The notes under the pieces are model-generated. The model saw nothing but the letters and a program-made list of their open reading frames with translations, was not told where the DNA came from and did no database searches. A program made the translations under genes and the position numbers. Shown one piece after another: positions 1-64,000 of a stretch of DNA of 64,000 nucleotides. The DNA lies in the NCBI GenBank assembly GCA_016218105.1, contig JACRET010000010.1:62001-126000 (forward strand), read 5' to 3'. This DNA comes from Deltaproteobacteria bacterium. Its GTDB lineage: Bacteria > Desulfobacterota > GWC2-55-46. Numbering within the stretch: the stretch's first letter is position 1; every line of letters starts with the position of its first letter.

Positions 1-1059
1 AGGGCCGATGCCAGAAAGAAGCTCGAAGAGATACTGAAGAAGGTAAAGGGCGGCGCTAAATTCGCCGAACTCGCAAAAGCCAATTCAGAAGACCCCGGCT
101 CAGCCAGGCAGGGCGGAGACCTCGACTGGTTCCAGAAGGGAGTGATGATAAAGCCCTTTGAGGACGCGGCATTCTCGCTAAAGAAAGGCGAGGTGAGCTC
201 CATCATCGAAACAGAGTTCGGGTATCACATAATCATGGTCGAGGATAAGAAAGAGCCCGGCGCAAGGCCTCTAAAAGAAGTGGCCGCCCCCATTAAAAAG
301 GCCCTCTCGATAGAAAAATCGAGAACGATCGCCAGGGATTCTATCCTTGCGATACAGGCCGGGTTAAAGGACGCCAAGACGATAGAGGACGCGAGGAAAG
401 CCGCATCCGCCCAGAAGGACTTGAAGTTCGTCGTGACCGAATCATTTTCCGAGAACGACAGAAGGGTAGAGATACTCCATAATGAAATGCTCCGGGACGT
501 TATATTCGGCCTCCGGGCGAATGAGGTAACCGCGCCTGTTGATACTAACGAAGGCGTTTATATCATCAAGGCTGTTGAAAAGATAGACGCCCATGTGCCG
601 GAATATTCGGAAGTCTCCGCGAAGGTAAAGGCAAGGCTCGTCGCCGAAAGGGCTGAGGATGAAGCCCGGAAAAAGGCCGATGAGGTCCTTAAAAAGTTGA
701 AAGCCGGAGAGGATTTCGCGGCAGTGGCAAAAGCTGAAAAGCTTCCTGTAGGGAGCACCGGGCTCTTCAGCAAGGCCCAGGGGATGATCCCCAGGATCGG
801 GGCGTTCTCCGGGGATAAAGAGCAGATCTTCGACCTTACCGCCGCCGCGCCTGTCTACGCGGAGGTATTAAACCACAACAAGAAGTACTTTGTCCTTAAG
901 CTTAAGAATTCCAAAGAGGCGGACGAGGCGAACTTCGAGCCTATGAAGGAACTCCTCAGGGCGCGCATCACCGCCGAGAAGCAGGAGGAGGCGGTAGGAG
1001 CGTGGCTTAAGGACCTTAAGGCCAAGGCGAAGATAAAAGTATACGAAGACATGCTATAA
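1..1059 (+). CDS. Parvulin-type peptidyl-prolyl isomerase / periplasmic chaperone (PpiD/SurA-like), 5' end missing
   Basis: The reading frame is open from base 1, so the window cuts the gene; 352 residues of the C-terminal part remain. The first residues visible belong to a PpiC/rotamase domain: FAELAKANSEDPGSA, GGDLDWFQKG and the EFGYHIIMVEDKK end typical of parvulins, which isomerise Xaa-Pro bonds and hold outer-membrane client proteins in the periplasm. After it comes a long, charged helical region with a second, weaker rotamase-like stretch (about residues 130-330) rich in Lys/Ala, as in PpiD-type proteins. The signal peptide or membrane anchor would be upstream of the window. The gene ends at a good hairpin terminator, so it closes its transcription unit. 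Family is sure; whether it is PpiD, SurA or PrsA-like cannot be decided without the N-terminus. Confidence 0.88.
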   Translation, partial: RADARKKLEEILKKVKGGAKFAELAKANSEDPGSARQGGDLDWFQKGVMIKPFEDAAFSLKKGEVSSIIETEFGYHIIMVEDKKEPGARPLKEVAAPIKKALSIEKSRTIARDSILAIQAGLKDAKTIEDARKAASAQKDLKFVVTESFSENDRRVEILHNEMLRDVIFGLRANEVTAPVDTNEGVYIIKAVEKIDAHVPEYSEVSAKVKARLVAERAEDEARKKADEVLKKLKAGEDFAAVAKAEKLPVGSTGLFSKAQGMIPRIGAFSGDKEQIFDLTAAAPVYAEVLNHNKKYFVLKLKNSKEADEANFEPMKELLRARITAEKQEEAVGAWLKDLKAKAKIKVYEDML

Positions 1060-1080
1060 CAGCGAACCCTGATTTACTGA

Positions 1081-1109
1081 AAAGGCCGGATTCTCAACCG
1101 GCCTTTTTT
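1081..1109 (+). terminator. Rho-independent terminator after the parvulin gene
   Basis: A perfect 9-bp stem AAAGGCCGG / CCGGCCTTT (1081-1089 and 1098-1106) with an 8-base loop runs straight into a T-tract. It starts 21 bases after the stop codon and lies before the proS ribosome binding site. Confidence 0.9.
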
Positions 1110-1140
1110 ATAACCAAAAAACTACTAAAGGAATTTAAAG

Positions 1141-2841
1141 ATGCGTTTCTCCAGAATGCTGCTTCCCACTCTCAAGGAATCCCCTGCTGACGCGGATGTC
1201 GTAAGCCAGCGTCTGATGATGAGGGCAGGGATGATAAGGAAGGTTGCCGCCGGTATCTATAACCTGCTGCCCCTCGGTTTTAAGGTGGTTAAAAAGGTCG
1301 AGGGCATAATCAGGGAAGAGATGAACCGGGCAGGCGCGCAGGAAGTTTTGATGCCCATGGTAATCCCCGCGGAGCTCTGGCAGGAGAGCGGCAGGTGGGA
1401 GGAGTACGGGAAAGAGCTGTTAAGGGTTAACGACCGCCATAACAGGGAGTTCTGCCTGGGGCCCACTCATGAAGAGGTCATAACTGACATGGTGAGGAGG
1501 GAGGTACGCTCCTACAGGGAGCTGCCCATGAACATCTACCAGATACAGACGAAGTTCAGGGACGAGATACGCCCGAGGTTCGGGCTGATGAGGGGCAGGG
1601 AATTCATAATGAAGGACGCGTATTCTTTCCACGCAACCGACGAGAGCGCGGATCAGGAATACCGGAATATGTACGAGACCTATTGCCGCATATTCGAGCG
1701 CTGCGGGCTTGAGTTCAGGGCTGTGGAGGCTGAGACCGGCGCCATTGGCGGGAGGTTCTCACACGAGTTCATGGTCCTTGCCGAAACAGGGGAAGACGCC
1801 ATTGCCGCTTGCGACGCGTGCTCCTACGCCGCGAATGTGGAAAGGGCTGAGGTAAGGGCAGTAGAGCCTTCAAACGAGCCGGAATCGCAAAGGCCCGTAG
1901 AGCGGGTCTCGACGCCGGGGCAGAAGACCATAGAAGAGGTAAGCGCGTTCCTTAAGATCCCGCGGGAGAAGCTCATAAAGACGCTTATTTATGAGACCGA
2001 CCAGGGGATTGTGGCCGCTCTCGTCAGAGGCGATTATGAGTTGAACGAGATGAAGCTCAAGCGTACGCTCGACTCAGCCTTCGTAAAGCTTGCGGATGAA
2101 CAGAAGGTCAGGGAAACGACGGGAGCGCCAGTGGGGTTCGCCAGCCCGGTAAAGCTTAAGTGCCGCGTAATCGCGGACCATAGCGTAAGGGAATTAAGGG
2201 ACGCCGTGACAGGGGCGAATGAGGCCGACGCGCACACCGTCAACGTAAACCCCGGCAGGGATTTTAAAGCCGAATTTGCCGATATAAGAAACGCTGTCGA
2301 AGGGGACGGCTGTCCGAGATGCGCCGGAAAGCTCACGATAAAACGCGGAATAGAAGTCGGCCATATCTTTAAGCTCGGGACGAAATACAGCGTGGCGATG
2401 GGAGCGACCTTCCTTGATGAGGAAGGCAAAGAGAAGCCGATGATAATGGGCTGCTACGGCATAGGCGTCGGCAGGACCGCCGCCGCCTCCGTCGAACAGA
2501 ACCACGACGAATTCGGAATAATCTGGCCCAGGCCGTTATCCCCTTTCGAATGCGAGATAGTGCCGGTCAATGTGAAAGACGCAGGGACGGTAAACGCCGC
2601 GGAGGCATTATACGAAGAGCTTAAGGGTAAAGGGGTGGATGTCCTTTTGGACGACAGGGACGAAAGGGCAGGGGTAAAGTTCAAGGACGCCGACCTTATC
2701 GGAATACCCTTAAGGGTTACCATCGGCGAGAGGAACCTCAAACAGGGGCTGGTCGAGATCAAAGAGAGGAAAACAGGCACGGTAAAGCTTGTTAAGACAG
2801 AAGATTCGGCTGGAGAGGTTTTAAGAACCATCAGCGCATAG
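1141..2841 (+). CDS. proS: Prolyl-tRNA synthetase (bacterial-type, with editing insertion)
   Basis: Charges tRNA-Pro with proline in the cytoplasm. The 566 residues match the bacterial ProS length. The class II motifs are present: motif 1 region around [16 protein letters not shown] (about 63-80), motif 2 with [17 protein letters not shown] (about 140-156), and motif 3 near [13 protein letters not shown] (about 439-451). The stretch from about 225 to 400 is the YbaK-like editing (INS) domain that removes mischarged Ala-tRNA-Pro, and the C-terminal anticodon-binding domain follows ([19 protein letters not shown]). The ATG start has AAGGA a few bases upstream. It lies between two terminators and so is probably expressed alone. 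Confidence 0.98.
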
Positions 2842-2910
2842 AAGTTGCAATACCCTGATATTTAGCTGGTTGCTGAAAAAACCCGTAATTTGTAATAATT
2901 TTTAAAGTCG

Positions 2911-2951
2911 ACAAGGCGGCCGCCCGGAGGGAGGCCGCCTTGTCTTTTTTT
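2911..2951 (+). terminator. Rho-independent terminator after proS
   Basis: An exact 11-bp inverted repeat (ACAAGGCGGCC at 2911-2921, GGCCGCCTTGT at 2933-2943) with an 11-base loop is followed by a run of T. It lies about 70 bases after the proS stop. The bases just before it (2864-2892) resemble a remnant of the dispersed repeat tip GGTTGCTGAAAAAACCC. Confidence 0.9.
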
Positions 2952-2955
2952 ACCT

Positions 2956-3023
2956 AACAGGCTACTGAAAAAGTCCATCTGCTTTGTTGTCTTCGACGCT
3001 CGTCACTGCGGCGTACAGACAAA
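2956..3023 (+). repeat. Dispersed repeat family A, truncated copy
   Basis: Starts AACAGGCTACTGAAAAAGTCC and continues through the conserved core (CGCTCGTCACTGCGGCGTACAGACAAA), then loses similarity. It is the left half of the roughly 158-204 base element found complete at 18964, 33983, 55297 and 59847. The rest of the gap up to the DUF3015 promoter holds nothing else that I recognise. Confidence 0.8.
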
Positions 3024-3133
3024 TAAAACATGCCTATCCCCAAGGCGGAATCATATGCCATCACCCGAGTTATTAGAATAAAAAATCCTTTATCCTGCTC
3101 TGAAACAAGACGATAAATAATAGCCGGGCTCAT

Positions 3134-3161
3134 TTGACAACCACGTTTTTTAGATTATATT
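3134..3161 (+). promoter_or_regulatory. Sigma-70 type promoter of the DUF3015 gene
   Basis: TTGACA at 3134-3139 and TATATT at 3156-3161 with a 16-base spacer, about 30 bases before the start codon. The promoter lies just after a repeat remnant and drives an exported-protein pair. Confidence 0.7.
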
Positions 3162-3190
3162 CAGTTAAAACAAACCACAGGGGGTGCTGA

Positions 3191-3670
3191 ATGAAAAAAC
3201 TGATCTTTGCAGGTCTCTCGCTCGCGTTCTTCTCAGGTCTTGCGCTGCCGTCCATATCCTCCGCGCAGAGCGCATTCAATGAGAATGTCGGCTGCGGTCT
3301 CGGCAGCATTATTATGAAAGAAAAGGATACGACTGTATTTCAGGTGCTGGCGGTAACCACAAACGGGACATTCGGCAACCAGACGTTCGGCATCTCATCC
3401 GGCACCCTCGAGTGTAAGCAGCCTTCCAAGTTTGTCTATAACGAAAAGGTCAAGAAATTCGTGGCGGACAATATGGACACCATCGCCAACGATATCGCCG
3501 CCGGCAGGGGAGAGTCGCTGGACACGCTTGCCGAGCTCATGGCGATACCCTCGGAGCAGAAGCCTGTCTTCTACGCCTCGCTCCAGGCGAACTTCTCAAA
3601 AATATACTCATCCGAAAAAGTTGTTTCCGCCGATGTCGTTGACGCGGTGGCAAGCATAAACGGAAACTAA
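3191..3670 (+). CDS. DUF3015 family exported protein
   Basis: A 159-residue protein with a clear Sec signal peptide (MKKLIFAGLSLAFFSGLALP, cleavage likely after SSA at about residue 25). The mature part starts with NVGCGLGSIIM, the hallmark of the DUF3015 family, and contains a second cysteine in GTLECKQPS, so one disulfide is possible. The C-terminal half is helical (FVADNMDTIANDIAAGRGESLDTLAELM). Function of the family is unknown; it is a periplasmic or outer-membrane associated protein. It has its own promoter and GGGGGTG just before the ATG, and the Lnb-type gene begins six bases after its stop, so the two are almost certainly cotranscribed and may act together at the envelope. Confidence 0.85.
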   Translation: MKKLIFAGLSLAFFSGLALPSISSAQSAFNENVGCGLGSIIMKEKDTTVFQVLAVTTNGTFGNQTFGISSGTLECKQPSKFVYNEKVKKFVADNMDTIANDIAAGRGESLDTLAELMAIPSEQKPVFYASLQANFSKIYSSEKVVSADVVDAVASINGN

Positions 3671-3676
3671 AGAGAC

Positions 3677-5599
3677 TTGAAGACGGACGCGTTAAAGAAG
3701 CCATCGACGCCCTTTTTTAAGGGCGCATGGCTTCTTTTTGTCTTTATTATCCTCTTTCCGGCGCTCTCCTTTTCGGAAGAAAGCCATTATGCCGACAAGC
3801 TCATTTCAGAAGCCGTCGCAAGGAAGCTTCATGAAAAGCGTGGATGGCAGGTGCTCATCCACTACAGGCCTACCCTACTCCACGGCAAAGAAAGCATAAT
3901 AGATGACCCTGATTTCTTCCTGTCAAAAGAGGGTAAAACAAACCCCCAAAAGGAGATGGAAGAGACGATCAGGGCCTTTTTCAGTACGGAAAAGAAGGAT
4001 GACAGCCACGCCAGATGCAGGTTCGCCGCGAGATACGACTGGCTTAAAAAAGAACTTGATATGGATGAAAGAGAGGTCCCTTCTGAGGACTGCAAGGGGT
4101 TTAAAGAGCTGATGGAAGCCGTGCGGCCCGAATCTGCAACGCTCGTTTTCCCGGTAGCCCACATGAACAGCCCGGCCTCGATGTTCGGCCATACGCTTTT
4201 AAGGATCGATTCCTCTTACCAATCAAAGCTGTTTTCCTATGCCATAAATTATTCAGCCATAACCGATGAGACCAACGGGCTCTTTTTCGCCTTCAAGGGG
4301 ATATTCGGGTTCTATGAGGGGTATTTCGGGATATTGCCGTACTACGAGAAGATAAAAGAGTACAGCAATATGGAGAACCGGGACATATGGGAGTACAGGC
4401 TCGATTTTTCAAGGGAAGAGGTCGAGCGGATGATCATGCACATATGGGAGTTGAAGGACGTATACGCTTATTACTTCTTTTTCGATGAGAACTGCTCGTA
4501 TAACCTCCTGCTGGTGCTTGAGGCGGCGAGGCCTGATGTCGCTCTTACCGAGACCCTTCCAAAATGGGTTATACCGATGGATACCGTAAGGGCGGTGCAG
4601 TCCAAGGGGATCTATTCCAACGAAAGGGTCTTTAGGCCATCCAAGGCTACCAGAATAAAACAGATCGAATCCGTCACAAGCGCGGATAACAGGAAAATCG
4701 CCAGAGACATCTCTTTGATGAAGGCTGGCGTGGATGACTTTTACGAAGACGCAGGCGTTGGAGAGGATGATAAGGTGAAAACGCTCGACCTCGCCGCCGA
4801 ATATACCCAGTACCTTTATTTGAAAGGCAAGATACCGCGTGAAGAGTACCTCAAGCTTTATTTGAAGGTGCTATCAGCCCGCTCGAAGCTCGGCATTAAA
4901 GACGCTTACAATATAGCCGCGCCCATACCTCCCGAACAGGGACACGGGCCCATAAGGCTGGCTCTGGGGGCCGGAACAAAAAGCGGCGCGCTCTATAACT
5001 CATTTAAGATAAGGCCGGCGAACCACGATCTTATGGACCCTGACGTCGGATACCCGCCCGGTGCGGCCATCACCTTTCTGGAGACTGAGATGCGCTATAA
5101 CTATACCGAGCGCAAGCTTTCAATTGAAAGGGTCAGCCTCGTGGATATAACCTCCGTCTCTGAGTTTGACGGATTCTTCAAGCCGATCTCCTGGAAGGTA
5201 AACGCGGGGGCGCAAAGGGAAGAAGTCAGGAAAAAAGAGCACAGGACTGTCTTAATGCTTAACGGCGGGCCTGGCATGAGCGTCAGGGAAGGGGACGCGC
5301 TCATCTACGGCTTTGTCGAGCCTGAGGCAAAGTTCGGGAGCGGCCTTGGCGCGGGTTACGCCTTGGGGATAGGCGTATCTGGCGGGGTTTTGAAGCCTAT
5401 AACGCCGGGCTGGAAGGCTCAGGCTCAAGTGAAGGCCGTCTCATTCGGGATAGGCGAGAGCCACTCTGTCATATCCGCCGAGGTGAATCAGCTCTTTTTA
5501 TTGAACGCGTCAAATGGCGTCAGGCTTGACCTGAAGCGGGAGAGGTTTGACGGGTTCTATTCAAACGATTTCAGCCTGAGCTGGAATAGGTATTTTTAG
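3677..5599 (+). CDS. Lnb N-terminal periplasmic domain / DUF4105 envelope protein
   Basis: A 640-residue exported protein. The first in-frame start is TTG, leading into a basic stretch and a hydrophobic signal segment (WLLFVFIILFPALSF, residues 19-33). Residues about 100-330 form the Lnb_N/DUF4105 domain: VAHMNSPASMFGHTLLRID, AINYSAITDETNG, and FFFDENCSYNLLLVLEAARP, which holds the conserved His and Cys expected for a papain-like/NlpC-P60-related fold. The remaining C-terminal part alternates hydrophobic and polar residues (GSGLGAGYALGIGVSGG, RLDLKRERFDGF) like an outer-membrane beta-barrel. Biological role is not established; the Cys/His pair suggests an amide-cleaving or acyl-transfer activity on envelope lipids or lipoproteins (inference). 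The stop TAG overlaps TAGCAGGCTGC, a tip of repeat family A. Confidence 0.85.
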   Translation: MKTDALKKPSTPFFKGAWLLFVFIILFPALSFSEESHYADKLISEAVARKLHEKRGWQVLIHYRPTLLHGKESIIDDPDFFLSKEGKTNPQKEMEETIRAFFSTEKKDDSHARCRFAARYDWLKKELDMDEREVPSEDCKGFKELMEAVRPESATLVFPVAHMNSPASMFGHTLLRIDSSYQSKLFSYAINYSAITDETNGLFFAFKGIFGFYEGYFGILPYYEKIKEYSNMENRDIWEYRLDFSREEVERMIMHIWELKDVYAYYFFFDENCSYNLLLVLEAARPDVALTETLPKWVIPMDTVRAVQSKGIYSNERVFRPSKATRIKQIESVTSADNRKIARDISLMKAGVDDFYEDAGVGEDDKVKTLDLAAEYTQYLYLKGKIPREEYLKLYLKVLSARSKLGIKDAYNIAAPIPPEQGHGPIRLALGAGTKSGALYNSFKIRPANHDLMDPDVGYPPGAAITFLETEMRYNYTERKLSIERVSLVDITSVSEFDGFFKPISWKVNAGAQREEVRKKEHRTVLMLNGGPGMSVREGDALIYGFVEPEAKFGSGLGAGYALGIGVSGGVLKPITPGWKAQAQVKAVSFGIGESHSVISAEVNQLFLLNASNGVRLDLKRERFDGFYSNDFSLSWNRYF

Positions 5600-5616
5600 C
5601 AGGCTGCGTTATACAG

Positions 5617-5647
5617 TAGGGCCCGTTCGAAGAACGGGCCGGGAAAC
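5617..5647 (+). repeat. Repeat family C palindrome, copy 1
   Basis: GGGCCCGTTCGAAGAACGGGCC is a near-perfect palindrome and is shared with copies at 5738-5830, 9811-9860 and 25091-25174. It directly follows a short family A tip at the DUF4105 stop codon. Confidence 0.75.
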
Positions 5648-5653
5648 TAGAAG

Positions 5654-5684
5654 AAAAAAACCTCCCCTCCCTCGATGGGAGGGG
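5654..5684 (-). terminator. Probable terminator for the leftward nitroreductase operon
   Basis: On the minus strand the stem CCCCTCCC / GGGAGGGG (8 bp, 5-base loop) is followed by AGG and seven T. It is about 190 bases beyond the nitroreductase stop, with repeat C2 in between, so read-through of that repeat would be expected. Confidence 0.55.
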
Positions 5685-5737
5685 ACTGAGGGGAGGGTGA
5701 AATTCTTGGTAAAACCTTTTTGCGCGCTGCCGCTTGC

Positions 5738-5830
5738 TGTCATTGCGAGCGGAGCTAAGCAATCTCGTTTCAAAGCCCCTCACAGGGGCCTCTGTGTAGG
5801 GCCCACTCGAAGAACGGGCCGGGAAACGAT
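5738..5830 (+). repeat. Repeat family C, copy 2 (long form)
   Basis: GTCATTGCGAGCGGAGCTAAGCAATCTCGTTTC, then GCCCCTCACAGGGGC and the palindrome GGGCCCACTCGAAGAACGGGCC. The same order, in the opposite direction, is found at 25091-25174. Non-coding dispersed repeat; the open frame through it is fortuitous. Confidence 0.75.
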
Positions 5831-5867
5831 AAGGGGAATCAAAGTGCAGGGGGCCGAAGGACGCGGC

Positions 5868-6380
5868 TTAAAAGGTCTCGTAATGGATTTTTGCAGGCTC
5901 GAATTCGCTCTCTTTATGCCCTTTTAATTCTCGTTTCGCGTACCCCAGGGGCATCATGCACTGCACTCTCAGGCCGTCGGGTATATTAAGGAGTTTTTTC
6001 ACATACGGTTCGGCGCTGCCGGGAGGGTCTCCGGCGTCAGCCACCTGCACGAAACAGCTCGCCAATCCCTGGTTTACGGCCTCAAGATGGATGTGCTCGG
6101 CGCATATGGAGGAGTCTTCCTTGAAGCGCCTTCCAACGCTGGGATCATAACAGATAGCAATAACGAGCGGGGCGTCCTTTACGAAGCGGGCATGGGCGGT
6201 AGCCTTTGACAGGGCCTCTTTTCTTGCCCGATCCCTTACTATCACAAACTCCCATGCCTTTGTTCCCCAGGACGTGGGCGCGTACATCGCCGAGAGGAGC
6301 ACCTCTTTGAGCTTTTCCTCCGCCACTTCCTTTTTTAGAAAGGCCCTGATAGACCTTCTCTGCTTGATGCAATCCAGCAT
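5868..6380 (-). CDS. Nitroreductase family protein
   Basis: A 170-residue FMN-dependent NAD(P)H oxidoreductase of the nitroreductase superfamily. The N-terminus has the family signature MLDCIKQRRSIRAFLKKEV (the RRSIR loop binds the FMN phosphate), followed by APTSWGTKAWEFVIVRD (substitutes for the usual PSxxNxQPWxF), and the C-terminal part has GLASCFVQVAD and MPLGYAKRE near the end (the family glycine-tyrosine loop). Such enzymes work as homodimers; the substrate cannot be predicted from sequence. The start codon has a GAGGA-like site and the gene begins 9 bases after the thioredoxin-like lipoprotein gene, so the two form an operon. Confidence 0.9.
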   Translation of the reverse strand: MLDCIKQRRSIRAFLKKEVAEEKLKEVLLSAMYAPTSWGTKAWEFVIVRDRARKEALSKATAHARFVKDAPLVIAICYDPSVGRRFKEDSSICAEHIHLEAVNQGLASCFVQVADAGDPPGSAEPYVKKLLNIPDGLRVQCMMPLGYAKRELKGHKESEFEPAKIHYETF

Positions 6381-6389
6381 AGCGTCCTC

Positions 6390-6920
6390 TTAAAGGAGAG
6401 ATTCTATCAGCTTTGTGGTATCGGCGTCCATCCAGCCGGTTTTCTGATCCTTGACAGAAACTATCACGCTGTTCTTATCTATAATGAACGCGTGCGGGGC
6501 CTTTATTATATTGTAAGCCTCTGAGACAAACCCCTCGTCATCACGGATATTCAAAAAAGCGTAGTTGTGCTCTTTAAGGAATTCCTGCACCTGGGTAAAC
6601 GGGGCGCTGTGCATGCTGTCCGCATTTATGGCGGCTACGAGAAGCCCTTTCTCCTTATATTTCCTGCTCAATTCATCGAGCGAGCGCATGTCGTTCATGC
6701 ATTCGGGGCACTTCATCCGCCAGAAATACAGGATTACGACCTCCCCCTTTTTCCCGGATAACCTGAAAGGGTTGCCGTCGATGTCTTTATAAAGGAAGTC
6801 TACAGCCGGGCTCCCTGCCTTAAGCTCGACGGCGTAGACGGATTTCGTCTGCTGAGCGTTTTCCTTATTGCACCCGGCAAAGACGAATACCATTAGAATC
6901 AGTATAATAAATTTCTTCAT
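6390..6920 (-). CDS. Thioredoxin-like (TlpA/AhpC-TSA) lipoprotein
   Basis: A 176-residue exported redoxin. I start it at MKKFIILILMVFVFAGC, which is a clean lipoprotein signal with the lipobox FAGC and the cysteine at residue 17; GAGAGG precedes this ATG. The open frame extends 28 residues further upstream but that part has no signal sense. The mature domain is a TlpA/ResA fold: GSPAVDFLYKDIDGNPFRLSGKKG, then VVILYFWRMKCPECMNDMRSLDEL with the redox pair C-P-E-C, and the cis-Pro region KAPHAFIIDK. It is therefore a membrane-anchored periplasmic thiol-disulfide oxidoreductase, perhaps for cytochrome c maturation (inference). First gene of a two-gene operon with the nitroreductase. Confidence 0.88.
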   Translation of the reverse strand: MKKFIILILMVFVFAGCNKENAQQTKSVYAVELKAGSPAVDFLYKDIDGNPFRLSGKKGEVVILYFWRMKCPECMNDMRSLDELSRKYKEKGLLVAAINADSMHSAPFTQVQEFLKEHNYAFLNIRDDEGFVSEAYNIIKAPHAFIIDKNSVIVSVKDQKTGWMDADTTKLIESLL

Positions 6921-7108
6921 CAATCCTCTCCTTAGCTTAAAAATATAGCAAATAGAATCGGGAAATAAAAGGGGATTTGTCATAGGTTTTGGCGGATATG
7001 CCAATTATCAAGTGTTGTCGCGAGCATGTTTTTCTATAAACAATCATGGATGCTGCCATATTAAGAAGTCTTAAATCTGTAAACTGGATTTTTTATTTTA
7101 AACAGGTA

Positions 7109-7117
7109 TGTTATAAT
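7109..7117 (+). promoter_or_regulatory. Extended -10 promoter of the NarL-type kinase operon
   Basis: TGTTATAAT gives a perfect TATAAT with an upstream TGn. There is no good -35 at the right distance, which is usual for extended -10 promoters. It lies about 47 bases before the kinase start codon in an AT-rich stretch. Confidence 0.55.
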
Positions 7118-7163
7118 AGAGAGCCATAAAACGTCAGTAGACACCTGGTTTGGAAGTGCATGG

Positions 7164-9161
7164 ATGGAAACTAAATTCAAAAAAAGGCAATACCGTCTTC
7201 TTGCGGAGAACGCCAGGGACATGATCTACCGCATGTCCCTGCCTGACGGGCGATATGAATACGTAAGTCCGGCCTCTATTGTTATCTTCGGTTATCCTCC
7301 GGAGACATTCTATGACACACCTGTAATAATAAAAGAAATTATACATCCTGATTGGAAGGGCTACTTTGTGGAGAAGTGGGCGGAGCTGATCTCAGGCAAC
7401 ATGCCGCCTTTTTACGAATATCAGATAATCCACAAGTCCGGAGAGGTAAAATGGCTTCACCAGCGAAACGTTCTTATAAGGGACGATAACGGCAGCCCCG
7501 TGGCTATCGAGGGCATAGTAACCGACGTCACGGAACGCAAACAGGCCGAAGAGGGATTGAAACTTTTACTTAAGATGACTCAGGAAATAGCCGCTTCAGA
7601 GGACTTTCATTCCTCGATAGGCACAACCCTTAAGGAAGTCTGCGGGTTTACGGGATGGTGCTTTGCGGAGGCATGGGTGCCTTCCGGAGAAATACTCGAA
7701 TGCAGTCCAGTATGGTTTTCGTCAGGACACCTGGATGACTTCAGGGCCGGGAGCCAAAAGCTGACCTTTCGGCGCGGCATAAGCCTTCCCGGCATCGCCT
7801 GGGCAACGGGCAAGCCTGAATGGTACCAGTACCTTTCCGGCCTGCCGGACAATATTTTTGTCCGCGCCTCCATAGCCTCGCAATCCGGCCTCAGGTCAGC
7901 CTTTGTCATACCCGTTACAGCGGAGTCCCAGGTGCTTGCGGTACTCGTCTTCTTTATGTTCAGGGTCGGGGCGGAGGATAAAAGGCTTACTGAGCTGGTC
8001 TCAGGCATAACCGCGCAGCTAGGCTCGCTTATCAGGAGGAAGAGGGCCGAGGAAAGGATCCGTGAGGCTGAGGGTAAATATCGGCAGCTTGTGGAGCAGC
8101 TCCCTTCCACTATATGGATATACACCGCGAAAGCCGATGACCTGGCTACAACAATATATGTCAGCCCTCAAATAGAGGCCCTCGGGTTCACCCAGGAAGA
8201 ATGGATTGAAGCAGGAGACCTCTGGTCAAGGCAGCTCCATCCTGAAGACCGCGAGCGTGTCCTTGCCGAGTTCAGAAGCGGACTTGAAAACGGACGCCCT
8301 ATAAAATTCGAATACCGCATGATTACGCGTGACAAAAAGGTCCGCTGGTTCAGGGATGAAGCCGCCCTCGTAAGAGATGAAAAGCATAACCGGCTCTTTT
8401 TCCATGGCGTAATGTTCGATATAACCGAGAGAAAACACGCGGAGGAGCTTCTATTTGAAAAGACGTCCGAACTCGATTCAATGAATAGGGAACTCCATGC
8501 CCTCACGATGGAGCTTACGGAACTGGAAGAGAAAGACCGGAAAAAGTTTGCCGTGATGCTTCATGAAAATATCGGTCAGAACCTCGTGGCGGTGAAGATG
8601 GCGCTCGGGAATATCATAAAGCTTCAGTCGGAGGCGAACAGGAAAGCACTCTCCCAGGCTATAACCATATTGGATGATACCATTAAAGGCGCGCGGTCAA
8701 TGACCACCGACCTTTATCCAGTCCCTGTTGACGACAGGCCGCTTGACGGAAGCATTAAATGGTACGCGGAGTCGTTTTTAGAGCCAAAAGGCATAAAAGC
8801 CACGCTTAATTTTGATTTTTCATCAGACGAACTTACTAACGAAATGAAAAAAGTGGTATACCGCATTGTTCGCGAATGCCTGCAGAATACGGTAAAATAC
8901 GCATCTGCCTCCAGCGTCCGCATATCATGCATAAATTTAGGCGGTAAGGTCATCGTTTCCGTAAAGGACGACGGAAAAGGATTTATCTACGAAGATATGA
9001 TATTTAAAAAAGGGAGCGGGTTCGGGCTCTTGCTCATGCGTGAATGGGCAAGGTCGTTAAACGGGGAGCTTCAAATAACGTCAAAGCCCGGCGAAGGCAC
9101 CGAGGTAAAGGTTTTTCTCACATCCGAAGGAGGCGGCATTGGCAAGGGTATTCATAGCTGA
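7164..9161 (+). CDS. PAS-GAF-PAS sensor histidine kinase of the NarL (HisKA_3) type
   Basis: A 665-residue cytoplasmic kinase without membrane segments. Domains in order: PAS/PAC (about 5-125, ending VTDVTERKQAEE), GAF-like (about 130-290), PAS/PAC (about 300-430, ending MFDITERKHAEE), HisKA_3 dimerisation domain (about 455-525) and HATPase_c (about 560-655). The phosphoacceptor is His467 in LHENIGQNLVAVK; the ATP lid is shown by VRECLQNTVKYA, VKDDGKGF and GSGFGLLLMREWA. These kinases phosphorylate LuxR-type regulators, and the next gene is exactly that, overlapping by 23 bases with a strong GAAGGAGG site inside the kinase gene. The signal is probably redox, a small ligand or gas bound in PAS or GAF; no haem or Fe-S ligand motif is obvious. 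Confidence 0.93.
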   Translation: METKFKKRQYRLLAENARDMIYRMSLPDGRYEYVSPASIVIFGYPPETFYDTPVIIKEIIHPDWKGYFVEKWAELISGNMPPFYEYQIIHKSGEVKWLHQRNVLIRDDNGSPVAIEGIVTDVTERKQAEEGLKLLLKMTQEIAASEDFHSSIGTTLKEVCGFTGWCFAEAWVPSGEILECSPVWFSSGHLDDFRAGSQKLTFRRGISLPGIAWATGKPEWYQYLSGLPDNIFVRASIASQSGLRSAFVIPVTAESQVLAVLVFFMFRVGAEDKRLTELVSGITAQLGSLIRRKRAEERIREAEGKYRQLVEQLPSTIWIYTAKADDLATTIYVSPQIEALGFTQEEWIEAGDLWSRQLHPEDRERVLAEFRSGLENGRPIKFEYRMITRDKKVRWFRDEAALVRDEKHNRLFFHGVMFDITERKHAEELLFEKTSELDSMNRELHALTMELTELEEKDRKKFAVMLHENIGQNLVAVKMALGNIIKLQSEANRKALSQAITILDDTIKGARSMTTDLYPVPVDDRPLDGSIKWYAESFLEPKGIKATLNFDFSSDELTNEMKKVVYRIVRECLQNTVKYASASSVRISCINLGGKVIVSVKDDGKGFIYEDMIFKKGSGFGLLLMREWARSLNGELQITSKPGEGTEVKVFLTSEGGGIGKGIHS

Positions 9162-9783
9162 CGATCATCCGTTTTTGAGGGATGGCATAAAAGCTCTTTT
9201 GAACGAAAACCCAGGGCTTGATGTGGTTGGAGAGGCCGAGGACGGCAAATCGGCAATTGAGCAGATACTGCTTTTAAAGCCGGACCTGGCGATTATCGAC
9301 ATCTCAATGCCGAAGGTGGATGGTATTGAGGTAGCGAGAAAGATCGCGAATGAGCTTCCTCAAACAAAGGTGCTGATCTTTTCCATGCACCAGGACCATC
9401 ATTACGCGGCGGAGGCCCTCAAGTCCGGAGCTTCCGGCTATGTGATCAAAGGGTCTGATTCGGATGAGCTGTTATCGGCCATAGATAAAGTCCTCTCAGG
9501 GAAAAGGTATTTAAGCCCCCCGATAGCCGATAAGATGCTGAACGAGTATGTCATAAATAAGGGAGCGGCAGACCCTTTTGACGCGCTCAGCCAGAGGGAG
9601 ATCGAGGTGTTGAGCCTTATCCTCAATGGGGTCAACAGGACAAAGATAGCCGAAGATCTCGATATTTCCGAGTTCACAATAAAAAAACACAGGGCCAACA
9701 TAATGAAAAAGCTGAACGTAGGCAATATGGCTGACCTCGTCAAAATAGGCATCAGAAAGGGCCTCATCAAGATAGAAGATTGA
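9139..9783 (+). CDS. LuxR/NarL-family response regulator
   Basis: A 214-residue two-domain regulator. The receiver has the acidic pair D8/D9, phosphoacceptor D54 in IIDISMPKVDG and the conserved Lys in YVIKGSDSDE. The C-terminal LuxR helix-turn-helix (about 145-210) reads LSQREIEVLSLILNGVN, KIAEDLDISEFTIKKH, RANIMKKLNV. It starts at TTG preceded by GAAGGAGG, inside the end of the kinase gene, so the pair is translationally coupled and is surely a cognate two-component system. As a transcription factor it is the only DNA-binding output in the 7.2-18.9 kb signalling region. Targets are not visible in the sequence. Confidence 0.95.
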   Translation: MARVFIADDHPFLRDGIKALLNENPGLDVVGEAEDGKSAIEQILLLKPDLAIIDISMPKVDGIEVARKIANELPQTKVLIFSMHQDHHYAAEALKSGASGYVIKGSDSDELLSAIDKVLSGKRYLSPPIADKMLNEYVINKGAADPFDALSQREIEVLSLILNGVNRTKIAEDLDISEFTIKKHRANIMKKLNVGNMADLVKIGIRKGLIKIED

Positions 9784-9810
9784 CCTTCCTCTTCCGGGTT
9801 TCTCAGTCGA

Positions 9811-9860
9811 TCCCGGCCCGTTCGGGGAACGGGCCCTACACAGAAGCCCCTGCAGGTAAC
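9811..9860 (+). repeat. Repeat family C, copy 3
   Basis: CCCGGCCCGTTCGGGGAACGGGCCCTACACAGAAGCCCCTGCAGG. Same order of parts as copy 4 at 25091 and reverse of copies 1 and 2. It lies just after the NarL regulator and may act as a transcription end. The remaining bases to 10020 hold only the ribosome binding region GGACGGAGG of the next gene. Confidence 0.75.
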
Positions 9861-10020
9861 TTTTAGACTAGTAATTCCATAGTCCTTTGGATTATCGGCG
9901 CATCCCTCCCGCGGATACCAGATCGGTTCCCTATAAACACAATATAAATTCAATCCTTATTGTTATTAAGGAAAGCGCAAAAACCTCGAAAAGAAACATA
10001 GGGGACGGAGGTCTTGGTGT

Positions 10021-11835
10021 ATGTTTTTCAGGGACATCGATATTAGAAGGAAGCTCTTCATCGCTTTCGGGATTCCAATACTTCTTTTGGCGGTCATATC
10101 CATCGGAGGGCTTGGCGGTTTTTATTGGACGAGAAGCGCTGAAAGAAGCGTCTCTGTAAAAGCCTCACAGGATGCCGAGAGGATAGTAAGGCTCGTTGCC
10201 GCCGTGGAAAAGAATAGAAGGATCATCCTTACCGCGCTGGCTCATAAGGGGCCTCAAACAAGATCAGACAAGGAGGAAATCGCTGATGCCACAAGGGAAG
10301 TAGATGAGGGGCTGGCGTATTTCCTCGCCGCCGGACAGGCATACGATAACGCTGAAAAAGGCGAGATAGAAGGGCTGGATTCATTATGGCGGGACTTCAA
10401 GAGGACAAGGGACTCTGAACTTATGCCCGCGATTTCCGCCGGCAGGACACATGCGGCAGACAGGCTGGCGACAGGGGTGCAGGAGGAGAGATTCAACCGG
10501 TTCATTAAAATATCGGGAGACCTCTCTGCACGCATAAAAACAATGTCCGGGCAGGCTGAGAAGCGGGCGGATAATATATTTTCGGATTACGTCCTGCTCT
10601 ACTTCGTGATTACGGCGTGCTGTCTTTTAAGCGCGATATCGCTCCTTATGTTCATCTCGAAGGACATTGGCGTGAGGCTTAAATCTCTGACCGAAGCCTT
10701 TGAGAAGGTCAAGGGTGGCAATTTAGGCATAAAAACCCCGGTTGACGGCTCGGACGAAATAGGCAGGCTGGCGAACTCCTTGAACCAGATGACAACGCGC
10801 CTGTACGAGGACAAGATAACACAGGAGCAATCTCTTGCGATGTTTAAATGGTATTCGAATGAGAGCGTAAAGAGAATAGCCGAGCTTGAAGATGTCAATG
10901 AGGCGTTCAAAAGAACTCAGCTGGAGCTTGGCCAGAAGAACTCCAGCCTAGAGGAATCGCTGGAGGAGATAAAAAAAATCAACTGTAATCTCGAGGAGAC
11001 AAGGGCGCAGATGATCCAGTCCGAAAAAATGGCCTCAATAGGGCTGCTGGCGGCTGGCGTAACGCATGAAATAAATAACCCCGTCGGCTTTATCGGCAGC
11101 AATCTCAATATACTTACCGGCTATATCAATGATTTCCTTAAAATCCTTCAGATGGACCAGGCCCTTTACGGCGCGGTAAAGGATGGCAGGGCCTCTGAGG
11201 CTATTGAGCTCTTGAGCAAAATAGAGGAATTCATTGAAAAGGCCGACATCGAGTTCGCGATGGAGGACATTGGACACCTGCTTTATGAGTCCCGGGACGG
11301 GATCGAACGGGTGAAATCGATCGTGCGTGGGCTTAAAACATTTTCCCACGGCGGCGCGGCTGAGGCGAAGGAATGCGATATCAATCAATGCCTTGAGGAG
11401 ACTATCAAGGTCTGCTGGCATGAGATCAAATACAAAGCCGAACTTGTAAAAGACCTTGGCGCTCTGCCGCCGGTTCGGTGCAATGCACAGAGGATCAGCC
11501 AGGTATTCATGAATATCATCATAAACGCCGCGGAGGCCATACCAGAGAGAGGCAGGATAGAGGTCAAGACGTACCTGGACGGCGAAGAGGCGGTGATTGA
11601 GATCGCCGACAACGGAGAGGGTATGCCTGAAAACGTCCGGAAACGGATCTTCGAGCCGTTCTTCACGACAAAACCGGTTGGAAAAGGCACGGGCCTTGGG
11701 CTGTCGATCGTCTACGGGATCATAAAGGAGCACAAGGGCAGCATCGACGTTGAAAGCTCCCCGGGAGAAGGAACCAGGTTCACGCTGAGACTGCCCCGCT
11801 TTACCGAAAGCCGTTTGGAAAGCCTTGCCGGGTAG
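10021..11835 (+). CDS. Membrane sensor histidine kinase with four-helix-bundle sensor, HAMP, HisKA and HATPase
   Basis: A 604-residue kinase. Membrane segment 1 is about residues 12-34 and segment 2 about 188-212, enclosing an all-helical extracytoplasmic domain (35-187) of the 4HB/MCP type found in chemoreceptors. A HAMP domain follows (about 213-265, [20 protein letters not shown]), then a long coiled coil (270-335), and the kinase core starting at [20 protein letters not shown] with phosphoacceptor His349. The ATP-binding domain shows [19 protein letters not shown] and [14 protein letters not shown]. The core is of the HEINNP class. It is closely related to the kinase at 15793 in every domain. 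The next gene is a bacteriohemerythrin. No regulator is adjacent; the receiver at 14064 may serve it. Confidence 0.93.
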
Positions 11836-11871
11836 CTTGGGTTTTATACAGAGGTATGAGGATGAAGGGAG

Positions 11872-12294
11872 ATGAGATTGATGGGACTTACCTGGACGGA
11901 GTGGCTTTCAACAGGCGTTGAATGGCAGGATGAGCAGCACAAGGAGCTTTTCGGCAAGATAAACAGGCTTATGGGATTGATAGAGGGAAAGAGCGAATGG
12001 AAAGATCTCGCCGACATCTTAAGGTTTCTCGATATTTATATAAGCAGCCACTTCCGCAATGAAGAATCAGCGATGTATAAATTGAGATACCCTGAATCTT
12101 TCTCACACAAGGCGCAGCACGAGCTTTTTAAAAGATTAGTCGCAAATCTAAAGGATCGATTCGAGAGAGCGGAAGGCCGGGACATTCGAATTTTCGCCTC
12201 TGAATTGCAAAAACTGCTGACAGACTGGCTTTACGGCCATATTGCCCAGGAAGACAAGAGGCTCGGTTCATTTCTCCAGGCTCATGGCCATTGA
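11872..12294 (+). CDS. Bacteriohemerythrin (oxygen-binding di-iron protein)
   Basis: A 140-residue single-domain hemerythrin. The di-iron ligands are in place: His in DEQHKEL (helix A), H-x3-E in SHFRNEES (helix B), the H-x3-H of HKAQHELF (helix C) and H-x4-D in HIAQEDK (helix D). It reversibly binds O2 in the cytoplasm and can store, deliver or sense it. The ATG at 11872 is preceded by AAGGGAG very closely; the ATG at 11881 (MGLTWTEW) aligns better with the family start and is an equally good choice. Lying between two histidine kinases, it may provide oxygen information or protection to the signalling proteins (inference). A second paralogue lies at 38617. Confidence 0.93.
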   Translation: MRLMGLTWTEWLSTGVEWQDEQHKELFGKINRLMGLIEGKSEWKDLADILRFLDIYISSHFRNEESAMYKLRYPESFSHKAQHELFKRLVANLKDRFERAEGRDIRIFASELQKLLTDWLYGHIAQEDKRLGSFLQAHGH

Positions 12295-12340
12295 AAGACG
12301 GTTTGTAAAATGAGCACCAGTCAATAAGGATCTCCCGAAT

Positions 12341-14053
12341 ATGGAAGCGCTGGACGCAAGAGAGTTCATAAAGTCATTAACCAAGCTGATCGGAAGGGTA
12401 AACCTCTACGGGCTGGGCCATCCGGCGGCAACCGAGGCCTTTAACGCGCTCGATGAGCCGCTCTCATCCATTTTAAAGTCGGGCCCGGTTACAATAAGCG
12501 CTGCCGAAGGCAAGGTACTGGTAAACGGTCTTCCTGTTGAAGAGACTTCCTCGCTCAGCTCGGTACTCGGCAGGTTCGACATTCACAGCCTTGTGTTCGA
12601 GCCGGGGGTCGCACGCAAGGATATGGCCTTGCTCGCCAAGGCGCTTTCAACGGGTTCCTCCAACGCCTTTGAAGACCCTCTATTTAGCACCGTCAGTTGT
12701 ATAAGGGTAAATACCGTACATTACGTCAAGACAGGCAGTGACACAGCTCCGGAACTCGGCGTGGACTTCGACGCGGAGGCCATCGGCGGCCTGACCATCG
12801 AGGCTATAATAAGGAAATTCATCGAGAAGACCGTGCCGAGCTCTCAGGACAGGAAAAAGATATTTGAGATAGTAATGAATAAGTTTTCAAGCGAAGTTGC
12901 CGATAAGGTAAATGACGCCACAAGGGAGCTTAAGAAGGAAAAGGCCGAGATCGAAAGGGATAAGGAAAAGACCGAAAGCGTAATCGCCAATTCGGTATTA
13001 GGCTCAATAACGGTTGACAGATACGGAAAGATCGTCATGCTCAATCCTGAAGGCGAGAAGATAGTCGGCTCGAGGCTGATGGAGAAGGCAGGAAGGCCCG
13101 TCTGGGAAGGGCTCGGAGAGGGGCAGATGGTCACGATCATCGGAAATGAGGACGGAAGCGCCATCTCCGTAAAAGACGTAATGGTAAAGGGAGAGGACGA
13201 GACAAAGAGGCTTCTGCGCGCGAGCAACGCCGTCATCCGTGACCTGGAAGGGAAGATGGTCGGAATATTTTCCGTGCTTAGCGATATCACCAAATACAAA
13301 GAGCTCGACCGGATGAAAAAGGATTTCGTGGCGAGCGTCACCCACGAGCTGAGGACCCCGCTGGCGGCGACCAAACAGGCCTTGTCCAATATTCTGGTCT
13401 TGAACGACTCTCTTGAAGGCGAGCAGAAAAAAATGCTCGAGATCGCGCTCAGGAACACCGAGAGGCTCTCGCGGCTCGTCAATGACATATTGGACTTCGC
13501 GAAGATAGAAGCCGGAAAATTGAAGTTGAAGCAGGAGATAATCGAGACAGGAGTCCTCCTTAAGGAAGTCATATCCACTGTCAGGCCCCTTGCCGAAAGC
13601 AAAGGCGTACAGCTCTCTTTTGAATCAAGCGGCGCGCTCCCGAGGCTCCTTGCCGACAGGGACAGGATTACGCAGGTATTTATTAATTTATTGAGTAACG
13701 CGGTCAAATTTACCGATAAGGACGGTAAGGTAGCCGTTTACGCCTCCGGCTTGAATACCGACGGGAATAACGCGTTCCTGAACTTAAGCGTAAAAGACAC
13801 CGGCCGCGGCATGGAGAAAGAGGACCTGGGGAAGATATTCAATAAATTTGTCCAGGTCGGGCCGGCGAGTTCCGGCGGAACCGGCCTCGGGCTTGCGATC
13901 ACTAAGGCGATAGTCGAGGCGCACGGCGGCGCGGTAAAGGCCGAGAGTGAAATATGTAAAGGCTCTGTTTTTACGGTCGCCCTCCCTGTCCTGCCTGAAG
14001 ACGCGTCTTTCGCGAGGAGCCCCGCTCAAAAGAAATTTGTAAACCTAAATTAA
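12341..14053 (+). CDS. Soluble PAS histidine kinase with N-terminal GHP domain
   Basis: A 570-residue kinase without membrane segments. Residues 1-135 form a domain beginning with LIGRVNLYGLGHPAATEAF; the same kind of domain opens the HD-GYP protein and the HEAT protein at 55-58 kb. A coiled coil follows (about 185-205), then a PAS domain (about 210-325, SVLGSITVDRYGKIVMLNPEG), HisKA with His335 in VTHELRTPLAATKQ, and HATPase_c (about 440-560; NLLSNAVKFTDKDG, VKDTGRGM, GGTGLGLAI). Kinases of this HELRTP type are EnvZ/PhoR-like. The receiver-only protein begins 10 bases after the stop and is the likely partner. The role of the GHP domain is unknown. Confidence 0.92.
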   Translation: MEALDAREFIKSLTKLIGRVNLYGLGHPAATEAFNALDEPLSSILKSGPVTISAAEGKVLVNGLPVEETSSLSSVLGRFDIHSLVFEPGVARKDMALLAKALSTGSSNAFEDPLFSTVSCIRVNTVHYVKTGSDTAPELGVDFDAEAIGGLTIEAIIRKFIEKTVPSSQDRKKIFEIVMNKFSSEVADKVNDATRELKKEKAEIERDKEKTESVIANSVLGSITVDRYGKIVMLNPEGEKIVGSRLMEKAGRPVWEGLGEGQMVTIIGNEDGSAISVKDVMVKGEDETKRLLRASNAVIRDLEGKMVGIFSVLSDITKYKELDRMKKDFVASVTHELRTPLAATKQALSNILVLNDSLEGEQKKMLEIALRNTERLSRLVNDILDFAKIEAGKLKLKQEIIETGVLLKEVISTVRPLAESKGVQLSFESSGALPRLLADRDRITQVFINLLSNAVKFTDKDGKVAVYASGLNTDGNNAFLNLSVKDTGRGMEKEDLGKIFNKFVQVGPASSGGTGLGLAITKAIVEAHGGAVKAESEICKGSVFTVALPVLPEDASFARSPAQKKFVNLN

Positions 14054-14063
14054 CGGGTGATCC

Positions 14064-14462
14064 ATGCAGACCGGCAGAAAAAACATTCTTTTGATAGACG
14101 ATGAAAGCGATTATTCCGATACGATGGGCTTTTACCTTCGGGCGAAAGGCCATAATGTAAGGACAGCGCAGTCCGGGAGGGCCGGAATAGAAGAGATCAA
14201 AAAAGAGTGCCCTGACATAGTCTTCCTCGATTTCATGATGCCGGAGATGAACGGGGTCGAGACGTTAAAGGGGATAAGGGGGCTTAAGCCCTTATTGCCT
14301 GTTATTATGGTCACATCCTATGCCTCGGATGAGCTGATGGAGGAAGCGGCTTCGATCGGGATTTCTTCCATATTCCAGAAGGCTGACGACTTCTCTTTGG
14401 CGGCGAGGCTTATTCAGGAAACGCTTGAGGGCCGCGCGGAATCCTCCGCGATGCGCATTTGA
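14064..14462 (+). CDS. Single-domain response regulator (CheY-like receiver)
   Basis: A 132-residue receiver with no output domain. It has the acidic residues D12/D13, phosphoacceptor D56 in IVFLDFMMPEMNG, the Thr/Ser in MVTSYAS and the Lys in IFQKADD. A receiver alone can act as a protein-protein switch or as a phosphate shuttle between the several kinases encoded around it. It follows the GHP-PAS kinase by 10 bases, and the next kinase starts 11 bases after its stop, so the three are one operon. Confidence 0.93.
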   Translation: MQTGRKNILLIDDESDYSDTMGFYLRAKGHNVRTAQSGRAGIEEIKKECPDIVFLDFMMPEMNGVETLKGIRGLKPLLPVIMVTSYASDELMEEAASIGISSIFQKADDFSLAARLIQETLEGRAESSAMRI

Positions 14463-14473
14463 AGGAAGGCGCC

Positions 14474-15796
14474 ATGTCAAACCTGCCTGCAACACAGGGC
14501 CTTTCCAGGACGGGGTCTTTTGATGAGGATCTGATCCTTATCGACCGGCGGCAGTTGAAGGGCCTTATACGGGATATGGGCGAAAGCCTCATAGTTATCG
14601 GTCATGACGCGTGTATTTCGTTCGTAAATAAATCCACCCTGAAGCTGCTCGATTATGAGACGGATGAGATTGTCGGCGCGCCGCTCGGAAGGTTTATCGC
14701 CGACGATAATCTGGATTTCTTCCGCGCCCTCAGGGACTTGATAACAAAGGGCCCCATCAGGGATTTCAGGCTGGATTACCTATCAAAGGAAAATATAAGG
14801 GTCCCCGTAAGCGTGAATGGGTCAGCTTTAAGGGACGACTCCGGAGGATTCCTGGGGATAATCATAGTCGCCAGGGACATGAGGGATGTCCTCGGCCTCA
14901 TCAGGGAGCTTGAGGACTCCAAGCACGGCCTTGAGGGCAAGGTAAAGGCGAGGACGAAGGAGCTTGAGGCCGCCTATTCCGAGCTTGGCAGAGCGCAGGC
15001 TGAGCTCCTGCGCAAAGAGAAGCTGGCTTCGATAGGGCAGCTCGCGGCCGGTCTCGCCCATGAGATCAATAACCCTACGGCCTTTATATTGGGTAATATC
15101 GGGACGTTCGAGTCCTATGTTACGGATATCTTCGCCCTTTTAAAAAAGTACGGGGAGGCAGCCTCTGTCCTCTCCGGCGCTGACGCGGCGATACGGCTTG
15201 AAGAGGCGGAGGAACTCAAAAAGAAGTTCGACATCGACTTCATCGTCAAGGACATGGCGGATTTGATAGGCGAGACAAGATACGGCGTGGAGCGGATAAT
15301 GGGCATAATCTCCGATATTAGGGCCTTCTCCCATATAGATTCCATGGAGGTCGCCTACGCTGACATAAACGACGCCCTTGAGAACACGATAAGGCTCGCT
15401 GAAAACGGGATAAGCCCCGGGGCGATTGTATCGAAAGATCTCGGCGACATACCCAAGGTCAAATGCAATTGCGGAGAGCTTAATCAGGCATTCATGAATA
15501 TGCTTGTGAACGCCATTCAGGCCATAGGCGATCACGGAGAGGTGAAGGTAAGGACCTGGCGGGACGGCTTGAATATTTTTATCGAGATAAAAGACACGGG
15601 GTGCGGCATATCCGACGATCACATTCAGAGGATATTCGATCCCTTCTTCACGACAAAAGACGTCGGGAAGGGCAAGGGGCTCGGCCTTTCCATAGCATAC
15701 AGCATCATTAAGCGCCACAGCGGCGAGATATTCGTTGAAAGCAAGGCTGGGGGCGGAACTGCGTTCACTATTTCATTGCCGGTAGAAGACATATGA
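14474..15796 (+). CDS. Soluble PAS histidine kinase (HEINNP class)
   Basis: A 440-residue cytoplasmic kinase. I start it at the ATG that follows GAAGGAAGG by four bases; a TTG five codons upstream sits before that site and is less likely. A PAS domain covers about 30-145 (DMGESLIVIGHDACISFVN, ending IVARDMRD), then a coiled coil (150-185) and the kinase core KLASIGQLAAGLAHEINNP with His196, followed by HATPase_c (about 310-435; NMLVNAIQAIGDHG, IKDTGCGI, GKGLGLSIAYSI). The core is very similar to those at 10021 and 15793. Its stop overlaps the next kinase start (ATGA), so two kinases are translationally coupled, an uncommon arrangement that suggests hetero-oligomers or a relay (inference). Confidence 0.92.
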   Translation: MSNLPATQGLSRTGSFDEDLILIDRRQLKGLIRDMGESLIVIGHDACISFVNKSTLKLLDYETDEIVGAPLGRFIADDNLDFFRALRDLITKGPIRDFRLDYLSKENIRVPVSVNGSALRDDSGGFLGIIIVARDMRDVLGLIRELEDSKHGLEGKVKARTKELEAAYSELGRAQAELLRKEKLASIGQLAAGLAHEINNPTAFILGNIGTFESYVTDIFALLKKYGEAASVLSGADAAIRLEEAEELKKKFDIDFIVKDMADLIGETRYGVERIMGIISDIRAFSHIDSMEVAYADINDALENTIRLAENGISPGAIVSKDLGDIPKVKCNCGELNQAFMNMLVNAIQAIGDHGEVKVRTWRDGLNIFIEIKDTGCGISDDHIQRIFDPFFTTKDVGKGKGLGLSIAYSIIKRHSGEIFVESKAGGGTAFTISLPVEDI

Positions 15797-17619
15797 GATG
15801 GGATTTCATTTCAAAGAACATCAGTGTAAGGAAAAAGATGCTCGCCATATTCGGGGTGTCTGTATTCTTTATTGGAGGGATGATCGCCGCCGGGGTTTTC
15901 AACATGTTTGCCATGAGGAACGCCTCTCGTGACGTGTACGAGGAAAAATTCTCCAAAACTGTCCGTATAATGAATTTGAGAACGGATATCGAGGACGCCA
16001 GGCGCGCGCTTTTAACCGCGCTTATCCAGAAAGAAGCGGTCAATACCTTCCTGGAATTGGAAACGCTTAAGAAGACATCCAGGAGGATAGACGGCTCCAT
16101 AAGCGAGATCCTCTCCGGGGGGCTTTATGACAAGGAAGCCCTTGCTCAAGCCGGTGAGATGAAGTCCGTATGGGAATCCTTCAAGAAAACAAGGGAAGAG
16201 GAGATACTTCCAGCCGTGTACGGAGGTAAGTACCCTCTGGCCTTAAAGCTGGCGCGCGGGGTTCAGGAAGAGAGGTTCAAGCGCCTGATCGATATCTCCT
16301 CGGCGCTTATCGAGCATGAGACCGCTGAAGCGCTCTCGGCCCAGAGAAAAGTGGAGGACGGGTTCAGGACCACCATAATAATCTTTACCGCAATCGCGCT
16401 CTCAGGCGCCGTCTGTGCCTTATACCTTATATCGAAGCTTACGGGGGAACTGGACAGGAGCTTGAATACCCTGCTGGAAGCCATAGAAAATTTTCAGAGC
16501 GGCGATTTGAGGATAAAGATCGAGGGCGCCGGAAAAGACGAGGTTGGCAGGCTCGCCGAAGGCCTTAACAGGCTCTTCAGGCGGCTTTATGAAGACAGGG
16601 TGGCTAACGAGCAGTACATAAGCATACTGGACTGGGAAAAAGAGGAGAAGGAGAAGACGGCGTCAGAGCTAGCGCTCTCAAATGCCAGCCTGTGCGACGC
16701 GCAGATGGAACTCGAGCAAAAGAACGAGCACCTGGAAAAATACATAAATGAGCTCAGGAAAGCCAATCAGCAGCTTGCGGATACGCGCACACAGATGCTT
16801 CAGTCAGAGAAGATGGCCTCAATAGGGCAGCTAGCGGCCGGCGTGGCTCATGAGATAAATAATCCGATCGCATTCGTAAGCAGCAATATAAATACGCTTG
16901 AGGGGTATGTGACGGATATGAATCTGCTCTTTAAGTCCTATGGGGAAGTGGACAGGTTTATCACCGATGGGAAGTTTGAAGAGGCCGTAGAGTCCAACAG
17001 GAAAATAGCGGCATTGAAGAGGACGCTTGATTTTGATTTTATCGTCGATCAGACCGGAAACCTTATAAATGAATCTAAAGACGGCATAACAAGGGTAAAC
17101 TCCATCGTCCAGGGATTGCGGGACTTTTCGCATGAGGGCAATGACCTCATGATCGAATACGATATCAACAAATGCCTGAAAGATACGATAAAGATCGCCT
17201 GGCATGAGATAAAGTATAAAGCCGAGCTTGATTACCGGCCCGGGCCCATCCCTCCGGTCCTCTGCCGGCCTCAGCAGATCAATCAGGTCTTTCTAAACAT
17301 GATCATAAATGCGGTGCAGGCTATTCCAGACAAGGGAGAGATCAGCATACAGAGTTACACGAAGGACCGTTACGTTGTCATCGAGATAAAAGACAGCGGG
17401 ACAGGCATCCCTGACGAGATACAGAACAAGATATTTGACCCGTTCTTTACGACAAAATCCGTGGGCCAGGGCACGGGCCTCGGCCTTTCGATAGCGTACG
17501 GGATAATTAGGGAGCACAAGGGCGTTATTGAGTTCGAGAGCAAGGCTGGGGAGGGCACTACGTTCATGGTATATCTGCCTATCGACAGGGAAGCTCAGTA
17601 TATGGGCACTGTTCATTAA
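15793..17619 (+). CDS. Membrane sensor histidine kinase with four-helix-bundle sensor and HAMP (paralogue of 10021)
   Basis: A 608-residue kinase with the same architecture as the kinase at 10021: membrane segment 1 (about 14-36), helical outer domain (37-193), membrane segment 2 (about 195-218), HAMP (220-272, SGDLRIKIEGAGKDEVGRLAE), coiled coil (280-340) and the core KMASIGQLAAGVAHEINNP with His353. HATPase motifs are NMIINAVQAIPDKG, IKDSGTGIPDE and [14 protein letters not shown]. Specific identities with the other copy, such as GVQEERF in the sensor and [10 protein letters not shown] in the core, point to gene duplication within the cluster. It overlaps the preceding PAS kinase by four bases and is followed after 12 bases by the receiver-HD-GYP gene, a probable output. 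Confidence 0.93.
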   Translation: MRWDFISKNISVRKKMLAIFGVSVFFIGGMIAAGVFNMFAMRNASRDVYEEKFSKTVRIMNLRTDIEDARRALLTALIQKEAVNTFLELETLKKTSRRIDGSISEILSGGLYDKEALAQAGEMKSVWESFKKTREEEILPAVYGGKYPLALKLARGVQEERFKRLIDISSALIEHETAEALSAQRKVEDGFRTTIIIFTAIALSGAVCALYLISKLTGELDRSLNTLLEAIENFQSGDLRIKIEGAGKDEVGRLAEGLNRLFRRLYEDRVANEQYISILDWEKEEKEKTASELALSNASLCDAQMELEQKNEHLEKYINELRKANQQLADTRTQMLQSEKMASIGQLAAGVAHEINNPIAFVSSNINTLEGYVTDMNLLFKSYGEVDRFITDGKFEEAVESNRKIAALKRTLDFDFIVDQTGNLINESKDGITRVNSIVQGLRDFSHEGNDLMIEYDINKCLKDTIKIAWHEIKYKAELDYRPGPIPPVLCRPQQINQVFLNMIINAVQAIPDKGEISIQSYTKDRYVVIEIKDSGTGIPDEIQNKIFDPFFTTKSVGQGTGLGLSIAYGIIREHKGVIEFESKAGEGTTFMVYLPIDREAQYMGTVH

Positions 17620-17631
17620 GGGAGCGAGCTT

Positions 17632-18915
17632 ATGGAGAATACTATTCTTTTTGTGGATGACGAAAAAAACATCTTGAACTCTCTTCTGAGGATTTTCAGG
17701 AGAGATGGCTATACGATCTATACTGCCGATAACGGGCGAGAGGGGCTTGAGATAATAAAGAACAAGCGGATCTCGCTCGTGGTTTCAGACCACAGGATGC
17801 CTGAGATGGAAGGCGTTGACTTCCTGTCAAAAGTAAAAGAGGCTTCACCCTATACGGTACGCCTCATGCTTACGGGATATGCCGATATCAAGGCGGTAAT
17901 GGCGGCCGTAAACAGGGGCGAGGTCTATAAATATATCACAAAGCCCTGGAACGATGACGAGCTTAAGCTTGTCGTCAAGGGGGCGCTTGAACACTATAAT
18001 CTTACCGTTGAGAATCGCGTGCTTCAGGAGCTTACGAAGAGGCAAAATGCCGAGCTGACCGTTTTAAACGCGGGCCTTGAGGAGAAAATAAAGGACAAGA
18101 CCAGAAAAATACACGATAATTTCTTCGCTTTCGTCAGGATATTCGTAAATATGATAGAGCTTTACGACCAGCACCTCGGGAGCCACAGCAAGAGAGTGGC
18201 GGCAATGTCGAGGGGGCTCGCGCTTCACATGAAGCTGAACGAGGCCGATGTCGACCTTATTGAATCCGCGGCGCTGCTTCACAATATCGGCCTTGTAGGC
18301 ATCCCCAGGGAGATACTTGAAAAGGAAGATGAGGCGCTCTCCGAGACCGAGAGGGCCGTGTTCTACCAGAACCCTGTGCTCGCCCAGGACCTTCTTTCAC
18401 AGCTGGATTTATTAAGGCAGGTGGGAATAATAATCAGGAGCCATATGGAAAAGCACAATGGGTGCGGCTATCCGGATGGTCTCAGGGGGGATGAAATCCA
18501 TATCGGGTCGAAGATTATAGCGGTGTGCAAGACATACGATAATCTTCGGCACAGGGGTAAAAAGCCGCTTTTGGCCGCTGACGTTATTCATTTTATAGAA
18601 GAGCATACGGGCCAGAGCTTCGATCCGGAGGTCGTGGCCAGCTTTCTTGATTTTATCAAGGACTGGAAGGAAGAAACCTTATATCAGGGGATTAACGCCA
18701 GCAATGTCAAACCCCTTTACCTAACCCTCGAACTCGAGGACATGAGGGCCGGCATGTCGCTGGCAAGGGACATAACGACAAGCAAGGGAAGGCTGCTTGT
18801 AACCAAGGGAACGGTCTTGAGCGCCGCGATTATAGACAAGGTGGTGAATTTCAACCGGCTTGACCCTATAATAGAGCATGTGCTTGTAAACGCGGACAGC
18901 CTTCAGAAGACTTGA
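17632..18915 (+). CDS. Response regulator with degenerate HD-GYP output domain
   Basis: A 427-residue protein: receiver (1-120, D9/D10, phosphoacceptor D53 in VVSDHRMPEMEG, Lys in YITKPWND), coiled linker (120-165) and HD-GYP domain (170-350). Active HD-GYP proteins hydrolyse cyclic di-GMP with a metal centre. Here the HD pair reads HN (His217-Asn218 in ALLHNIGLVGIP), the next Lys is Leu, the HHExxDGxGYP motif is SHMEKHNGCGYP, and the later DxxDA is KTYDN. Several metal ligands are thus lost, so I expect little or no phosphodiesterase activity and a role as binding or scaffold output. The extra C-terminal part (about 355-427) is a small beta-rich domain. It is the last gene of the kinase cluster. 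Confidence 0.88.
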   Translation: MENTILFVDDEKNILNSLLRIFRRDGYTIYTADNGREGLEIIKNKRISLVVSDHRMPEMEGVDFLSKVKEASPYTVRLMLTGYADIKAVMAAVNRGEVYKYITKPWNDDELKLVVKGALEHYNLTVENRVLQELTKRQNAELTVLNAGLEEKIKDKTRKIHDNFFAFVRIFVNMIELYDQHLGSHSKRVAAMSRGLALHMKLNEADVDLIESAALLHNIGLVGIPREILEKEDEALSETERAVFYQNPVLAQDLLSQLDLLRQVGIIIRSHMEKHNGCGYPDGLRGDEIHIGSKIIAVCKTYDNLRHRGKKPLLAADVIHFIEEHTGQSFDPEVVASFLDFIKDWKEETLYQGINASNVKPLYLTLELEDMRAGMSLARDITTSKGRLLVTKGTVLSAAIIDKVVNFNRLDPIIEHVLVNADSLQKT

Positions 18916-18963
18916 CAAGAACTGTATATCCTTGAAGCCTTCGCGCTACCTAAAGCTTCTTTT

Positions 18964-19167
18964 AGCAGGCTGCTGAAAAAGTCCATCTGCTGCGTTGTCA
19001 TTATCGCTCGTCACTGCGGCGTACGGACAAAGTACGCCTCATTCCTTGCTTCTCGACGCCTCGCAGCTGAATATGCATAGCGAGCGCATTCCCCGCAGTC
19101 TTCCGCGGGGAGCTTCAATCTTTTTGAGCAGCCTGAATAAATTCCGGGTTTTTCAGCAACCTGTTAG
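18964..19167 (+). repeat. Dispersed repeat family A, complete long copy with nested element B
   Basis: Ends are inverted: AGCAGGCTGCTGAAAAAG on the left and TTTTTCAGCAACCTGTTAG on the right, with a second inner right arm CTTTTTGAGCAGCCTG. The core has the hairpin GGCGTAC / GTACGCC. Compared with the 157-158 base copies, an extra piece of about 46 bases (ATATGCATAGCGAGCGCATT and the stem CCCCGCAG / CGCGGGG) is inserted. Bases 19168-19320 hold nothing I recognise. Confidence 0.85.
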
Positions 19168-19339
19168 AGGGAGGTTAATTTATCATCCTCGCTAGGGCCG
19201 TATACAGGCCGTTCTTCCCACCATAATGTATTCCTGCTTCCTGAGCGCTGTCAGCTCTTCGTTCGGAAAAATCCCGCCTGTTTTGCCTTTAGGCCGATAT
19301 CCGCCCCAACTCTTTTAAAAAGAATTGAAAATTCAATGG

Positions 19340-19390
19340 GTTACAAATAGATTATTGAACTATCACCTTAAAAAATGTAAAATTTGTAAC
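19340..19390 (+). promoter_or_regulatory. Promoter of the TPR-CotH module, framed by a 9-base inverted repeat
   Basis: TTGAAC (19355-19360) and TAAAAT (19378-19383) with a 17-base spacer form a good sigma-70 promoter. GTTACAAAT (19340-19348) lies before the -35 and its exact reverse complement ATTTGTAAC (19382-19390) overlaps the end of the -10, the arms being separated by 33 bases. A dimeric regulator bound to both arms would cover the promoter. The gene starts about 95 bases downstream. Confidence 0.55.
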
Positions 19391-19484
19391 ATAGCTAAAA
19401 TCTATAGTCTGTAGAATCTCCGGCAGGGGCCAGCCATGTCCTTTTTTTAAGGCGTGCCGGTAATCTTCAAAGAGGTATCGCAGC

Positions 19485-20522
19485 ATGTCCGGCCGTTATA
19501 GAAAAATGAGAAAGGCCTTATCCATAGGCGGGAATGTCTTAAGGATTTTGCTCCTTATCGTGACCCTTGCCGCCCTTTCGACCCTTACTGTGTGGAGAGG
19601 CGATAGTGCGCTCGTAGACAAGGCGGACGCCAGGATAGTAGACCTTTATGGAAGCAGGTACTCATCGAGGCTTGACGCGGTAAAGGCCCTGCTCAACGAA
19701 TCGAAGACATCCGAGGCGAGGGCTGCGCTGGAATCTCTCGTCTCGGAACTTGGGAAGGTGAGGAAACAGGACAGACTCGCTCCAACCTACGCCGAAAGCC
19801 TCGAAATGCTTATCTATACAGCTAACCGCCAGGGGGATTCGAAGCGGGCGATCGAGGCCTCGAAGGCCCAGGTCGATCTCGATAAAAACCATTATAATTA
19901 CTGGCTGAATTACGCGTACCTCCTTAACGCTGGCGGAGATAAGCGCGGTGCGATAGACGCCCTGTATAATGCCTACCGCATAAACCCCGCATCTCTCCAG
20001 GTCACTGAGCCGCTCGCAAGCATACTTTACGAAGAAAAAAGGAATGACGACGCCAGGCGCGTCGTAGAGGGCTATTTAAAGGCGAACCGCGGTGGGACGA
20101 TATCCGTATTTTACTCCTCGGAAGGAGAGGAATTTTCAGTAAAAAAATCATCCCGCCTCCTATCCGCCACGTTTACTGGAAAGCCGCAGTCATTCAGCTT
20201 TCCCGTAAATAGCGTCAATGGTATCAAAAAGTTGAGGATAGACCTCCCGGGCCTTCTGGATGCCTCCGTCAAGGTGGGGCGGATTTCCATAAATACCGCT
20301 GAAGGCCCTTACGCGGTAGATTTCAGGGGCCTGGATTACGGCTTACACGATCTTGACGGCGAGGGAGACACTCTTATGATCTCCGGGTTAGACCCTTTTA
20401 TAGAATTCATCCTCCCCGAGGAGTTACTAACCAAGAATATCTCCTCGATTGGGGCCGAAGTGGAAATATTTCAGCAACTGCCGGACAGGCTCAGTCATAT
20501 TTTAAGGGACGGGACAATATAA
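19485..20522 (+). CDS. Membrane-anchored TPR protein with C-terminal beta domain, first gene of the CotH module
   Basis: A 345-residue protein that I cannot assign to a named family. One membrane segment (about residues 17-36, VLRILLLIVTLAALSTLTVW) follows a basic N-terminus, so the rest is outside the cytoplasmic membrane. Residues 50-200 are helical repeats of TPR type: AIEASKAQVDLDKNHYNYWLN, GDKRGAIDALYNAYRINPAS, ASILYEEKRNDDARRVVEGY. From about 205 the character changes to beta strands (FSVKKSSRLLSATFTGKPQSF, IRVDLPGLLDASVKVG-like), perhaps a carbohydrate-binding fold. GAGGT lies eight bases before the ATG. The CotH gene starts two bases after its stop, so it is surely part of that operon and probably a scaffold for it. 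Confidence 0.75.
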   Translation: MSGRYRKMRKALSIGGNVLRILLLIVTLAALSTLTVWRGDSALVDKADARIVDLYGSRYSSRLDAVKALLNESKTSEARAALESLVSELGKVRKQDRLAPTYAESLEMLIYTANRQGDSKRAIEASKAQVDLDKNHYNYWLNYAYLLNAGGDKRGAIDALYNAYRINPASLQVTEPLASILYEEKRNDDARRVVEGYLKANRGGTISVFYSSEGEEFSVKKSSRLLSATFTGKPQSFSFPVNSVNGIKKLRIDLPGLLDASVKVGRISINTAEGPYAVDFRGLDYGLHDLDGEGDTLMISGLDPFIEFILPEELLTKNISSIGAEVEIFQQLPDRLSHILRDGTI

Positions 20523-20523
20523 G

Positions 20524-23334
20524 ATGGGCGCGTGCTCAGACATATCGTTCTTCAGAAGATGCTGGAAGTGGAGCTGGATCGTAACGCTCCCTATAACGGC
20601 GTTTTTCGCTGTCTGGCTTAACAATACCGGCGAGATGTACTACCTCCTCAAGCTTAAATACCGGCCCACCATGCCTGTCAGCCTTTCAAATATCGGTTCG
20701 ATGCAGGCGGGGCTCCTTTTAAACGAGATAAAGGGGGCGGCAGGGGTTTTTAACGGCGGGAAAGGGCTCGATTCCATCCACATCTATGCGCGGGAATCAG
20801 AACTTAAAGAGCTCGATTCGGATCTTCCATATTCCGGAAGGCGATACGTGCAGGCGCAGCTCCTTTATCCCGAAGGGAAACTCTTCGAGGTAAAGATGAA
20901 GTACAGAGGGGATTTCTCATATCACTGGAGCGATAAAAAGAAGTCCATCAGGATCAAGACGAAGAAGGACAGGCTTTTCGGCGGTGTGCGCGAATTCAAC
21001 CTCATCATCCCAAAGACCAGATACATACTGAACGACCATATCGCGTACCGGCTGGCGAAAAGAATGGGACTCCTTGCCCCGGAATCGAGGCTCGTGGAGG
21101 TATATGTAAACGGTAAATACAGAGGAGTGCAGATATTTGCCGAGCAGCTCGGCGAGCAGTTCCTGAGGAGGCAGGGCAAAATGCCAGGCGACCTTTATTC
21201 AGGCGACCTCGTCGGGGAGGACATGTTCCCGGTAGTCGGGACAGAGGTGTTCATGAACCCTGTTTTCTGGAAAAAAGCCGCTGTGAATAACCACAACCCA
21301 CCTGAATGGAATGAGGCGCTTAAAGAATTGAGCTCAGCCATTTATAACGGAGACATGGACAGGGTCACGGAACTGCTCGATATGGAGGCCTGGGCGAGGT
21401 TTGCCGCTTTTATCACCATAACCCGGACGCCGCATTTCGACGCGGAGCACAACTGGCGGCTCTATTTCGACCCGGCGATGGGGAAGTTCATCCCGGTCAT
21501 TTGGGACCCGCTCTGCTGGAACTATAAGGATTATGTCCCCCTTCTGGACAAGCAGACCAACAGGATGGACATCATCACGAATCCTGTCTTCGAGTTGCTC
21601 CACAGAGACCAGGCATTTCTCGCGTTGAAGCATGAGGCGATAGCGTCATTTTTCAGGGAGGGCGTGGACGATTATACGCTAAAGCTGCTGGATGATACCG
21701 GAGCCCTCGAAACATCGATAAGGCGCGATAGAAATCTGCACTTTGAGTCTTCCTATGTGCTTGGCCCTGGCGAGGTGATTGACGGTATACGGGCTTTTAA
21801 AGGGCTGGTTCAAAAGAGCTTTGATGAGGTTAAAAGGGAGTATATGGGAAGTGACCCCGCGGCCTCTTACTCGATAATGGAAAAAACAGGCGGGATTCAG
21901 ATCAATGTCGCTGGGTTTACGCCCATAAGGTCTTTGGAGATAAACTACTCGCCGGGTAAAGGCAGGCCGCTTGGCGCGTCTGTAGCCTACCTGAAGGACG
22001 GCAGTTTGCATTCAAAGGATATCTCCGCCAGCATCCTTGAGGCGGACGGCGGGATGTTGAGGGTCTCTACGCCTCTTTTCTCAAAGAGGGTTATGACAGT
22101 CCCCGCCGGGAATGTACCGATCATCATAAGGGATGCGTCGGTTGAGCCGGCGAGCTATATCTTTCATATCAAGGGCGCTGACAAAAGAAAGGTCTTGGGC
22201 GTAAATGCCGTTCTCTTCGATGGCAGAAAAATCCCTTTGAGTAAAACAGACCATCCTATGGAGGTCCATCCCCTGGACGGTACCTTCAATATATTACCAG
22301 CAATAAAAACAGACCGCGAGATCGTCTGGGCCTCTGACGTAATTATAAACGGCGTAAAAGAGGTGAACGACAGTCTTGTCATAAGGCCCGGAGTGACCGT
22401 GCGTTTTTCCTCCGGCTCCGCCCTTGTGGTAAGGGGTAAGCTGACTGCCAGGGGAGAGAAGGACAGGCCCATAAGGTTTGTCCCGGTCGAAGGCGCTTCA
22501 GGCCCGTGGGGAGCGCTTGTCCTTGCGGGGAAGGGGGCTGGCAGGTCGAGTTTGAGCCACTGCGAGTTCAGCGGGGGCAGCGGGTTGAGCCACAGGCTCG
22601 TCGAATACTCGGCGATGCTGTCCATACACGGCGTTGAAGGAGTGACTATAGAGCACTGCTCGTTTGCCGACAGCAAGGTCGTCGATGACATGGTGCACGC
22701 CGTATATTCGGAGGTCGCCTTAAGCGACAGCGTATTCAGAAACTCCAAGGCGGACGCGCTCGATCTTGATTATGTAAAAGCCAAGGTAGTCAATTCCAGC
22801 TTTATAAATAGCGGTAACGACGGGCTTGACCTTATGTCCAGCACCGTCGCCGTCCTCGGGAGCGTGATGGAGGGGTCGGGAGACAAGGGGATATCCGTCG
22901 GAGAGGGTACGGAAGTATTTGTCTGGAATACGCGCATTTCAGGCAACCAGATAGGCCTGCAGGCAAAGGACAGCTCAACGGCCGTGCTCTATAATTCAGA
23001 GCTTCTGGAAAACCGTAAGTCCATAGATGCGTACAAAAAGAACTGGCAGTACGGGGAAGGCGGCCATGCGCTGGTTTACAAGAGCATACTTGACGGCGCG
23101 AGCCCGGCTATTACCGCCGGCAAGGGCTCGAGCATAAGGATATTCGATTCATATCTTAAAGGGGATACAGGCGGTAAGACGAAGCGGATAAAGATAGACA
23201 GCACCGTGGACGCGGAGGCTGGCTATGAGAGAAAGGCCCGGTCAAAGAGCGCTTTCATTTGGGAAGAGAGCCTCCCTGAATCGGTACGTCCGTATCTTCA
23301 TCTTGTGAGCCCAACCGTAAGGGGAGGGATGTAA
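20524..23334 (+). CDS. CotH kinase family protein fused to a right-handed beta-helix
   Basis: A 936-residue secreted or membrane-anchored protein. A single hydrophobic segment (about 14-34) acts as anchor or signal. The CotH domain spans about 85-440: the lead strand KMKYRGDFSYHWSDKKKSIR, then NDHIAYRLAKRMGLLAPES, VYVNGKYRGVQIFAEQL, and the catalytic region DAEHNWRLYFDP followed by VIWDPLCW with the metal-binding Asp. CotH proteins are atypical protein kinases that phosphorylate secreted proteins. A beta-rich linker (about 460-600) leads to parallel beta-helix repeats (about 620-880; VVRGKLTARGEKDRPIRF, VNSSFINSGNDGLDLMSSTV), a fold that binds polysaccharide. It overlaps the VTC gene by one base (TAATG). 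The fusion suggests a kinase placed on a cell-surface polymer (inference). Confidence 0.9.
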   Translation: MGACSDISFFRRCWKWSWIVTLPITAFFAVWLNNTGEMYYLLKLKYRPTMPVSLSNIGSMQAGLLLNEIKGAAGVFNGGKGLDSIHIYARESELKELDSDLPYSGRRYVQAQLLYPEGKLFEVKMKYRGDFSYHWSDKKKSIRIKTKKDRLFGGVREFNLIIPKTRYILNDHIAYRLAKRMGLLAPESRLVEVYVNGKYRGVQIFAEQLGEQFLRRQGKMPGDLYSGDLVGEDMFPVVGTEVFMNPVFWKKAAVNNHNPPEWNEALKELSSAIYNGDMDRVTELLDMEAWARFAAFITITRTPHFDAEHNWRLYFDPAMGKFIPVIWDPLCWNYKDYVPLLDKQTNRMDIITNPVFELLHRDQAFLALKHEAIASFFREGVDDYTLKLLDDTGALETSIRRDRNLHFESSYVLGPGEVIDGIRAFKGLVQKSFDEVKREYMGSDPAASYSIMEKTGGIQINVAGFTPIRSLEINYSPGKGRPLGASVAYLKDGSLHSKDISASILEADGGMLRVSTPLFSKRVMTVPAGNVPIIIRDASVEPASYIFHIKGADKRKVLGVNAVLFDGRKIPLSKTDHPMEVHPLDGTFNILPAIKTDREIVWASDVIINGVKEVNDSLVIRPGVTVRFSSGSALVVRGKLTARGEKDRPIRFVPVEGASGPWGALVLAGKGAGRSSLSHCEFSGGSGLSHRLVEYSAMLSIHGVEGVTIEHCSFADSKVVDDMVHAVYSEVALSDSVFRNSKADALDLDYVKAKVVNSSFINSGNDGLDLMSSTVAVLGSVMEGSGDKGISVGEGTEVFVWNTRISGNQIGLQAKDSSTAVLYNSELLENRKSIDAYKKNWQYGEGGHALVYKSILDGASPAITAGKGSSIRIFDSYLKGDTGGKTKRIKIDSTVDAEAGYERKARSKSAFIWEESLPESVRPYLHLVSPTVRGGM

Positions 23335-24074
23335 TGAAGCCTGAGCTCCATTTTTCAAGATTTGAATTCAAGTACATAATGCCCAGGCATCTAAGGCAGG
23401 CGTTCGAGAGCGAGCTTGGCTATTTCATGGCCCTTGACCCTTATGTGAGCGCCAGGCGCCACCAGAAGTATTTTGTCCGGAGCCTTTATTTCGATGACGA
23501 GGCGTTGACGTGCTATTACGAAAAGACGGACGGCGTCATGGTCAGGCGAAAATACAGGATAAGGACATATACCGATAACAGGGATGAGGATACGGCCATA
23601 TTCCTTGAGATGAAAGGCAGGTACAACGCGCTTGTCTATAAGCACCGCATCTCGCTTCCCAGGAGGATTATCGGCGATATTGAAGGAGACAGCCGGGTTT
23701 TGATAAAGACACTGGTCTCGCTCAAGCAGGATACGCTCCTTTCAGCGTTCATATTCGACTCTTTGCGGATGCGGCTCAGGCCGCGGATGCTTATAGATTA
23801 TGTAAGGAGGCCGTATGTAAGCAGGTACGCGCCGGACTTCCGGGTGACATTCGACGACTCGCTGGAGTCGACCATAACCGGGAGCCTCTTCAACAAGGTA
23901 ACGGACAGAAAGAGGGCGTTTCTTCCGGGCTACAGCATCGTAGAGGTCAAATTCAAGAGGCATATACCGTCCTGGTTCCACCGCCTGATACAGTCTTATG
24001 AGCTAAGGAGGATATCGGTCTCCAAATACTGCAAGGGGATGGAGAGGACAGGGCTGGCGGATAATCTTGAGTAA
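23334..24074 (+). CDS. VTC-domain (polyphosphate polymerase-like) protein
   Basis: A 246-residue soluble protein with the VTC domain, the tunnel fold that in yeast Vtc4 makes polyphosphate from ATP. The basic and acidic residues that line the tunnel are recognisable: FEFKYIMPRHL at the N-terminus, KYFVRSLYFDDEAL, RRKYRIRTYTDN, FLEMKGRYNALVYKHR, and EVKFKRHIPSWF near the end. There is no signal peptide, so it works in the cytoplasm or on its face of the membrane. Bacterial versions are regularly found next to CotH and DUF4956 genes, as here; whether they polymerise phosphate or bind triphosphate is not shown. The gene overlaps CotH by one base and is therefore translationally coupled to it. 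Confidence 0.92.
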   Translation: MKPELHFSRFEFKYIMPRHLRQAFESELGYFMALDPYVSARRHQKYFVRSLYFDDEALTCYYEKTDGVMVRRKYRIRTYTDNRDEDTAIFLEMKGRYNALVYKHRISLPRRIIGDIEGDSRVLIKTLVSLKQDTLLSAFIFDSLRMRLRPRMLIDYVRRPYVSRYAPDFRVTFDDSLESTITGSLFNKVTDRKRAFLPGYSIVEVKFKRHIPSWFHRLIQSYELRRISVSKYCKGMERTGLADNLE

Positions 24075-24083
24075 CGTTAAATA

Positions 24084-24166
24084 TTGAAGCTCCCCGCGGC
24101 AAACCACGGGGAATCTTCGATATGTAAGGAAACAATTTCTATTCGCTCGCTATGCATATTCAATTA
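24084..24166 (-). repeat. Repeat element B, divergent copy
   Basis: TTGAAGCTCCCCGCGG / CCACGGGGAATC followed, after a stretch of about 35 foreign bases, by TTCGCTCGCTATGCATATTC. It is the reverse of the B element nested in repeats A at 19060 and 59952. It stands free here, between the VTC and DUF4956 genes. Confidence 0.7.
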
Positions 24167-24261
24167 CCCTGCCATAATTGGCAGGGATTGTCGGCAAGGT
24201 ACTTGCCTTTTATATAGCCCGGCTTTGACCCGCCCTTAAAAGGACGGGAATTACGCCGGGC
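24167..24261 (+). other. Run of three strong stem-loops before the DUF4956 gene
   Basis: Stem 1: CCCTGCC / GGCAGGG (24167-24186). Stem 2: GGCAAG / CTTGCC (24193-24207). Stem 3: GCCCGGC / GCCGGGC (24217-24261) enclosing CCCGCCCT / AGGACGGG. They end 28 bases before the DUF4956 start codon. They could be a structured leader, a processing site or simply stacked dispersed repeats. I see no match to a known riboswitch consensus. Confidence 0.5.
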
Positions 24262-24288
24262 ACCCGATTAAATTCAAAGGAGCGGCAG

Positions 24289-24972
24289 ATGGACAAGAAG
24301 GCTTTCGCAGAGATAGGGGATTTACTCATTTACAGCCAGTTCGATATAGCGGTAAATATGGCTCTCGCCATAGCGCTGGGGCTCATTATCTCGCTTGTTT
24401 ACAGGTATACGCATAAGGGGCTTTCGTATTCACAGTCTTTTGTGCTGACTCTCGTGTTTGTTGCCGTTATCGTCTCATCGGTGATGATGATAATCGGCAA
24501 CAGCCTTGCGCGGGCCTTCGCACTCGTGGGAGCGCTTTCGATAATCCGGTTCCGCACCGTGGTAAAGGACACCAAGGACACCGCATACGTGTTCTTCGCG
24601 CTCGCCGCGGGGATGGCGGCTGGCACGAGCAATTACTTCATCGCGGTGGTTACGACGGCAGTCATGTGCATCCTCGCCATAATACTCCACCACCTGAACT
24701 TCGGTGCGCTTTATAAAAGCGAATTTATACTCAGGTTCCAGTACGACAGGGACAGCGGAGACGAAGGATATCTGGAGAGAATCAATAAATTCGCAAAACG
24801 CTCGAACCTTCTGCATGTGGAGCCGTCCGGGGACGGTAGGTTCATTACCATCACATACGACATAATCCTTAAGCCCGACGCGAAGACGGAGGCCTTCTCC
24901 AGCGAAATAGCCAAGGTCAACGGCGTCTCCGAGGTGACACTGATTGCGTCAAAGAGCGATGTTGATTTCTAG
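24289..24972 (+). CDS. DUF4956 integral membrane protein
   Basis: A 227-residue protein with hydrophobic segments at about 17-38, 45-67, 72-88 and 98-130, so three or four membrane passes, and a cytoplasmic C-terminal domain (140-227) of ferredoxin-like character (EFILRFQYDRDSGDEGYLER, ITITYDIILKPDAKTEAF). The conserved core of the family is ALVGALSIIRFRTVVKDTKDTAYVFFALAAGMAAG, where the Arg-Phe-Arg and KD pairs lie in a re-entrant loop. The family has no assigned function; it is repeatedly encoded beside CotH kinase and VTC genes. GGAG precedes the ATG. The stop TAG is formed by the first bases of a family A repeat (TAGCAGGCTGCTG). Confidence 0.9.
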   Translation: MDKKAFAEIGDLLIYSQFDIAVNMALAIALGLIISLVYRYTHKGLSYSQSFVLTLVFVAVIVSSVMMIIGNSLARAFALVGALSIIRFRTVVKDTKDTAYVFFALAAGMAAGTSNYFIAVVTTAVMCILAIILHHLNFGALYKSEFILRFQYDRDSGDEGYLERINKFAKRSNLLHVEPSGDGRFITITYDIILKPDAKTEAFSSEIAKVNGVSEVTLIASKSDVDF

Positions 24973-25067
24973 CAGGCTGCTGAAAAAGCCCATAGCTTCG
25001 TTGTCTTTGTCGCTCGTCACTGCGGCGTACATACAAAGTACGCCGCATTCCTCGCTTCTCGACGACC
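24970..25067 (+). repeat. Dispersed repeat family A, right end missing
   Basis: TAGCAGGCTGCTGAAAAAGCCC followed by the core CGCTCGTCACTGCGGCGTAC and GTACGCCGCATTCCTCGCTTCTCGACG. The right inverted end is missing and repeat C copy 4 begins soon after. Its first three bases serve as the DUF4956 stop codon. Confidence 0.8.
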
Positions 25068-25090
25068 CAGACTGAAATGAAATTTCAAAT

Positions 25091-25174
25091 ACCGGCCCGT
25101 TTCGGAGAACGGGCCCTACATAGAAGAAGCCCCTGCGGGGGATTTTAAAAAGAGATTGCTTCGCTCGCAATGAC
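25091..25174 (+). repeat. Repeat family C, copy 4
   Basis: CCGGCCCGTTTCGGAGAACGGG, CCCTACATAGAAGAAGCCCCTGCGGGG and GAGATTGCTTCGCTCGCAATGAC. This is the reverse complement, part by part, of copy 2 at 5738-5830. Confidence 0.75.
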
Positions 25175-25254
25175 GTCTGGTTGAGTTTTACGCCCAGAAT
25201 TCAGCTGGTTACGCCGCCCCTTTTACCCAAGCAAAAAAAAATTCCGTTTTTGGC

Positions 25255-25284
25255 TTGACAAAACTTGAGAATTAGGACTAAAAT
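25255..25284 (+). promoter_or_regulatory. Promoter of the Rrf2 regulator gene
   Basis: TTGACA (25255-25260) and TAAAAT (25279-25284) with an 18-base spacer. The -10 lies inside the conserved operator-like sequence 25271-25294, so binding there would block RNA polymerase: autorepression, as for IscR, is the natural reading. Confidence 0.7.
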
Positions 25285-25294
25285 CATCTTATTA
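25271..25294 (+). promoter_or_regulatory. Putative Rrf2 operator, copy 1 (autoregulatory)
   Basis: ATTAGGACTAAAA-N4-CTTATTA. The identical pattern, same spacing, occurs at 25807-25830 after the regulator gene and before ccoN; 20 of 24 positions are fixed. The neighbouring TCCTA (25296-25300) makes a loose dyad with TAGGA. Confidence 0.65.
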
Positions 25295-25324
25295 ATCCTA
25301 TAAACGTTTTTTAATCGGGACAGA

Positions 25325-25780
25325 ATGCTTCAGCTTACCAGAGACGGCGAGTACGCGGTCAGGGCAGTCTTATATCTGGCTTCTCAGGCGCCGGGCAAGA
25401 TCTCTCTCATACAGGAGATATCCGTTGCCCAGGATGTGCCAAGGAGCTATCTTTCAAAGATAATGCAGAGCCTCACGAGGTCTGGGCTTGTAAAATCCAG
25501 GCGCGGGGCAAAGGGCGGTTTTTTCCTTGCGAGACCCGCTGAAGAGATTACGCTCCGCGAGACGATACAGGCGGTAGAGGGCCCGATACATCTGAACGTC
25601 TGCTTGATCAGGAAGGGCGAATGCCCTAAAGACGAAGTGTGTCCGGTGCATCCGGTCTGGAAAGAAGCTCAGAAAAAACTCTTTGAGGTGCTTGACAGCA
25701 AAACCATGGCCGAGCTTGTAAGGGATGCGGAAATGATAAGCAGGGCTGGCAGGAAAAAGGGCTCAAAAAAAGAAGCTTAA
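25325..25780 (+). CDS. Rrf2-family regulator with IscR-like Fe-S ligands
   Basis: A 151-residue regulator. The N-terminal winged helix (1-75) has the family start MLQLTRDGEYAVRAVLYLA, recognition region VPRSYLSKIMQSLTRSGLV and wing KSRRGAKGGFFLARP. The C-terminal part carries Cys93, Cys100 and Cys106 plus His109 (NVCLIRKGEC, VCPVH), nearly the IscR spacing of Cys92/98/104/His107, so a [2Fe-2S] cluster is likely, sensing Fe-S status, O2 or NO. It has a sigma-70 promoter overlapped by an operator-like sequence that recurs before ccoN. By position it should regulate itself and the cbb3 oxidase operon. IscR itself is usually beside iscS; none is seen here. Confidence 0.9.
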   Translation: MLQLTRDGEYAVRAVLYLASQAPGKISLIQEISVAQDVPRSYLSKIMQSLTRSGLVKSRRGAKGGFFLARPAEEITLRETIQAVEGPIHLNVCLIRKGECPKDEVCPVHPVWKEAQKKLFEVLDSKTMAELVRDAEMISRAGRKKGSKKEA

Positions 25781-25806
25781 AAAAAAGGCAAAATTTTTTT
25801 AGAAAT

Positions 25807-25830
25807 ATTAGGACTAAAAAGACCTTATTA
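25807..25830 (+). promoter_or_regulatory. Putative Rrf2 operator, copy 2 (upstream of ccoN)
   Basis: ATTAGGACTAAAA-N4-CTTATTA, matching copy 1. It is 26 bases after the rrf2 stop and about 235 bases before ccoN. No good -35 is visible before it (AAATTT at the matching place), so the ccoN promoter may be weak, regulator-dependent, or further downstream. Between here and 26063 I see only a partial tip of repeat A (CTGTTAACAGCCTG) and GGAGG before ccoN. Confidence 0.6.
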
Positions 25831-26063
25831 CTTCTTTTTTGGCCTGTTAACAGCCTGCCTCAAGGATTATGCCGCCAATGCATCAATTTCCGGTTCTTTA
25901 AATCCAATCGGCTCGGCGCAGTCCGCTCTTTTATAAGGGTGAGTCAAAATGCCTGGCAATAAAAAGACCAGCGCCTTGAACCGGCAATCACCCATTTTGA
26001 AATCCGTAGCCTGAAAAGGCTTTTCCATAAAATAGAAAAACTGAATATACAAAGGAGGACTGT

Positions 26064-27509
26064 ATGCAGGAGGATTCGGCTGTTCTGGAGAGTCCGGGGG
26101 TAAAGATACGCGAAGGCGATTCGCCCCGGTATAACGATGAGATAGTAAAGAAGTTCTGCGTAATGGCTGTCGTATGGGGGATCGTCGGTATGCTGGTCGG
26201 CGTGCTCGCCGCGGCGGAGCTGGCTTTCCCGGCTCTTAATATGGATATCCCTCAGCTTACATTCGGCAGGATCAGGCCGCTCCACACAAACGCGGTGATA
26301 TTCGCCTTCGGCGGATGCGTCCTCTTCGCCGCGATGTTTTATTCCGTGCAGAGGACGTCCAGGGTGAGGCTCTTTAGCGATACTCTCGCAAATATTACTT
26401 TCTGGGGATGGCAGCTTATAATCGTGCTTGCGGCGCTTACGCTCCCGCTCGGCATGACAGCCGGCAAGGAGTACGCGGAGCTTGAGTGGCCGATAGACCT
26501 GCTCATCGCCGCGGTGTGGCTCGTAAACGGAGTAAACTACTTCGCGACGATCTGGAAGCGCAAGGAAAGCCATATCTATGTCGGCAACTGGTTCTACATG
26601 GCGATGATAATCACGATAACGGTGCTCCATGTGTTCAACTCGCTCGCGCTCCCGGTAAGCCTGACTAAATCATATTCCGCTTATTCAGGCGTTCAGGACG
26701 CGATGGTGCAGTGGTGGTACGGCCATAACGCGGTCGGTTTTTTCCTTACGGCCGGGTTTCTGGGCATCATGTATTATTTCCTCCCCAAACAGGCGGGGCT
26801 TCCGATCTACAGCTACAGGCTCTCTATACTGCATTTCTGGACGCTGATCTTCCTTTACGTCTGGGCCGGCCCCCATCATCTCCTCTATACGGCGCTCCCG
26901 GACTGGACGCAGACCCTCGGCATGACCTTCAGCGTCATGCTCATAGCCCCCTCATGGGGCGGCATGGTGAACGGCATCATGACACTCAAGGGCGCGTGGG
27001 AAAAACTCAGGACCGACCCGATACTGAAGTTCATGATAGTCGCCATTTCATTCTATGGGATGTCCACCTTCGAGGGCCCGATGCTCGCGATCAGGGCGGT
27101 AAACGCGCTTTCTCATTATACGGATTGGGGAATAGGCCATGTACACAGCGGCGCGCTCGGCTGGGTCGCCATGATAAGCATAGGCGCGCTCTATTATATG
27201 GTCCCGAGGGTCTTCGGGAAGGTGAATATGTACAGCACAAAGCTCATCAATACCCACTTCTGGATGGCTACTGTCGGGGTCGTCGTATATATAGTCGCTA
27301 TGTGGATCTCGGGAATAACCCAGGGCCTTATGTGGAGGGCGGTCAACGCCGACGGCTCCCTTACCTATACCTTCGCCGAGTCCGTGGCGGCCATGCATCC
27401 CTATTACGTTATGAGGTTTTTGGGGGGCGCTCTATATTTGGCCGGGATGCTTGTCATGGCCTATAACGTGCTTATGACCGCGAAGGCGGGCGAGAGGAGG
27501 GTGGCATGA
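26064..27509 (+). CDS. ccoN: cbb3-type cytochrome c oxidase subunit I
   Basis: The catalytic subunit of the high-affinity cbb3 terminal oxidase in the cytoplasmic membrane; it reduces O2 and pumps protons. The 481 residues contain twelve hydrophobic segments. Haem and copper ligands are visible: [14 protein letters not shown] (low-spin haem b His), [15 protein letters not shown] (Cu-B His), [14 protein letters not shown] (the His pair of Cu-B), and [14 protein letters not shown] (high-spin and low-spin haem His). AAAGGAGGA lies before the ATG. It overlaps ccoO by ATGA. The long leader upstream and the second Rrf2-type operator suggest regulated expression, likely rising at low oxygen. Confidence 0.98.
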
Positions 27510-28111
27510 GACACGAAATAATCGAGAAAAACGGCCTCCTGATGGCCATATTGATAGGGGCGCTTATAAGCGTCGGCGGGCTTGTAGAGATAACTCCGCT
27601 GTTTTTTCTCAAATCGACCATACCTCCCCTTGAAGGCGTAAGGCCGTATACGGCCCTTGAGCTTGAAGGCCGGGACATTTACATAAGGGAGGGCTGCTAT
27701 AACTGCCACTCGCAGATGATAAGGCCGTTCAGGGCAGAGACAGAGAGATACGGCCCGTATTCAAAGCCGGCTGAATCGATGTACGACCACCCCTATCAGT
27801 GGGGTTCAAAGAGGACGGGCCCGGACCTGGCCAGGGTAGGCAAAAAGTATCCTGATTCATGGCACGTCCAGCATATGGAAGACCCCAGGTCCATCGTTCC
27901 CGAGTCCGTGATGCCGAGGTATCCGTGGCTGGCGCAAACGGAGCTTGACGGAACATTTATCAGGAAGAAGCTGTCCGTCATGAAAACACTGGGTGTGCCG
28001 TACACTGCTTCCGAGATCGAAACGTCGGCGGAGACGCTGAAAGGCAAGACAGAGCTCGACGCGCTGATAGCCTATCTGCAGTCTCTCGGAACGGCGGTCA
28101 AGAGGAGGTAG
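27506..28111 (+). CDS. ccoO: cbb3-type cytochrome c oxidase subunit II (monohaem cytochrome c)
   Basis: A 201-residue membrane-anchored cytochrome c. One N-terminal membrane segment (about 10-34, [20 protein letters not shown]) is followed by the haem site C64-Y-N-C67-H68 in [11 protein letters not shown], and the typical [19 protein letters not shown] and [19 protein letters not shown] stretches, the latter with the axial Met. It passes electrons to CcoN. It overlaps ccoN by four bases and ccoQ starts three bases after its stop. Confidence 0.98.
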
Positions 28112-28113
28112 GC

Positions 28114-28257
28114 ATGGAAGAGTATGTCATCTACAGCAAATCCTTTTTGCTCGTATATTTCTTCATTATCTACTGCGCGATCCTCTTCTGGGCGCTCAGG
28201 AAAAAGAACAAGAAAAGGCTGGAGGGTCTGAAGGATATCCCGTTCCTGGAGGACTGA
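28114..28257 (+). CDS. ccoQ: CcoQ-like small membrane subunit
   Basis: A 47-residue protein, MEEYVIYSKSFLLVYFFIIY at its start, with one membrane helix (about 10-27), then a basic segment (RKKNKKR) and the end DIPFLED. Position between ccoO and ccoP, size and topology fit CcoQ/FixQ, which stabilises the oxidase. GAGGAGG lies just before the ATG. Sequence conservation of CcoQ is low, so the call rests mainly on context. Confidence 0.85.
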   Translation: MEEYVIYSKSFLLVYFFIIYCAILFWALRKKNKKRLEGLKDIPFLED

Positions 28258-28288
28258 TAAAAATTGAACCGCAATGGAGGAAATTAAA

Positions 28289-28792
28289 ATGCCTGAGAAG
28301 ATCGGACATTCAGTTGACGGCATAGAGGAGTACGACAACCCCATCCCGAGATGGCTCATGTGGCTGCTCTATTTCACAGTGATATTCAGCTTCGTATATT
28401 GGATCCTTTATCCCGGCTTCTGGTCAGGGGCCTCGGGATGGAACCAGGCGCATATGTATGAGGAGGAGGTCGAACTGGCCTCCGTCAAGTACGCGGCCTT
28501 CGCTTCCAAAGCCGAAGACCTGAACTCGCTTGTAAACAACCCTAAAGCGATAGCCGAAGGCAAGGAAATATTCGCGCAGAACTGCTCTCCCTGCCATGGG
28601 GCGGATGCCCACGGCGCCATAGGGCCTAACCTGACGGACAAGGACTGGATCTACGGCGGGACACCGCAGGCGATAGCGAAAACGGTCACTGACGGCACCG
28701 CGAACGGAATGCCGACATGGAAGTCACAGTTAGGCTCCTTAAAGATCGCGGATGTGGCCGTTTACGTCCACAGCCTGGGCGGCGGGCAATAG
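28289..28792 (+). CDS. ccoP: CcoP subunit with a single haem c site
   Basis: A 167-residue cytochrome subunit. I start at the ATG placed eight bases after GGAGG; a more upstream ATG (28274) would overlap that site. Start MPEKIGHSVDGIEEYDNPIP and WLMWLLYFTVIFSFVYWILYPG (membrane segment about 22-43) are classical CcoP. Only one haem motif is present, C99-S-P-C102-H103 in FAQNCSPCHGADAHG, with axial Met in NGMPTWK. Most CcoP proteins have two haem c domains and about 300 residues; here the second domain is absent. It should still deliver electrons from soluble donor cytochromes. The stop is followed closely by ccoG. Confidence 0.93.
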   Translation: MPEKIGHSVDGIEEYDNPIPRWLMWLLYFTVIFSFVYWILYPGFWSGASGWNQAHMYEEEVELASVKYAAFASKAEDLNSLVNNPKAIAEGKEIFAQNCSPCHGADAHGAIGPNLTDKDWIYGGTPQAIAKTVTDGTANGMPTWKSQLGSLKIADVAVYVHSLGGGQ

Positions 28793-28801
28793 GCCGGCAA
28801 G

Positions 28802-30163
28802 GTGAAGAAAATGGAAACCGGGAAAAGGGAAAAGCTGTATCCGAAGGGCGTAAGAGGGAGGTTCAGACACCTTAGATGGGCCGTGACAGCGGCCTCTTTA
28901 GGCGTTTTCTTTCTGCTGCCCTGGCTTACGATTGACGGCCGTCAAGCGCTGCTCTTTGATATCCCGAACAGGAAATTCTATATCTTCAACCTTATCTTCT
29001 GGCCGCAGGAGGTCTACTATCTCGCGTTCCTCCTGGTCTTCCTCGTGATCGCGCTCTTCCTTTTCACCGCGGTCGCAGGAAGGCTCTGGTGCGGGTACGC
29101 CTGTCCGCAGACCGTATTTACGGACATATTCATCAGCATAGAACGCTTTATCGAGGGAGAAAGGAACGAAAGGATCGCCCTCGATAAGGCGGGCTTTTCA
29201 AACGGCAAGGCGGTAAAAAAGGCGGTAAAGCACGCCGTTTGGATCATTTTTTCGTTCGCCACGGCCTTTGCGTTCGTGTCGTTTTTCGTGCCTCCCGCCG
29301 TCCTTATTGAAAGGCTCTTTACAGGCAATCTGACGAGCGCGAACCTCTTCTGGCTCGGGCTCTTTACGCTTACCACTTACGGAGATTGCGCGTTTTTAAG
29401 GGAGTTGATGTGCCTGGTCCCTTGCCCGTACGGCAGGTTCCAGTCGGCCCTTTTCGACACCGACACCTTGATCATAGGCTACGATTCAAAAAGGGGCGAG
29501 CCGAGGACGCACGGCAAAAAAAAGGAAAGCGGCGGTGATTGCGTGGACTGCACCCTTTGCGTGCAGGTCTGCCCTACCGGGATAGACATAAGAAACGGGC
29601 TTCAATACGAATGTATCGCGTGCGCCCAGTGCATAGACGCATGCGACACGGTGATGGGAAAACTAGGCCGTCCGAAGGGGCTTATCAGGTACGGCTCTTT
29701 AAAATCTATCGCGGGAGGAGAAACGAAGGTTTTAAGGCCGAGGCTCGTCCTTTACGCCGTCTGCCTTACAGCCCTCTTGATAATGATGGTGTACAAAGTA
29801 AGCATGCGGTCGCCTATCGACCTGGAAGTGCTCCGGGACAGGAGCGCCCTCTTTCAGACCGGCAAGGACGGCAGGATATCGAATATATATACGATCAAGG
29901 CTATGAACATGGACAGCCGCGACCATCAATACTCGATAAAGGCCAAAGGAATAAAGGCGGAGATCATCGTCGGGAAAAATCCTATCACGGTAAAGAGCGG
30001 CGAGGTATACCAGACTTCTCTAGCCTTGATACTCGATGGAGACGAGATAGAAAACAGGGTCAGCCGTTTCGATTTCATAATAGAGGATGTGGAAGACCCT
30101 GAGATATCTGCAAAGCGTCAGTCCACCTTTCTGGTGCCTGAGACCTCTGTGGCAAAGAGATAA
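28802..30163 (+). CDS. ccoG: cbb3 oxidase accessory protein CcoG (FixG/RdxA family)
   Basis: A 453-residue membrane iron-sulfur protein needed for cbb3 assembly, now thought to reduce copper for delivery to CcoN. Four or five hydrophobic segments (about 35, 75, 155, 190 and 318) surround polyferredoxin motifs: RLWCGYACPQTVF (the conserved CGYxCPQ), CLVPCPYGRFQ, and two [4Fe-4S] sites CVDCTLCVQVCPTGI and CIACAQCIDAC. A C-terminal immunoglobulin-like domain follows (YTIKAMNMDSRDHQYS). The start is either GTG 28802 or ATG 28811, both in frame; AAGGTG lies between and supports the ATG slightly. It opens the ccoGHIS assembly operon nine bases after ccoP. Confidence 0.96.
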   Translation: MKKMETGKREKLYPKGVRGRFRHLRWAVTAASLGVFFLLPWLTIDGRQALLFDIPNRKFYIFNLIFWPQEVYYLAFLLVFLVIALFLFTAVAGRLWCGYACPQTVFTDIFISIERFIEGERNERIALDKAGFSNGKAVKKAVKHAVWIIFSFATAFAFVSFFVPPAVLIERLFTGNLTSANLFWLGLFTLTTYGDCAFLRELMCLVPCPYGRFQSALFDTDTLIIGYDSKRGEPRTHGKKKESGGDCVDCTLCVQVCPTGIDIRNGLQYECIACAQCIDACDTVMGKLGRPKGLIRYGSLKSIAGGETKVLRPRLVLYAVCLTALLIMMVYKVSMRSPIDLEVLRDRSALFQTGKDGRISNIYTIKAMNMDSRDHQYSIKAKGIKAEIIVGKNPITVKSGEVYQTSLALILDGDEIENRVSRFDFIIEDVEDPEISAKRQSTFLVPETSVAKR

Positions 30164-30180
30164 AAGCGAGGAGAGACGAG

Positions 30181-30639
30181 ATGGAAAAGAAGAAAAACTA
30201 CTGGCCGCTGGCGATAGCCGCTTCATTGGGGGTGGTGTTCCTGGTGAACTTCTTTTTTCTTTACATGGCTGTTAAAAGCGACGACGGGCTCACGGATAAA
30301 AATTACTATGAAAAAGGCCTCCTCTACGACAGCCAGTTGAAAAACCGGAAAGAGCTTGGATGGAAGATAGAATTGTCGATGGGCTCCGAGCAGGACTCCA
30401 ACAGGAAGATTTACGTAACAGTGACGGATAAAGAGGGGAGGCCGCTTAAGGATGCCTCTGTAAAGCTGGTGCTCATGAGGCCGGCAACCGATAAGTATGA
30501 CCGTGTCCTTAATCTTACCTCGGCCAAAGGACAATACATAGGGGACATCGCCATTCCCCTTGGCGGATGGTGGGACCTCAAGATCAGCGCCGGCCAGGGC
30601 AGGCTGGAAATGGAAGAGACGTTCAGGATAAAGGTTTAA
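30181..30639 (+). CDS. ccoH: FixH-family cbb3 assembly protein
   Basis: A 152-residue protein with an N-terminal membrane segment (about 8-30, PLAIAASLGVVFLVNFFFLYMA) and a periplasmic beta domain. The FixH signature DKNYYEKGLLYDSQLKNRKE is present, as is GWWDLKISAGQGRLEMEE at the end. It assists maturation of the cbb3 oxidase together with the copper ATPase CcoI encoded next. GAGGAGAGACGAG before the ATG gives a good ribosome binding site. Confidence 0.95.
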   Translation: MEKKKNYWPLAIAASLGVVFLVNFFFLYMAVKSDDGLTDKNYYEKGLLYDSQLKNRKELGWKIELSMGSEQDSNRKIYVTVTDKEGRPLKDASVKLVLMRPATDKYDRVLNLTSAKGQYIGDIAIPLGGWWDLKISAGQGRLEMEETFRIKV

Positions 30640-30647
30640 GGATATTT

Positions 30648-33113
30648 ATGAGCCTTGCCCTCAAGGAAAATTTGAAGATTGACGAGACCTGCTTCCATTG
30701 CGGCGAGGCGCTTCCAGCGGAGGCGCTCGCCCGTGCTTTTAAGGGAGAGGAACTGAAGTTTTGCTGCAACGGGTGCAGGTCTGTCTGTTCCTACATCTTC
30801 GAGGCGGGGCTTGAGGGCTATTATGAAAAGAGGGATAAAAAACCGGGCGCGCCGTTCCTGCCAAAAGGGGCCGCGGAAAGCGAAGACCCTGATTTCGTCA
30901 AAAAGAAGGGAGGCGTAAAGGAAGCGTGCCTGATAATAGAAGGCATCCACTGCTCCGCCTGCATCTGGCTGATAGAAAAGGTCATGGGAAAGATGGAAGG
31001 GGTGCGGTCGGCAAGGCTCAATTATTCCACGCACAAGCTGAGAATAGAGTGGGACGCGTCAAAAACCAGCATGAATGAGGTGATCTCCAAGATATCTTCA
31101 ATAGGCTACGGGGCCGCCCCTTTTGACAACTCAAATGATGAGCTGCTTAAAAATAAAAAGGATGACGCGCTGATAAGGGTCTCTGTCGCCGGGTTTGGAA
31201 CGCTCGCTTCCATGTTTCTCGCCGAGGGCCTTTACGGCGGCTATCTGTGGGGAATTGACGAAGGCTTTAAGGGTTTTTTGCAGTGGGCAAGCCTCCTCGT
31301 GTCAATCCCCGTTGTTTTCTATTCAGGGCTTCCTTTTATAAAAGGGGCTTACAACGGGCTTCGCAACAGGGCGATGACGATGGACATGCCGATAGCGGCA
31401 GGCGCGCTTATTACATTTTTCTACAGCGTCTGGGCAACGGTGCGGGGCAGCGGTGACGTGTACTTCGACTCCGCGGTAATGTTTATTTTCTTTATCCTGA
31501 TAGGCAGGTACCTTGAAGCCGTTTCCAAAAAAAAGGCCGCCGAGCGAATCTCAAGGCTTACGTCATTGGAGACTACAACCGCTGTCCTTTATAGAAACGG
31601 CCTTAGAAGGGCCGTCCCCTTAAAATCGATTATCAGGGGCGATATCATAGAGATAAGGCCTGGAGACAAGGTGCCGCTTGACGGAGTTTTGCTCGAGGGC
31701 GCATCCAGGCTCGACGAAGCGATGCTTACGGGTGAATCCAGGCCTGTGGAGAAGGGAAAAGATGATCTTATATGGGGCGGCACGCTTAATCTGGACGGCT
31801 CATTCCTCCTTAAGGTGACTGAGGTGGGGGGATTCACTAGGATCTCCAGGATAAAGCGTCTCATCGAGGACGCGGAGCTTAATAAGACCCGTATTCAAAA
31901 GATGGCTGACAAGATAGCTGGATATTTTATCCCCGCCATATTGAGCGCCGCAGTACTGACCTTTCTATACTGGACGATGTACGACCCGCCTCACGCCCTC
32001 GTTTACGCTGTTACAGTCCTCATAATCACCTGCCCCTGCGCTCTGGCTCTCGCGACCCCCGCGGCAATACTCGCGGGGAGCGGGAGGGCGGCAAGGGAAG
32101 GGGTGCTTATAAAGAACAACGAGGCGCTTGAGCTGGTATGCAAGGCGACGCATATCGTCTTTGACAAGACCGGCACGCTTACCGAGGGACGGATGTCTGT
32201 TACGGACATTGTAACGTTAAACTGCATGGAGGAGGAGTTGCTGACGCTCGTGGCTGCCATCGAGCAGTACTCGGAGCACCCGATCGGAAAGGCGATTTGC
32301 GCTGAGGCAAGGAAGAGAGGGATTGTGTTTGGAAAGGCGGGTTTTAAGGCCTGCCCCGGCAAAGGTGTAAAAGGGGTTGTAAGGAATACGGAAATAATCG
32401 GAGCGGGGGCCATTTTTGAAAGCACAATCTATGCGGGAAGCAGTAAATTCATGCGTGATGAAGGGTTCGAAATAACAAAAGAGCTTTCAGCGTCCGAGGA
32501 AAAATTTAATGCTGAAGGCAAGACCGTGGTCTATGTCGCGCGGGAAGGCAGAGCGGACAAAGAAGCCCTCGGTCTTTTAGCCGTCTCAGACCCGTTGAGG
32601 GCCGAGTCCCGGGAGGCGGTAAGTAATCTCAAATCAATGGGGCTCAGGGTTACGATACTCTCAGGTGACAAGAGGGCCGTAGCCGAGGCTGTCGGAGAGG
32701 CCATAGGGGTAACGGACGTGGTTGCCGAGCTCCTGCCTGAGGACAAGGAAAAAGCGATAAGGAAGCTTAAGGCAAAAGGGGAGGCCGTTATAATGGTAGG
32801 TGACGGCGTTAACGACGGGCCGGCCCTCGCCGCCTCGGATATAGGGATAGCTATGGGTTCCGGAACCGACCTTGCCATCAGCTCCGCAGATATAGTATTG
32901 CTGAGCAATAATCCCCTGAAGGTCGTCAAGGCGATAGATATATCAAGAAAGACGTTCAGGGCTATAAAGGAAAATCTATGGCTCTCTGTACTTTATAACC
33001 TTGTATTCATGCCACTTGCGGCCTTCGGCTTCATCGTGCCGGTCATAGCGGCGGTCGCTATGCCGTTAAGCTCTCTGGCGGTAATAGGGAATTCAATAAG
33101 GAACAGAAACTGA
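30648..33113 (+). CDS. ccoI: Copper-exporting P-type ATPase CcoI (FixI) for cbb3 oxidase
   Basis: An 821-residue P1B-type ATPase that moves copper across the membrane for CcoN. I start at MSLALKENLKIDETC, eight bases after ccoH; the frame is open further upstream but overlaps ccoH. Parts: a Zn-binding-like N-terminus (C15-x2-C18, FCCNGC at 38-43), an HMA domain with GIHCSACIW (C102, C105), the copper path motif TCPCALA (C462-P-C464), phosphorylation Asp506 in FDKTGTLTEG, HP motif in QYSEHPIGKAI, and hinge VGDGVNDGPALAASD. All motifs for activity are intact. The operon order GHIS is the usual one. Confidence 0.97.
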   Translation: MSLALKENLKIDETCFHCGEALPAEALARAFKGEELKFCCNGCRSVCSYIFEAGLEGYYEKRDKKPGAPFLPKGAAESEDPDFVKKKGGVKEACLIIEGIHCSACIWLIEKVMGKMEGVRSARLNYSTHKLRIEWDASKTSMNEVISKISSIGYGAAPFDNSNDELLKNKKDDALIRVSVAGFGTLASMFLAEGLYGGYLWGIDEGFKGFLQWASLLVSIPVVFYSGLPFIKGAYNGLRNRAMTMDMPIAAGALITFFYSVWATVRGSGDVYFDSAVMFIFFILIGRYLEAVSKKKAAERISRLTSLETTTAVLYRNGLRRAVPLKSIIRGDIIEIRPGDKVPLDGVLLEGASRLDEAMLTGESRPVEKGKDDLIWGGTLNLDGSFLLKVTEVGGFTRISRIKRLIEDAELNKTRIQKMADKIAGYFIPAILSAAVLTFLYWTMYDPPHALVYAVTVLIITCPCALALATPAAILAGSGRAAREGVLIKNNEALELVCKATHIVFDKTGTLTEGRMSVTDIVTLNCMEEELLTLVAAIEQYSEHPIGKAICAEARKRGIVFGKAGFKACPGKGVKGVVRNTEIIGAGAIFESTIYAGSSKFMRDEGFEITKELSASEEKFNAEGKTVVYVAREGRADKEALGLLAVSDPLRAESREAVSNLKSMGLRVTILSGDKRAVAEAVGEAIGVTDVVAELLPEDKEKAIRKLKAKGEAVIMVGDGVNDGPALAASDIGIAMGSGTDLAISSADIVLLSNNPLKVVKAIDISRKTFRAIKENLWLSVLYNLVFMPLAAFGFIVPVIAAVAMPLSSLAVIGNSIRNRN

Positions 33114-33128
33114 AAAAGGAGTAAGTCT

Positions 33129-33305
33129 ATGGAGATGCTCTTTATAATGATACCGGCGGCGATCTTCCTGGGTTTTATCGGGCTGATCTTTCTCATATGG
33201 TCTGTCAAGACAGGGCAGTTCGAGGACATGGAAGGCCCGAAGTACAGGATATTCTTTGAGGACGACGAGCCGGATGCCCGTAGTGGCAGAGGCGAAAGGC
33301 GATGA
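33129..33305 (+). CDS. ccoS: cbb3 oxidase maturation protein CcoS
   Basis: A 58-residue membrane protein: MEMLFIMIPAAIFLGFIGLI as membrane helix, then the family hallmark IWSVKTGQFEDMEGPKYRI with FEDD. CcoS is needed for haem and copper insertion in the cbb3 oxidase. AAGGAG precedes the ATG. The stop overlaps the start of the next gene (ATGA). Confidence 0.94.
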   Translation: MEMLFIMIPAAIFLGFIGLIFLIWSVKTGQFEDMEGPKYRIFFEDDEPDARSGRGERR

Positions 33306-33985
33306 CCGATTACATAATTATATTTTCGGCGGGCCTCTTTGGCGCCGTGCACTGCGCCGGGATGTGCGGAGGGCTCGTCATGGCATGCGCCATGAAGTGC
33401 GGCGGAGGGTTCAGATTCTCTTTTCTCTATAACATAGGCCGGGTATTGTCCTATGCCATGCTCGGCCTTGCGATAGGGCTTCTCGGCAAGGCGCTCATAG
33501 CGGCAGGGGCCTTCGGGAGGTTCCAGAGCGTCATGCCGGTTGTCGCTGGGGTGTTCATGATAACGATCGGCGTCGAAATGCTCGGACTCATCCCATCCGG
33601 AATAAAAAGCAGGCTGTCTCTGCTTTTCCCTACGCCGGCGGCAGGGGGTTTTATAGCCAGGCAGATAAAAAAGCGGTCCGCCGCGTTCTTTCTCGGAATG
33701 CTTAACGGGCTTATCCCATGCGGGTTCCTTTACGGCGCCGGGATAAAGGCCGCGTCAACCGCAGACCCTTTTGAAGGCGTGCTTGTAATGCTGTCACTAG
33801 GGGCAGGCACTTTTGTCCCGATGTTGTTCGCGGGCTCTTTATCTTCATTGAGGATACGGTCGAATTTATTTGCCGCCTTTTCATCCGTCCTTATAATAGC
33901 GCTTGGACTGAAGGCGGTGTTTTTTACTCACGCCCACGCGTCAAACAAACTCCTTGCGGCCTTATACCCGCTCTGCTCTTTTTAA
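33302..33985 (+). CDS. SafE/TauE-like (DsbD/UreH-type) membrane protein of the cco operon
   Basis: A 227-residue protein with six hydrophobic segments, of the sulfite exporter TauE/SafE or urease-accessory UreH-like family. Conserved features: FGAVHCAGMCGGLVMACA near the N-terminus with two Cys, FLGMLNGLIPCGFLYGA in the middle with a Pro-Cys, both shared with DsbD/CcdA-type transporters. Such genes are common at the end of ccoGHIS operons and are believed to handle copper or reducing equivalents for oxidase assembly; this is known for the neighbourhood, not proven here. It overlaps ccoS by four bases. Its stop codon TAA is the first part of a family A repeat. Confidence 0.88.
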   Translation: MTDYIIIFSAGLFGAVHCAGMCGGLVMACAMKCGGGFRFSFLYNIGRVLSYAMLGLAIGLLGKALIAAGAFGRFQSVMPVVAGVFMITIGVEMLGLIPSGIKSRLSLLFPTPAAGGFIARQIKKRSAAFFLGMLNGLIPCGFLYGAGIKAASTADPFEGVLVMLSLGAGTFVPMLFAGSLSSLRIRSNLFAAFSSVLIIALGLKAVFFTHAHASNKLLAALYPLCSF

Positions 33986-34140
33986 CAGGCTGCTGAAAAA
34001 GTCCATCTGCTTCGTTGTCTTCGTCACTCGTCACTGCGGCGTACAGACAGAGTACGTCTCATTCCTCGCTTCTCAACGCCTCGCATCTGGAGCTTTTTGA
34101 ACAGCCTGTATTAATTTCGGGTTTTTCAGCACCCTGTTAA
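33983..34140 (+). repeat. Dispersed repeat family A, complete short copy
   Basis: TAACAGGCTGCTGAAAAAGTCC at the left, GGGTTTTTCAGCACCCTGTTA at the right, inner arm CTTTTTGAACAGCCTG. It has no nested B element. Its TAA is the stop of the SafE-like gene. Confidence 0.87.
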
Positions 34141-34181
34141 GTATAAACCCGCTGAAAAACCCTGATCTTTTCAAGCCCGGG

Positions 34182-34235
34182 GATGCATATGCAAAGCGAG
34201 CGCATTCCCCGCAGTCTTCTGCGGGGAGCTTCAAC
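34182..34235 (+). repeat. Repeat element B, free copy
   Basis: GATGCATATGCAAAGCGAGCGCATT followed by the stem CCCCGCAG / CTGCGGGG and AGCTTCAAC. This is the same sequence that is nested inside A repeats at 18964 and 59847, but it stands alone here, 40 bases after a short A copy. Confidence 0.75.
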
Positions 34236-34279
34236 AAATGCCGATCTCATTTTTATCCCTCTATAAAACCTATTATCCC

Positions 34280-34308
34280 TTGACATAAAATTAATCAACT
34301 GGGATAAT
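34280..34308 (+). promoter_or_regulatory. Sigma-70 promoter of the ftsE operon
   Basis: TTGACA (34280-34285) and GATAAT (34303-34308), spacer 17. It is about 118 bases before ftsE and follows directly on repeats A and B. Confidence 0.7.
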
Positions 34309-34425
34309 AACGGCGATCTTGCGTTTAACCCTAACTTGCTAAAAACAAACGATTTTTCAGGCGCAGAGGTCGCGCTTTTGAGATATTTCAACTAAAAAAG
34401 ACCCTTTCCCCGGATAGTCCCCTTT

Positions 34426-35076
34426 ATGATACAGCTTTTCCATGTCACTAAGAGCTTTGAAGGCGCCACAGCCCTTTCCGATATCACACTTAAGATAGCA
34501 AAGGGTGAGTTCCTTTTTATCACAGGGCCAAGCGGGGCCGGAAAATCTACCCTGTTAAGGATAATGTTCGGTTCAGAGTCCCCGACCGGGGGGCAGATAA
34601 TCATAGACGGCAGGAACTACGTCAAGATCCCCCGCAACGAAATTGCGCAGCTCCGCAGGCGCATCGGGTTTGTCTTCCAGGACTTCAAGCTCCTGCCGAA
34701 CAGGACCGTATTCGACAATGTCGCCCTGTCCCTTAAGGTAATGGGGGTTAATCCGAGGGAGATAAAAAACAGGGTCAACCGGATGCTCTCTTACGTAAAG
34801 CTCCAGCACAGGGCGAACTTCAAGCCCATCACCCTTTCAGGAGGAGAGCAGCAGAGGGTGGCGATCGCGAGGGCGCTTGTAAAGGAGCCTGCGATAATCC
34901 TCGCTGATGAGCCCACCGGCAACCTTGATCCCGCATTGTCGTTGGAGACCCTTGAACTTTTCAGGGAGGTCAACGGCAGGGGGACGACCGTAGTGGTCGC
35001 CACGCACGACAAAGGGCTTATCGAGCGTTACAGCAGAAGGACCATACATATAGAAGGCGGGAGGCTGATCGAATGA
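34426..35076 (+). CDS. ftsE: Cell division ATP-binding protein FtsE
   Basis: A 216-residue ABC ATPase that works with FtsX at the division site to control peptidoglycan hydrolysis through EnvC. Motifs: Walker A GPSGAGKSTLLR, Q-loop FVFQDFKLLP (typical FtsE), signature LSGGEQQRVAIARAL, Walker B IILADEPTGNLDP and switch His in VVATHDKG. The four-base overlap ATGA with ftsX indicates coupled translation. Confidence 0.98.
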   Translation: MIQLFHVTKSFEGATALSDITLKIAKGEFLFITGPSGAGKSTLLRIMFGSESPTGGQIIIDGRNYVKIPRNEIAQLRRRIGFVFQDFKLLPNRTVFDNVALSLKVMGVNPREIKNRVNRMLSYVKLQHRANFKPITLSGGEQQRVAIARALVKEPAIILADEPTGNLDPALSLETLELFREVNGRGTTVVVATHDKGLIERYSRRTIHIEGGRLIE

Positions 35077-35969
35077 GCCTGTCGGGAGCAAGTATTGCGT
35101 ATATACTCGGCGACGCCATCCGCTCGTTAAGAGAGAACCTCGCCACGACCATCCTTACCGCCATTACTCTGGGCTTTTCTCTCTCGATTTTCGCCGTCTT
35201 CCTGTTCGTATTCCTTAACATGAACTCTGTCATCAGCAGCTGGGGCGACAGGACCCACATAGTGGCGTATGTCAAGGACAGCGCGGTGGCCGAAGGGGTC
35301 GAGAACATAAGGCAGGGGATATTAAAGATACCTGGGGTCAGGACAGCGGACTTCGTCTCCAAGGAAAAGGCGTTGAACGAACTCAAGGAAGAGCTTAAGG
35401 GGCACGAATCGATACTTGAGGGGGTCGATGAAAACCCGCTCCCAGCCTCTTTCGACATAAAGGTGGGCGATACCTACAAAAATCCGTCACAGGTCACGTA
35501 TGTTGTTGATAAGCTTAAAGCTCTGGCATGGGTGGAGGACGTTCAGTACAGCCAGGAATGGGTCGAGAAGTTCTCGGCGTTCTTGAGGTTTATAGAGCTT
35601 GCGGCCTTGGTGATAGGCATCTTCCTCGCGGCGGCGACGGTTTTTATAATTTCAAATACCATACGCCTTACTGTTTACGCCAGGAAAGACGAGATCGAGG
35701 TCATGAGCCTTGTCGGGGCGTCAGACGCCTTCATAAAGATACCTTTCCTTATCGAAGGGATGCTCCAGGGATTGATCGGGGGTATCATGTCGGCCTGCAT
35801 ACTGGGGATAGGGCGGCTTGTCATCATATCTAAAATCCCCGCCTATTTTAATTTTGTAGTAGCCTCTCCGTTCCCGTATCCTGTTCTTATCGGTATACTG
35901 ATATTTACAGGCATATTGATGGGCACAGCTGGAAGCCTGATCTCCATGGGAAGGTTCCTGAAGGTATGA
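35073..35969 (+). CDS. ftsX: Cell division membrane protein FtsX
   Basis: A 298-residue membrane protein with four segments (about 22-48, 170-196, 222-247, 266-290) and a large periplasmic loop (about 50-165) that binds EnvC. It has the FtsX_ECD signs HIVAYVKDSAVAEGV and VSKEKALNELKEEL, and the MacB-like permease region with RKDEIEVMSLVGASDAFIK (the charged coupling loop). It overlaps ftsE and envC by four bases on both sides, the classical FtsEX-EnvC operon. Confidence 0.97.
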   Translation: MSLSGASIAYILGDAIRSLRENLATTILTAITLGFSLSIFAVFLFVFLNMNSVISSWGDRTHIVAYVKDSAVAEGVENIRQGILKIPGVRTADFVSKEKALNELKEELKGHESILEGVDENPLPASFDIKVGDTYKNPSQVTYVVDKLKALAWVEDVQYSQEWVEKFSAFLRFIELAALVIGIFLAAATVFIISNTIRLTVYARKDEIEVMSLVGASDAFIKIPFLIEGMLQGLIGGIMSACILGIGRLVIISKIPAYFNFVVASPFPYPVLIGILIFTGILMGTAGSLISMGRFLKV

Positions 35970-37054
35970 GGACCTTTTTTCTCCTTGTCATATTGGCCTT
36001 TCTGGCGGCCCCAGCGTATTCAAAGACGGCCTCGAAGCAGGAGCTTATAAAAAAAGAGAAGAAGCTTGAAGACGTCAAAAAACAGATACGGGAGGAGAAA
36101 AAGAGCGTAAAGGTCATCGCCGAGAAAGAGACGAACGTTCTTGGAGAGCTTGATGAGATAAACAAAAGCCTTGTGGTCAAAAGGGAAGAGCTTAAAAAAG
36201 TCGAGGCTTCGATATATTCGATACAGAAAAATATCAACAGCGCCAGCCAGAATATCTCTAAAATAGAGAAGGAGATCAAGGCGCTATCCCTGAAACTTAA
36301 GGCCCGCATGAAGGCGATGTACAAGATGCGCCGGGGCGAGACGATGCGGGTGCTTTTCTCGTCAGACTCCTCAAAAGACCTCGGCAGAAGGCATAAGTAC
36401 CTTACCATGATAATGGACAATGACACCGATCTCATGTCCGGTTACGAAGCGAAGCTTGCCGATCTTCAGGCGGAAAAACAAAAGCTCGCCGTGCTTTATT
36501 CGGATATGGCGAACTCAAAAAGGGAAATCACCGTAAAGAAGGGCGAGACAGAAGGGCTCCAGAGGACGAGGCTTGCCCTCCTTGCGGGCATAAAGCAGGA
36601 GAAGGAAAAAAAGACTAAATTAATAAAGGAACTCGAACAGGCTGCCGAAGAGTTAAGCAGCCTCATTGACAGGCTGAGCGCGAGTGATGAGCCGCCTCCA
36701 GCCGATTACGGCGCGGGTTTTGCCTCGATGAAGGGCAGGCTCCGGATGCCGGTCAGCGGCAATATAGTTTCCGTCTATGGCAAGGTGAAGCATCCCAGGT
36801 TTCAGACCGTTACGTTCAATAACGGGATCATGATAGAGGCGCCTGTCGGCACGCCTGTCAGGAACACATATGAAGGTAAAATAATATATGCCGGGTGGCT
36901 TAAAGGTTACGGCCAGATGATGATAATAGATCATAAAGGCGGCTATTACACGCTCTTCGCGCATCTTTCGAAGTTCATTAAGGAAAAGGGAGATACCGTA
37001 AAGGGCGGCGAAGAAGTGGCCCTTGTCGGCGACACCGGCCCCACAGCCGCGTGA
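35966..37054 (+). CDS. envC: EnvC-like murein hydrolase activator, stopped early by an in-frame TGA
   Basis: An exported protein with signal peptide (about 1-19, LLVILAFLAAPAYS), two long coiled coils (about 22-115 and 155-230) and a LytM/M23-like domain (about 250-362). The metal site is not a canonical hydrolase: NNGIMIEAPVGTPV replaces the HxGxD motif, as in E. coli EnvC, while YTLFAHLSK is kept. EnvC activates amidases at the septum under FtsEX control. The frame stops at TGA 37052-37054 after GDTGPTAA, yet the next 22 codons in the same frame read GLYFEIRQKGVPRDPSAWLA then GK and TAA at 37121-37123, the expected LytM end. So the gene carries a nonsense change, is read through, or the base is an assembly error. 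The full-length frame is 35966-37123. Confidence 0.9.
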   Translation: MRTFFLLVILAFLAAPAYSKTASKQELIKKEKKLEDVKKQIREEKKSVKVIAEKETNVLGELDEINKSLVVKREELKKVEASIYSIQKNINSASQNISKIEKEIKALSLKLKARMKAMYKMRRGETMRVLFSSDSSKDLGRRHKYLTMIMDNDTDLMSGYEAKLADLQAEKQKLAVLYSDMANSKREITVKKGETEGLQRTRLALLAGIKQEKEKKTKLIKELEQAAEELSSLIDRLSASDEPPPADYGAGFASMKGRLRMPVSGNIVSVYGKVKHPRFQTVTFNNGIMIEAPVGTPVRNTYEGKIIYAGWLKGYGQMMIIDHKGGYYTLFAHLSKFIKEKGDTVKGGEEVALVGDTGPTAA

Positions 37055-37225
37055 GGGCTGTATTTCGAAATAAGGCAGAAAGGCGTGCCGAGAGACCCTT
37101 CCGCGTGGCTCGCGGGAAAATAATTGTGCAGTCCCGTGTTTTTTTTGGTTTTTTTTGTTTCCGCTATATGATTTAATATACCGAAAGCTTTTCAGCGGTT
37201 CTTTTGCTTTTAAGAGGAGGATTAG

Positions 37226-38551
37226 ATGATCAAGAGGCTTACAAGGCCCAGGTTTTTGACCGGAGTACTGACAGTGGTGGCGATATTTACTTTTGCTTCC
37301 TGGGGAATGACCCAGAAGGTTGTCGCTGTCCCTAATAATACCTATGAAAGTCTTAAGATATTTACGGATGTGCTCGGCATAGTGCAGGAGAATTACGCCG
37401 AAAACGTAGATACGAAAGATATAATGTATAACGCCATCAAAGGGATGGTAAAGGGATTGGACCCGCACTCAAGCTTTCTTACCCCTGAAGAATATACCGA
37501 GATGCAGATAGACACCAAGGGCAGTTTTGGCGGCATAGGCATCGAGATAGGCGTCAAAGACAGCGTCCTTACGGTCGTAGCCCCTATAGAGGATACACCG
37601 GCCTTCAAGGCGGGACTCCTGGCCGGAGACAAGATCGTCAAGATAGGCGAAAAGTCGACAAAAGACCTCTCGTTAAATGAGGCCGTAAACCTTATGAGAG
37701 GCCCCAAGGACACCCCGGTCGTAATCAGCATAATGCGGGAGGGTTTTGACTCGCCGCGGCCGTTTACGATAAACAGGGCCATTATAAAGGTAAAGAGCGT
37801 CAAGTTTAAGATGCTCGAAGAAGGGTACGGTTATGTGAGGATAGCGCAGTTCCAGGAGTCCACTACGGAAGACCTTGAGAAGGCGTTGAAGGAGCTTAAC
37901 GGAAAAAATAAGCTCAAGGGCCTGGTGCTGGACTTGAGGAATAACCCGGGCGGGCTCCTCCAGGAGGCGGTATCGGTATCCAATGAGTTCATCGACTCAG
38001 GGCTCATAGTATATACAAAGGGCAGGGCGGCCGGACAGGACATGACCTTCAACGCGGACAGCGCCAGGAGCCAGCCGGATTACCCGATGATAATCCTCGT
38101 AAATAACGGAAGCGCGAGCGCGTCGGAAATCGTGGCGGGCGCGCTGCAGGACCACAAGAGGGCGATAGTGCTCGGCACCACGACTTTCGGAAAGGGCTCG
38201 GTCCAGACCATAATCCCGTTATCCGACGGCTCGGCTGTAAGGCTTACGACCTCGAAGTACTACACCCCTTCAGGAAGGTCGATACAGGCAAAGGGTATTG
38301 AGCCCGACATCGTTGTAGGGGAAACCCCCAAAGGGCATCTTAAAGAAAAAGACCTTGAGGGGCATCTGGCTCCGGAAGGCCCTGCGGTGCCTGAGAAGCT
38401 GGACAACAGGAAAGACAAGGAAATAGAGAAGATAAAGATAAGCGAGCCGGCTGTGAAAGCCGATGACAAAGAAGACGTTCAGCTTAAGAGGGCGCTCGAT
38501 TACCTGAAGAGCTGGTATATATTCCGTAATACAAGCCAGAAGGTGAGTTGA
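37226..38551 (+). CDS. ctpA: Carboxy-terminal processing protease CtpA (S41)
   Basis: A 441-residue periplasmic serine protease that trims proteins from their C-terminus. N-terminal anchor or signal (about 10-30, FLTGVLTVVAIFTFASWG), lead sequence DVLGIVQENYAENVD, PDZ domain (about 85-170, SFGGIGIEIGVKDS, GLLAGDKIVKIGE), and the S41 domain with the catalytic Ser in NNGSASASEIVAGAL and Lys in TTFGKGSVQTI. The conserved YYTPSGRSIQAKGIEPDI ends it. A Lys/Glu-rich tail (about 370-420) follows. Gene order ftsEX-envC-ctpA is common. A terminator closes the unit. Confidence 0.97.
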   Translation: MIKRLTRPRFLTGVLTVVAIFTFASWGMTQKVVAVPNNTYESLKIFTDVLGIVQENYAENVDTKDIMYNAIKGMVKGLDPHSSFLTPEEYTEMQIDTKGSFGGIGIEIGVKDSVLTVVAPIEDTPAFKAGLLAGDKIVKIGEKSTKDLSLNEAVNLMRGPKDTPVVISIMREGFDSPRPFTINRAIIKVKSVKFKMLEEGYGYVRIAQFQESTTEDLEKALKELNGKNKLKGLVLDLRNNPGGLLQEAVSVSNEFIDSGLIVYTKGRAAGQDMTFNADSARSQPDYPMIILVNNGSASASEIVAGALQDHKRAIVLGTTTFGKGSVQTIIPLSDGSAVRLTTSKYYTPSGRSIQAKGIEPDIVVGETPKGHLKEKDLEGHLAPEGPAVPEKLDNRKDKEIEKIKISEPAVKADDKEDVQLKRALDYLKSWYIFRNTSQKVS

Positions 38552-38565
38552 AAATTCTTTAAAAG

Positions 38566-38598
38566 CCGGGCAGGCAAAAAAACTGTCCGGTTTTTTTT
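38566..38598 (+). terminator. Rho-independent terminator after ctpA
   Basis: CCGGGCAG (38566-38573) pairs with CTGTCCGG (38583-38590), with one G-T pair, followed by eight T. It ends the ftsE-ctpA unit before the bacteriohemerythrin gene. Confidence 0.85.
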
Positions 38599-38616
38599 GC
38601 ATCAGGAGACTGAGGG

Positions 38617-39021
38617 ATGGCGCTTTTTCAGTGGAATGACAGCTTCAGCGTAGATGTAGCTATCTTCAACACTCATCACAAAAAACTGGTAGAGCTTATA
38701 AACGAGCTTTATGAGGCTATGCGCGTTGGAAAAGGGCCACAGGCTGTGGGCGGGGTACTTAAAAGCCTGCTGGAATATACAAAGGTGCATTTCTCATCCG
38801 AGCAGTACCTGATGGCCGCTCATAATTATCCCGGATATGAAGAGCACAAGAGAGAGCATGATGAGCTTGTAAAAAAAGTTACGGACCTTATGGAAAAACA
38901 GAGCCGCGGCACAGCTGTCACTGTGGAGGTGTTCAACTTCCTTAAAGACTGGCTTTCAAATCATATAATGACAACCGATAAGAAGTACGGCGCCTTCTTT
39001 AATGACAAGGGTATAAAATAG
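38617..39021 (+). CDS. Bacteriohemerythrin (second copy)
   Basis: A 134-residue hemerythrin. Ligands: FNTHHKKLVE (helix A His), VHFSSEQYLM (H-x3-E), HKREHDELVKK (H-x3-H) and NHIMTTDKKY (H-x4-D). It binds O2 at a di-iron centre in the cytoplasm. It lies between the ctpA terminator and the polysaccharide deacetylase, a place not usually occupied by this family, and the deacetylase starts seven bases after its stop, so both may be cotranscribed. The start ATG follows GGAGACTGAGGG. Confidence 0.94.
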   Translation: MALFQWNDSFSVDVAIFNTHHKKLVELINELYEAMRVGKGPQAVGGVLKSLLEYTKVHFSSEQYLMAAHNYPGYEEHKREHDELVKKVTDLMEKQSRGTAVTVEVFNFLKDWLSNHIMTTDKKYGAFFNDKGIK

Positions 39022-39028
39022 CTGAGTA

Positions 39029-39916
39029 ATGGAAAAAAAAGATAAAAATAAGGCCCTCCTTCCCTGGGGCTTTTTAGCCCTGGGGTTCATCCTGGGTTCT
39101 GTTTCAATTTTTCTTTTTTTAAAATATGCCGATTTGACAAAACCCCCTGTCGAAGCGCCGCCGCTAAAGATCACCACGCAAGAGGAACCAAAGCCGCCCG
39201 AAGAGGTCCCGCCTCCGCCACCAGAAAAGCCCGATGAACCAGCGACGATGCCGAGGATAGCCATAGTCATCGATGATATGGGGCAGGATATCGGAAAATT
39301 AAGGGAGCTGTTCACTGTCGGCGGGCCGATAACCATAGCCGTCATGCCCAACATGAGGTATTCGAAGGAGACCGCGAGGGAGGCCCGCCTGAAGGGATGG
39401 GACGTGATACTGCATCTCCCTATGGAACCGAAGGAACTGTCGGAGAACGATCCCGGCGCCGGAGCGCTCCTTACGGCCATGAGTACGGAAGAGATAACCG
39501 CGCAGGTGGAGAGAGACCTTTCTGCCGTGCCGGACGTGATAGGCGTAAATAATCACATGGGCTCGAAGTTTACTGAAGACGAGAGCGACATGCGGGCGGT
39601 GCTCGGTGTCATAAAGAAAAAAAACATGTTCTTCCTTGACAGCCGCACGTCCGCTAATTCCGTGGCGGGGAGGCTCGCCAAAGAGCTTGGGGTAAGGAAT
39701 GCCGACCGCAGCGTCTTCCTCGACAATACCCGCGATGTGGCATACATCAAAGGCCAGATAGGGGAGCTTGTAAGCATAGCGAAGAGGCGGGGCAAGGCTA
39801 TAGGCATAGGGCACCCTTACCCGGAAACGCTCGAAGCCCTTAAAGCTACTGTTTCAGGGTTGGATGAAAAGGGGATCGCGGTGGTGAAGCTCTCGGATAT
39901 CGTCGAGCGTAAATAA
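39029..39916 (+). CDS. Divergent polysaccharide deacetylase family protein
   Basis: A 295-residue protein with one N-terminal membrane segment (about 10-31, FLALGFILGSVSIFLFLKY), a Pro-rich spacer (about 38-70) and a domain of the divergent polysaccharide deacetylase family (about 72-295). Visible landmarks are AIVIDDMGQDIGKLRE with the metal Asp pair, VMPNMRYSKETA, HLPMEPK, NNHMGSKFTEDE, FFLDSRTSANS and GHPYPETLEAL. The domain belongs to the NodB-like fold and is expected in the periplasm, acting on a glycan. Position after ctpA is common in related genomes. Confidence 0.92.
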   Translation: MEKKDKNKALLPWGFLALGFILGSVSIFLFLKYADLTKPPVEAPPLKITTQEEPKPPEEVPPPPPEKPDEPATMPRIAIVIDDMGQDIGKLRELFTVGGPITIAVMPNMRYSKETAREARLKGWDVILHLPMEPKELSENDPGAGALLTAMSTEEITAQVERDLSAVPDVIGVNNHMGSKFTEDESDMRAVLGVIKKKNMFFLDSRTSANSVAGRLAKELGVRNADRSVFLDNTRDVAYIKGQIGELVSIAKRRGKAIGIGHPYPETLEALKATVSGLDEKGIAVVKLSDIVERK

Positions 39917-39978
39917 TCCTTCTCTTTTTTCACCCCATCAGCCTCTATTTTGTTCTAAACAGGAGCTTAAAAATACAG

Positions 39979-39998
39979 CCAAAACAATTTTGTTTTGG
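39979..39998 (+). other. Perfect palindrome upstream of the cold-shock promoter
   Basis: CCAAAACAA-TT-TTGTTTTGG, nine-base arms around two bases, 14 bases before the -35 of the csp promoter. It has no T-run right after it, so it is a poor terminator for the deacetylase gene; an operator or an mRNA 3'-end stem is possible. Confidence 0.4.
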
Positions 39999-40012
39999 TT
40001 GATTAAAAAAGC

Positions 40013-40041
40013 TTGACAGGGTATGTACTTCTTGGTAGGAT
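40013..40041 (+). promoter_or_regulatory. Promoter of the cold-shock gene
   Basis: TTGACA (40013-40018), 17-base spacer, TAGGAT (40036-40041). The transcript would start near 40048 and carry an untranslated leader of about 130 bases, as cold-shock mRNAs usually do. Confidence 0.75.
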
Positions 40042-40098
40042 GACCCTAAATTTTAACTTGGGTATTCTAATTTGCAGTTAATTGGTTTTGGTTATCGG

Positions 40099-40130
40099 GC
40101 CGTGGAAGGACCGCAGTAACCTTCCACGGC
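40099..40130 (+). promoter_or_regulatory. Hairpin in the cold-shock mRNA leader
   Basis: GCCGTGGAAGG and CCTTCCACGGC form an 11-bp perfect stem with a 10-base loop, followed by TTTATTT. It could work as an attenuator, a thermosensitive structure or a stabilising element. It ends 46 bases before the start codon. Confidence 0.55.
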
Positions 40131-40176
40131 TTTATTTATGCTGCAAGAGAGTTCCAAAGAAAAAAGGAGGCACAGA

Positions 40177-40377
40177 ATGGCCAGAGGTAAAGTAAAGTGG
40201 TTTAACGACACAAAAGGTTTTGGTTTCATCCAGCAGGAATCCGGTGAGGATGTCTTCGTCCATTACACCGCAATTACCGGTGAAGGATTCAAGACCCTCA
40301 AAGAAGGTGAGGAGGTCGAATTCGAAATCACCCAGGGTCCCAAGGGCCCTCAGGCATCTAACGTAGTGAAGGTCTAA
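40177..40377 (+). CDS. csp: Cold-shock protein (CspA family)
   Basis: A 66-residue single cold-shock domain, an RNA chaperone that binds single-stranded RNA and DNA. RNP1 is KGFGFIQQ and RNP2 is VFVHYTAI. Start [11 protein letters not shown] is chosen because AAGGAGG lies six bases before it; the open frame goes 13 codons further upstream without a binding site. Own promoter with long leader and own terminator. Confidence 0.97.
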
Positions 40378-40461
40378 TAGCTGCACCTAAAATATCGCTC
40401 ATACAGAGACTATTGATCAAAAGCAGCACGGTTTCTACTACTGAAGCTCCATATGGCAAGC

Positions 40462-40498
40462 AACCCCCTTTTGCTCTCATGTAAAAGGGGGTTTTTTT
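40462..40498 (+). terminator. Rho-independent terminator after the cold-shock gene
   Basis: AACCCCCTTTT (40462-40472) pairs with AAAAGGGGGTT (40483-40493), 11 bp, followed by more T. Between here and 40601 nothing is recognised. Confidence 0.92.
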
Positions 40499-40601
40499 AT
40501 TAAGGTATCCCTGATTATTTCATTAGAACTCGGCCGCTGGCAGTAGTAAGGAAACGGCCTTCTGTTTGGGGGGCATTTTCTGCAGCCCTGAAAAGCCTTT
40601 A

Positions 40602-40630
40602 TTGTAATTATTTTTGCATTCTGTTATCAT
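40602..40630 (+). promoter_or_regulatory. Promoter of the ispA-dxs-tlyA operon
   Basis: TTGTAA (40602-40607), 17-base spacer, TATCAT (40625-40630). Transcription would begin near 40637, which rules out the ATG at 40614 as translation start for ispA. A small stem GGCTGAAA / TTTCAGCC (40670-40693) lies in the leader. Confidence 0.55.
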
Positions 40631-40781
40631 AAATAAATGCGGTAAAAGCAGCTATTGTGTCTATAGAGTGGCTGAAAACCCGGGCTTTCAGCCGGGGATA
40701 AAGCCGATAGTTATTAAACTGATGTGGAATCCGGCGGGACCGTACCGAAGTTTTCCGCCATATCTCTGTTTAAGAGGCCCT

Positions 40782-41663
40782 TTGGACCTGAAGAAATATC
40801 TTGCCGAAAAGGCAGCGCTAGTAAACAACGGGCTTAAATCACTCCTCGCCAAAGAGGATGAATATCCTCAAAGCCTTCATAAGGCTATGCATTACAGCCT
40901 CTTTGCCGGCGGCAAAAGGATAAGGCCTGTCCTGGTCCTTGCCGCGTCCGAGGCTGTCGGAGGGAGTATTGAGCACGCTCTAAATGCGGCATGCGCATTT
41001 GAGTGCATACATACATACTCCCTTATCCATGACGACCTTCCCGCGATCGATAATGACGACTTGAGAAGGGGCAGGCCCACCTGCCATAAAGTCTTCGGGG
41101 AGGCGGCCGCCATACTCTCGGGAGACGCGCTCCTTACGGCGGCCTTCGAGATTCTTGCCGCCACCCCCGGCGTAGACCGCGGGCTTATAGTAAAGGCGAT
41201 ACTGGAGCTCTCAAAGGCTTCCGGGTCTACGGGCATGATAGGCGGCCAGATGGTCGATATCGAATCCGAGGGCAAGGACATCTCCTTTCCAGCGCTTGAA
41301 TACATACACATCCATAAGACGGGAGAGCTTATACTCGCGGCCGTAAGGTGTGGCGCCGTACTCGGCGGCGCAGATGACGGGAAGCTGAAGCTTATCTCCA
41401 GGTACGGCAAGTCCATAGGCCTCGCGTTCCAGATAGCCGATGATATTCTCGATGTGGAAGGCTCTACCGAGGTCACAGGCAAGCCCGTGGGCGGAGACCA
41501 GAAAAAGGGGAAGGCTACATACCCTTCACTGATAGGTCTGGAGGAATCGAAAAAAAGGGCGAGAGAACTGGTTGAACTGGCCATTGAATCGCTTAAGGGT
41601 TTTGACGCGAAGGCTGACCCCCTGAGGGAAATCGCAAGGTACATCGCGGTAAGGGATAAGTAA
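40782..41663 (+). CDS. ispA: Polyprenyl (farnesyl/geranyl) diphosphate synthase
   Basis: Condenses isopentenyl and allylic diphosphates to farnesyl (C15) diphosphate. The start is TTG 40782 ([14 protein letters not shown]), five bases after AGAGG; it gives 293 residues, the normal size. The open frame extends to 40614 but without family similarity. Motifs: [19 protein letters not shown], first Asp-rich motif in [46 protein letters not shown], and second Asp-rich motif [12 protein letters not shown], with [12 protein letters not shown]. It is followed by dxs, 25 bases later, and tlyA, the usual isoprenoid operon; xseB is not present in front. Confidence 0.94.
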
Positions 41664-41688
41664 TGGAGTCGCAGGAAGGCGTATTTGT

Positions 41689-43584
41689 ATGGCAAAGGTG
41701 CTGGATAAAATAGAAGTACCAGCGGATCTGAAGAAGCTTGACAGGCATAGCCTCCCGCAATTGGCCGCCGAGATAAGGGAGCTTATCATCGAGACCGTGG
41801 CGGAAAAAGGCGGCCACCTGGCCTCAAGCCTTGGTGCGGTGGAGCTTGCGATATCGCTCCATTATTCCTTGAACTGCCCCGCGGATAAGATCATCTGGGA
41901 CGTAGGCCATCAGGCTTACGCGCATAAGATACTTACCGGCCGCAGGAAAGAATTCCACACATTAAGACAGGCTGGCGGGATAAGCGGTTTTCCCAAACCG
42001 TCAGAAAGCGTCTTTGATTCATTCGGCGTAGGGCATTCCTCCACTTCCATCTCGGCCGCGCTCGGCATGGCCGCCGCGAGAGACTTGGCAGGAAAGAGAA
42101 ATAAAGTAGTCGCGGTCATAGGCGACGGATCGCTCACGGCAGGGCTGGCGTTCGAGGGTTTGAACCAGGCCGGCCATCTCAAGAAAGACCTTATCGTTAT
42201 CTTAAATGATAACGAGATGAGCATTTCGAAAAACGTCGGCGCGCTTTCTACATTTTTAAGCCGCAAGATTACCGGCAGGTTCGCCACAAAGCTTAAGCTC
42301 GAAGTAGAGTCCTTCATAAAATCCATCCCAAGGATAGGAGAGCGGCTTATCGGGATAGCCAAACGCGCCGAAGATTCCCTGATAACGCTTCTTACGCCGG
42401 GCATGCTTTTTGAGGGGCTTGGCTTTCATTACATAGGCCCGATAGACGGCCATGATATGGAAGCGCTTTTAGAGACCTTTAATAATATCAACGAGCTTAA
42501 AGGGCCGGTGCTTCTCCATGTCCTCACAAAAAAGGGGAAGGGATACCTGCCGGCCGAGGCCGACCCATCGACCTTTCACGGCATAGGGCCTTTCACCGTC
42601 GCCACAGGTAAGCCGAAAAGCAAATCCAAACTGTCCTACACAAGCGTCTTCAGCTCTACCCTTCTCCAGATAGCCGAAAAGGACAAGAGGGTCGTAGCCA
42701 TAACGGCTGCGATGCCCGAGGGAACGGGGTTAGCCAGGTTCGCTGAAGAATTCCCCGAGAGATTTTTCGACGTAGGCATCGCCGAGCAGCACGCCCTGAC
42801 ATTCGCCGCCGGGCTCGCGAAAGAAGGGTTCGTTCCGGTTACCGCTATTTATTCGACATTCCTCCAGAGGGCTTATGACGAGGTATTCCATGACGCATGC
42901 CTCCAGAACCTTCCCGTGGTCATAGCCATGGACAGGGCCGGGATAGTAGGGCAGGACGGCCCAACGCACCACGGCCTTTTCGACATATCGTTCCTGAGGC
43001 ATATACCCAATATCATACTCGCGTCTCCAAAAGACGAGGACGAATTAAGGCACCTCCTTTATTCCGCCGTAAACTACGGCAAGCCGACCGCCGTAAGATA
43101 CCCGCGAGGGTCTTGCCTGGGGGTCGATATGTCCGGGCCTTTAAAGATGATATTGCCGGGCAGGGCCGAAGTCCTCAGGGACGGGGCGGATGCGACGGTG
43201 CTCGCGCTGGGTACTATGGTAAAACCAGCGCTTGAAGCCGCCGAGAGGCTTGATTCCGAGGGCCTGAGGGTAGGCGTGGTAAACTGCCGGTTCGTAAAGC
43301 CCCTCGACGAAGGGTGCATCCTTAAGGCTGCCGCGAACTCAGGGGGGTTGATAACGGTCGAGGAGAACGCGCTCCAGGGCGGGTTCGGCAGCGCCGTAAT
43401 AGAGCTTCTTGAGGAGCACGGCATAAAGTGCCCGGTCAAGAGGATAGGCGTGCCGGATGAGTTCGTGGAGCACGGGAGCCAGGAAGGGCTCCGGGCCAGG
43501 CTGGGGCTGGACAGCGTGGGTATCGAGCGTTCTATAAAGGCGCTCACAAGCGAAAATAAAAAAACGATCAAGATAGCATTTTGA
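41689..43584 (+). CDS. dxs: 1-Deoxy-D-xylulose-5-phosphate synthase
   Basis: The first enzyme of the non-mevalonate isoprenoid pathway, joining pyruvate and glyceraldehyde 3-phosphate with thiamine diphosphate. 631 residues. Marks: [36 protein letters not shown], the ThDP motif [18 protein letters not shown] with NDNEMSIS, the transketolase middle domain [30 protein letters not shown] split here into AAMPEGTGL and [10 protein letters not shown] (Glu activates ThDP), and the end domain [21 protein letters not shown] precedes the ATG by about 11 bases. Confidence 0.98.
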
Positions 43585-43595
43585 TCTTCTAAATA

Positions 43596-44330
43596 GTGAA
43601 AAAGAGCAAGGAAAGGATCGACATCCTCGTAGTGGAGAGGGGGCTTGCGGAGACGAGGCAAAAGGCCCAGGCCCTGATAATGGCCGGAAGCGTGCTCTCT
43701 GACGGGGTTGTAATCGATAAGGCCGGGAAGGAAGTAAAGAAGGAGAGCGTAATCACCTTGAAGGATACGCTTCCTTTCGTAAGCAGGGGCGGCATAAAGC
43801 TGGCCGGCGCGTTGGATGATTTCAAGATAAATGTGGATGGCCTCACCGTAATGGATATCGGCGCCTCTACGGGCGGCTTTACCGATTGCGCCCTCAAGAG
43901 GGGCGCTAAAAAGGTCTATGCCGTAGACGTAGGCAAGTCGCTTCTGGATATAAAACTGCGTAACGACCCGCGAGTCCATATAATCGAAGAACAGAACATC
44001 AGGTACATGGCCCCCGATAAGATCGGTGAAAAGGTCGATCTGGTGACGATAGATGTCTCGTTCATTTCCCTGGAGAAAATCCTTCCTAAAGCAAAAGAAT
44101 TCCTTAAAGACGGCGGAGGGGTACTTGCCCTCATAAAGCCCCAGTTCGAGGTAGGCAAGGGGCAGGTCGGCAAGGGCGGCATCGTAAAGGACGCGGCCAG
44201 GCACGCCGAGGTAACGGTAAAAATCAGGGGGTTCTCCGAAGAGACGGGGTTCAATGTCGCGGGTGAAGCCGAGTCGAAAATAACCGGCGCCAAGGGCAAC
44301 AAGGAATTCTGGATTTACTTGACTTTATGA
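43596..44330 (+). CDS. tlyA: TlyA-family rRNA 2'-O-methyltransferase
   Basis: A 244-residue protein with an S4 RNA-binding domain (about 6-65, RIDILVVERGLAETRQKAQA) followed by an FtsJ-like methyltransferase domain with the SAM motif VMDIGASTGGFTDCALKRGA, then AVDVGKSLLDIKLR and DLVTIDVSFISLEKILP. In mycobacteria the enzyme methylates cytidine in 16S and 23S rRNA; others are called haemolysin A. The start is GTG, 11 bases after dxs, with no strong ribosome binding site, which suggests coupling to dxs translation. Confidence 0.94.
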   Translation: MKKSKERIDILVVERGLAETRQKAQALIMAGSVLSDGVVIDKAGKEVKKESVITLKDTLPFVSRGGIKLAGALDDFKINVDGLTVMDIGASTGGFTDCALKRGAKKVYAVDVGKSLLDIKLRNDPRVHIIEEQNIRYMAPDKIGEKVDLVTIDVSFISLEKILPKAKEFLKDGGGVLALIKPQFEVGKGQVGKGGIVKDAARHAEVTVKIRGFSEETGFNVAGEAESKITGAKGNKEFWIYLTL

Positions 44331-44394
44331 CGATATTATCATATAAATCCGATTTCATTTACAGCCTGTTTACTATAGATAAAAGGAGTAAATA

Positions 44395-45255
44395 ATGTTC
44401 GAAATAATAGAGAAGATCGAGCTTGCCCATACAGTTTATCAATATAAGATCAAGGCCCCGCTTATTGCAAAAAAGAGGAAGGCCGGGCAGTTTGTCGTCT
44501 TAAGGCTGAATGAACAGGGCGAGAGGATCCCGCTTACCATAGTGAATTCCGACGAGAAGGAAGGGACGATCACCATCATCGTCCAGGAAGTCGGAAAATC
44601 GACGGCGATGCTGGGGGATATGACGGTGGGAGATTCCATCCTTGACGTTGTCGGCCCGCTGGGGCATCCGACCCACATAGAGAACTTCGGCATCGCCATA
44701 TGCGTCGGCGGCGGCATAGGCACGGCGCCGGTGCTCCCCATAGCCAAGGCGATGAAGGACGCGGGGAATAAGGTCATCTCCATAATCGGGGCCAGAAACA
44801 AGAGTCTCCTTATACTCGAAAAAGAAATGAGAGAGGTAAGCGACGAGCTTCATATAACCACAGACGATGGCAGCTACGGCCACCACGGCTTTGTCACTCA
44901 GGTGCTGCAGAGGTTTATAGACGAGGGCATGAAGATCGGCTGCGTGGTCGGCATCGGGCCTGTGCCTATGATGAGGGCCGTAAGCAATGTCACAAAACCG
45001 TATGGCATAACCACGATGGTAAGCTTAAACCCGATAATGGTCGACGGCACTGGGATGTGCGGGGCGTGCAGGGTGTCTATCGCCGGGAAAAACCGTTTTG
45101 TCTGCGTGGACGGCCCTGAGTTCAACGGGCACGAAGTGGACTTCGACGAGCTGATGCTCAGGAACCGCAGCTATCTGAAGGAAGAGAAGATGGCGATGGA
45201 GGAACTTACCTATCACGAAGGCAACAAGTGCTACGAAAGAGGCGAGTGCAAATGA
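44395..45255 (+). CDS. NfnA-like ferredoxin:NADP+ reductase / sulfide dehydrogenase subunit alpha
   Basis: A 286-residue flavoprotein of the dihydroorotate dehydrogenase electron-transfer family. FAD domain (1-100, AGQFVVLRLNEQGERIPLTI), NAD(P) domain (about 100-220, GGGIGTAPVLPIAKAMKDAG), and a C-terminal [2Fe-2S] site (GTGMCGACRVSI and FVCVDGPEFNGHEVDF). With the next gene it forms the pair known as NfnAB (electron-bifurcating transhydrogenase), SudAB or archaeal-type glutamate synthase, which exchange electrons between NADH, NADPH and ferredoxin. AAAGGAG lies before the ATG. Confidence 0.92.
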   Translation: MFEIIEKIELAHTVYQYKIKAPLIAKKRKAGQFVVLRLNEQGERIPLTIVNSDEKEGTITIIVQEVGKSTAMLGDMTVGDSILDVVGPLGHPTHIENFGIAICVGGGIGTAPVLPIAKAMKDAGNKVISIIGARNKSLLILEKEMREVSDELHITTDDGSYGHHGFVTQVLQRFIDEGMKIGCVVGIGPVPMMRAVSNVTKPYGITTMVSLNPIMVDGTGMCGACRVSIAGKNRFVCVDGPEFNGHEVDFDELMLRNRSYLKEEKMAMEELTYHEGNKCYERGECK

Positions 45256-45359
45256 CCACCCTGGGCTGAAGCCCCTGGGTTTTCAAACCGGCTTCATAAA
45301 TATGGTGTGTCCGGCTGCACGTGTCAGAAAATTTTAGTCAAAAAGGAGCAAGCACCCAG

Positions 45360-46778
45360 ATGGATGCGAATGAGATAAAGGAACGGATGAAGATACCGAG
45401 GCAGACAATGCCCGAGCAGGACCCTAACGAGAGGGTCAGAAACTTCTACGAAGTCCCTTACGGGTATACGGCGGAGCAGGCGATTGAGGAGGCGAAGAGA
45501 TGCATCCAGTGCAAAAAACCCCTCTGCGTCGGAGGCTGTCCCGTCAATATTGATATCCCCTGGTTCATACGCCTCATAGCGGAAGGCAAGTTCATCGAGG
45601 CGGCGCACAAATTAAAAGAGACAAACGGGCTTCCGGCTGTTTGCGGCAGGGTATGCCCGCAGGAAGACCAGTGCGAAAAGGTCTGCGTCGTCGGAAAAAA
45701 GGGCGCGGCTGTCTCGATCGGAAGGCTTGAGAGATTCGCGGCCGACTACGAAAGGGAGCACGGCGAGATCTCTATTCCGAACATCCCGAAATGGACGGGC
45801 AAGAAGGTCGCGGTTGTCGGAGCGGGCCCCGCCGGGCTTACCGTCGCGGGAGACCTCGTAAAGAAGGGCCACAAGGTAACTGTATTCGAGGCGCTCCACA
45901 CCCCGGGCGGAGTTCTCATGTACGGAATACCCGAGTTCAGGCTTCCTAAGAAGATCGTCCAGTCAGAGGTTGAATACCTTAAACGCATGGGCGTTGAGAT
46001 AGTTTTGAACGCCGTCGTCGGAAAGCTTGAAACGATAGACGAGCTTCTTTCAAACGGCTACTCCGCCGTGTTTGTGGGCTCCGGAGCGGGCCTTCCCAAC
46101 TTTATGAACATACCCGGCGAGAACCTGGCTGGCGTGTATTCCGCAAATGAATACCTGACAAGGGTCAATCTCATGAAGGCGTACCAGTTCCCGGAATACG
46201 ACACGCCAGTTATCCGCGGCAGAAAGGTCGTCGTGGTCGGCGGCGGCAATACCGCGATGGATGCCGCGCGCACTGCTTTAAGATTGTGTCCAGAAGAAGT
46301 AACCATAGTATACAGGCGCTCAAGGGAAGAACTCCCCGCAAGGGCGGAAGAAGTCCATCACGGAGAGGAAGAAGGACTCAAGTTCCAGCTCCTCACGAAC
46401 CCGAAGAGGTTTATCGGGGATAAGGACGGAAGGGTAACGGCTGTCGAATGCGTGAGGATGGAGCTTGGAGAGCCTGATGAGTCGGGCAGGAGGAGGCCTG
46501 TAGAGGTCAAGGGGTCTGAGTTCCGCATAGAGACGGATGTTGCCATCATCGCCATCGGCAACGGGGCAAACCCGTTGATACCGCAGACCACGCCCGATAT
46601 AAAGGTAAATAAGTGGGGTAACATAACCGTAAACCCCGATACCGGGAGGACGAGCAAGCAGGGGGTCTTTTCGGGGGGCGACATCGTAAGGGGCGGGGCG
46701 ACGGTCATTCTCGCCATGGGAGACGGCAGGAGGGCCGCGAACTCGATAGACGAGTACCTCACAACAGGCGTATGGTAA
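45360..46778 (+). CDS. gltA: GltA/NfnB-type NADPH-dependent flavoprotein (glutamate synthase small-subunit family)
   Basis: A 472-residue enzyme. I start at MDANEIKERMKIPRQ, placed 11 bases after AAGGAG; a GTG 13 codons upstream precedes that site. The N-terminal [4Fe-4S] region has CIQCKKPLCVGGCPV and CGRVCPQEDQCEKVC. Then come the FAD motif VAVVGAGPAGLTVAGDL and the NADP motif VVVVGGGNTAMDAART, and the end GRTSKQGVFSGGDIVRGGAT. It can act with NfnA in electron bifurcation or as the reductase part of glutamate synthase; no large glutamate synthase gene is nearby, so the Nfn role is favoured. A terminator follows. Confidence 0.93.
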   Translation: MDANEIKERMKIPRQTMPEQDPNERVRNFYEVPYGYTAEQAIEEAKRCIQCKKPLCVGGCPVNIDIPWFIRLIAEGKFIEAAHKLKETNGLPAVCGRVCPQEDQCEKVCVVGKKGAAVSIGRLERFAADYEREHGEISIPNIPKWTGKKVAVVGAGPAGLTVAGDLVKKGHKVTVFEALHTPGGVLMYGIPEFRLPKKIVQSEVEYLKRMGVEIVLNAVVGKLETIDELLSNGYSAVFVGSGAGLPNFMNIPGENLAGVYSANEYLTRVNLMKAYQFPEYDTPVIRGRKVVVVGGGNTAMDAARTALRLCPEEVTIVYRRSREELPARAEEVHHGEEEGLKFQLLTNPKRFIGDKDGRVTAVECVRMELGEPDESGRRRPVEVKGSEFRIETDVAIIAIGNGANPLIPQTTPDIKVNKWGNITVNPDTGRTSKQGVFSGGDIVRGGATVILAMGDGRRAANSIDEYLTTGVW

Positions 46779-46800
46779 AGCGCATTGATTGAAAATAGAG

Positions 46801-46830
46801 ACCGGCCTTGATCAACAGGCCGGTTTTTTT
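46801..46830 (+). terminator. Rho-independent terminator after the gltA/nfnB gene
   Basis: ACCGGCCT (46801-46808) pairs with AGGCCGGT (46817-46824), followed by seven T. The next gene begins only 22 bases later. Confidence 0.9.
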
Positions 46831-46851
46831 TGTCGCGTCCAGGGAGCCGTG

Positions 46852-47259
46852 ATGGTCAAGAAAAAAAGGATATTGTTTGTCTGCGTCGGGAATACCTGCA
46901 GGAGCCAGATGGCCGAAGGCTTCGCGAGGGAATACGGCAAGAACCGCGTCGAGGTCAGGAGCGCCGGGACCTCCGCCATGGGCATCGTGAATATTCATAC
47001 GATAGAGGCTATGAGGGAAGCCGGGATCGACATCTCCAAACATACCTCAAAACAGCTTACTGATGAGATGTTCGAATGGGCCGATATCGTCGTGACGCTC
47101 GGATGCGCTCCCGCGGAGAGGATATCTCCCGTGGCCTTCAAAGGAAAGAAAATAGATTGGAAGATAGACGACCCGCTCGGCAGGCCCTGGGCGTTCATGC
47201 AGAAGGTCAGGGACAATATCGAAGACAAGGTCAAGGAACTGATAGATGCAGAAAGCTGA
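46852..47259 (+). CDS. Low-molecular-weight phosphatase / arsenate reductase (ArsC, thioredoxin type)
   Basis: A 135-residue protein starting MVKKKRILFVCVGNTCRSQM; AGGGAG precedes this ATG and the open frame upstream covers the terminator. The P-loop CVGNTCRS (C-x5-R) is the phosphate or arsenate site, the second Cys is in VTLGCAPAERISP, and KIDWKIDDPLGRPW matches the DDP acid of the family. Both tyrosine phosphatases and ArsC share this fold; the LGC cysteine and the DDPLG end favour arsenate reductase, but the third redox Cys of the canonical triad is not clear. It overlaps phoB by 14 bases, so its product is made with the phosphate regulators, which may be relevant to arsenate/phosphate discrimination (inference). 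Confidence 0.88.
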   Translation: MVKKKRILFVCVGNTCRSQMAEGFAREYGKNRVEVRSAGTSAMGIVNIHTIEAMREAGIDISKHTSKQLTDEMFEWADIVVTLGCAPAERISPVAFKGKKIDWKIDDPLGRPWAFMQKVRDNIEDKVKELIDAES

Positions 47260-47953
47260 CACAAGGATACTTGTAGTCGACGACGAGCCGGATATCCTGA
47301 ACCTCCTTGATTTTAACCTTAAGAAGGCCGGGTTCAAGGTGCTGCTGGCGAAAGACGGCCCTGAGGCGATAGAGATCGCTAAGGACAAAAAGCCCGACCT
47401 CATAGTCCTGGACATAATGCTGCCGGACATGGAGGGCACCGAGGTGTTAAAGAGGCTTAAGGCCGTCGAATCCACCCGGAAAGTCCCTGTAATAATGCTT
47501 ACGGCAAAGGGCGAGGAGATAGACAAGATCGTCGGGTTCGAACTCGGCGCGGAAGACTATATAACAAAACCATTCAGCCCAAGGGAGCTGATCCTAAGGG
47601 TCAAGGCGGTGCTTAAGAGGGCGGCAGACGCGCAAGGGGCGGAGACGATCGATGAAAAGGTCGTTAATTTCAATGAACTCTCGATAGATTATTCAAGGCA
47701 CAAGGTAACCGTAAAAGGCTCTGACGTAGTCCTGTCCTCGACTGAATTCAAGCTCCTTACGGAACTTGTGGACGCAAAGGGGAGGGTGCTTTCAAGGGAT
47801 ACGATACTAGACCGGGCATGGGGAAGGGACTGCTACGTTATACCGAGAACGGTCGATACCCACGTCAGGAGACTCAGGGAGAAACTTACAAGCGCCGGGA
47901 AATATATAGAGACAGTCAGGGGAGTTGGCTACAGGTTTAAAGGAGAGATATAA
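47246..47953 (+). CDS. phoB: PhoB-like OmpR-family response regulator
   Basis: A 235-residue regulator: receiver with D12/D13, phosphoacceptor D56 in IVLDIMLPDMEG, Thr in IMLTAKGEE and Lys in YITKPFSPRE; C-terminal winged helix (about 135-235) with LSSTEFKLLTELVDAKGRVL, RDCYVIPRTVDTHVRRLREKL and GVGYRFKGEI. This is the PhoB subtype. Start ATG lies within the phosphatase gene. The PhoR-like kinase is downstream but separated by 255 bases of hairpins and a repeat. The stop TAA starts a TAACAG sequence like the repeat tip. Confidence 0.93.
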   Translation: MQKADTRILVVDDEPDILNLLDFNLKKAGFKVLLAKDGPEAIEIAKDKKPDLIVLDIMLPDMEGTEVLKRLKAVESTRKVPVIMLTAKGEEIDKIVGFELGAEDYITKPFSPRELILRVKAVLKRAADAQGAETIDEKVVNFNELSIDYSRHKVTVKGSDVVLSSTEFKLLTELVDAKGRVLSRDTILDRAWGRDCYVIPRTVDTHVRRLREKLTSAGKYIETVRGVGYRFKGEI

Positions 47954-47955
47954 CA

Positions 47956-47990
47956 GCACTGCCCGGGGCAGTGCGGGCTTGCTGCCCGCT
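47956..47990 (+). other. Two adjacent hairpins between phoB and phoR
   Basis: GCACTGCC / GGCAGTGC (47956-47974) followed directly by GCGGGC / GCCCGC (47973-47989). No T-run follows, so they are not classical terminators; they may set different mRNA stability for phoB and phoR. Confidence 0.6.
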
Positions 47991-48030
47991 TCTAAACGCA
48001 AGGCGGCCGTCTTCAACGCCGCCCAGGAGA

Positions 48031-48191
48031 CTAACAGGATGTTGAAAAAATCCATCCATGGCTTTTTCAACTACGGCTTGACCGAAGTGAATTCGGCCAA
48101 ACCTCACTAATTGCTCGACTTGGAAAGTTCTTGCAATTAGGCAATCCATCCATGGATTGCACTGCAGGGTGTTTTTCAACACCCTGCTAAC
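48031..48191 (+). repeat. Repeat family D, a relative of family A
   Basis: Inverted ends CTAACAGGATGTTGAAAAAATCC and GTTTTTCAACACCCTGCTAAC, about 160 bases in total. The tip plan is that of family A (AACAGG-x-TG-x-TGAAAAA) with T for C changes, but the core is different (GCAATCCATCCATGGATTGC). It separates phoB from phoR. Confidence 0.75.
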
Positions 48192-48208
48192 AGGCAGGCG
48201 ATATAAAA

Positions 48209-49234
48209 ATGGGAAAGAACGTAATACTGGAGACGATCGCAAGGGAGATGAAAACGGGGGTGCTCGTGCTCGATAAGGCGGGGCAGGCTCTTTACGCCAA
48301 CCCTTTTTTTCTTAACTCATTTCCTTTTAAGGGCGCGATAGACGGCAAAAAGGTAAACGAGATAATCCAGAACGTAAACCTCCTTAAAAATATCGAAGGG
48401 TTTCTCAATAACCGTGGGGGGAAGTCCAGCGATATAGAGATAAGCGATGGGGGCAGGTTCTTTAATGTGCATATAGTGCCGATAAAGGAGAAGGGTGACT
48501 TCAGCCTCCTCCTGTTCCTGCAGGATATTACGGAAGAGAAGAAGGTAGAGACTATAAAAAAGGACTTCGTCGCCAATGTCTCGCATGAGCTTAGAACGCC
48601 TCTGGCCTCAATCAAGGGTTATTCAGAGACGCTCCTTGACGGCGGCATGGATGACAAGGAGACGCTCAAGGAATTCCTGCGCGTAATAGACAGGCACGCG
48701 ACCCGCATGGCCAGGCTGATCGACGACCTACTCATACTTTCAAGGCTTGAGTCCCACCAGATGGCGATAATATCAGCGCCGGTGGAATTGAACGATCTGA
48801 TCTTCACTACCACGAAAGGGTTTGAGAAACAGGCCAGGGATAAGGGAATAGCGATATCAGCGGAGATACCCGATGACCTTCCCAAGGTAATGGGAGACCG
48901 GGACAGGCTCGAACAGGTGGTGGTGAACCTCCTCGACAACGCGATAAAGTACACTCACTCCGGCGGCAGCGTCACCGTAAAGGCAAAGAGGGAGGACGGC
49001 GGCGTAAGGGTGGATATCACAGATACGGGGATGGGCATACCCTCCGGCGACATACCCAGGATATTCGAGCGGTTCTACAGGGTCGATAAGGCCCGCTCAA
49101 GAGAGCTCGGCGGCACAGGGCTCGGTCTCGCCATAGTAAAGCACATCATACAGGGCCATAACGGGAAGCTCTTTGTGGAGAGTACGCCGGGCAAAGGTTC
49201 GACCTTCAGTTTTCTCCTGAAATCAGGCGCCTGA
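48209..49234 (+). CDS. phoR: PhoR-like histidine kinase without membrane segments
   Basis: A 341-residue kinase, PAS (about 5-110, MKTGVLVLDKAGQALYANPF, ending FLQDITEEKKVE), HisKA with His126 in VSHELRTPLASIKGY, and HATPase_c (about 225-340; NLLDNAIKYTHSGG, ITDTGMGIP, FYRVDKARSRELGGTGLGLA). The core is of the PhoR/VicK type and the gene is just after phoB, so it should control it. Unlike most PhoR proteins it has no N-terminal membrane helices and must sense inside the cell or through a partner. AAAAATG with weak binding site; the repeat ends 17 bases before the start. Confidence 0.9.
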   Translation: MGKNVILETIAREMKTGVLVLDKAGQALYANPFFLNSFPFKGAIDGKKVNEIIQNVNLLKNIEGFLNNRGGKSSDIEISDGGRFFNVHIVPIKEKGDFSLLLFLQDITEEKKVETIKKDFVANVSHELRTPLASIKGYSETLLDGGMDDKETLKEFLRVIDRHATRMARLIDDLLILSRLESHQMAIISAPVELNDLIFTTTKGFEKQARDKGIAISAEIPDDLPKVMGDRDRLEQVVVNLLDNAIKYTHSGGSVTVKAKREDGGVRVDITDTGMGIPSGDIPRIFERFYRVDKARSRELGGTGLGLAIVKHIIQGHNGKLFVESTPGKGSTFSFLLKSGA

Positions 49235-49402
49235 CCCCATCCTCAAACCCGTTGGTTTTTGTCTTCCTCTTTATGTTATAATCAAAAAATTGCGTTCAGG
49301 CGCTATGAACCTCACCAGAGAGGCGCCTTGCCTCGATACTTAAAAGGTCTCGAAGCGGGGTTCCGGGAATTTAACCCTCAGTGGGGGATCAGATCAAAAA
49401 TA

Positions 49403-50350
49403 ATGTCCATAATCCAGGTAGAAAATCTCGTAAAAAGGTATAACGGCGTTGAAGCCGTCAGGGGCGTCTCTTTCGATGTGAGGGAAGGGGAGGTCTTCGG
49501 CTTTTTGGGCCCGAACGGCGCGGGAAAAACTACTACCATCAGCATACTCTGCACGCTCCTCAATTTTGACTCGGGCGTCGCCTCGGTTAACGGCTTTGAC
49601 TGCCGGAAAGAAGCGAACAAGGTGCGCTCTTCCATCGGGCTGGTCTTTCAGGAGGTGACGCTCGACAACGACCTGACCGCCTATGAGAACCTTAAATTCC
49701 ATTGCTATATGTACAATATGGAAAAGAAGCTCGCAGAAAAAAGGATAGACGAGATACTCTCTGTCGTGGGGTTGAACGACCGCAGGGGCGACCTTGTAAA
49801 GAAGTTCTCCGGCGGCATGAAGAGGAGGCTTGAGATAGCCAGGGGGCTTCTTCACAGGCCCAAAGTCCTCTTCCTCGACGAGCCCACGCTCGGGCTCGAC
49901 CCGCAGACAAGGAGCCATGTCTGGGAGTTCATCAAAAATCTTAAAAAGACCGAGGGCAATACGGTATTCATGACCACCCATTACATGGACGAGGCGGAGG
50001 CTTGCGACAGGATCGCTATTATTGACAACGGCAGGATAATCGCCTGCGCGAGGCCTGACGAGCTGAAGAGGGCTATCAAAGGCGATACAATCTACATAAA
50101 AACAGCCAACGATGAAAAGGCGAGGCTTGAAATCGACGAGAAGTTTTCTCTTAAGGCGAAAAAGACTGACGCCGGCCTGTCGCTACTTGTCGATGCCGGG
50201 GAAAAATTCATCCCCAGGCTTTTTGAGCGGCTGACAGTCGAGATATTATCCGTGAACCTTAAAAAACCCAGCCTTGAGGATGTGTTTATCAACCTTACAG
50301 GCAGGGAGATACGCGAGTACGGCCCGCCTCCCCAGAGGATGCGGGGATAA
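49403..50350 (+). CDS. ABC transporter ATP-binding protein (ABC-2/DrrA type)
   Basis: A 315-residue ATPase starting MSIIQVENLVKRYNGVEAV; the open frame upstream of it has no similarity. Motifs: Walker A GPNGAGKTTTIS, Q-loop GLVFQEVTLD, signature FSGGMKRRLEIARGL, Walker B VLFLDEPTLGLDP and MTTHYMDEAEACDR. The C-terminal 85 residues are the extension typical of DrrA-like exporters. With the permease 57 bases downstream it forms an exporter whose substrate (drug, lipid or polysaccharide) is not predictable. Confidence 0.93.
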   Translation: MSIIQVENLVKRYNGVEAVRGVSFDVREGEVFGFLGPNGAGKTTTISILCTLLNFDSGVASVNGFDCRKEANKVRSSIGLVFQEVTLDNDLTAYENLKFHCYMYNMEKKLAEKRIDEILSVVGLNDRRGDLVKKFSGGMKRRLEIARGLLHRPKVLFLDEPTLGLDPQTRSHVWEFIKNLKKTEGNTVFMTTHYMDEAEACDRIAIIDNGRIIACARPDELKRAIKGDTIYIKTANDEKARLEIDEKFSLKAKKTDAGLSLLVDAGEKFIPRLFERLTVEILSVNLKKPSLEDVFINLTGREIREYGPPPQRMRG

Positions 50351-50407
50351 AGGGATCGAGGGCCGCAAGCGGCTGGGAATCCTCGGGAGGCAATCTCAAA
50401 AAAACCA

Positions 50408-51172
50408 ATGTTATCCTATAAAGCGTTATACGTAATTATTTTAAGGGAGTTTAAGAGGTTTTTCCGCCAGAAGGGCAGGCTCATCGTAACTATGGCCCGG
50501 CCCCTGATCTGGCTCTTTATCGTAGGCTCCGGTTTTACGAGGCTCGTCGATACTACGGGAGGGGTGCAGTATATCCAGTTTATCCTCCCGGGCATCGTAG
50601 GGATGACGATACTCTTCAGCTCTATTTTCTCTACAATCTCGGTCGTATGGGACAGGGAGTTCGGTTTCCTGAGGGAGATGCTGGTCTCTCCTGTGTCGAG
50701 GGTGACGATAGTGTTCGGAAAGCTGCTGAGCGGCACGGCGCTTTCGGTATTTCAGGGCGCGGCGCTTTTACTTGTCGCGCCGTTTCTCGGGCTGCATCTC
50801 GGGGTTGGAAGTTTTTTTTTAATGGTCTTCCTAATGTTTCTTGTGGCCTTCGCCATAACGGCGCTCGGGCTGTTCGTGGCCTCGTTCCTTACTTCGCTTG
50901 AGGGTTTTAACGTTATCATGAACTTCATCGTGCTGCCGATGTTTTTCCTGAGCGGCGCGCTCTATCCCGTTGATTCTCTCCCAATGTTCATAAAGGTGTT
51001 CTCATACATAAACCCGTTATGCTTCGGGGTGGACTCATTCAAGCACATACTCCTCCCGGAAGGGGGCAGGCTCGCGGCTGAGTTCCCGCTCGCGGTAGAC
51101 ATATTGTTCATAAGCGTCTTCTCCGTAATATTTACATTTCTTTCAGCTCTTGTGTTCGAGAGAAGGAAGTAA
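50408..51172 (+). CDS. ABC-2 type transporter permease
   Basis: A 254-residue membrane protein with six hydrophobic segments (about 28, 62, 105, 140, 175, 230). Typical ABC-2 features are YIQFILPGIVGMTILFSSIF, DREFGFLREMLVSPVSRV (coupling helix) and FIVLPMFFLSGALYPVDSLP. Partner of the preceding ATPase. rsmI begins three bases after its stop and may be cotranscribed. Confidence 0.93.
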   Translation: MLSYKALYVIILREFKRFFRQKGRLIVTMARPLIWLFIVGSGFTRLVDTTGGVQYIQFILPGIVGMTILFSSIFSTISVVWDREFGFLREMLVSPVSRVTIVFGKLLSGTALSVFQGAALLLVAPFLGLHLGVGSFFLMVFLMFLVAFAITALGLFVASFLTSLEGFNVIMNFIVLPMFFLSGALYPVDSLPMFIKVFSYINPLCFGVDSFKHILLPEGGRLAAEFPLAVDILFISVFSVIFTFLSALVFERRK

Positions 51173-51175
51173 GAG

Positions 51176-51997
51176 ATGGGCATACTCTATGTCGTCGCCA
51201 CGCCAATAGGCAACCTTGAGGACATAACGCTGAGGGCGCTCCGGATACTTAAGGAAGTTGACCTTATCGCGGCCGAGGATACGCGGCACACAAAAAAGCT
51301 CCTCTCGCACTACGCCGTCTCCACCCCCCTTACAAGCTACTTCGAGCATAATGAAAAAGAGAAGGCGCCGCTGCTTGTGGGCAAATTGAAGGAGGGGAGC
51401 GACATCGCGCTCGTATCCGACGCGGGCACCCCTGGCATATCGGACCCCGGATACAGGCTTGTGCGCCTCGCTATCGAAAACTCGATCCCGGTCGTCCCTG
51501 TTCCAGGGCCGTCCGCGCTCATATCCGTCCTTAGCGCATCAGGACTGCCGCTCAATGAGTTTACCTTCAAAGGGTTTGTGCCATCCGGCGCTTCCAGGAA
51601 GAAGGTCTTCCTTGAGATGAAGGGGGAGGAGCATACTTATGTTTTTTACGAATCGCCTAACCGTCTCAAAGAGACCCTTGACGATATCCTTGAAGTCCTG
51701 GGCGACATAGATATCATCATAGCCCGTGAGATGACAAAGATGCACGAGGAGATATTGAGGGGCAGGGCGGGAGTAATTGCCGGGCTTTTAAAAGACAGGG
51801 AGATAAAGGGCGAGATCGTGATAGTACTACGGACCGTTAAAGAGGAGCGGGGGGACTTCAGGACTGAACTCAAAGGGTTTCTGGACGCCGGGCTTAAGCT
51901 TAACGACGCCGTCAAAGCCGTCTCACAGGAATTCGGCCTCCCCAAGAGCGAAGTATATAAAGAGGCGTTGCGGATAAAGGACGCGGTTAAAAAGTAG
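51176..51997 (+). CDS. rsmI: 16S rRNA (cytidine-1402-2'-O)-methyltransferase RsmI
   Basis: A 273-residue SAM-dependent methyltransferase of the tetrapyrrole-methylase fold. Landmarks: MGILYVVATPIGNLEDITLR, LIAAEDTRHTKKLL, ALVSDAGTPGISDPGYRLV, PVPGPSALISVLSASGLP, FYESPNRLKETL and IAREMTKMHEEILRG. It modifies the ribosomal P-site. RBS is AAGTAAGAG at the end of the permease gene. Confidence 0.96.
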   Translation: MGILYVVATPIGNLEDITLRALRILKEVDLIAAEDTRHTKKLLSHYAVSTPLTSYFEHNEKEKAPLLVGKLKEGSDIALVSDAGTPGISDPGYRLVRLAIENSIPVVPVPGPSALISVLSASGLPLNEFTFKGFVPSGASRKKVFLEMKGEEHTYVFYESPNRLKETLDDILEVLGDIDIIIAREMTKMHEEILRGRAGVIAGLLKDREIKGEIVIVLRTVKEERGDFRTELKGFLDAGLKLNDAVKAVSQEFGLPKSEVYKEALRIKDAVKK

Positions 51998-52013
51998 GTC
52001 AAACGGAGAGCAT

Positions 52014-52265
52014 ATGAAGAAGTTATTGTTGGGTTTTATACTTGGCATCGCGGTGCTCGCGGCATTTCTCTATTTCGGAGGGGCGGGTTATCTGAAGACC
52101 TTCGGCGCGAAGACCGAGGAGGCCGGGGCAAAGCTTGAAAAGTACGAGAAAGAGATCAAAGACACCGCTAAAGAGGCGAAGGAAGTTGTCGAGGACACGG
52201 CCAAAGGCGCAAAGAAGGCTGTGGATAAGACAACGGAGAAGGTAAAGGGATATATGCCGAAGTAG
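52014..52265 (+). CDS. Small membrane-anchored helical protein (YtxH/LEA-like)
   Basis: An 83-residue protein: hydrophobic N-terminus (about 4-24, LLLGFILGIAVLAAFLYFGG) and then an amphipathic, Lys/Glu/Ala-rich helix with an 11-residue-like pattern (EKEIKDTAKEAKEVVEDTAK, GAKKAVDKTTEKVKG). The character is like YtxH or LEA group 3 proteins that protect membranes under stress. Start ATG has GGAGAG before it. Its last base abuts the stop of the convergent lipoprotein gene; no terminator fits between them, so transcripts must overlap. Confidence 0.75.
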   Translation: MKKLLLGFILGIAVLAAFLYFGGAGYLKTFGAKTEEAGAKLEKYEKEIKDTAKEAKEVVEDTAKGAKKAVDKTTEKVKGYMPK

Positions 52266-52850
52266 TTACTTTTTTTCCTTTAGCGCGAACGGGAAAACGG
52301 CCTTAAGCGTATCTGTTCCGACGTACATCTCTTTAATGGCAAGGCTCGCCTTCTTCATGCGTTTGGAGAGGGGCTTGAATATCAGGAGCTTTGAGGTCTT
52401 ATCGCCGGGCATCACGGTGACATCAAGGTCGTAAAACCTGCCTTTAAGCTCGGAGATGCTCTTGAGAGCGCCTTCGCTGTCACCTTTAATGTCATACAGA
52501 TCCGTAAAATCGAGGGGCTTCAGGTAGCTGAGTTCGTCGTCCGTAAGCACCGCGTATCCCGGGTTGAACATGACCTTCCCCTTCGACATGTTGTCAATAT
52601 CCATCCTGAAAAGGACGTACTTGCTGGTAAGGAGCTCGTCGAGGAGCGCCGGGCCGACTGTCCCGGATTTGAAAAGACTGACGGTTATCCTCACGGATTT
52701 ATCCTCAAATACCCAGGCGTCTTCCGCCAAAGAGTATCCCTCTGTCGTCCCTTTTTCAGCGGGGTACAGTAATGTCTCGCGGGGTATGGGCGTACAGCCG
52801 GCAAGGATAAACACTATAAAGATTGGGAGTAATTTGAAAAGGATACGCAT
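52266..52850 (-). CDS. Hypothetical lipoprotein
   Basis: A 194-residue lipoprotein: MRILFKLLPIFIVFILAGCT has the lipobox LAGC with Cys at 19. I start at the second ATG because AAAGGA lies six bases ahead of it; the first ATG (52854-52856) is too near that site. The mature part is mixed alpha/beta with SVRITVSLFKSGTVGPALLD, a strand VLFRMDIDNMSKGKVMFNP like an immunoglobulin-type or DUF4352-like fold, and PGDKTSKLLIFKPLSKR. I do not recognise the family. It is convergent with the LEA-like gene and upstream of acylphosphatase in the minus direction. Confidence 0.75.
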   Translation of the reverse strand: MRILFKLLPIFIVFILAGCTPIPRETLLYPAEKGTTEGYSLAEDAWVFEDKSVRITVSLFKSGTVGPALLDELLTSKYVLFRMDIDNMSKGKVMFNPGYAVLTDDELSYLKPLDFTDLYDIKGDSEGALKSISELKGRFYDLDVTVMPGDKTSKLLIFKPLSKRMKKASLAIKEMYVGTDTLKAVFPFALKEKK

Positions 52851-52960
52851 GTTCATTCCTTTTGTCACGCCAAGTGAGGCCATGCCGTTCTAAAGCGGTT
52901 TCTTCTACGGATACCCTGTGCTCAGGCCAACGCAGTTATTTTACCACATGAAGGGGCCCT

Positions 52961-53251
52961 TCAGTAACTATTATGCCTTGTGACCGCCCTGAAGTCATCA
53001 AACTCGTTCTTGAAAGGCTCCCATTCGACCGTAACATCGTCTACGCGCGCCCTTGGCGGGCCTACACGGCACCATGCGATGACTTCTTTTACCGCCTTCT
53101 CTTCGCCTTCGAGCACCGCCTCTACCGTGCCGTCTGGGTTGTTTTTTACCCATCCATAAACGCCGTGCGCCTCGGCCACGTCAACGGTAGATGCCCTGAA
53201 GAATACCCCCTGAACAATACCCTGGACGACGATGTGGGCTCTTTTTTTCAT
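52961..53251 (-). CDS. acyP: Acylphosphatase
   Basis: A 96-residue enzyme that hydrolyses acyl phosphates. The signature VQGIVQGVFFRASTVDVA has the catalytic Arg (in GVFFR), and GVYGWVKNNPDGTVEAVLEG has the catalytic Asn. The core fold ends at DFRAVTRHN. It is divergent from trmFO; the 96 bases between them must hold both promoters, none of which is clear. Confidence 0.95.
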   Translation of the reverse strand: MKKRAHIVVQGIVQGVFFRASTVDVAEAHGVYGWVKNNPDGTVEAVLEGEEKAVKEVIAWCRVGPPRARVDDVTVEWEPFKNEFDDFRAVTRHNSY

Positions 53252-53347
53252 AATGCAAACCTACCATAAAATATCTTTATTGGCAACCCGGGGCGGAAAA
53301 CACTTGAAGGCATATCTCCGCGGGAGTATTATAAATAGCGCAAACCC

Positions 53348-54652
53348 ATGAAAACACCACTCATTACCATAATAGGGGGCGGATTGGCCGGATGCGAGGC
53401 CGCTTATCAGGTCGCGAAAAGGGGCGGGAAGGCCGTGATCCATGAGATGAAGCCGCTTCGCTTCTCTCCCGCCCATTCGTTGTCAACCCTGTCGGAGCTT
53501 GTATGCAGTAATTCCCTGAAGTCCGAATCCCTTGAGAACGCGTCAGGGTTGTTAAAAGAGGAGATGCGGCTGTTGGATTCCATCGTCATAAAAGCGGCGG
53601 AGGCGACCAGGGTGCCCGCCGGCAAGACGCTCGCTGTAGACCGCACGGCATTTTCAAACCATATTACGGATACCCTTGAGGCCATGGGGGTAGAGATAAA
53701 AAGGGGCGAGGTGACGGATATGCCTCCCGCACGTCCGCTTATAATCGCAACCGGCCCGCTTACGTCTGACGCGTTCGCAGAGTCTATCGCGGGGATCATC
53801 GGAAGCGCCAGTCTCCATTTTTTTGACGCGGTCGCGCCCATAGTGTACAGGGACTCCATCGATATGGATAAGGCCTTCAAGGCCTCGCGTTACGGCAAGG
53901 GAGGAGACGACTATATCAACTGCCCTTTCACCGAAGAGGAATACAATCGTTTTTTAAGCCAGCTCATGGAGGCTGACAAGGTGAGGGCGCATGAATTCGA
54001 GGACGCGTCTTACTTCGAAAGATGCATGCCGATAGAAGTGATGGCGGGCCGGGGGCCGAAGACGCTTCTCTTCGGGCCTATGCGTCCCGTGGGGCTAAAA
54101 GACCCGCGAACCGGAGAAAGGCCTTTCGCGGTCCTCCAGCTGAGGCGCGAAAATATGGAGGATACGCTTTATAACATGGTGGGCTTCCAGACAAGGCTTA
54201 CCTTCCCCGCGCAGAAGAAGGTCTTCAGGCTTATACCCGGCCTTGAGAACGCCGAGTTCGCGCGCTTAGGAAAGCTGCACAGAAACAGCTTTATCGATTC
54301 TCCCTGGTGCCTTCTTAATACGCTGCAATTTAAAAAAGACGCCAATATCCTGTTCGCCGGACAGATAACGGGCGTGGAGGGATATAACGAATCGGCCGTA
54401 TCAGGCCTGATAGCCGGTATAAACGCTTTTAAACTGGCGATCGGAGAGGAGCCTCTATCGCCCCCGGAAGCTACGATGACAGGGGCGCTCTTCAAATACA
54501 TAACAAACGCCAAAACCGGTTTTCAGCCGATGAACGCCAATATGGGGCTCCTTCCCGAAATTGCCGGCAAGGACAGGAGGGAGCAGCAGGTAAGGCGGGC
54601 TCTTGGCGAGCTTAAGGCGTGGCGTGACGAAGTCCTTGCAACCATGCCGTGA
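53348..54652 (+). CDS. trmFO: Folate-dependent tRNA (uracil-54-C5)-methyltransferase TrmFO
   Basis: A 434-residue FAD enzyme that makes ribothymidine-54 in tRNA with methylene-tetrahydrofolate as carbon donor. FAD motif [20 protein letters not shown], then [20 protein letters not shown] and [20 protein letters not shown] typical of TrmFO (a GidA relative), the catalytic Cys region [28 protein letters not shown], and [20 protein letters not shown]. Its presence, in place of the SAM-dependent TrmA, is common in Desulfobacterota, Nitrospirota, Firmicutes and others. The HEAT gene follows 20 bases later. Confidence 0.98.
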
Positions 54653-54672
54653 ATTTGATATAGATTGCATAT

Positions 54673-55233
54673 ATGGATAAAAGAAAAGAAATACTCATCA
54701 CGGCCTTAAGGGACGGGGATGAGGTGATAAGGAAGATAGCGGCCGACTCGCTTGAGAAGCTTGAGATACGCGGCAAGCTTGATCTCATCGCCAAAAAGAT
54801 AGATACGGGCGAGATGACGGAGAAGATCCGGGCGGTCTATGCCCTGGCGGACCTTAAAGGGCCGAGGGTTACGGAGCTTCTTGTAAAAGCGGTCACAGAC
54901 CCGTTGGCGGATGTCAGGGCCGCTGCCGTGAGGGTGCTTGGCGGCAAGGGGGAATCCGCGCTCCCGCATATCGTAAAGGCGCTTAAGGACCCGGATACGA
55001 CCGTGGCGAGGGTCGCCGTGGACGCGCTTGGTAATTCTAGCGACTCCCGGTTGCTGGGCCCGCTTATGCAGGTGCTTAAGAATACGGATTCAGGTGTGGT
55101 GGAGAAGGCGCTTGACGCGATCGGAAGGCTTGGAGACAAGAGGGCGGAAGAAGCTATGGTCTATTTCGCCGTCAAGGGCAACGTCAGGATGAGGTCTATC
55201 GCAATAAAGGCGCTTGGAGAGATGGACCGCTAA
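54673..55233 (+). CDS. HEAT-repeat protein
   Basis: A 186-residue all-helical protein consisting of five or six HEAT (PBS lyase-like) repeats: AVYALADLKGPRVTELLVKA, AAAVRVLGGKGESALPHIVK, RVAVDALGNSSDSRLLGPLM, KALDAIGRLGDKRAEEAMVY. There is no signal peptide or enzyme domain. A scaffold or binding function is likely. It is cotranscribed with trmFO and resembles the repeat part of the larger HEAT protein encoded at 56799-58388 on the other strand. Confidence 0.88.
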   Translation: MDKRKEILITALRDGDEVIRKIAADSLEKLEIRGKLDLIAKKIDTGEMTEKIRAVYALADLKGPRVTELLVKAVTDPLADVRAAAVRVLGGKGESALPHIVKALKDPDTTVARVAVDALGNSSDSRLLGPLMQVLKNTDSGVVEKALDAIGRLGDKRAEEAMVYFAVKGNVRMRSIAIKALGEMDR

Positions 55234-55296
55234 GATTAATTCGTTTATATCAATTTCCGCAGTACCGTACCCCGGCAGCACCCCGTTAAATCATCT

Positions 55297-55453
55297 TAAC
55301 AGACGCTGAAAAAGCCCAATGTGCGGCGTCGTCTTTAAAATTAGTCATTGCGGCGTACAAGGTAAGTACGCCCATTCCTCATTTTTCGACTCCTTGCATC
55401 TTGAACTTTTTGAGCAGCCTGAATGTGATTTTGAGTTTTTCAGCAACCTGTTA
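55297..55453 (+). repeat. Dispersed repeat family A, complete short copy
   Basis: TAACAGACGCTGAAAAAGCCC on the left, inner arm CTTTTTGAGCAGCCTG and outer arm GAGTTTTTCAGCAACCTGTTA on the right. It fills the gap between the two convergent HEAT/HD-GYP regions and ends five bases before the HD-GYP stop codon. Confidence 0.85.
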
Positions 55454-55458
55454 AAAAC

Positions 55459-56799
55459 CTAAACAGCGTTGGCCGCCTCTTTTTCAAAGAAGGAGCCGAT
55501 GTCCGTCGTAGTCGTTGCCGGGTTTACCGTCGAGACGATAGCCTTATCCTGGCTGGTAGAGAGATCAAGCTCAAAAGACGCTTCCAGCGAGTTTCCTTCC
55601 ATATCATAAAGGACTTTTACAAACGGGAGCGCGGGAAATTCGGAATTAAGTTTCGTGACGACGCCGATCTCATTCGATGAAAGCCTTACCATAGTGCCTA
55701 CCGGATAGACGCCGATCATATTTACGAAAGCCTTAAGGGTGTCGGGATTGAAATGCCTGCCTGAGAAATTATTCATTACCTTTATCGCCTCGACCGGGCT
55801 GTGAGGCTGCTGATATACCCTGAGCGTCGTAAGCGCGTCGTAAGCGTCCGAGATGGTTATGATCTGGCTCAGTGGGTGAATGGACGAGGTCGTTTGCGGG
55901 TATCCGGAATGGTCGTACTTTATATGATGCTCATAGATGAGACGCCCGATAAGCTCTTCCAGGCCTTCCATCCTTTTAGCAATATTAGAGCCCAGAAGCG
56001 GATGCTCCTTCAGCTTTTCCCATTCCTCTGAACTCAAGCCGCCAGGCTTGCGTATAATGTCCTCCGCGACGCCGGTCTTCCCGACATCATGGAGCAGCGC
56101 CGCGACCCCTACCGCGTGGAGCTCTTCCTTATCCAGAGCCATGTTCCTGCCGAGGGCGATCGCCATGATAGAGACATTGACGGAGTGGTTGTAGAGGTAG
56201 TTGTCATAATTTTTGATCATCGTCAGGCCCATGATCGCGTTCTGGTCGGAAAGAACGGTTTCGGTTATCTCTTCGATGATATTGTTAACCGGCTCGGTCT
56301 TGGGGAGTTTTCCCATCCTGACCTCACCCATGACATTCTTTACTACCTCTACGGCGCCGTTGTATATCTCAAGGGCGTTCCTCTTGCCGGTAGGGATCGA
56401 TTTAAGAGTGATGTGCGTGACGCCCTTAGTGTGAAGCTCTCTTTGAAGCTCTTTACCCTGTAACCGAGGCCCCGAGAGGATATCGAACGCGGTTGAAAGC
56501 TCTTTTACGCTGGTTCCCCTCTCGAAGATAAGGGCGTCTATGTTTTTGTCTCCCATGTAAGATAGGATGTCCGGGTAGAGCTTGTCCCCGTCCTGTATCA
56601 TATTATCATCGAAGACGAGGGTCTCGTGAAGTATGCCGATCATGACGTTGTTGTCCGTCTTGAGCGCTTCCGAGAGGAGCTGAAACACCTTGTTCACCGG
56701 GGCGGCTATGGATGGATGGCCCGGGGGGTAGAGCTTCTTGCTCTTAAGGGCCGAGTTTATGATCTTAAGTAAGAGGTCGCTGTTCTCGGTTCCGTTCAT
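55459..56799 (-). CDS. HD-GYP domain protein with N-terminal GHP domain
   Basis: A 446-residue soluble protein. Residues 1-115 are the GHP domain (SKKLYPPGHPSIAAPVNKVF, LHETLVFDDNMIQDGDKLYP, IDALIFERGTSVKELSTAF). The HD-GYP domain (about 160-370) keeps the HD pair in AALLHDVGKTGVAED, His in KEHPLLGSNIA, EHHIKYDHSGYP (third ligand Glu of HHE is Ile) and SDAYDALTT, so most metal ligands are present and c-di-GMP hydrolysis is plausible. A C-terminal beta domain follows (VGTMVRLSSNEIGVVTKLN). It overlaps the upstream HEAT gene by one base (TAATG), so both are made together. No receiver is attached; the input is likely from the HEAT protein. Confidence 0.92.
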   Translation of the reverse strand: MNGTENSDLLLKIINSALKSKKLYPPGHPSIAAPVNKVFQLLSEALKTDNNVMIGILHETLVFDDNMIQDGDKLYPDILSYMGDKNIDALIFERGTSVKELSTAFDILSGPRLQGKELQRELHTKGVTHITLKSIPTGKRNALEIYNGAVEVVKNVMGEVRMGKLPKTEPVNNIIEEITETVLSDQNAIMGLTMIKNYDNYLYNHSVNVSIMAIALGRNMALDKEELHAVGVAALLHDVGKTGVAEDIIRKPGGLSSEEWEKLKEHPLLGSNIAKRMEGLEELIGRLIYEHHIKYDHSGYPQTTSSIHPLSQIITISDAYDALTTLRVYQQPHSPVEAIKVMNNFSGRHFNPDTLKAFVNMIGVYPVGTMVRLSSNEIGVVTKLNSEFPALPFVKVLYDMEGNSLEASFELDLSTSQDKAIVSTVNPATTTTDIGSFFEKEAANAV

Positions 56800-58388
56800 T
56801 ATTTTTTCTCTCTTCCTTCAAGGATTCTTTTGCAGGCCATGTAGAGCTCGCCTTCAGCGGAGTTTTTGGCCTCTTCTATCGCTTTGTACGCCTCGGCCGT
56901 GCCGATTAGCGCCAATGAGTAGGCGGCCATCGCCCGTATCTCCTCATTGGATTTTTTACCGAACCAGACTTTCTTGAAAAGTATCTTTGTCAGATACGGC
57001 ACGGCTTTTTCGTTAGCTATCGCGCCAAGGGCTTTTATCGCCTCTTTTTTAGGCTCCTGATTGTCCGCGAAAGGTTCGCGCTTGACGGCTATTTCGCCGA
57101 GTATGTCTATTACTGACGCGTCTCTTAACGCCCCAAGCGATATTATCGCCTGGGCCACGAGCGACTGGTCTTCCTCTTTAAGCGTGTTTATAAGCATGGC
57201 GGTAGCGCGCGGCGTGGATATCTTCACCAGGCTCTTAAGCACCTCTTTTTTAACCCGGACATCCGTATTCCTGTAAGCGTCTTCCACGGCATCCAGCGAG
57301 GCAGGGTCTCCAAGCTCGCCCAGGAGCGCTATCATCTGCCTTACCACAAACCATTGCCGGCTCGAAAGCCGCTTTTCCACCTGAAGCCTTATCCTCCTGC
57401 CAAAACGCACAAGCAGGTTGAAATAATTCCGTCTGGTGAGCGCGTCCTGTGCGTCTACTATGGCGTCAAGAAGGATCTCCGCCGATTCTTCCCCGAAAAA
57501 GAGGAGTACGTTGTTGATCACCCCCCTCGACCGCTCTTCCTTGGCCGCGAGCCTGTCTACGAGGTATTGTATCATATCACGGCTCTGCAGAGACCTCAAT
57601 CGTTCGGCGGCGGAGGATCTCAGATCATCGGGGAGCCTTGGCAAAGTGGTGAGATGCTCGATCAACACCTGGTAAACTGGAAAGAGATCATCGAACTTCT
57701 TCTCTATGAGAAGTATATCGGATTTTTCTTTTATGCGGACGGATAAGTCGTTGTACTTTAAAAGGTCCCTTTCGTCCTTGAACAGCTGAAGAAGCGCCGG
57801 AAGCGGCGCTTCTTCGACGTGCTCCGATGGATTGGGCTGTTGCTTCTGCTCCTGCGCGGATTGGGATTCACCGGCGGCTTCCTCTTCTTTTTTCTTCTCC
57901 TGCGCCAACTCCTTGCGTTCCAGGTCTTTCCTTTCATCAAGCTCTTTTTTAAGCTTCATGAGGTCTTCGTACCTGAGCTCATTTATGAGTATCCCGGCGA
58001 CCTCCCTTTCGGCAAAGACGGCTTCAGGGCCGCCCTTATCCTGCAGGTCTTCAGGTTCAAGCCTCAGGATGGAGAGCAGCACCTTAAGCTCTGCTACCGA
58101 TATCCTCGGGGTGAAGGTAAGTTCTTTTATACGGCGGAAAAAAAACTTTTTGGCGAGCCCGGCTATTTCCGCGTTTCCCGGAATGGGGTTTTTATCGTCG
58201 TAAAAGCCCTTCTGGTCGATCTTCCAGTTGATCTCGCCCTGAGCCTCGACATTTTTTTTAAACAACAGATAACATTTATTGACTGTCAAATCGAGCTGCG
58301 GATGGCCGTCCGGATAGAAATTATGCATCTTGACAGCCTTGTTCAGTTCAATTAGTATGGTGGTGTAATTAGGTATTTCTAAAGACAT
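56799..58388 (-). CDS. Large HEAT-repeat protein with N-terminal GHP domain
   Basis: A 529-residue soluble protein. Residues 1-115 repeat the GHP pattern (MHNFYPDGHPQLDLTVNKCY, IKELTFTPRISVAELKVLL). A charged linker rich in Lys/Glu (about 145-205, ELDERKDLERKELAQEKKKE) separates it from a helical region (about 205-525) with HEAT repeats: VKKEVLKSLVKISTPRATAM, VAQAIISLGALRDASVIDIL, EAIKALGAIANEKAVPYLTK, AAYSLALIGTAEAYKAIEEA. No enzyme site is visible. It is the first gene of a two-gene operon with the HD-GYP protein and has a strong promoter facing radA. It probably acts as a scaffold or sensor for the HD-GYP protein. Confidence 0.88.
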   Translation of the reverse strand: MSLEIPNYTTILIELNKAVKMHNFYPDGHPQLDLTVNKCYLLFKKNVEAQGEINWKIDQKGFYDDKNPIPGNAEIAGLAKKFFFRRIKELTFTPRISVAELKVLLSILRLEPEDLQDKGGPEAVFAEREVAGILINELRYEDLMKLKKELDERKDLERKELAQEKKKEEEAAGESQSAQEQKQQPNPSEHVEEAPLPALLQLFKDERDLLKYNDLSVRIKEKSDILLIEKKFDDLFPVYQVLIEHLTTLPRLPDDLRSSAAERLRSLQSRDMIQYLVDRLAAKEERSRGVINNVLLFFGEESAEILLDAIVDAQDALTRRNYFNLLVRFGRRIRLQVEKRLSSRQWFVVRQMIALLGELGDPASLDAVEDAYRNTDVRVKKEVLKSLVKISTPRATAMLINTLKEEDQSLVAQAIISLGALRDASVIDILGEIAVKREPFADNQEPKKEAIKALGAIANEKAVPYLTKILFKKVWFGKKSNEEIRAMAAYSLALIGTAEAYKAIEEAKNSAEGELYMACKRILEGREKK

Positions 58389-58423
58389 CTTTTTGTTTTC
58401 ATAAGACTTTTTTTTAAAAAAAT

Positions 58424-58451
58424 ATCATAACAAAACTGGCATGTTTGTCAA
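58424..58451 (-). promoter_or_regulatory. Sigma-70 promoter of the HEAT/HD-GYP operon
   Basis: On the minus strand TTGACA (58451-58446), 16-base spacer, TATGAT (58429-58424). Transcription would start about 30 bases before the HEAT start codon, in a very AT-rich stretch. Confidence 0.7.
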
Positions 58452-58493
58452 TTGTAAACATCGGTTTATCGATTGTCTCAGGCGGGCGGAACT

Positions 58494-59849
58494 ATGGCGA
58501 AGGTAAAGACTTTTTATTCATGCCAGTCATGCGGGCATATCTCTTATAAATGGCTGGGAAAATGCCCGGATTGTTCGGGGTGGAACACTTTCGCCGAAGA
58601 GACGGAAGTCGAGACAACAAAAAGGGGCGCCGTCTCAGGCGCTTCTGCTCCCCCTCAGCCCATCTCAAGCTTAAGCATGGAGAAAGAGTTCAGGATAAAG
58701 ACCCGCCTTCCCGAGCTCGACAGGGTCCTGGGCGGCGGCATGGTGCCGGGGTCGGCTATCCTCATCGGAGGCGACCCCGGGATAGGAAAATCAACCCTGC
58801 TCCTCCAGGCCATGGGCAGGTTCGCCGAATCCGGCCGTAAGGTACTTTACATCTCCGGCGAAGAATCGATGCGGCAGATAAGGCTTCGTGGAGAGCGGCT
58901 GGACTCACTTTCAGACAACCTCCTTGTTTATGCCGAGACCTCGCTTGAGCGCATCTTAAGCGCCGTGGCTGAAGTAAAGCCCGGTGTCATAGTCATAGAC
59001 TCTGTTCAGACTATCTATACCGACTCGTTCGAATCATCCCCCGGAAGCGTCAGCCAGGTGCGCGAGATATCCGCCAGGCTTATCTCCCATGCCAAATCGA
59101 TGGAAACGCCCGTCTTTCTTGTAGGCCACGTCACCAAGGACGGCTCTATAGCCGGGCCGAAGGTATTGGAGCACATGGTGGATACGGTGCTCTATTTCGA
59201 GGGGGAGAGGGGCCATCCGTTCCGGATACTGCGGGCGGTCAAGAACCGTTTCGGCTCTGTAATGGAGATAGGCGTATTCGAGATGAAGGATTCGGGACTT
59301 GTCGAGGTGTCGAACCCCTCCGAGGTGTTCCTCGCAGAGAGGCCGGCGGACTCTTCTGGCTCTGCCGTTGTCTCAAGCCTGGAGGGGACAAGGACCATAC
59401 TCGTCGAAGTCCAGTCCCTCGTCTGCGCGACCCTCTTCGGAGTGCCGAGGAGGACTGTCGTGGGGGTTGACCACAACAAGGTAATGCTCCTTGCGGCGGT
59501 ACTTGAGAAAAAGGCCGGTATATCGATGGCTAACCACGACATATTCGTAAAGGTGGCGGGAGGCATACGCCTCGATGAGCCCGCCATAGACCTTGGGATA
59601 CTGGCTTCCCTTACCTCCAATTTTCTCGACAAGCCCATAGAGCATAAGACCGTCATATTCGGCGAGGTGGGGCTTGCCGGAGAGGTGAGGGCGATAAACC
59701 AGGTGGAGCCGAGGGTGCGGGAGGCCTATAAGCTCGGGTTTAAAAGGTGCATACTTCCGAAGGACAATCTGAAGGGGCTTAAAAAACCCGGGGACATGTC
59801 CCTTACGGGCGTTACCAGCGTAAAAGAGGCGATAGAGAAGTTTTTTTAA
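58494..59849 (+). CDS. radA: DNA repair protein RadA
   Basis: A 451-residue RecA-like ATPase of recombination (branch migration). I start at MAKVKTFYSCQSCG; the TTG seven codons upstream is less likely. Motifs: zinc finger CQSCGHISYKWLGKCPDC, Walker A GGDPGIGKSTLLLQ, Walker B GVIVIDSVQTIY, the RadA motif VKNRFGSVMEIGVFEM, and a Lon-like C-terminal domain (about 290-451; GGIRLDEPAIDLGILASL, GEVGLAGEVRAINQVEPR). Its stop TAA belongs to the tip of a family A repeat. Confidence 0.97.
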   Translation: MAKVKTFYSCQSCGHISYKWLGKCPDCSGWNTFAEETEVETTKRGAVSGASAPPQPISSLSMEKEFRIKTRLPELDRVLGGGMVPGSAILIGGDPGIGKSTLLLQAMGRFAESGRKVLYISGEESMRQIRLRGERLDSLSDNLLVYAETSLERILSAVAEVKPGVIVIDSVQTIYTDSFESSPGSVSQVREISARLISHAKSMETPVFLVGHVTKDGSIAGPKVLEHMVDTVLYFEGERGHPFRILRAVKNRFGSVMEIGVFEMKDSGLVEVSNPSEVFLAERPADSSGSAVVSSLEGTRTILVEVQSLVCATLFGVPRRTVVGVDHNKVMLLAAVLEKKAGISMANHDIFVKVAGGIRLDEPAIDLGILASLTSNFLDKPIEHKTVIFGEVGLAGEVRAINQVEPRVREAYKLGFKRCILPKDNLKGLKKPGDMSLTGVTSVKEAIEKFF

Positions 59850-60048
59850 CAGGCTGCTGAAAAAGCATCTGCTTTGTTGTCTTCGACGCTCGTCACTGCG
59901 GGTACAGACAAAGTACGCCTCATTCCTCGCTTCTCGACGCCTCGCAGCTGAATATGCATAGCGAGCGCATTCCCCGCAGTCTTCTGCGGGGAGCTTCAAC
60001 CTTTTTGAGCAGCCTGAACGAATTTCCGGTTTTTCAGCAATCTGTTAG
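59847..60048 (+). repeat. Dispersed repeat family A, complete long copy with nested element B
   Basis: TAACAGGCTGCTGAAAAAGC on the left, TTTTTCAGCAATCTGTTAG on the right. The insertion of element B (ATATGCATAGCGAGCGCATT, CCCCGCAG / CTGCGGGG, AGCTTCAAC) is at the same place as in the copy at 18964. Its TAA ends radA. Bases 60049-60145 hold an AT-rich stretch where a promoter for the next gene may lie, but none is convincing. Confidence 0.87.
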
Positions 60049-60145
60049 ATTAGGAGGACACCGGGTTTCGTTTGCGGATCTAAACGGATGTTTTTCTCTT
60101 TATAATAGCTGTACCTTTCTTATTTTGATATAATCGAAGTACCCC

Positions 60146-60186
60146 TGCTGAAGCCGCGGGGAATGCGTTCGCTATGCATATTCAGT
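60146..60186 (-). repeat. Repeat element B, shortened free copy
   Basis: CTGAAGCCGCGGGGAATGCGTTCGCTATGCATATTCAG, the reverse of the nested B element; one arm of its stem is reduced. It lies about 40 bases before the start of the PgaB-like gene. Confidence 0.65.
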
Positions 60187-60225
60187 ACAAAGCTCCGGGC
60201 CTATCGGATTCGAGAGAGGGACATA

Positions 60226-61767
60226 TTGGGGACAGACAAGCGCGCAATGTATTTGAAGGCCCGAGCCTTTAGAGCTGTAATTGTTTTTGTTCTCTTCCTC
60301 AGTATTTTTCTTTTCTCAAAAAACACCCTGGCGGCGCCGGATAAGCCTTATTTTACCGACCTCGGGCAGTTAAACTACGCTAAATTCATGATGAACGAGG
60401 GCGAGTACAGCGTCGCCGCGAGGGAGTTCTCAAGGGTCATAGAGAGCTTCCCGGGAAGTCCTTTTTTACCTGAGGCGCAGTTCGGGCTTTCTGAAGCGTA
60501 TTTTAACGCCGGCCTCTACGCCGAAGCTGAAAGGGAGCTGAGGCTCTTTTTATTGAATTTTTCCGAGACCCCGTTCTCCGGGACGGCAAAGGCAAGGCTT
60601 GAGGAAGTAAGGGAGCGGATAATAGAGGAACTTCCCGTCATACCGCTACCCGAAGTAAAAGAGGCTGAGGCGGCACGGAACTTAAGGGCCGTACAGGTGA
60701 TGCTCTTTGAGGGGAAGACCATCTCCGAGGTTCAGATGGAGCTGAAGGCCTTGAAGAGCTCAGGCGTTGACACGATCATATTGAGGGTCTTCCATAATAA
60801 AGGGGACAGGTTCTATCCCTTTGTTTCTTCAAAAGAGAAGAGGGGGGTTTATTTTAACAGCTCGCAATCGCCCGTTGTCGGCGATATATTGGATGATGTC
60901 ATCCGCGCCGCCCACGACAGCGGTTTAAGCGTGTTTGCGTGGATGACGACGAGATACGCCGATTATGGGATAGAGGATAATACGGATATTGCCTGCAAGG
61001 CTTACGATATCGCCGCCAGAAGCTATACCCGCTGCAGGGGCCTCGATATGTTCAATGACAAGGCCGTGGAAAGGCTCGAAGAAATTTACTCCGATCTCGC
61101 CGAGTACGAGATAGACGGCATCCTTTTTCAGGACGATCTTGTGCTTCGGCATAACGAGGGCTTCGGCCCTTACATGAACGGTCTTTTTAAAAAGGAGACA
61201 GGGATTGATATATCCCCCGAATCCCTTTACATAAGGACGGAAGGCACCAGGCAGGTTCATTATACGGAGCTTTTCTGGAACTGGGCCTCATGGAAGAATA
61301 AACGGCTCCTCGACGTGGCCGGAAGGCTTAAGAACGCGGTGCACAGGAAAAGGCCCGAAGCCAAGTTCGCCCTCAATCTCATGTACGAGACGGTGACGAA
61401 CCCTTCCAGCGCTCTCGCGTGGCTCTCGCAGGACCTGAACGAGGCGAAGAGGCGCGGGTTCGATTATTATTCGATAATGGCTTATCACAGGCAGATGGGA
61501 GAGGAGCTTAACCGGGAGCCTGAAGAGATAAAAAATATTATAGCCAGGATGGTCACTGACGCCGCCGGCTCAGTCGGCGAGCCTGGAAAAGTCCTGATAA
61601 AACTCCAGACGATAGACTGGAGGACGGGCCAGGCCCTGGCGAATGACGAGGTCGCGGAGATGCTTAGGAACGTAAGGTCGAAGGGCGGGGTAAGCCTGGC
61701 CCTTGTGCCTTACCGCGGCGGCCTCCCGCTGAGCGAGCTCGGGGGCGACCCCGCACTGAGCAACTGA
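60226..61767 (+). CDS. Exported TPR protein with PgaB-type glycoside hydrolase domain
   Basis: A 514-residue protein. Start TTG 60226 follows GAGAGGG; the ATG at 60247 is an alternative without such a site. Signal/anchor: VIVFVLFLSIFLFSKNTLAA. Residues about 35-145 are TPR or outer-membrane-assembly-like repeats (AKFMMNEGEYSVAAREFSRV, LSEAYFNAGLYAEAERELRL). From about 165 a TIM-barrel of the PgaB C-terminal type (GHL13) follows: VDTIILRVFHNKGDRFYPF, LSVFAWMTTRYADYG, YEIDGILFQDDLVLRHNE with the acid pair, FALNLMYETVTNP, YYSIMAYHRQMGEE. PgaB cuts poly-N-acetylglucosamine, but its deacetylase half is missing here. The combination suggests a periplasmic hydrolase of an exopolysaccharide or cell-wall glycan. 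Confidence 0.83.
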   Translation: MGTDKRAMYLKARAFRAVIVFVLFLSIFLFSKNTLAAPDKPYFTDLGQLNYAKFMMNEGEYSVAAREFSRVIESFPGSPFLPEAQFGLSEAYFNAGLYAEAERELRLFLLNFSETPFSGTAKARLEEVRERIIEELPVIPLPEVKEAEAARNLRAVQVMLFEGKTISEVQMELKALKSSGVDTIILRVFHNKGDRFYPFVSSKEKRGVYFNSSQSPVVGDILDDVIRAAHDSGLSVFAWMTTRYADYGIEDNTDIACKAYDIAARSYTRCRGLDMFNDKAVERLEEIYSDLAEYEIDGILFQDDLVLRHNEGFGPYMNGLFKKETGIDISPESLYIRTEGTRQVHYTELFWNWASWKNKRLLDVAGRLKNAVHRKRPEAKFALNLMYETVTNPSSALAWLSQDLNEAKRRGFDYYSIMAYHRQMGEELNREPEEIKNIIARMVTDAAGSVGEPGKVLIKLQTIDWRTGQALANDEVAEMLRNVRSKGGVSLALVPYRGGLPLSELGGDPALSN

Positions 61768-61804
61768 AAAGAATAAAAAGCAACCCCAATCAGAGGGAGA
61801 AGGT

Positions 61805-62518
61805 ATGACTATATTGATGGACAAGGATTCAACCTGCTCGCTATGCAGATGCCACATCAGGGAGAACACCCTTTTTACAAGGCTGAATGAAAGCCAGCTC
61901 GACGCCTTCAAGGACGTGGTCGTGATCTCGGCTTATAAAAAGCGCGAGATAGTTTTTATGGAAGGCGACGAGTGCACGGGGCTCTATATCATACGCACCG
62001 GAAGGGTAAAGGTAGTCAGATCATCTTCCACCGGGAAGGAACAGATAATAAACATCCTTAACCCCGGAGACCTCCTCGGCTTTGAGGTCTTCTATGACGG
62101 TACAGCCTACAAAAACACGGCCGTTGCGATGGAGGACTGCGAGCTTTGCTATATCGACAAGAACTCGTTCTTCAGGATATTGGAGAAAGAGCCGGATGTT
62201 TCAAAGAAGCTCATCATCTCGCTCGGCAAGGAACTCAATCACGCCTATGAGAGGATCGGCAATCTTGGCCTCCTGAACGCGAAAGAGAAGCTCGGCCACC
62301 TCCTGTATACGCTCGCGAACGAGTACGGAGTAAAAGAGGCCGGGGGCGTCAAGCTCAATCTTACCCTGTCGAGGTTGGAAATTGCGGAACTCCTCGGGAT
62401 TACGCAGGAGACCTCCATCAGGCTTTTGAAGTCCTTCAAAGAGGACGGCATAATTGAGATAAGGAGAAAAGAGATATTCATCAAGTCCTTATCCAAATTA
62501 AAAGAGCTTACGGACTGA
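61805..62518 (+). CDS. Crp/Fnr-family transcription regulator with N-terminal Cys cluster
   Basis: A 237-residue regulator. The N-terminus has Cys11-x2-Cys14-x-Cys16-His17 (STCSLCRCHIRENTLF), followed by the cNMP/effector domain (about 25-135, GLYIIRTGRVKVVRSSSTGK, LNPGDLLGFEVFYDGTAYKN) and the winged helix (about 165-235, LTLSRLEIAELLGITQETSI, RLLKSFKEDGIIEI; recognition Glu and Arg of the family are kept). Extra Cys in DECTG and DCELC could complete a [4Fe-4S] site as in FNR, but the N-terminal spacing is not the classical one. GAGGGAGAAGG precedes the ATG. It could control the cbb3 or hemerythrin genes; no FNR-like box was found by eye. Confidence 0.9.
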   Translation: MTILMDKDSTCSLCRCHIRENTLFTRLNESQLDAFKDVVVISAYKKREIVFMEGDECTGLYIIRTGRVKVVRSSSTGKEQIINILNPGDLLGFEVFYDGTAYKNTAVAMEDCELCYIDKNSFFRILEKEPDVSKKLIISLGKELNHAYERIGNLGLLNAKEKLGHLLYTLANEYGVKEAGGVKLNLTLSRLEIAELLGITQETSIRLLKSFKEDGIIEIRRKEIFIKSLSKLKELTD

Positions 62519-62564
62519 CCCGGCGGCTACCCCTAAAGCGGTTATTTGCGGCCGCACCTTAACT

Positions 62565-63986
62565 ATGGCATTTTCGATCCGAACAAGACTGACCTTCTGG
62601 TACGTAACCCTCCTGACGATCAGCCTCGTCGCCTTCGGCGCGACTTTTTCCTATTCGCTCCTCAAGATATTCATGAACCGCACCGACAACCAGATATCGT
62701 CGGTAGCGAACATGATGGTCCATACGGTAATAAAACCCTCGGGCCAGCTGTTCCTGCCGCGCGACTTCGATATAATACTTGAGCGGTTCTTCGGCATACG
62801 CACGGCCGGGAACTACATACAGGTGCTCGACCCTCACGGCCAGCCGGTAGCCAAGTCCTCAAACCTTGAGGCGCTCAGCCTTCCGATAACGGGCGACACA
62901 TATAACGCGGCCGTCAACGGCGCTACTACCTTCGAGATCATAAGGAATGTAGGGAGATATCCCGTCAGGGTTGTCACAAAGCCGATACTTCTTAAGCAGA
63001 AGGGCCTTGTGGCGATAGTCCAGGTAGGGTCTTCACTTGAGGGGATGGACGAGATATTCCATTCCCTGGCATACATATTTATTCTAGGCATCATCGCCTC
63101 CATCGTCATAGCGAGCGCCGTGGGTTGGTTCCTCGCGAAAAAGGCCTTGAAGCCTGTGGCGGAGATAACCAAGCTCGCGCGAAAAATAGGCGCCGAGAAC
63201 CTCAATGAGCGTATCAACGTCACCACCGCGCAGGATGAGATAGGGAGGCTCGCCTCCACAATAAATGACATGATAGGCAGGCTTGAGAAATCCTTCAAGC
63301 AGATAAAGCAGTTTACGGCGGACGCTTCGCACGAGCTTAAGACCCCTCTTACGATACTTAAGGGCGAGATGGAGATAGCCCTTCGCTCAAAGGATAACAT
63401 GGAGTACATGAGGGAGGCGCTTAAAAGCAGCCTCGAAGAGATAGACAGGATGAATTACATCGTCCGTAACCTGCTTGACCTCGCTAAGATGGATGTGGAA
63501 AAGGAGTCTTTGCCCAGGGAGCCGGTTAACCTTGAGAAGGTGTTGAAGGAGAGGCTCGATCATTTCAAGAGGCTGGCCCTTGACAGCGGCATCCAGATGT
63601 ATATCCTAAAGAGTAGCCCCGTAGTGGTATACGGGGATAGTGTAAGAATAAGCCAGCTGATGTTCAATCTTATCGATAACGCTATAAAATATACCCCTCG
63701 CGGGGGCGCCGTTGAGCTCTCCCTGGGGGAGGAAGACAGCCGGGCGGTGGTAAAAGTCAAAGATACCGGCGTCGGTATAGCGAAAGAGGACATCCCCTAT
63801 CTGTTTGACCGCTTCTACAGGGTCGATAAAGCGCGTTCAAGGGACGTCGGGGGGGCGGGGCTGGGGCTTAGCATATGCAAAGAGATAGCGGAATCCCACG
63901 GCGGCTCTTTAGAGGTCGCGAGCGAAGTCGGAAAGGGCTCTGTTTTTACGGCGCGCCTGCCGCTTGCCGCGCCTTCGCCCGCGTAA
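62565..63986 (+). CDS. Membrane sensor histidine kinase with HAMP (CusS-like)
   Basis: A 473-residue kinase. Membrane segment 1 (about 9-33, LTFWYVTLLTISLVAFGATF), periplasmic sensor (34-163), segment 2 (about 165-190), HAMP (about 188-240, LARKIGAENLNERINVT), HisKA with His256 in DASHELKTPLTILKGEME, HATPase_c (about 355-468; NLIDNAIKYTPRGG, VKDTGVGIAKED, GGAGLGLSICKEI). The ASHELKTPL motif and sensor size resemble the heavy-metal family CusS. The partner regulator is not on its upstream side (a Crp gene is there); it may be after the window end, 14 bases further on. The ATG has a weak binding site. Confidence 0.92.
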   Translation: MAFSIRTRLTFWYVTLLTISLVAFGATFSYSLLKIFMNRTDNQISSVANMMVHTVIKPSGQLFLPRDFDIILERFFGIRTAGNYIQVLDPHGQPVAKSSNLEALSLPITGDTYNAAVNGATTFEIIRNVGRYPVRVVTKPILLKQKGLVAIVQVGSSLEGMDEIFHSLAYIFILGIIASIVIASAVGWFLAKKALKPVAEITKLARKIGAENLNERINVTTAQDEIGRLASTINDMIGRLEKSFKQIKQFTADASHELKTPLTILKGEMEIALRSKDNMEYMREALKSSLEEIDRMNYIVRNLLDLAKMDVEKESLPREPVNLEKVLKERLDHFKRLALDSGIQMYILKSSPVVVYGDSVRISQLMFNLIDNAIKYTPRGGAVELSLGEEDSRAVVKVKDTGVGIAKEDIPYLFDRFYRVDKARSRDVGGAGLGLSICKEIAESHGGSLEVASEVGKGSVFTARLPLAAPSPA

Positions 63987-64000
63987 GCCGGTTTTCTTAA

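Follow-up and report, generated by a model that had tools for sequence, protein, structure and literature searches.

Matching operator-like sites at an rrf2 promoter and ahead of a terminal-oxidase operon suggest a local, autoregulated Rrf2 switch in a deltaproteobacterium

The window, meaning the whole 64,000-nucleotide stretch of deltaproteobacterial DNA analysed here, carries an rrf2 gene followed on the same strand by genes for a cbb3 oxidase. The genome is an uncultured, deltaproteobacterium-like MAG, and its closest relatives found among named genomes are Deltaproteobacteria MAGs, for example GWB2_55_19. The features of the locus, in window coordinates, are as follows.

25255..25284, + strand: rrf2 promoter, TTGACA at 25255-25260, 18-nt spacer, TAAAAT at 25279-25284; 11/12 consensus matches
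25270..25297, + strand: operator A, AATTAGGACTAAAATCATCTTATTAATC; overlaps the rrf2 -10; exact motif
25325..25780, + strand: rrf2, Rrf2-family transcriptional regulator, 151 aa (TIGR00738 8e-38, PF02082 2e-38)
25794..25800, + strand: T-tract TTTTTTT, 10 nt before the GGAC in operator B
25806..25833, + strand: operator B, TATTAGGACTAAAAAGACCTTATTACTT; between rrf2 and ccoN
26064..27509, + strand: ccoN, cbb3 oxidase subunit I (TIGR00780 1e-220)
27506..28111, + strand: ccoO (TIGR00781 3e-85)
28274..28792, + strand: ccoP, short form (FixP_N, Cytochrome_CBB3); one CXXCH (CSPCH) in the translation
28802..30163, + strand: ccoG (TIGR02745 3e-151)
30181..30639, + strand: ccoH (FixH) (PF05751 5e-28)
30567..33113 (ORF limits), + strand: ccoI, copper P-type ATPase (E1-E2_ATPase, HMA and ATPase-cat_bd domains)

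The true start of ccoI probably lies after 30639, and CcoP, at 172 aa, has one CXXCH where two haem c sites are usual. A small hairpin, AGCCTgaaaAGGCT, lies at 26008-26024; TTTT comes after it, immediately ahead of the ribosome-binding site of ccoN. Relatives have different hairpins (GGCCTT...GAGGCC) at the corresponding point of the ccoN leader. The gene cluster upstream of rrf2, at 20524-24972, encodes a large protein in which right-handed beta-helix-like segments recur, together with a VTC-domain protein and a membrane protein of the DUF4956 type. The stretch from the DUF4956 gene to the rrf2 promoter (24985-25170) is repeat-like, includes the inverted repeat GCGGCGTACATACAAAGTACGCCGC, and is perhaps the remnant of a mobile element.

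The first-pass annotation had described an exactly repeated 24-base operator-like sequence, one copy covering the -10 of the rrf2 promoter and the other preceding the cbb3 operon. This pair was reproduced at both positions: ATTAGGACTAAAA-N4-CTTATTA occurs at 25271-25294 and at 25807-25830 with 0 mismatches (20/20 fixed bases), the first copy overlapping the -10 of the TTGACA-18-TAAAAT promoter and the second lying between rrf2 (25325-25780) and ccoN (26064-27509). The window holds no third match at up to 3 mismatches, with 100 shuffles giving 0, and at the same tolerance the whole 2.87 Mb genome holds none beyond these two sites. A 28-position model, R1, returned the same pair from the genome, with E values of 2.4e-5 for A and 2.0e-4 for B, and its next-best match is noise (E 0.69); in the genome scan that the annotation had proposed, just two sites stand out. 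A wider regulon in this genome was considered and rejected, as a loosened pattern gave 19 genome matches against 55 with a reversed control. The operator-like character of the 24-mer is upheld by its conservation in relatives, but its outline is not: the better-supported core is a 28-bp element, located at 25270-25297 and at 25806-25833, whose imperfect dyad reads RGAC-N7-RTCY, and the right part of the 24-mer is conserved only moderately among relatives. In the window, the right half departs from the palindrome at both operators.

The rrf2 loci used for comparison (L numbers) were drawn from 97 related genomes (G numbers) and comprise 64 distinct loci. An operator A-type site was found at the promoters of 49/64 rrf2 genes scanned, and its conservation there reaches across genera and families. 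By a close-family matrix trained without the window, operator A of the window scores 35.5 bits, above all 300 shuffles, and the same matrix finds similar sites in most distant rrf2 loci. The consensus on the rrf2 side is AATTAGGACTAAAATCATCTTAAATATC; distant loci carry variants such as AAATAGGATAAAAAAGGTCTTAAATGTT, and exact GACTAAAATAGTC occurs in L009 and L097; across relatives the dyad reads RGAY-N7-RTCY, which has IscR type-1 spacing. The rrf2-side sites sit on or beside a TTGACA promoter, with TTGAC upstream in 41/49 at a distance from the operator that varies from 7 to 28 nt, and a sigma-70 promoter holds 32/49 of them against a shuffle expectation of 5.75.

The DNA downstream of rrf2 was scanned with a matrix built from rrf2 promoters alone, by which operator B of the window scores 23.0 bits, with a p of 0.0025 that is the floor of 400 shuffles. 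Operator B is conserved in six genomes (G001-G004, G006, and G049); comparison of orthologous rrf2-ccoN loci, which the annotation had named as the test that could refute it, thus found the motif in place. Phylogenetic footprinting therefore indicates that both sites are operators. A site scoring at least 12 was found in 23/30 loci with an oxidase within 4.2 kb and in 1/29 other loci, a contrast whose Fisher p of 3.4e-9 is inflated by shared ancestry, the loci not being independent. No recognisable B site was detected in the other 7/30 oxidase-linked rrf2 loci.

The loci with B sites span several families and three oxidase types (cbb3, aa3, and bd), called by Pfam, NCBIfam, and BLAST. Strong B sites precede cbb3 operons in the window and in L066, L067, L068, L095, L098, L102, L103, and L105, aa3-type cox operons in L092, L117, L119, L124, L126, L130, and L137-L140, the cydA gene in L123, and ccoN-like genes in L110 and L115. 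The regulon would differ between lineages, since about half of the examined rrf2 loci have no neighbouring oxidase. Extra weak model matches in relatives (L188, L193, L197, L198) were set aside as likely coding coincidences or unrelated genes, as was a recurring T-run match such as CGGGGATTATTATGGTCTTTAT in several genomes, which is probably coding sequence.

Other neighbourhoods were also observed. In genera g6 and g7, the gene after the close rrf2 orthologue encodes a flavoprotein resembling ferredoxin-NAD reductase rather than an oxidase (L101, L142-L144, L014, L017), and no B site was found at any of these six flavoprotein loci. A cupin-like small protein (MEA-NVxEKKEFK...) adjoins Rrf2 genes or sites in L104, L114, L116, L125, L141, and L188, and is possibly another target in genomes without an adjacent oxidase. 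G019 carries a near-perfect palindromic operator, GGACTAAAATAGTCTTATTT, away from rrf2 (L093, 3813-3834); some 330 bp downstream of it is a gene for a bd-oxidase-like subunit I (PF01654).

Such sites also precede oxidase operons that have no neighbouring rrf2 in three genomes (G006, G014, and G016), and these cases speak most strongly for a tie between the sites and the oxidases themselves. G006 has its rrf2 orthologue on a separate contig, with its own A site, yet the ccoN operon keeps both an A-type promoter (TTGACA-17-TAAAAT, 11/12) and operator B; the two sites are 360 bp apart, and three frames of the DNA between them show no trace of rrf2. In G014, a T7-N11-site lies about 176 bp ahead of a coxC operon whose preceding 1.5 kb contains no rrf2, and TTGACA-16-TATAAA is seen by eye upstream of that site. 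G016 carries an A-type promoter some 550 bp upstream of coxC. Additionally, G017 (L009) has a degenerate T7-N11-site downstream of rrf2, and no ccoN was found in that genome; this degenerate element is probably a relic of the oxidase-side element.

The T-tract recurs on the oxidase side as a run of T6-8, usually ending exactly 11 nt before the RGAC core, in 22/27 sites, against a shuffle mean of 0.07 and a maximum of 2 in 5000 shuffles; it is missing at 5/27 B sites and occurs in 0/49 rrf2-side sites. The run almost always ends 6 nt before the 28-mer and covers about 12-19 nt upstream of the core. Its spacing to the operator is rigid (same base in 19/23), its position tracks the operator rather than the rrf2 stop codon (L106, L128, G006, G014), and it is present as well in L209 and L221, which lie outside the discovery set. 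Like the two sites, their conservation, and the oxidase link, the tract is established by comparison of sequences. An ordinary intrinsic terminator after rrf2 was rejected, as no consistent hairpin precedes the tract (mean z -0.3). In the window, the promoter scan found no promoter of comparable quality between rrf2 and ccoN, and among relatives a sigma-70 match occurs at 1/26 B loci (shuffle expectation 3.5), with -35 matches averaging 2.1/6 at B sites and 4.9 at A sites. The sites that the annotation had called matching therefore share their sequence but not their setting, the ccoN side having a T-tract and no detectable sigma-70 promoter.

Rrf2 regulators are known mainly for their roles in Fe-S supply, iron, NO, and cysteine. 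The rrf2 product passes the superfamily cut-offs (TIGR00738 129.3 bits, cut-off 73.3; PF02082 131.9, cut-off 30), and it falls below those of the IscR equivalog TIGR02010 (98.7 bits, cut-off 207.55) and NCBIfam NsrR (74.6 bits, cut-off 182), and well under the NCBIfam cut-offs for RirA and CymR. Cys93, Cys100, Cys106, and His109, cited earlier as close to the IscR ligand set, sit at the positions given. In alignment A1, E9, R13, K45, N91, C93, C100, and C106 are invariant in 23/23 homologues, His109, compared with the IscR ligand His107, is kept in 22/23 (Thr in the ccoN-linked homologue L022), and position 44, aligned with IscR Glu43, is Ser in 15 and Ala in 8 of the 23, never Glu. The three cysteines, in the 90-106 region as in cluster-binding members of the superfamily, bear out the earlier description, and the NsrR-like invariance of E9, R13, and K45, with a His109 that is not invariant, departs from it; since E9 and R13 are invariant, His109 is at 22/23, and no Glu stands at position 44, the regulator is not simply IscR-like.

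Asp8 of NsrR serves as its fourth cluster ligand and forms a salt bridge with Arg12; in the recognition helix, NsrR has Thr41, Ala44, and Lys45 where IscR has Ser40, Glu43, and Gln44 (PMC5411485). Glu43 is the residue that separates type-1 from type-2 binding in IscR. When the profile is aligned to NsrR chain 5n07 and RsrR chain 6hsd, query residue 2 pairs with chain residue 1, and because this offset is one at the N-terminus, E9 would fall at the Asp8 ligand position. An NsrR-type cluster site is therefore expected, with His109 perhaps in reserve.

The product of rrf2 would be a local, autoregulated repressor dedicated to the terminal-oxidase operon behind its gene. Autoregulation together with direct control of the oxidase by this Rrf2 is the reading favoured by the genomic comparison, with a probability of about 0.72; we infer binding by this protein, and repression rather than activation, as well as a cluster and a signal. 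An Rrf2 dimer would act on two operators, covering its own -10 and blocking initiation at A, and controlling the oxidase at B, between rrf2 and ccoN. The oxidase operon is probably read mostly from promoter A, as rrf2-ccoNOPGHI: a second sigma-70 promoter could not be detected between rrf2 and ccoN, and promoter A is kept upstream of the oxidase in relatives that have no intervening rrf2. Operator B may act on elongation, since it lies off any recognisable promoter and promoter A is kept where rrf2 has left; Rrf2 at B would then stop RNA polymerase during transcription of the T-tract, a roadblock step that we propose tentatively, at somewhat below even odds. The ligands of the Fe-S cluster would be C93, C100, C106, and, from the partner subunit, probably E9, in the role of NsrR Asp8. 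With its cluster in place, the protein would repress under anoxia; loss of the cluster to oxygen (or NO) would then free the oxidase. Oxygen or NO is favoured as the signal, since what the loci share as targets is oxidases, of three kinds; the behaviour of RirA and NsrR, read with the gene context, suggests cluster loss as its route, and we give release by either gas an even chance.

Repressors such as PurR, CodY, CcpA, and ArsR halt RNA polymerase when bound downstream of the start (PMC10310618), and at eukaryotic Pol I terminators the polymerase collides with a bound protein and stops within T-rich sequence, some 15 bp short of the protein site (PMC12366685). Like Reb1 and TTF1 roadblock terminators, the element here has a non-template T-rich run upstream of a protein site (PMC12366685), and as at a Reb1-type terminator, B lies downstream of promoter A and not over a promoter (25/26 B loci). 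It differs in polymerase and in protein, the likeness is one of sequence alone, and Pol I termination needs a hairpin for its efficiency, whereas no consistent hairpin is found here. The arrangement of T6-8, 11 nt, and an Rrf2 operator might amount to a regulated bacterial roadblock terminator, a proposal we hold to be rather doubtful: polymerase from the rrf2 promoter would be stopped with a weak U-rich hybrid in its active site and would release, and loss of the Fe-S cluster would open the road into the oxidase operon. Against any roadblock it counts that geometry alone is no proof of RNA polymerase roadblocking.

About as likely as the roadblock is that operator B covers an unusual ccoN promoter, in which the T-tract replaces the -35 and TAAAAA serves as the -10, so that Rrf2 would repress initiation twice. 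The T-tract lies nearly where TTGACA stands at A sites, TAAAAA is also a plausible -10 at distant rrf2 promoters, and Helicobacter promoters are modulated by T-tracts (PMC11162790); yet sigma-70 matches at B (1/26) are fewer than in shuffles (3.5), the -35 agreement is 2.1/6 there and 4.9 at A, the T-tract keeps a rigid spacing (19/23) where TTGAC at A sites ranges over 7 to 28 nt, and G006 and G016 have a full A-type promoter upstream of the oxidase with no rrf2 between. The lack of a good promoter at B, frequent at activated promoters, would also fit an Rrf2 that turns the oxidase on from B but represses its own gene at A, much as IscR, which acts both ways (PMC5411485), activates at some type-2 sites. 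This is unlikely, given that relatives show no consistently placed -10 downstream of B and that several B sites lie 20-60 bp from the oxidase start codon.

The binder itself may be questioned, as the core has IscR type-1 geometry and a second Rrf2 in the genome is an IscR encoded beside iscS-iscU (L090). Binding by this isc-operon IscR or by another factor is quite improbable, however, because no such site is present at the iscR locus and the site goes with this Rrf2's own promoter in 49 loci. It also counts against this Rrf2 as the binder that in some genomes the oxidase-adjacent Rrf2 is a divergent paralogue; such paralogues (about 30% identity) have the oxidase-side site alone. A chance repeat or mere promoter similarity, suggested by the -10 element being part of the motif, is refuted by conservation and has a negligible probability: shuffles gave 0, the pair is unique in the genome, both places are conserved in relatives, GGAC and the right half lie outside the promoter elements, and B has no promoter.

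The proposed control of its own gene and of the oxidase by this Rrf2 can be set beside known systems. The IscR type-1 motif is ATASYYGACTRWWWYAGTCRRSTAT, with core GACTRWWWYAGTC and GAC-N7-GTC (PMC3899308), and the core RGAC-N7-RTCY has the same spacing as that of E. coli (PMC3899308). Like IscR of Escherichia coli and Pseudomonas, the regulator has the fold, three cysteines, a His at 109, and an operator over its own promoter; unlike IscR, it has Ser44 for Glu43, a His that is not invariant, and E9/R13 in place of IscR residues, and it adjoins an oxidase operon rather than isc, with a regulon of two sites. Streptomyces coelicolor NsrR resembles it in an acidic residue at Asp8 (here Glu, E9) and Arg at Arg12, in Ala/Ser44 with Lys45 in the recognition helix, in the three cysteines, and in a small regulon with autoregulation (PMC5411485, PMC9338935). 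The targets here are oxidases, not hmp as for NsrR. The NsrR operator sequence is unlike this operator.

Rrf2 genes adjoin terminal-oxidase genes elsewhere too. In the accessible parts of the reports concerned, Geobacter sulfurreducens rrf2 GSU1639 adjoins cydAB (GSU1640-1641), all of which fall under cobalt stress (PMC7726332), and Rrf2-type neighbours are given for oxidase genes in Acidithiobacillus (ctaR) and for the cbb3 genes of Thiobacillus denitrificans (PMC2754497); those parts describe no operator for any of the three, unlike here (PMC7726332, PMC2754497). Caulobacter IscR affects oxidases indirectly via fixK (PMC11475020). In a search of literature that included few subscription journals, no published account of these operators or of the T-tract element was found, nor any paper that connects an Rrf2 protein with roadblocking ahead of oxidase genes.

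If the roadblock proposal is true, a single transcription unit would come under Rrf2 control at two steps, initiation and elongation, in a design like that of the Reb1/TTF1 terminators. The T-tract with its operator is a compact and easily tested candidate for a protein-gated bacterial terminator, and it provides a sequence signature for finding further cases. A lineage-wide set of Rrf2 proteins serving three oxidase types would show how anaerobe-like bacteria use a local sensor to switch on oxygen respiration.
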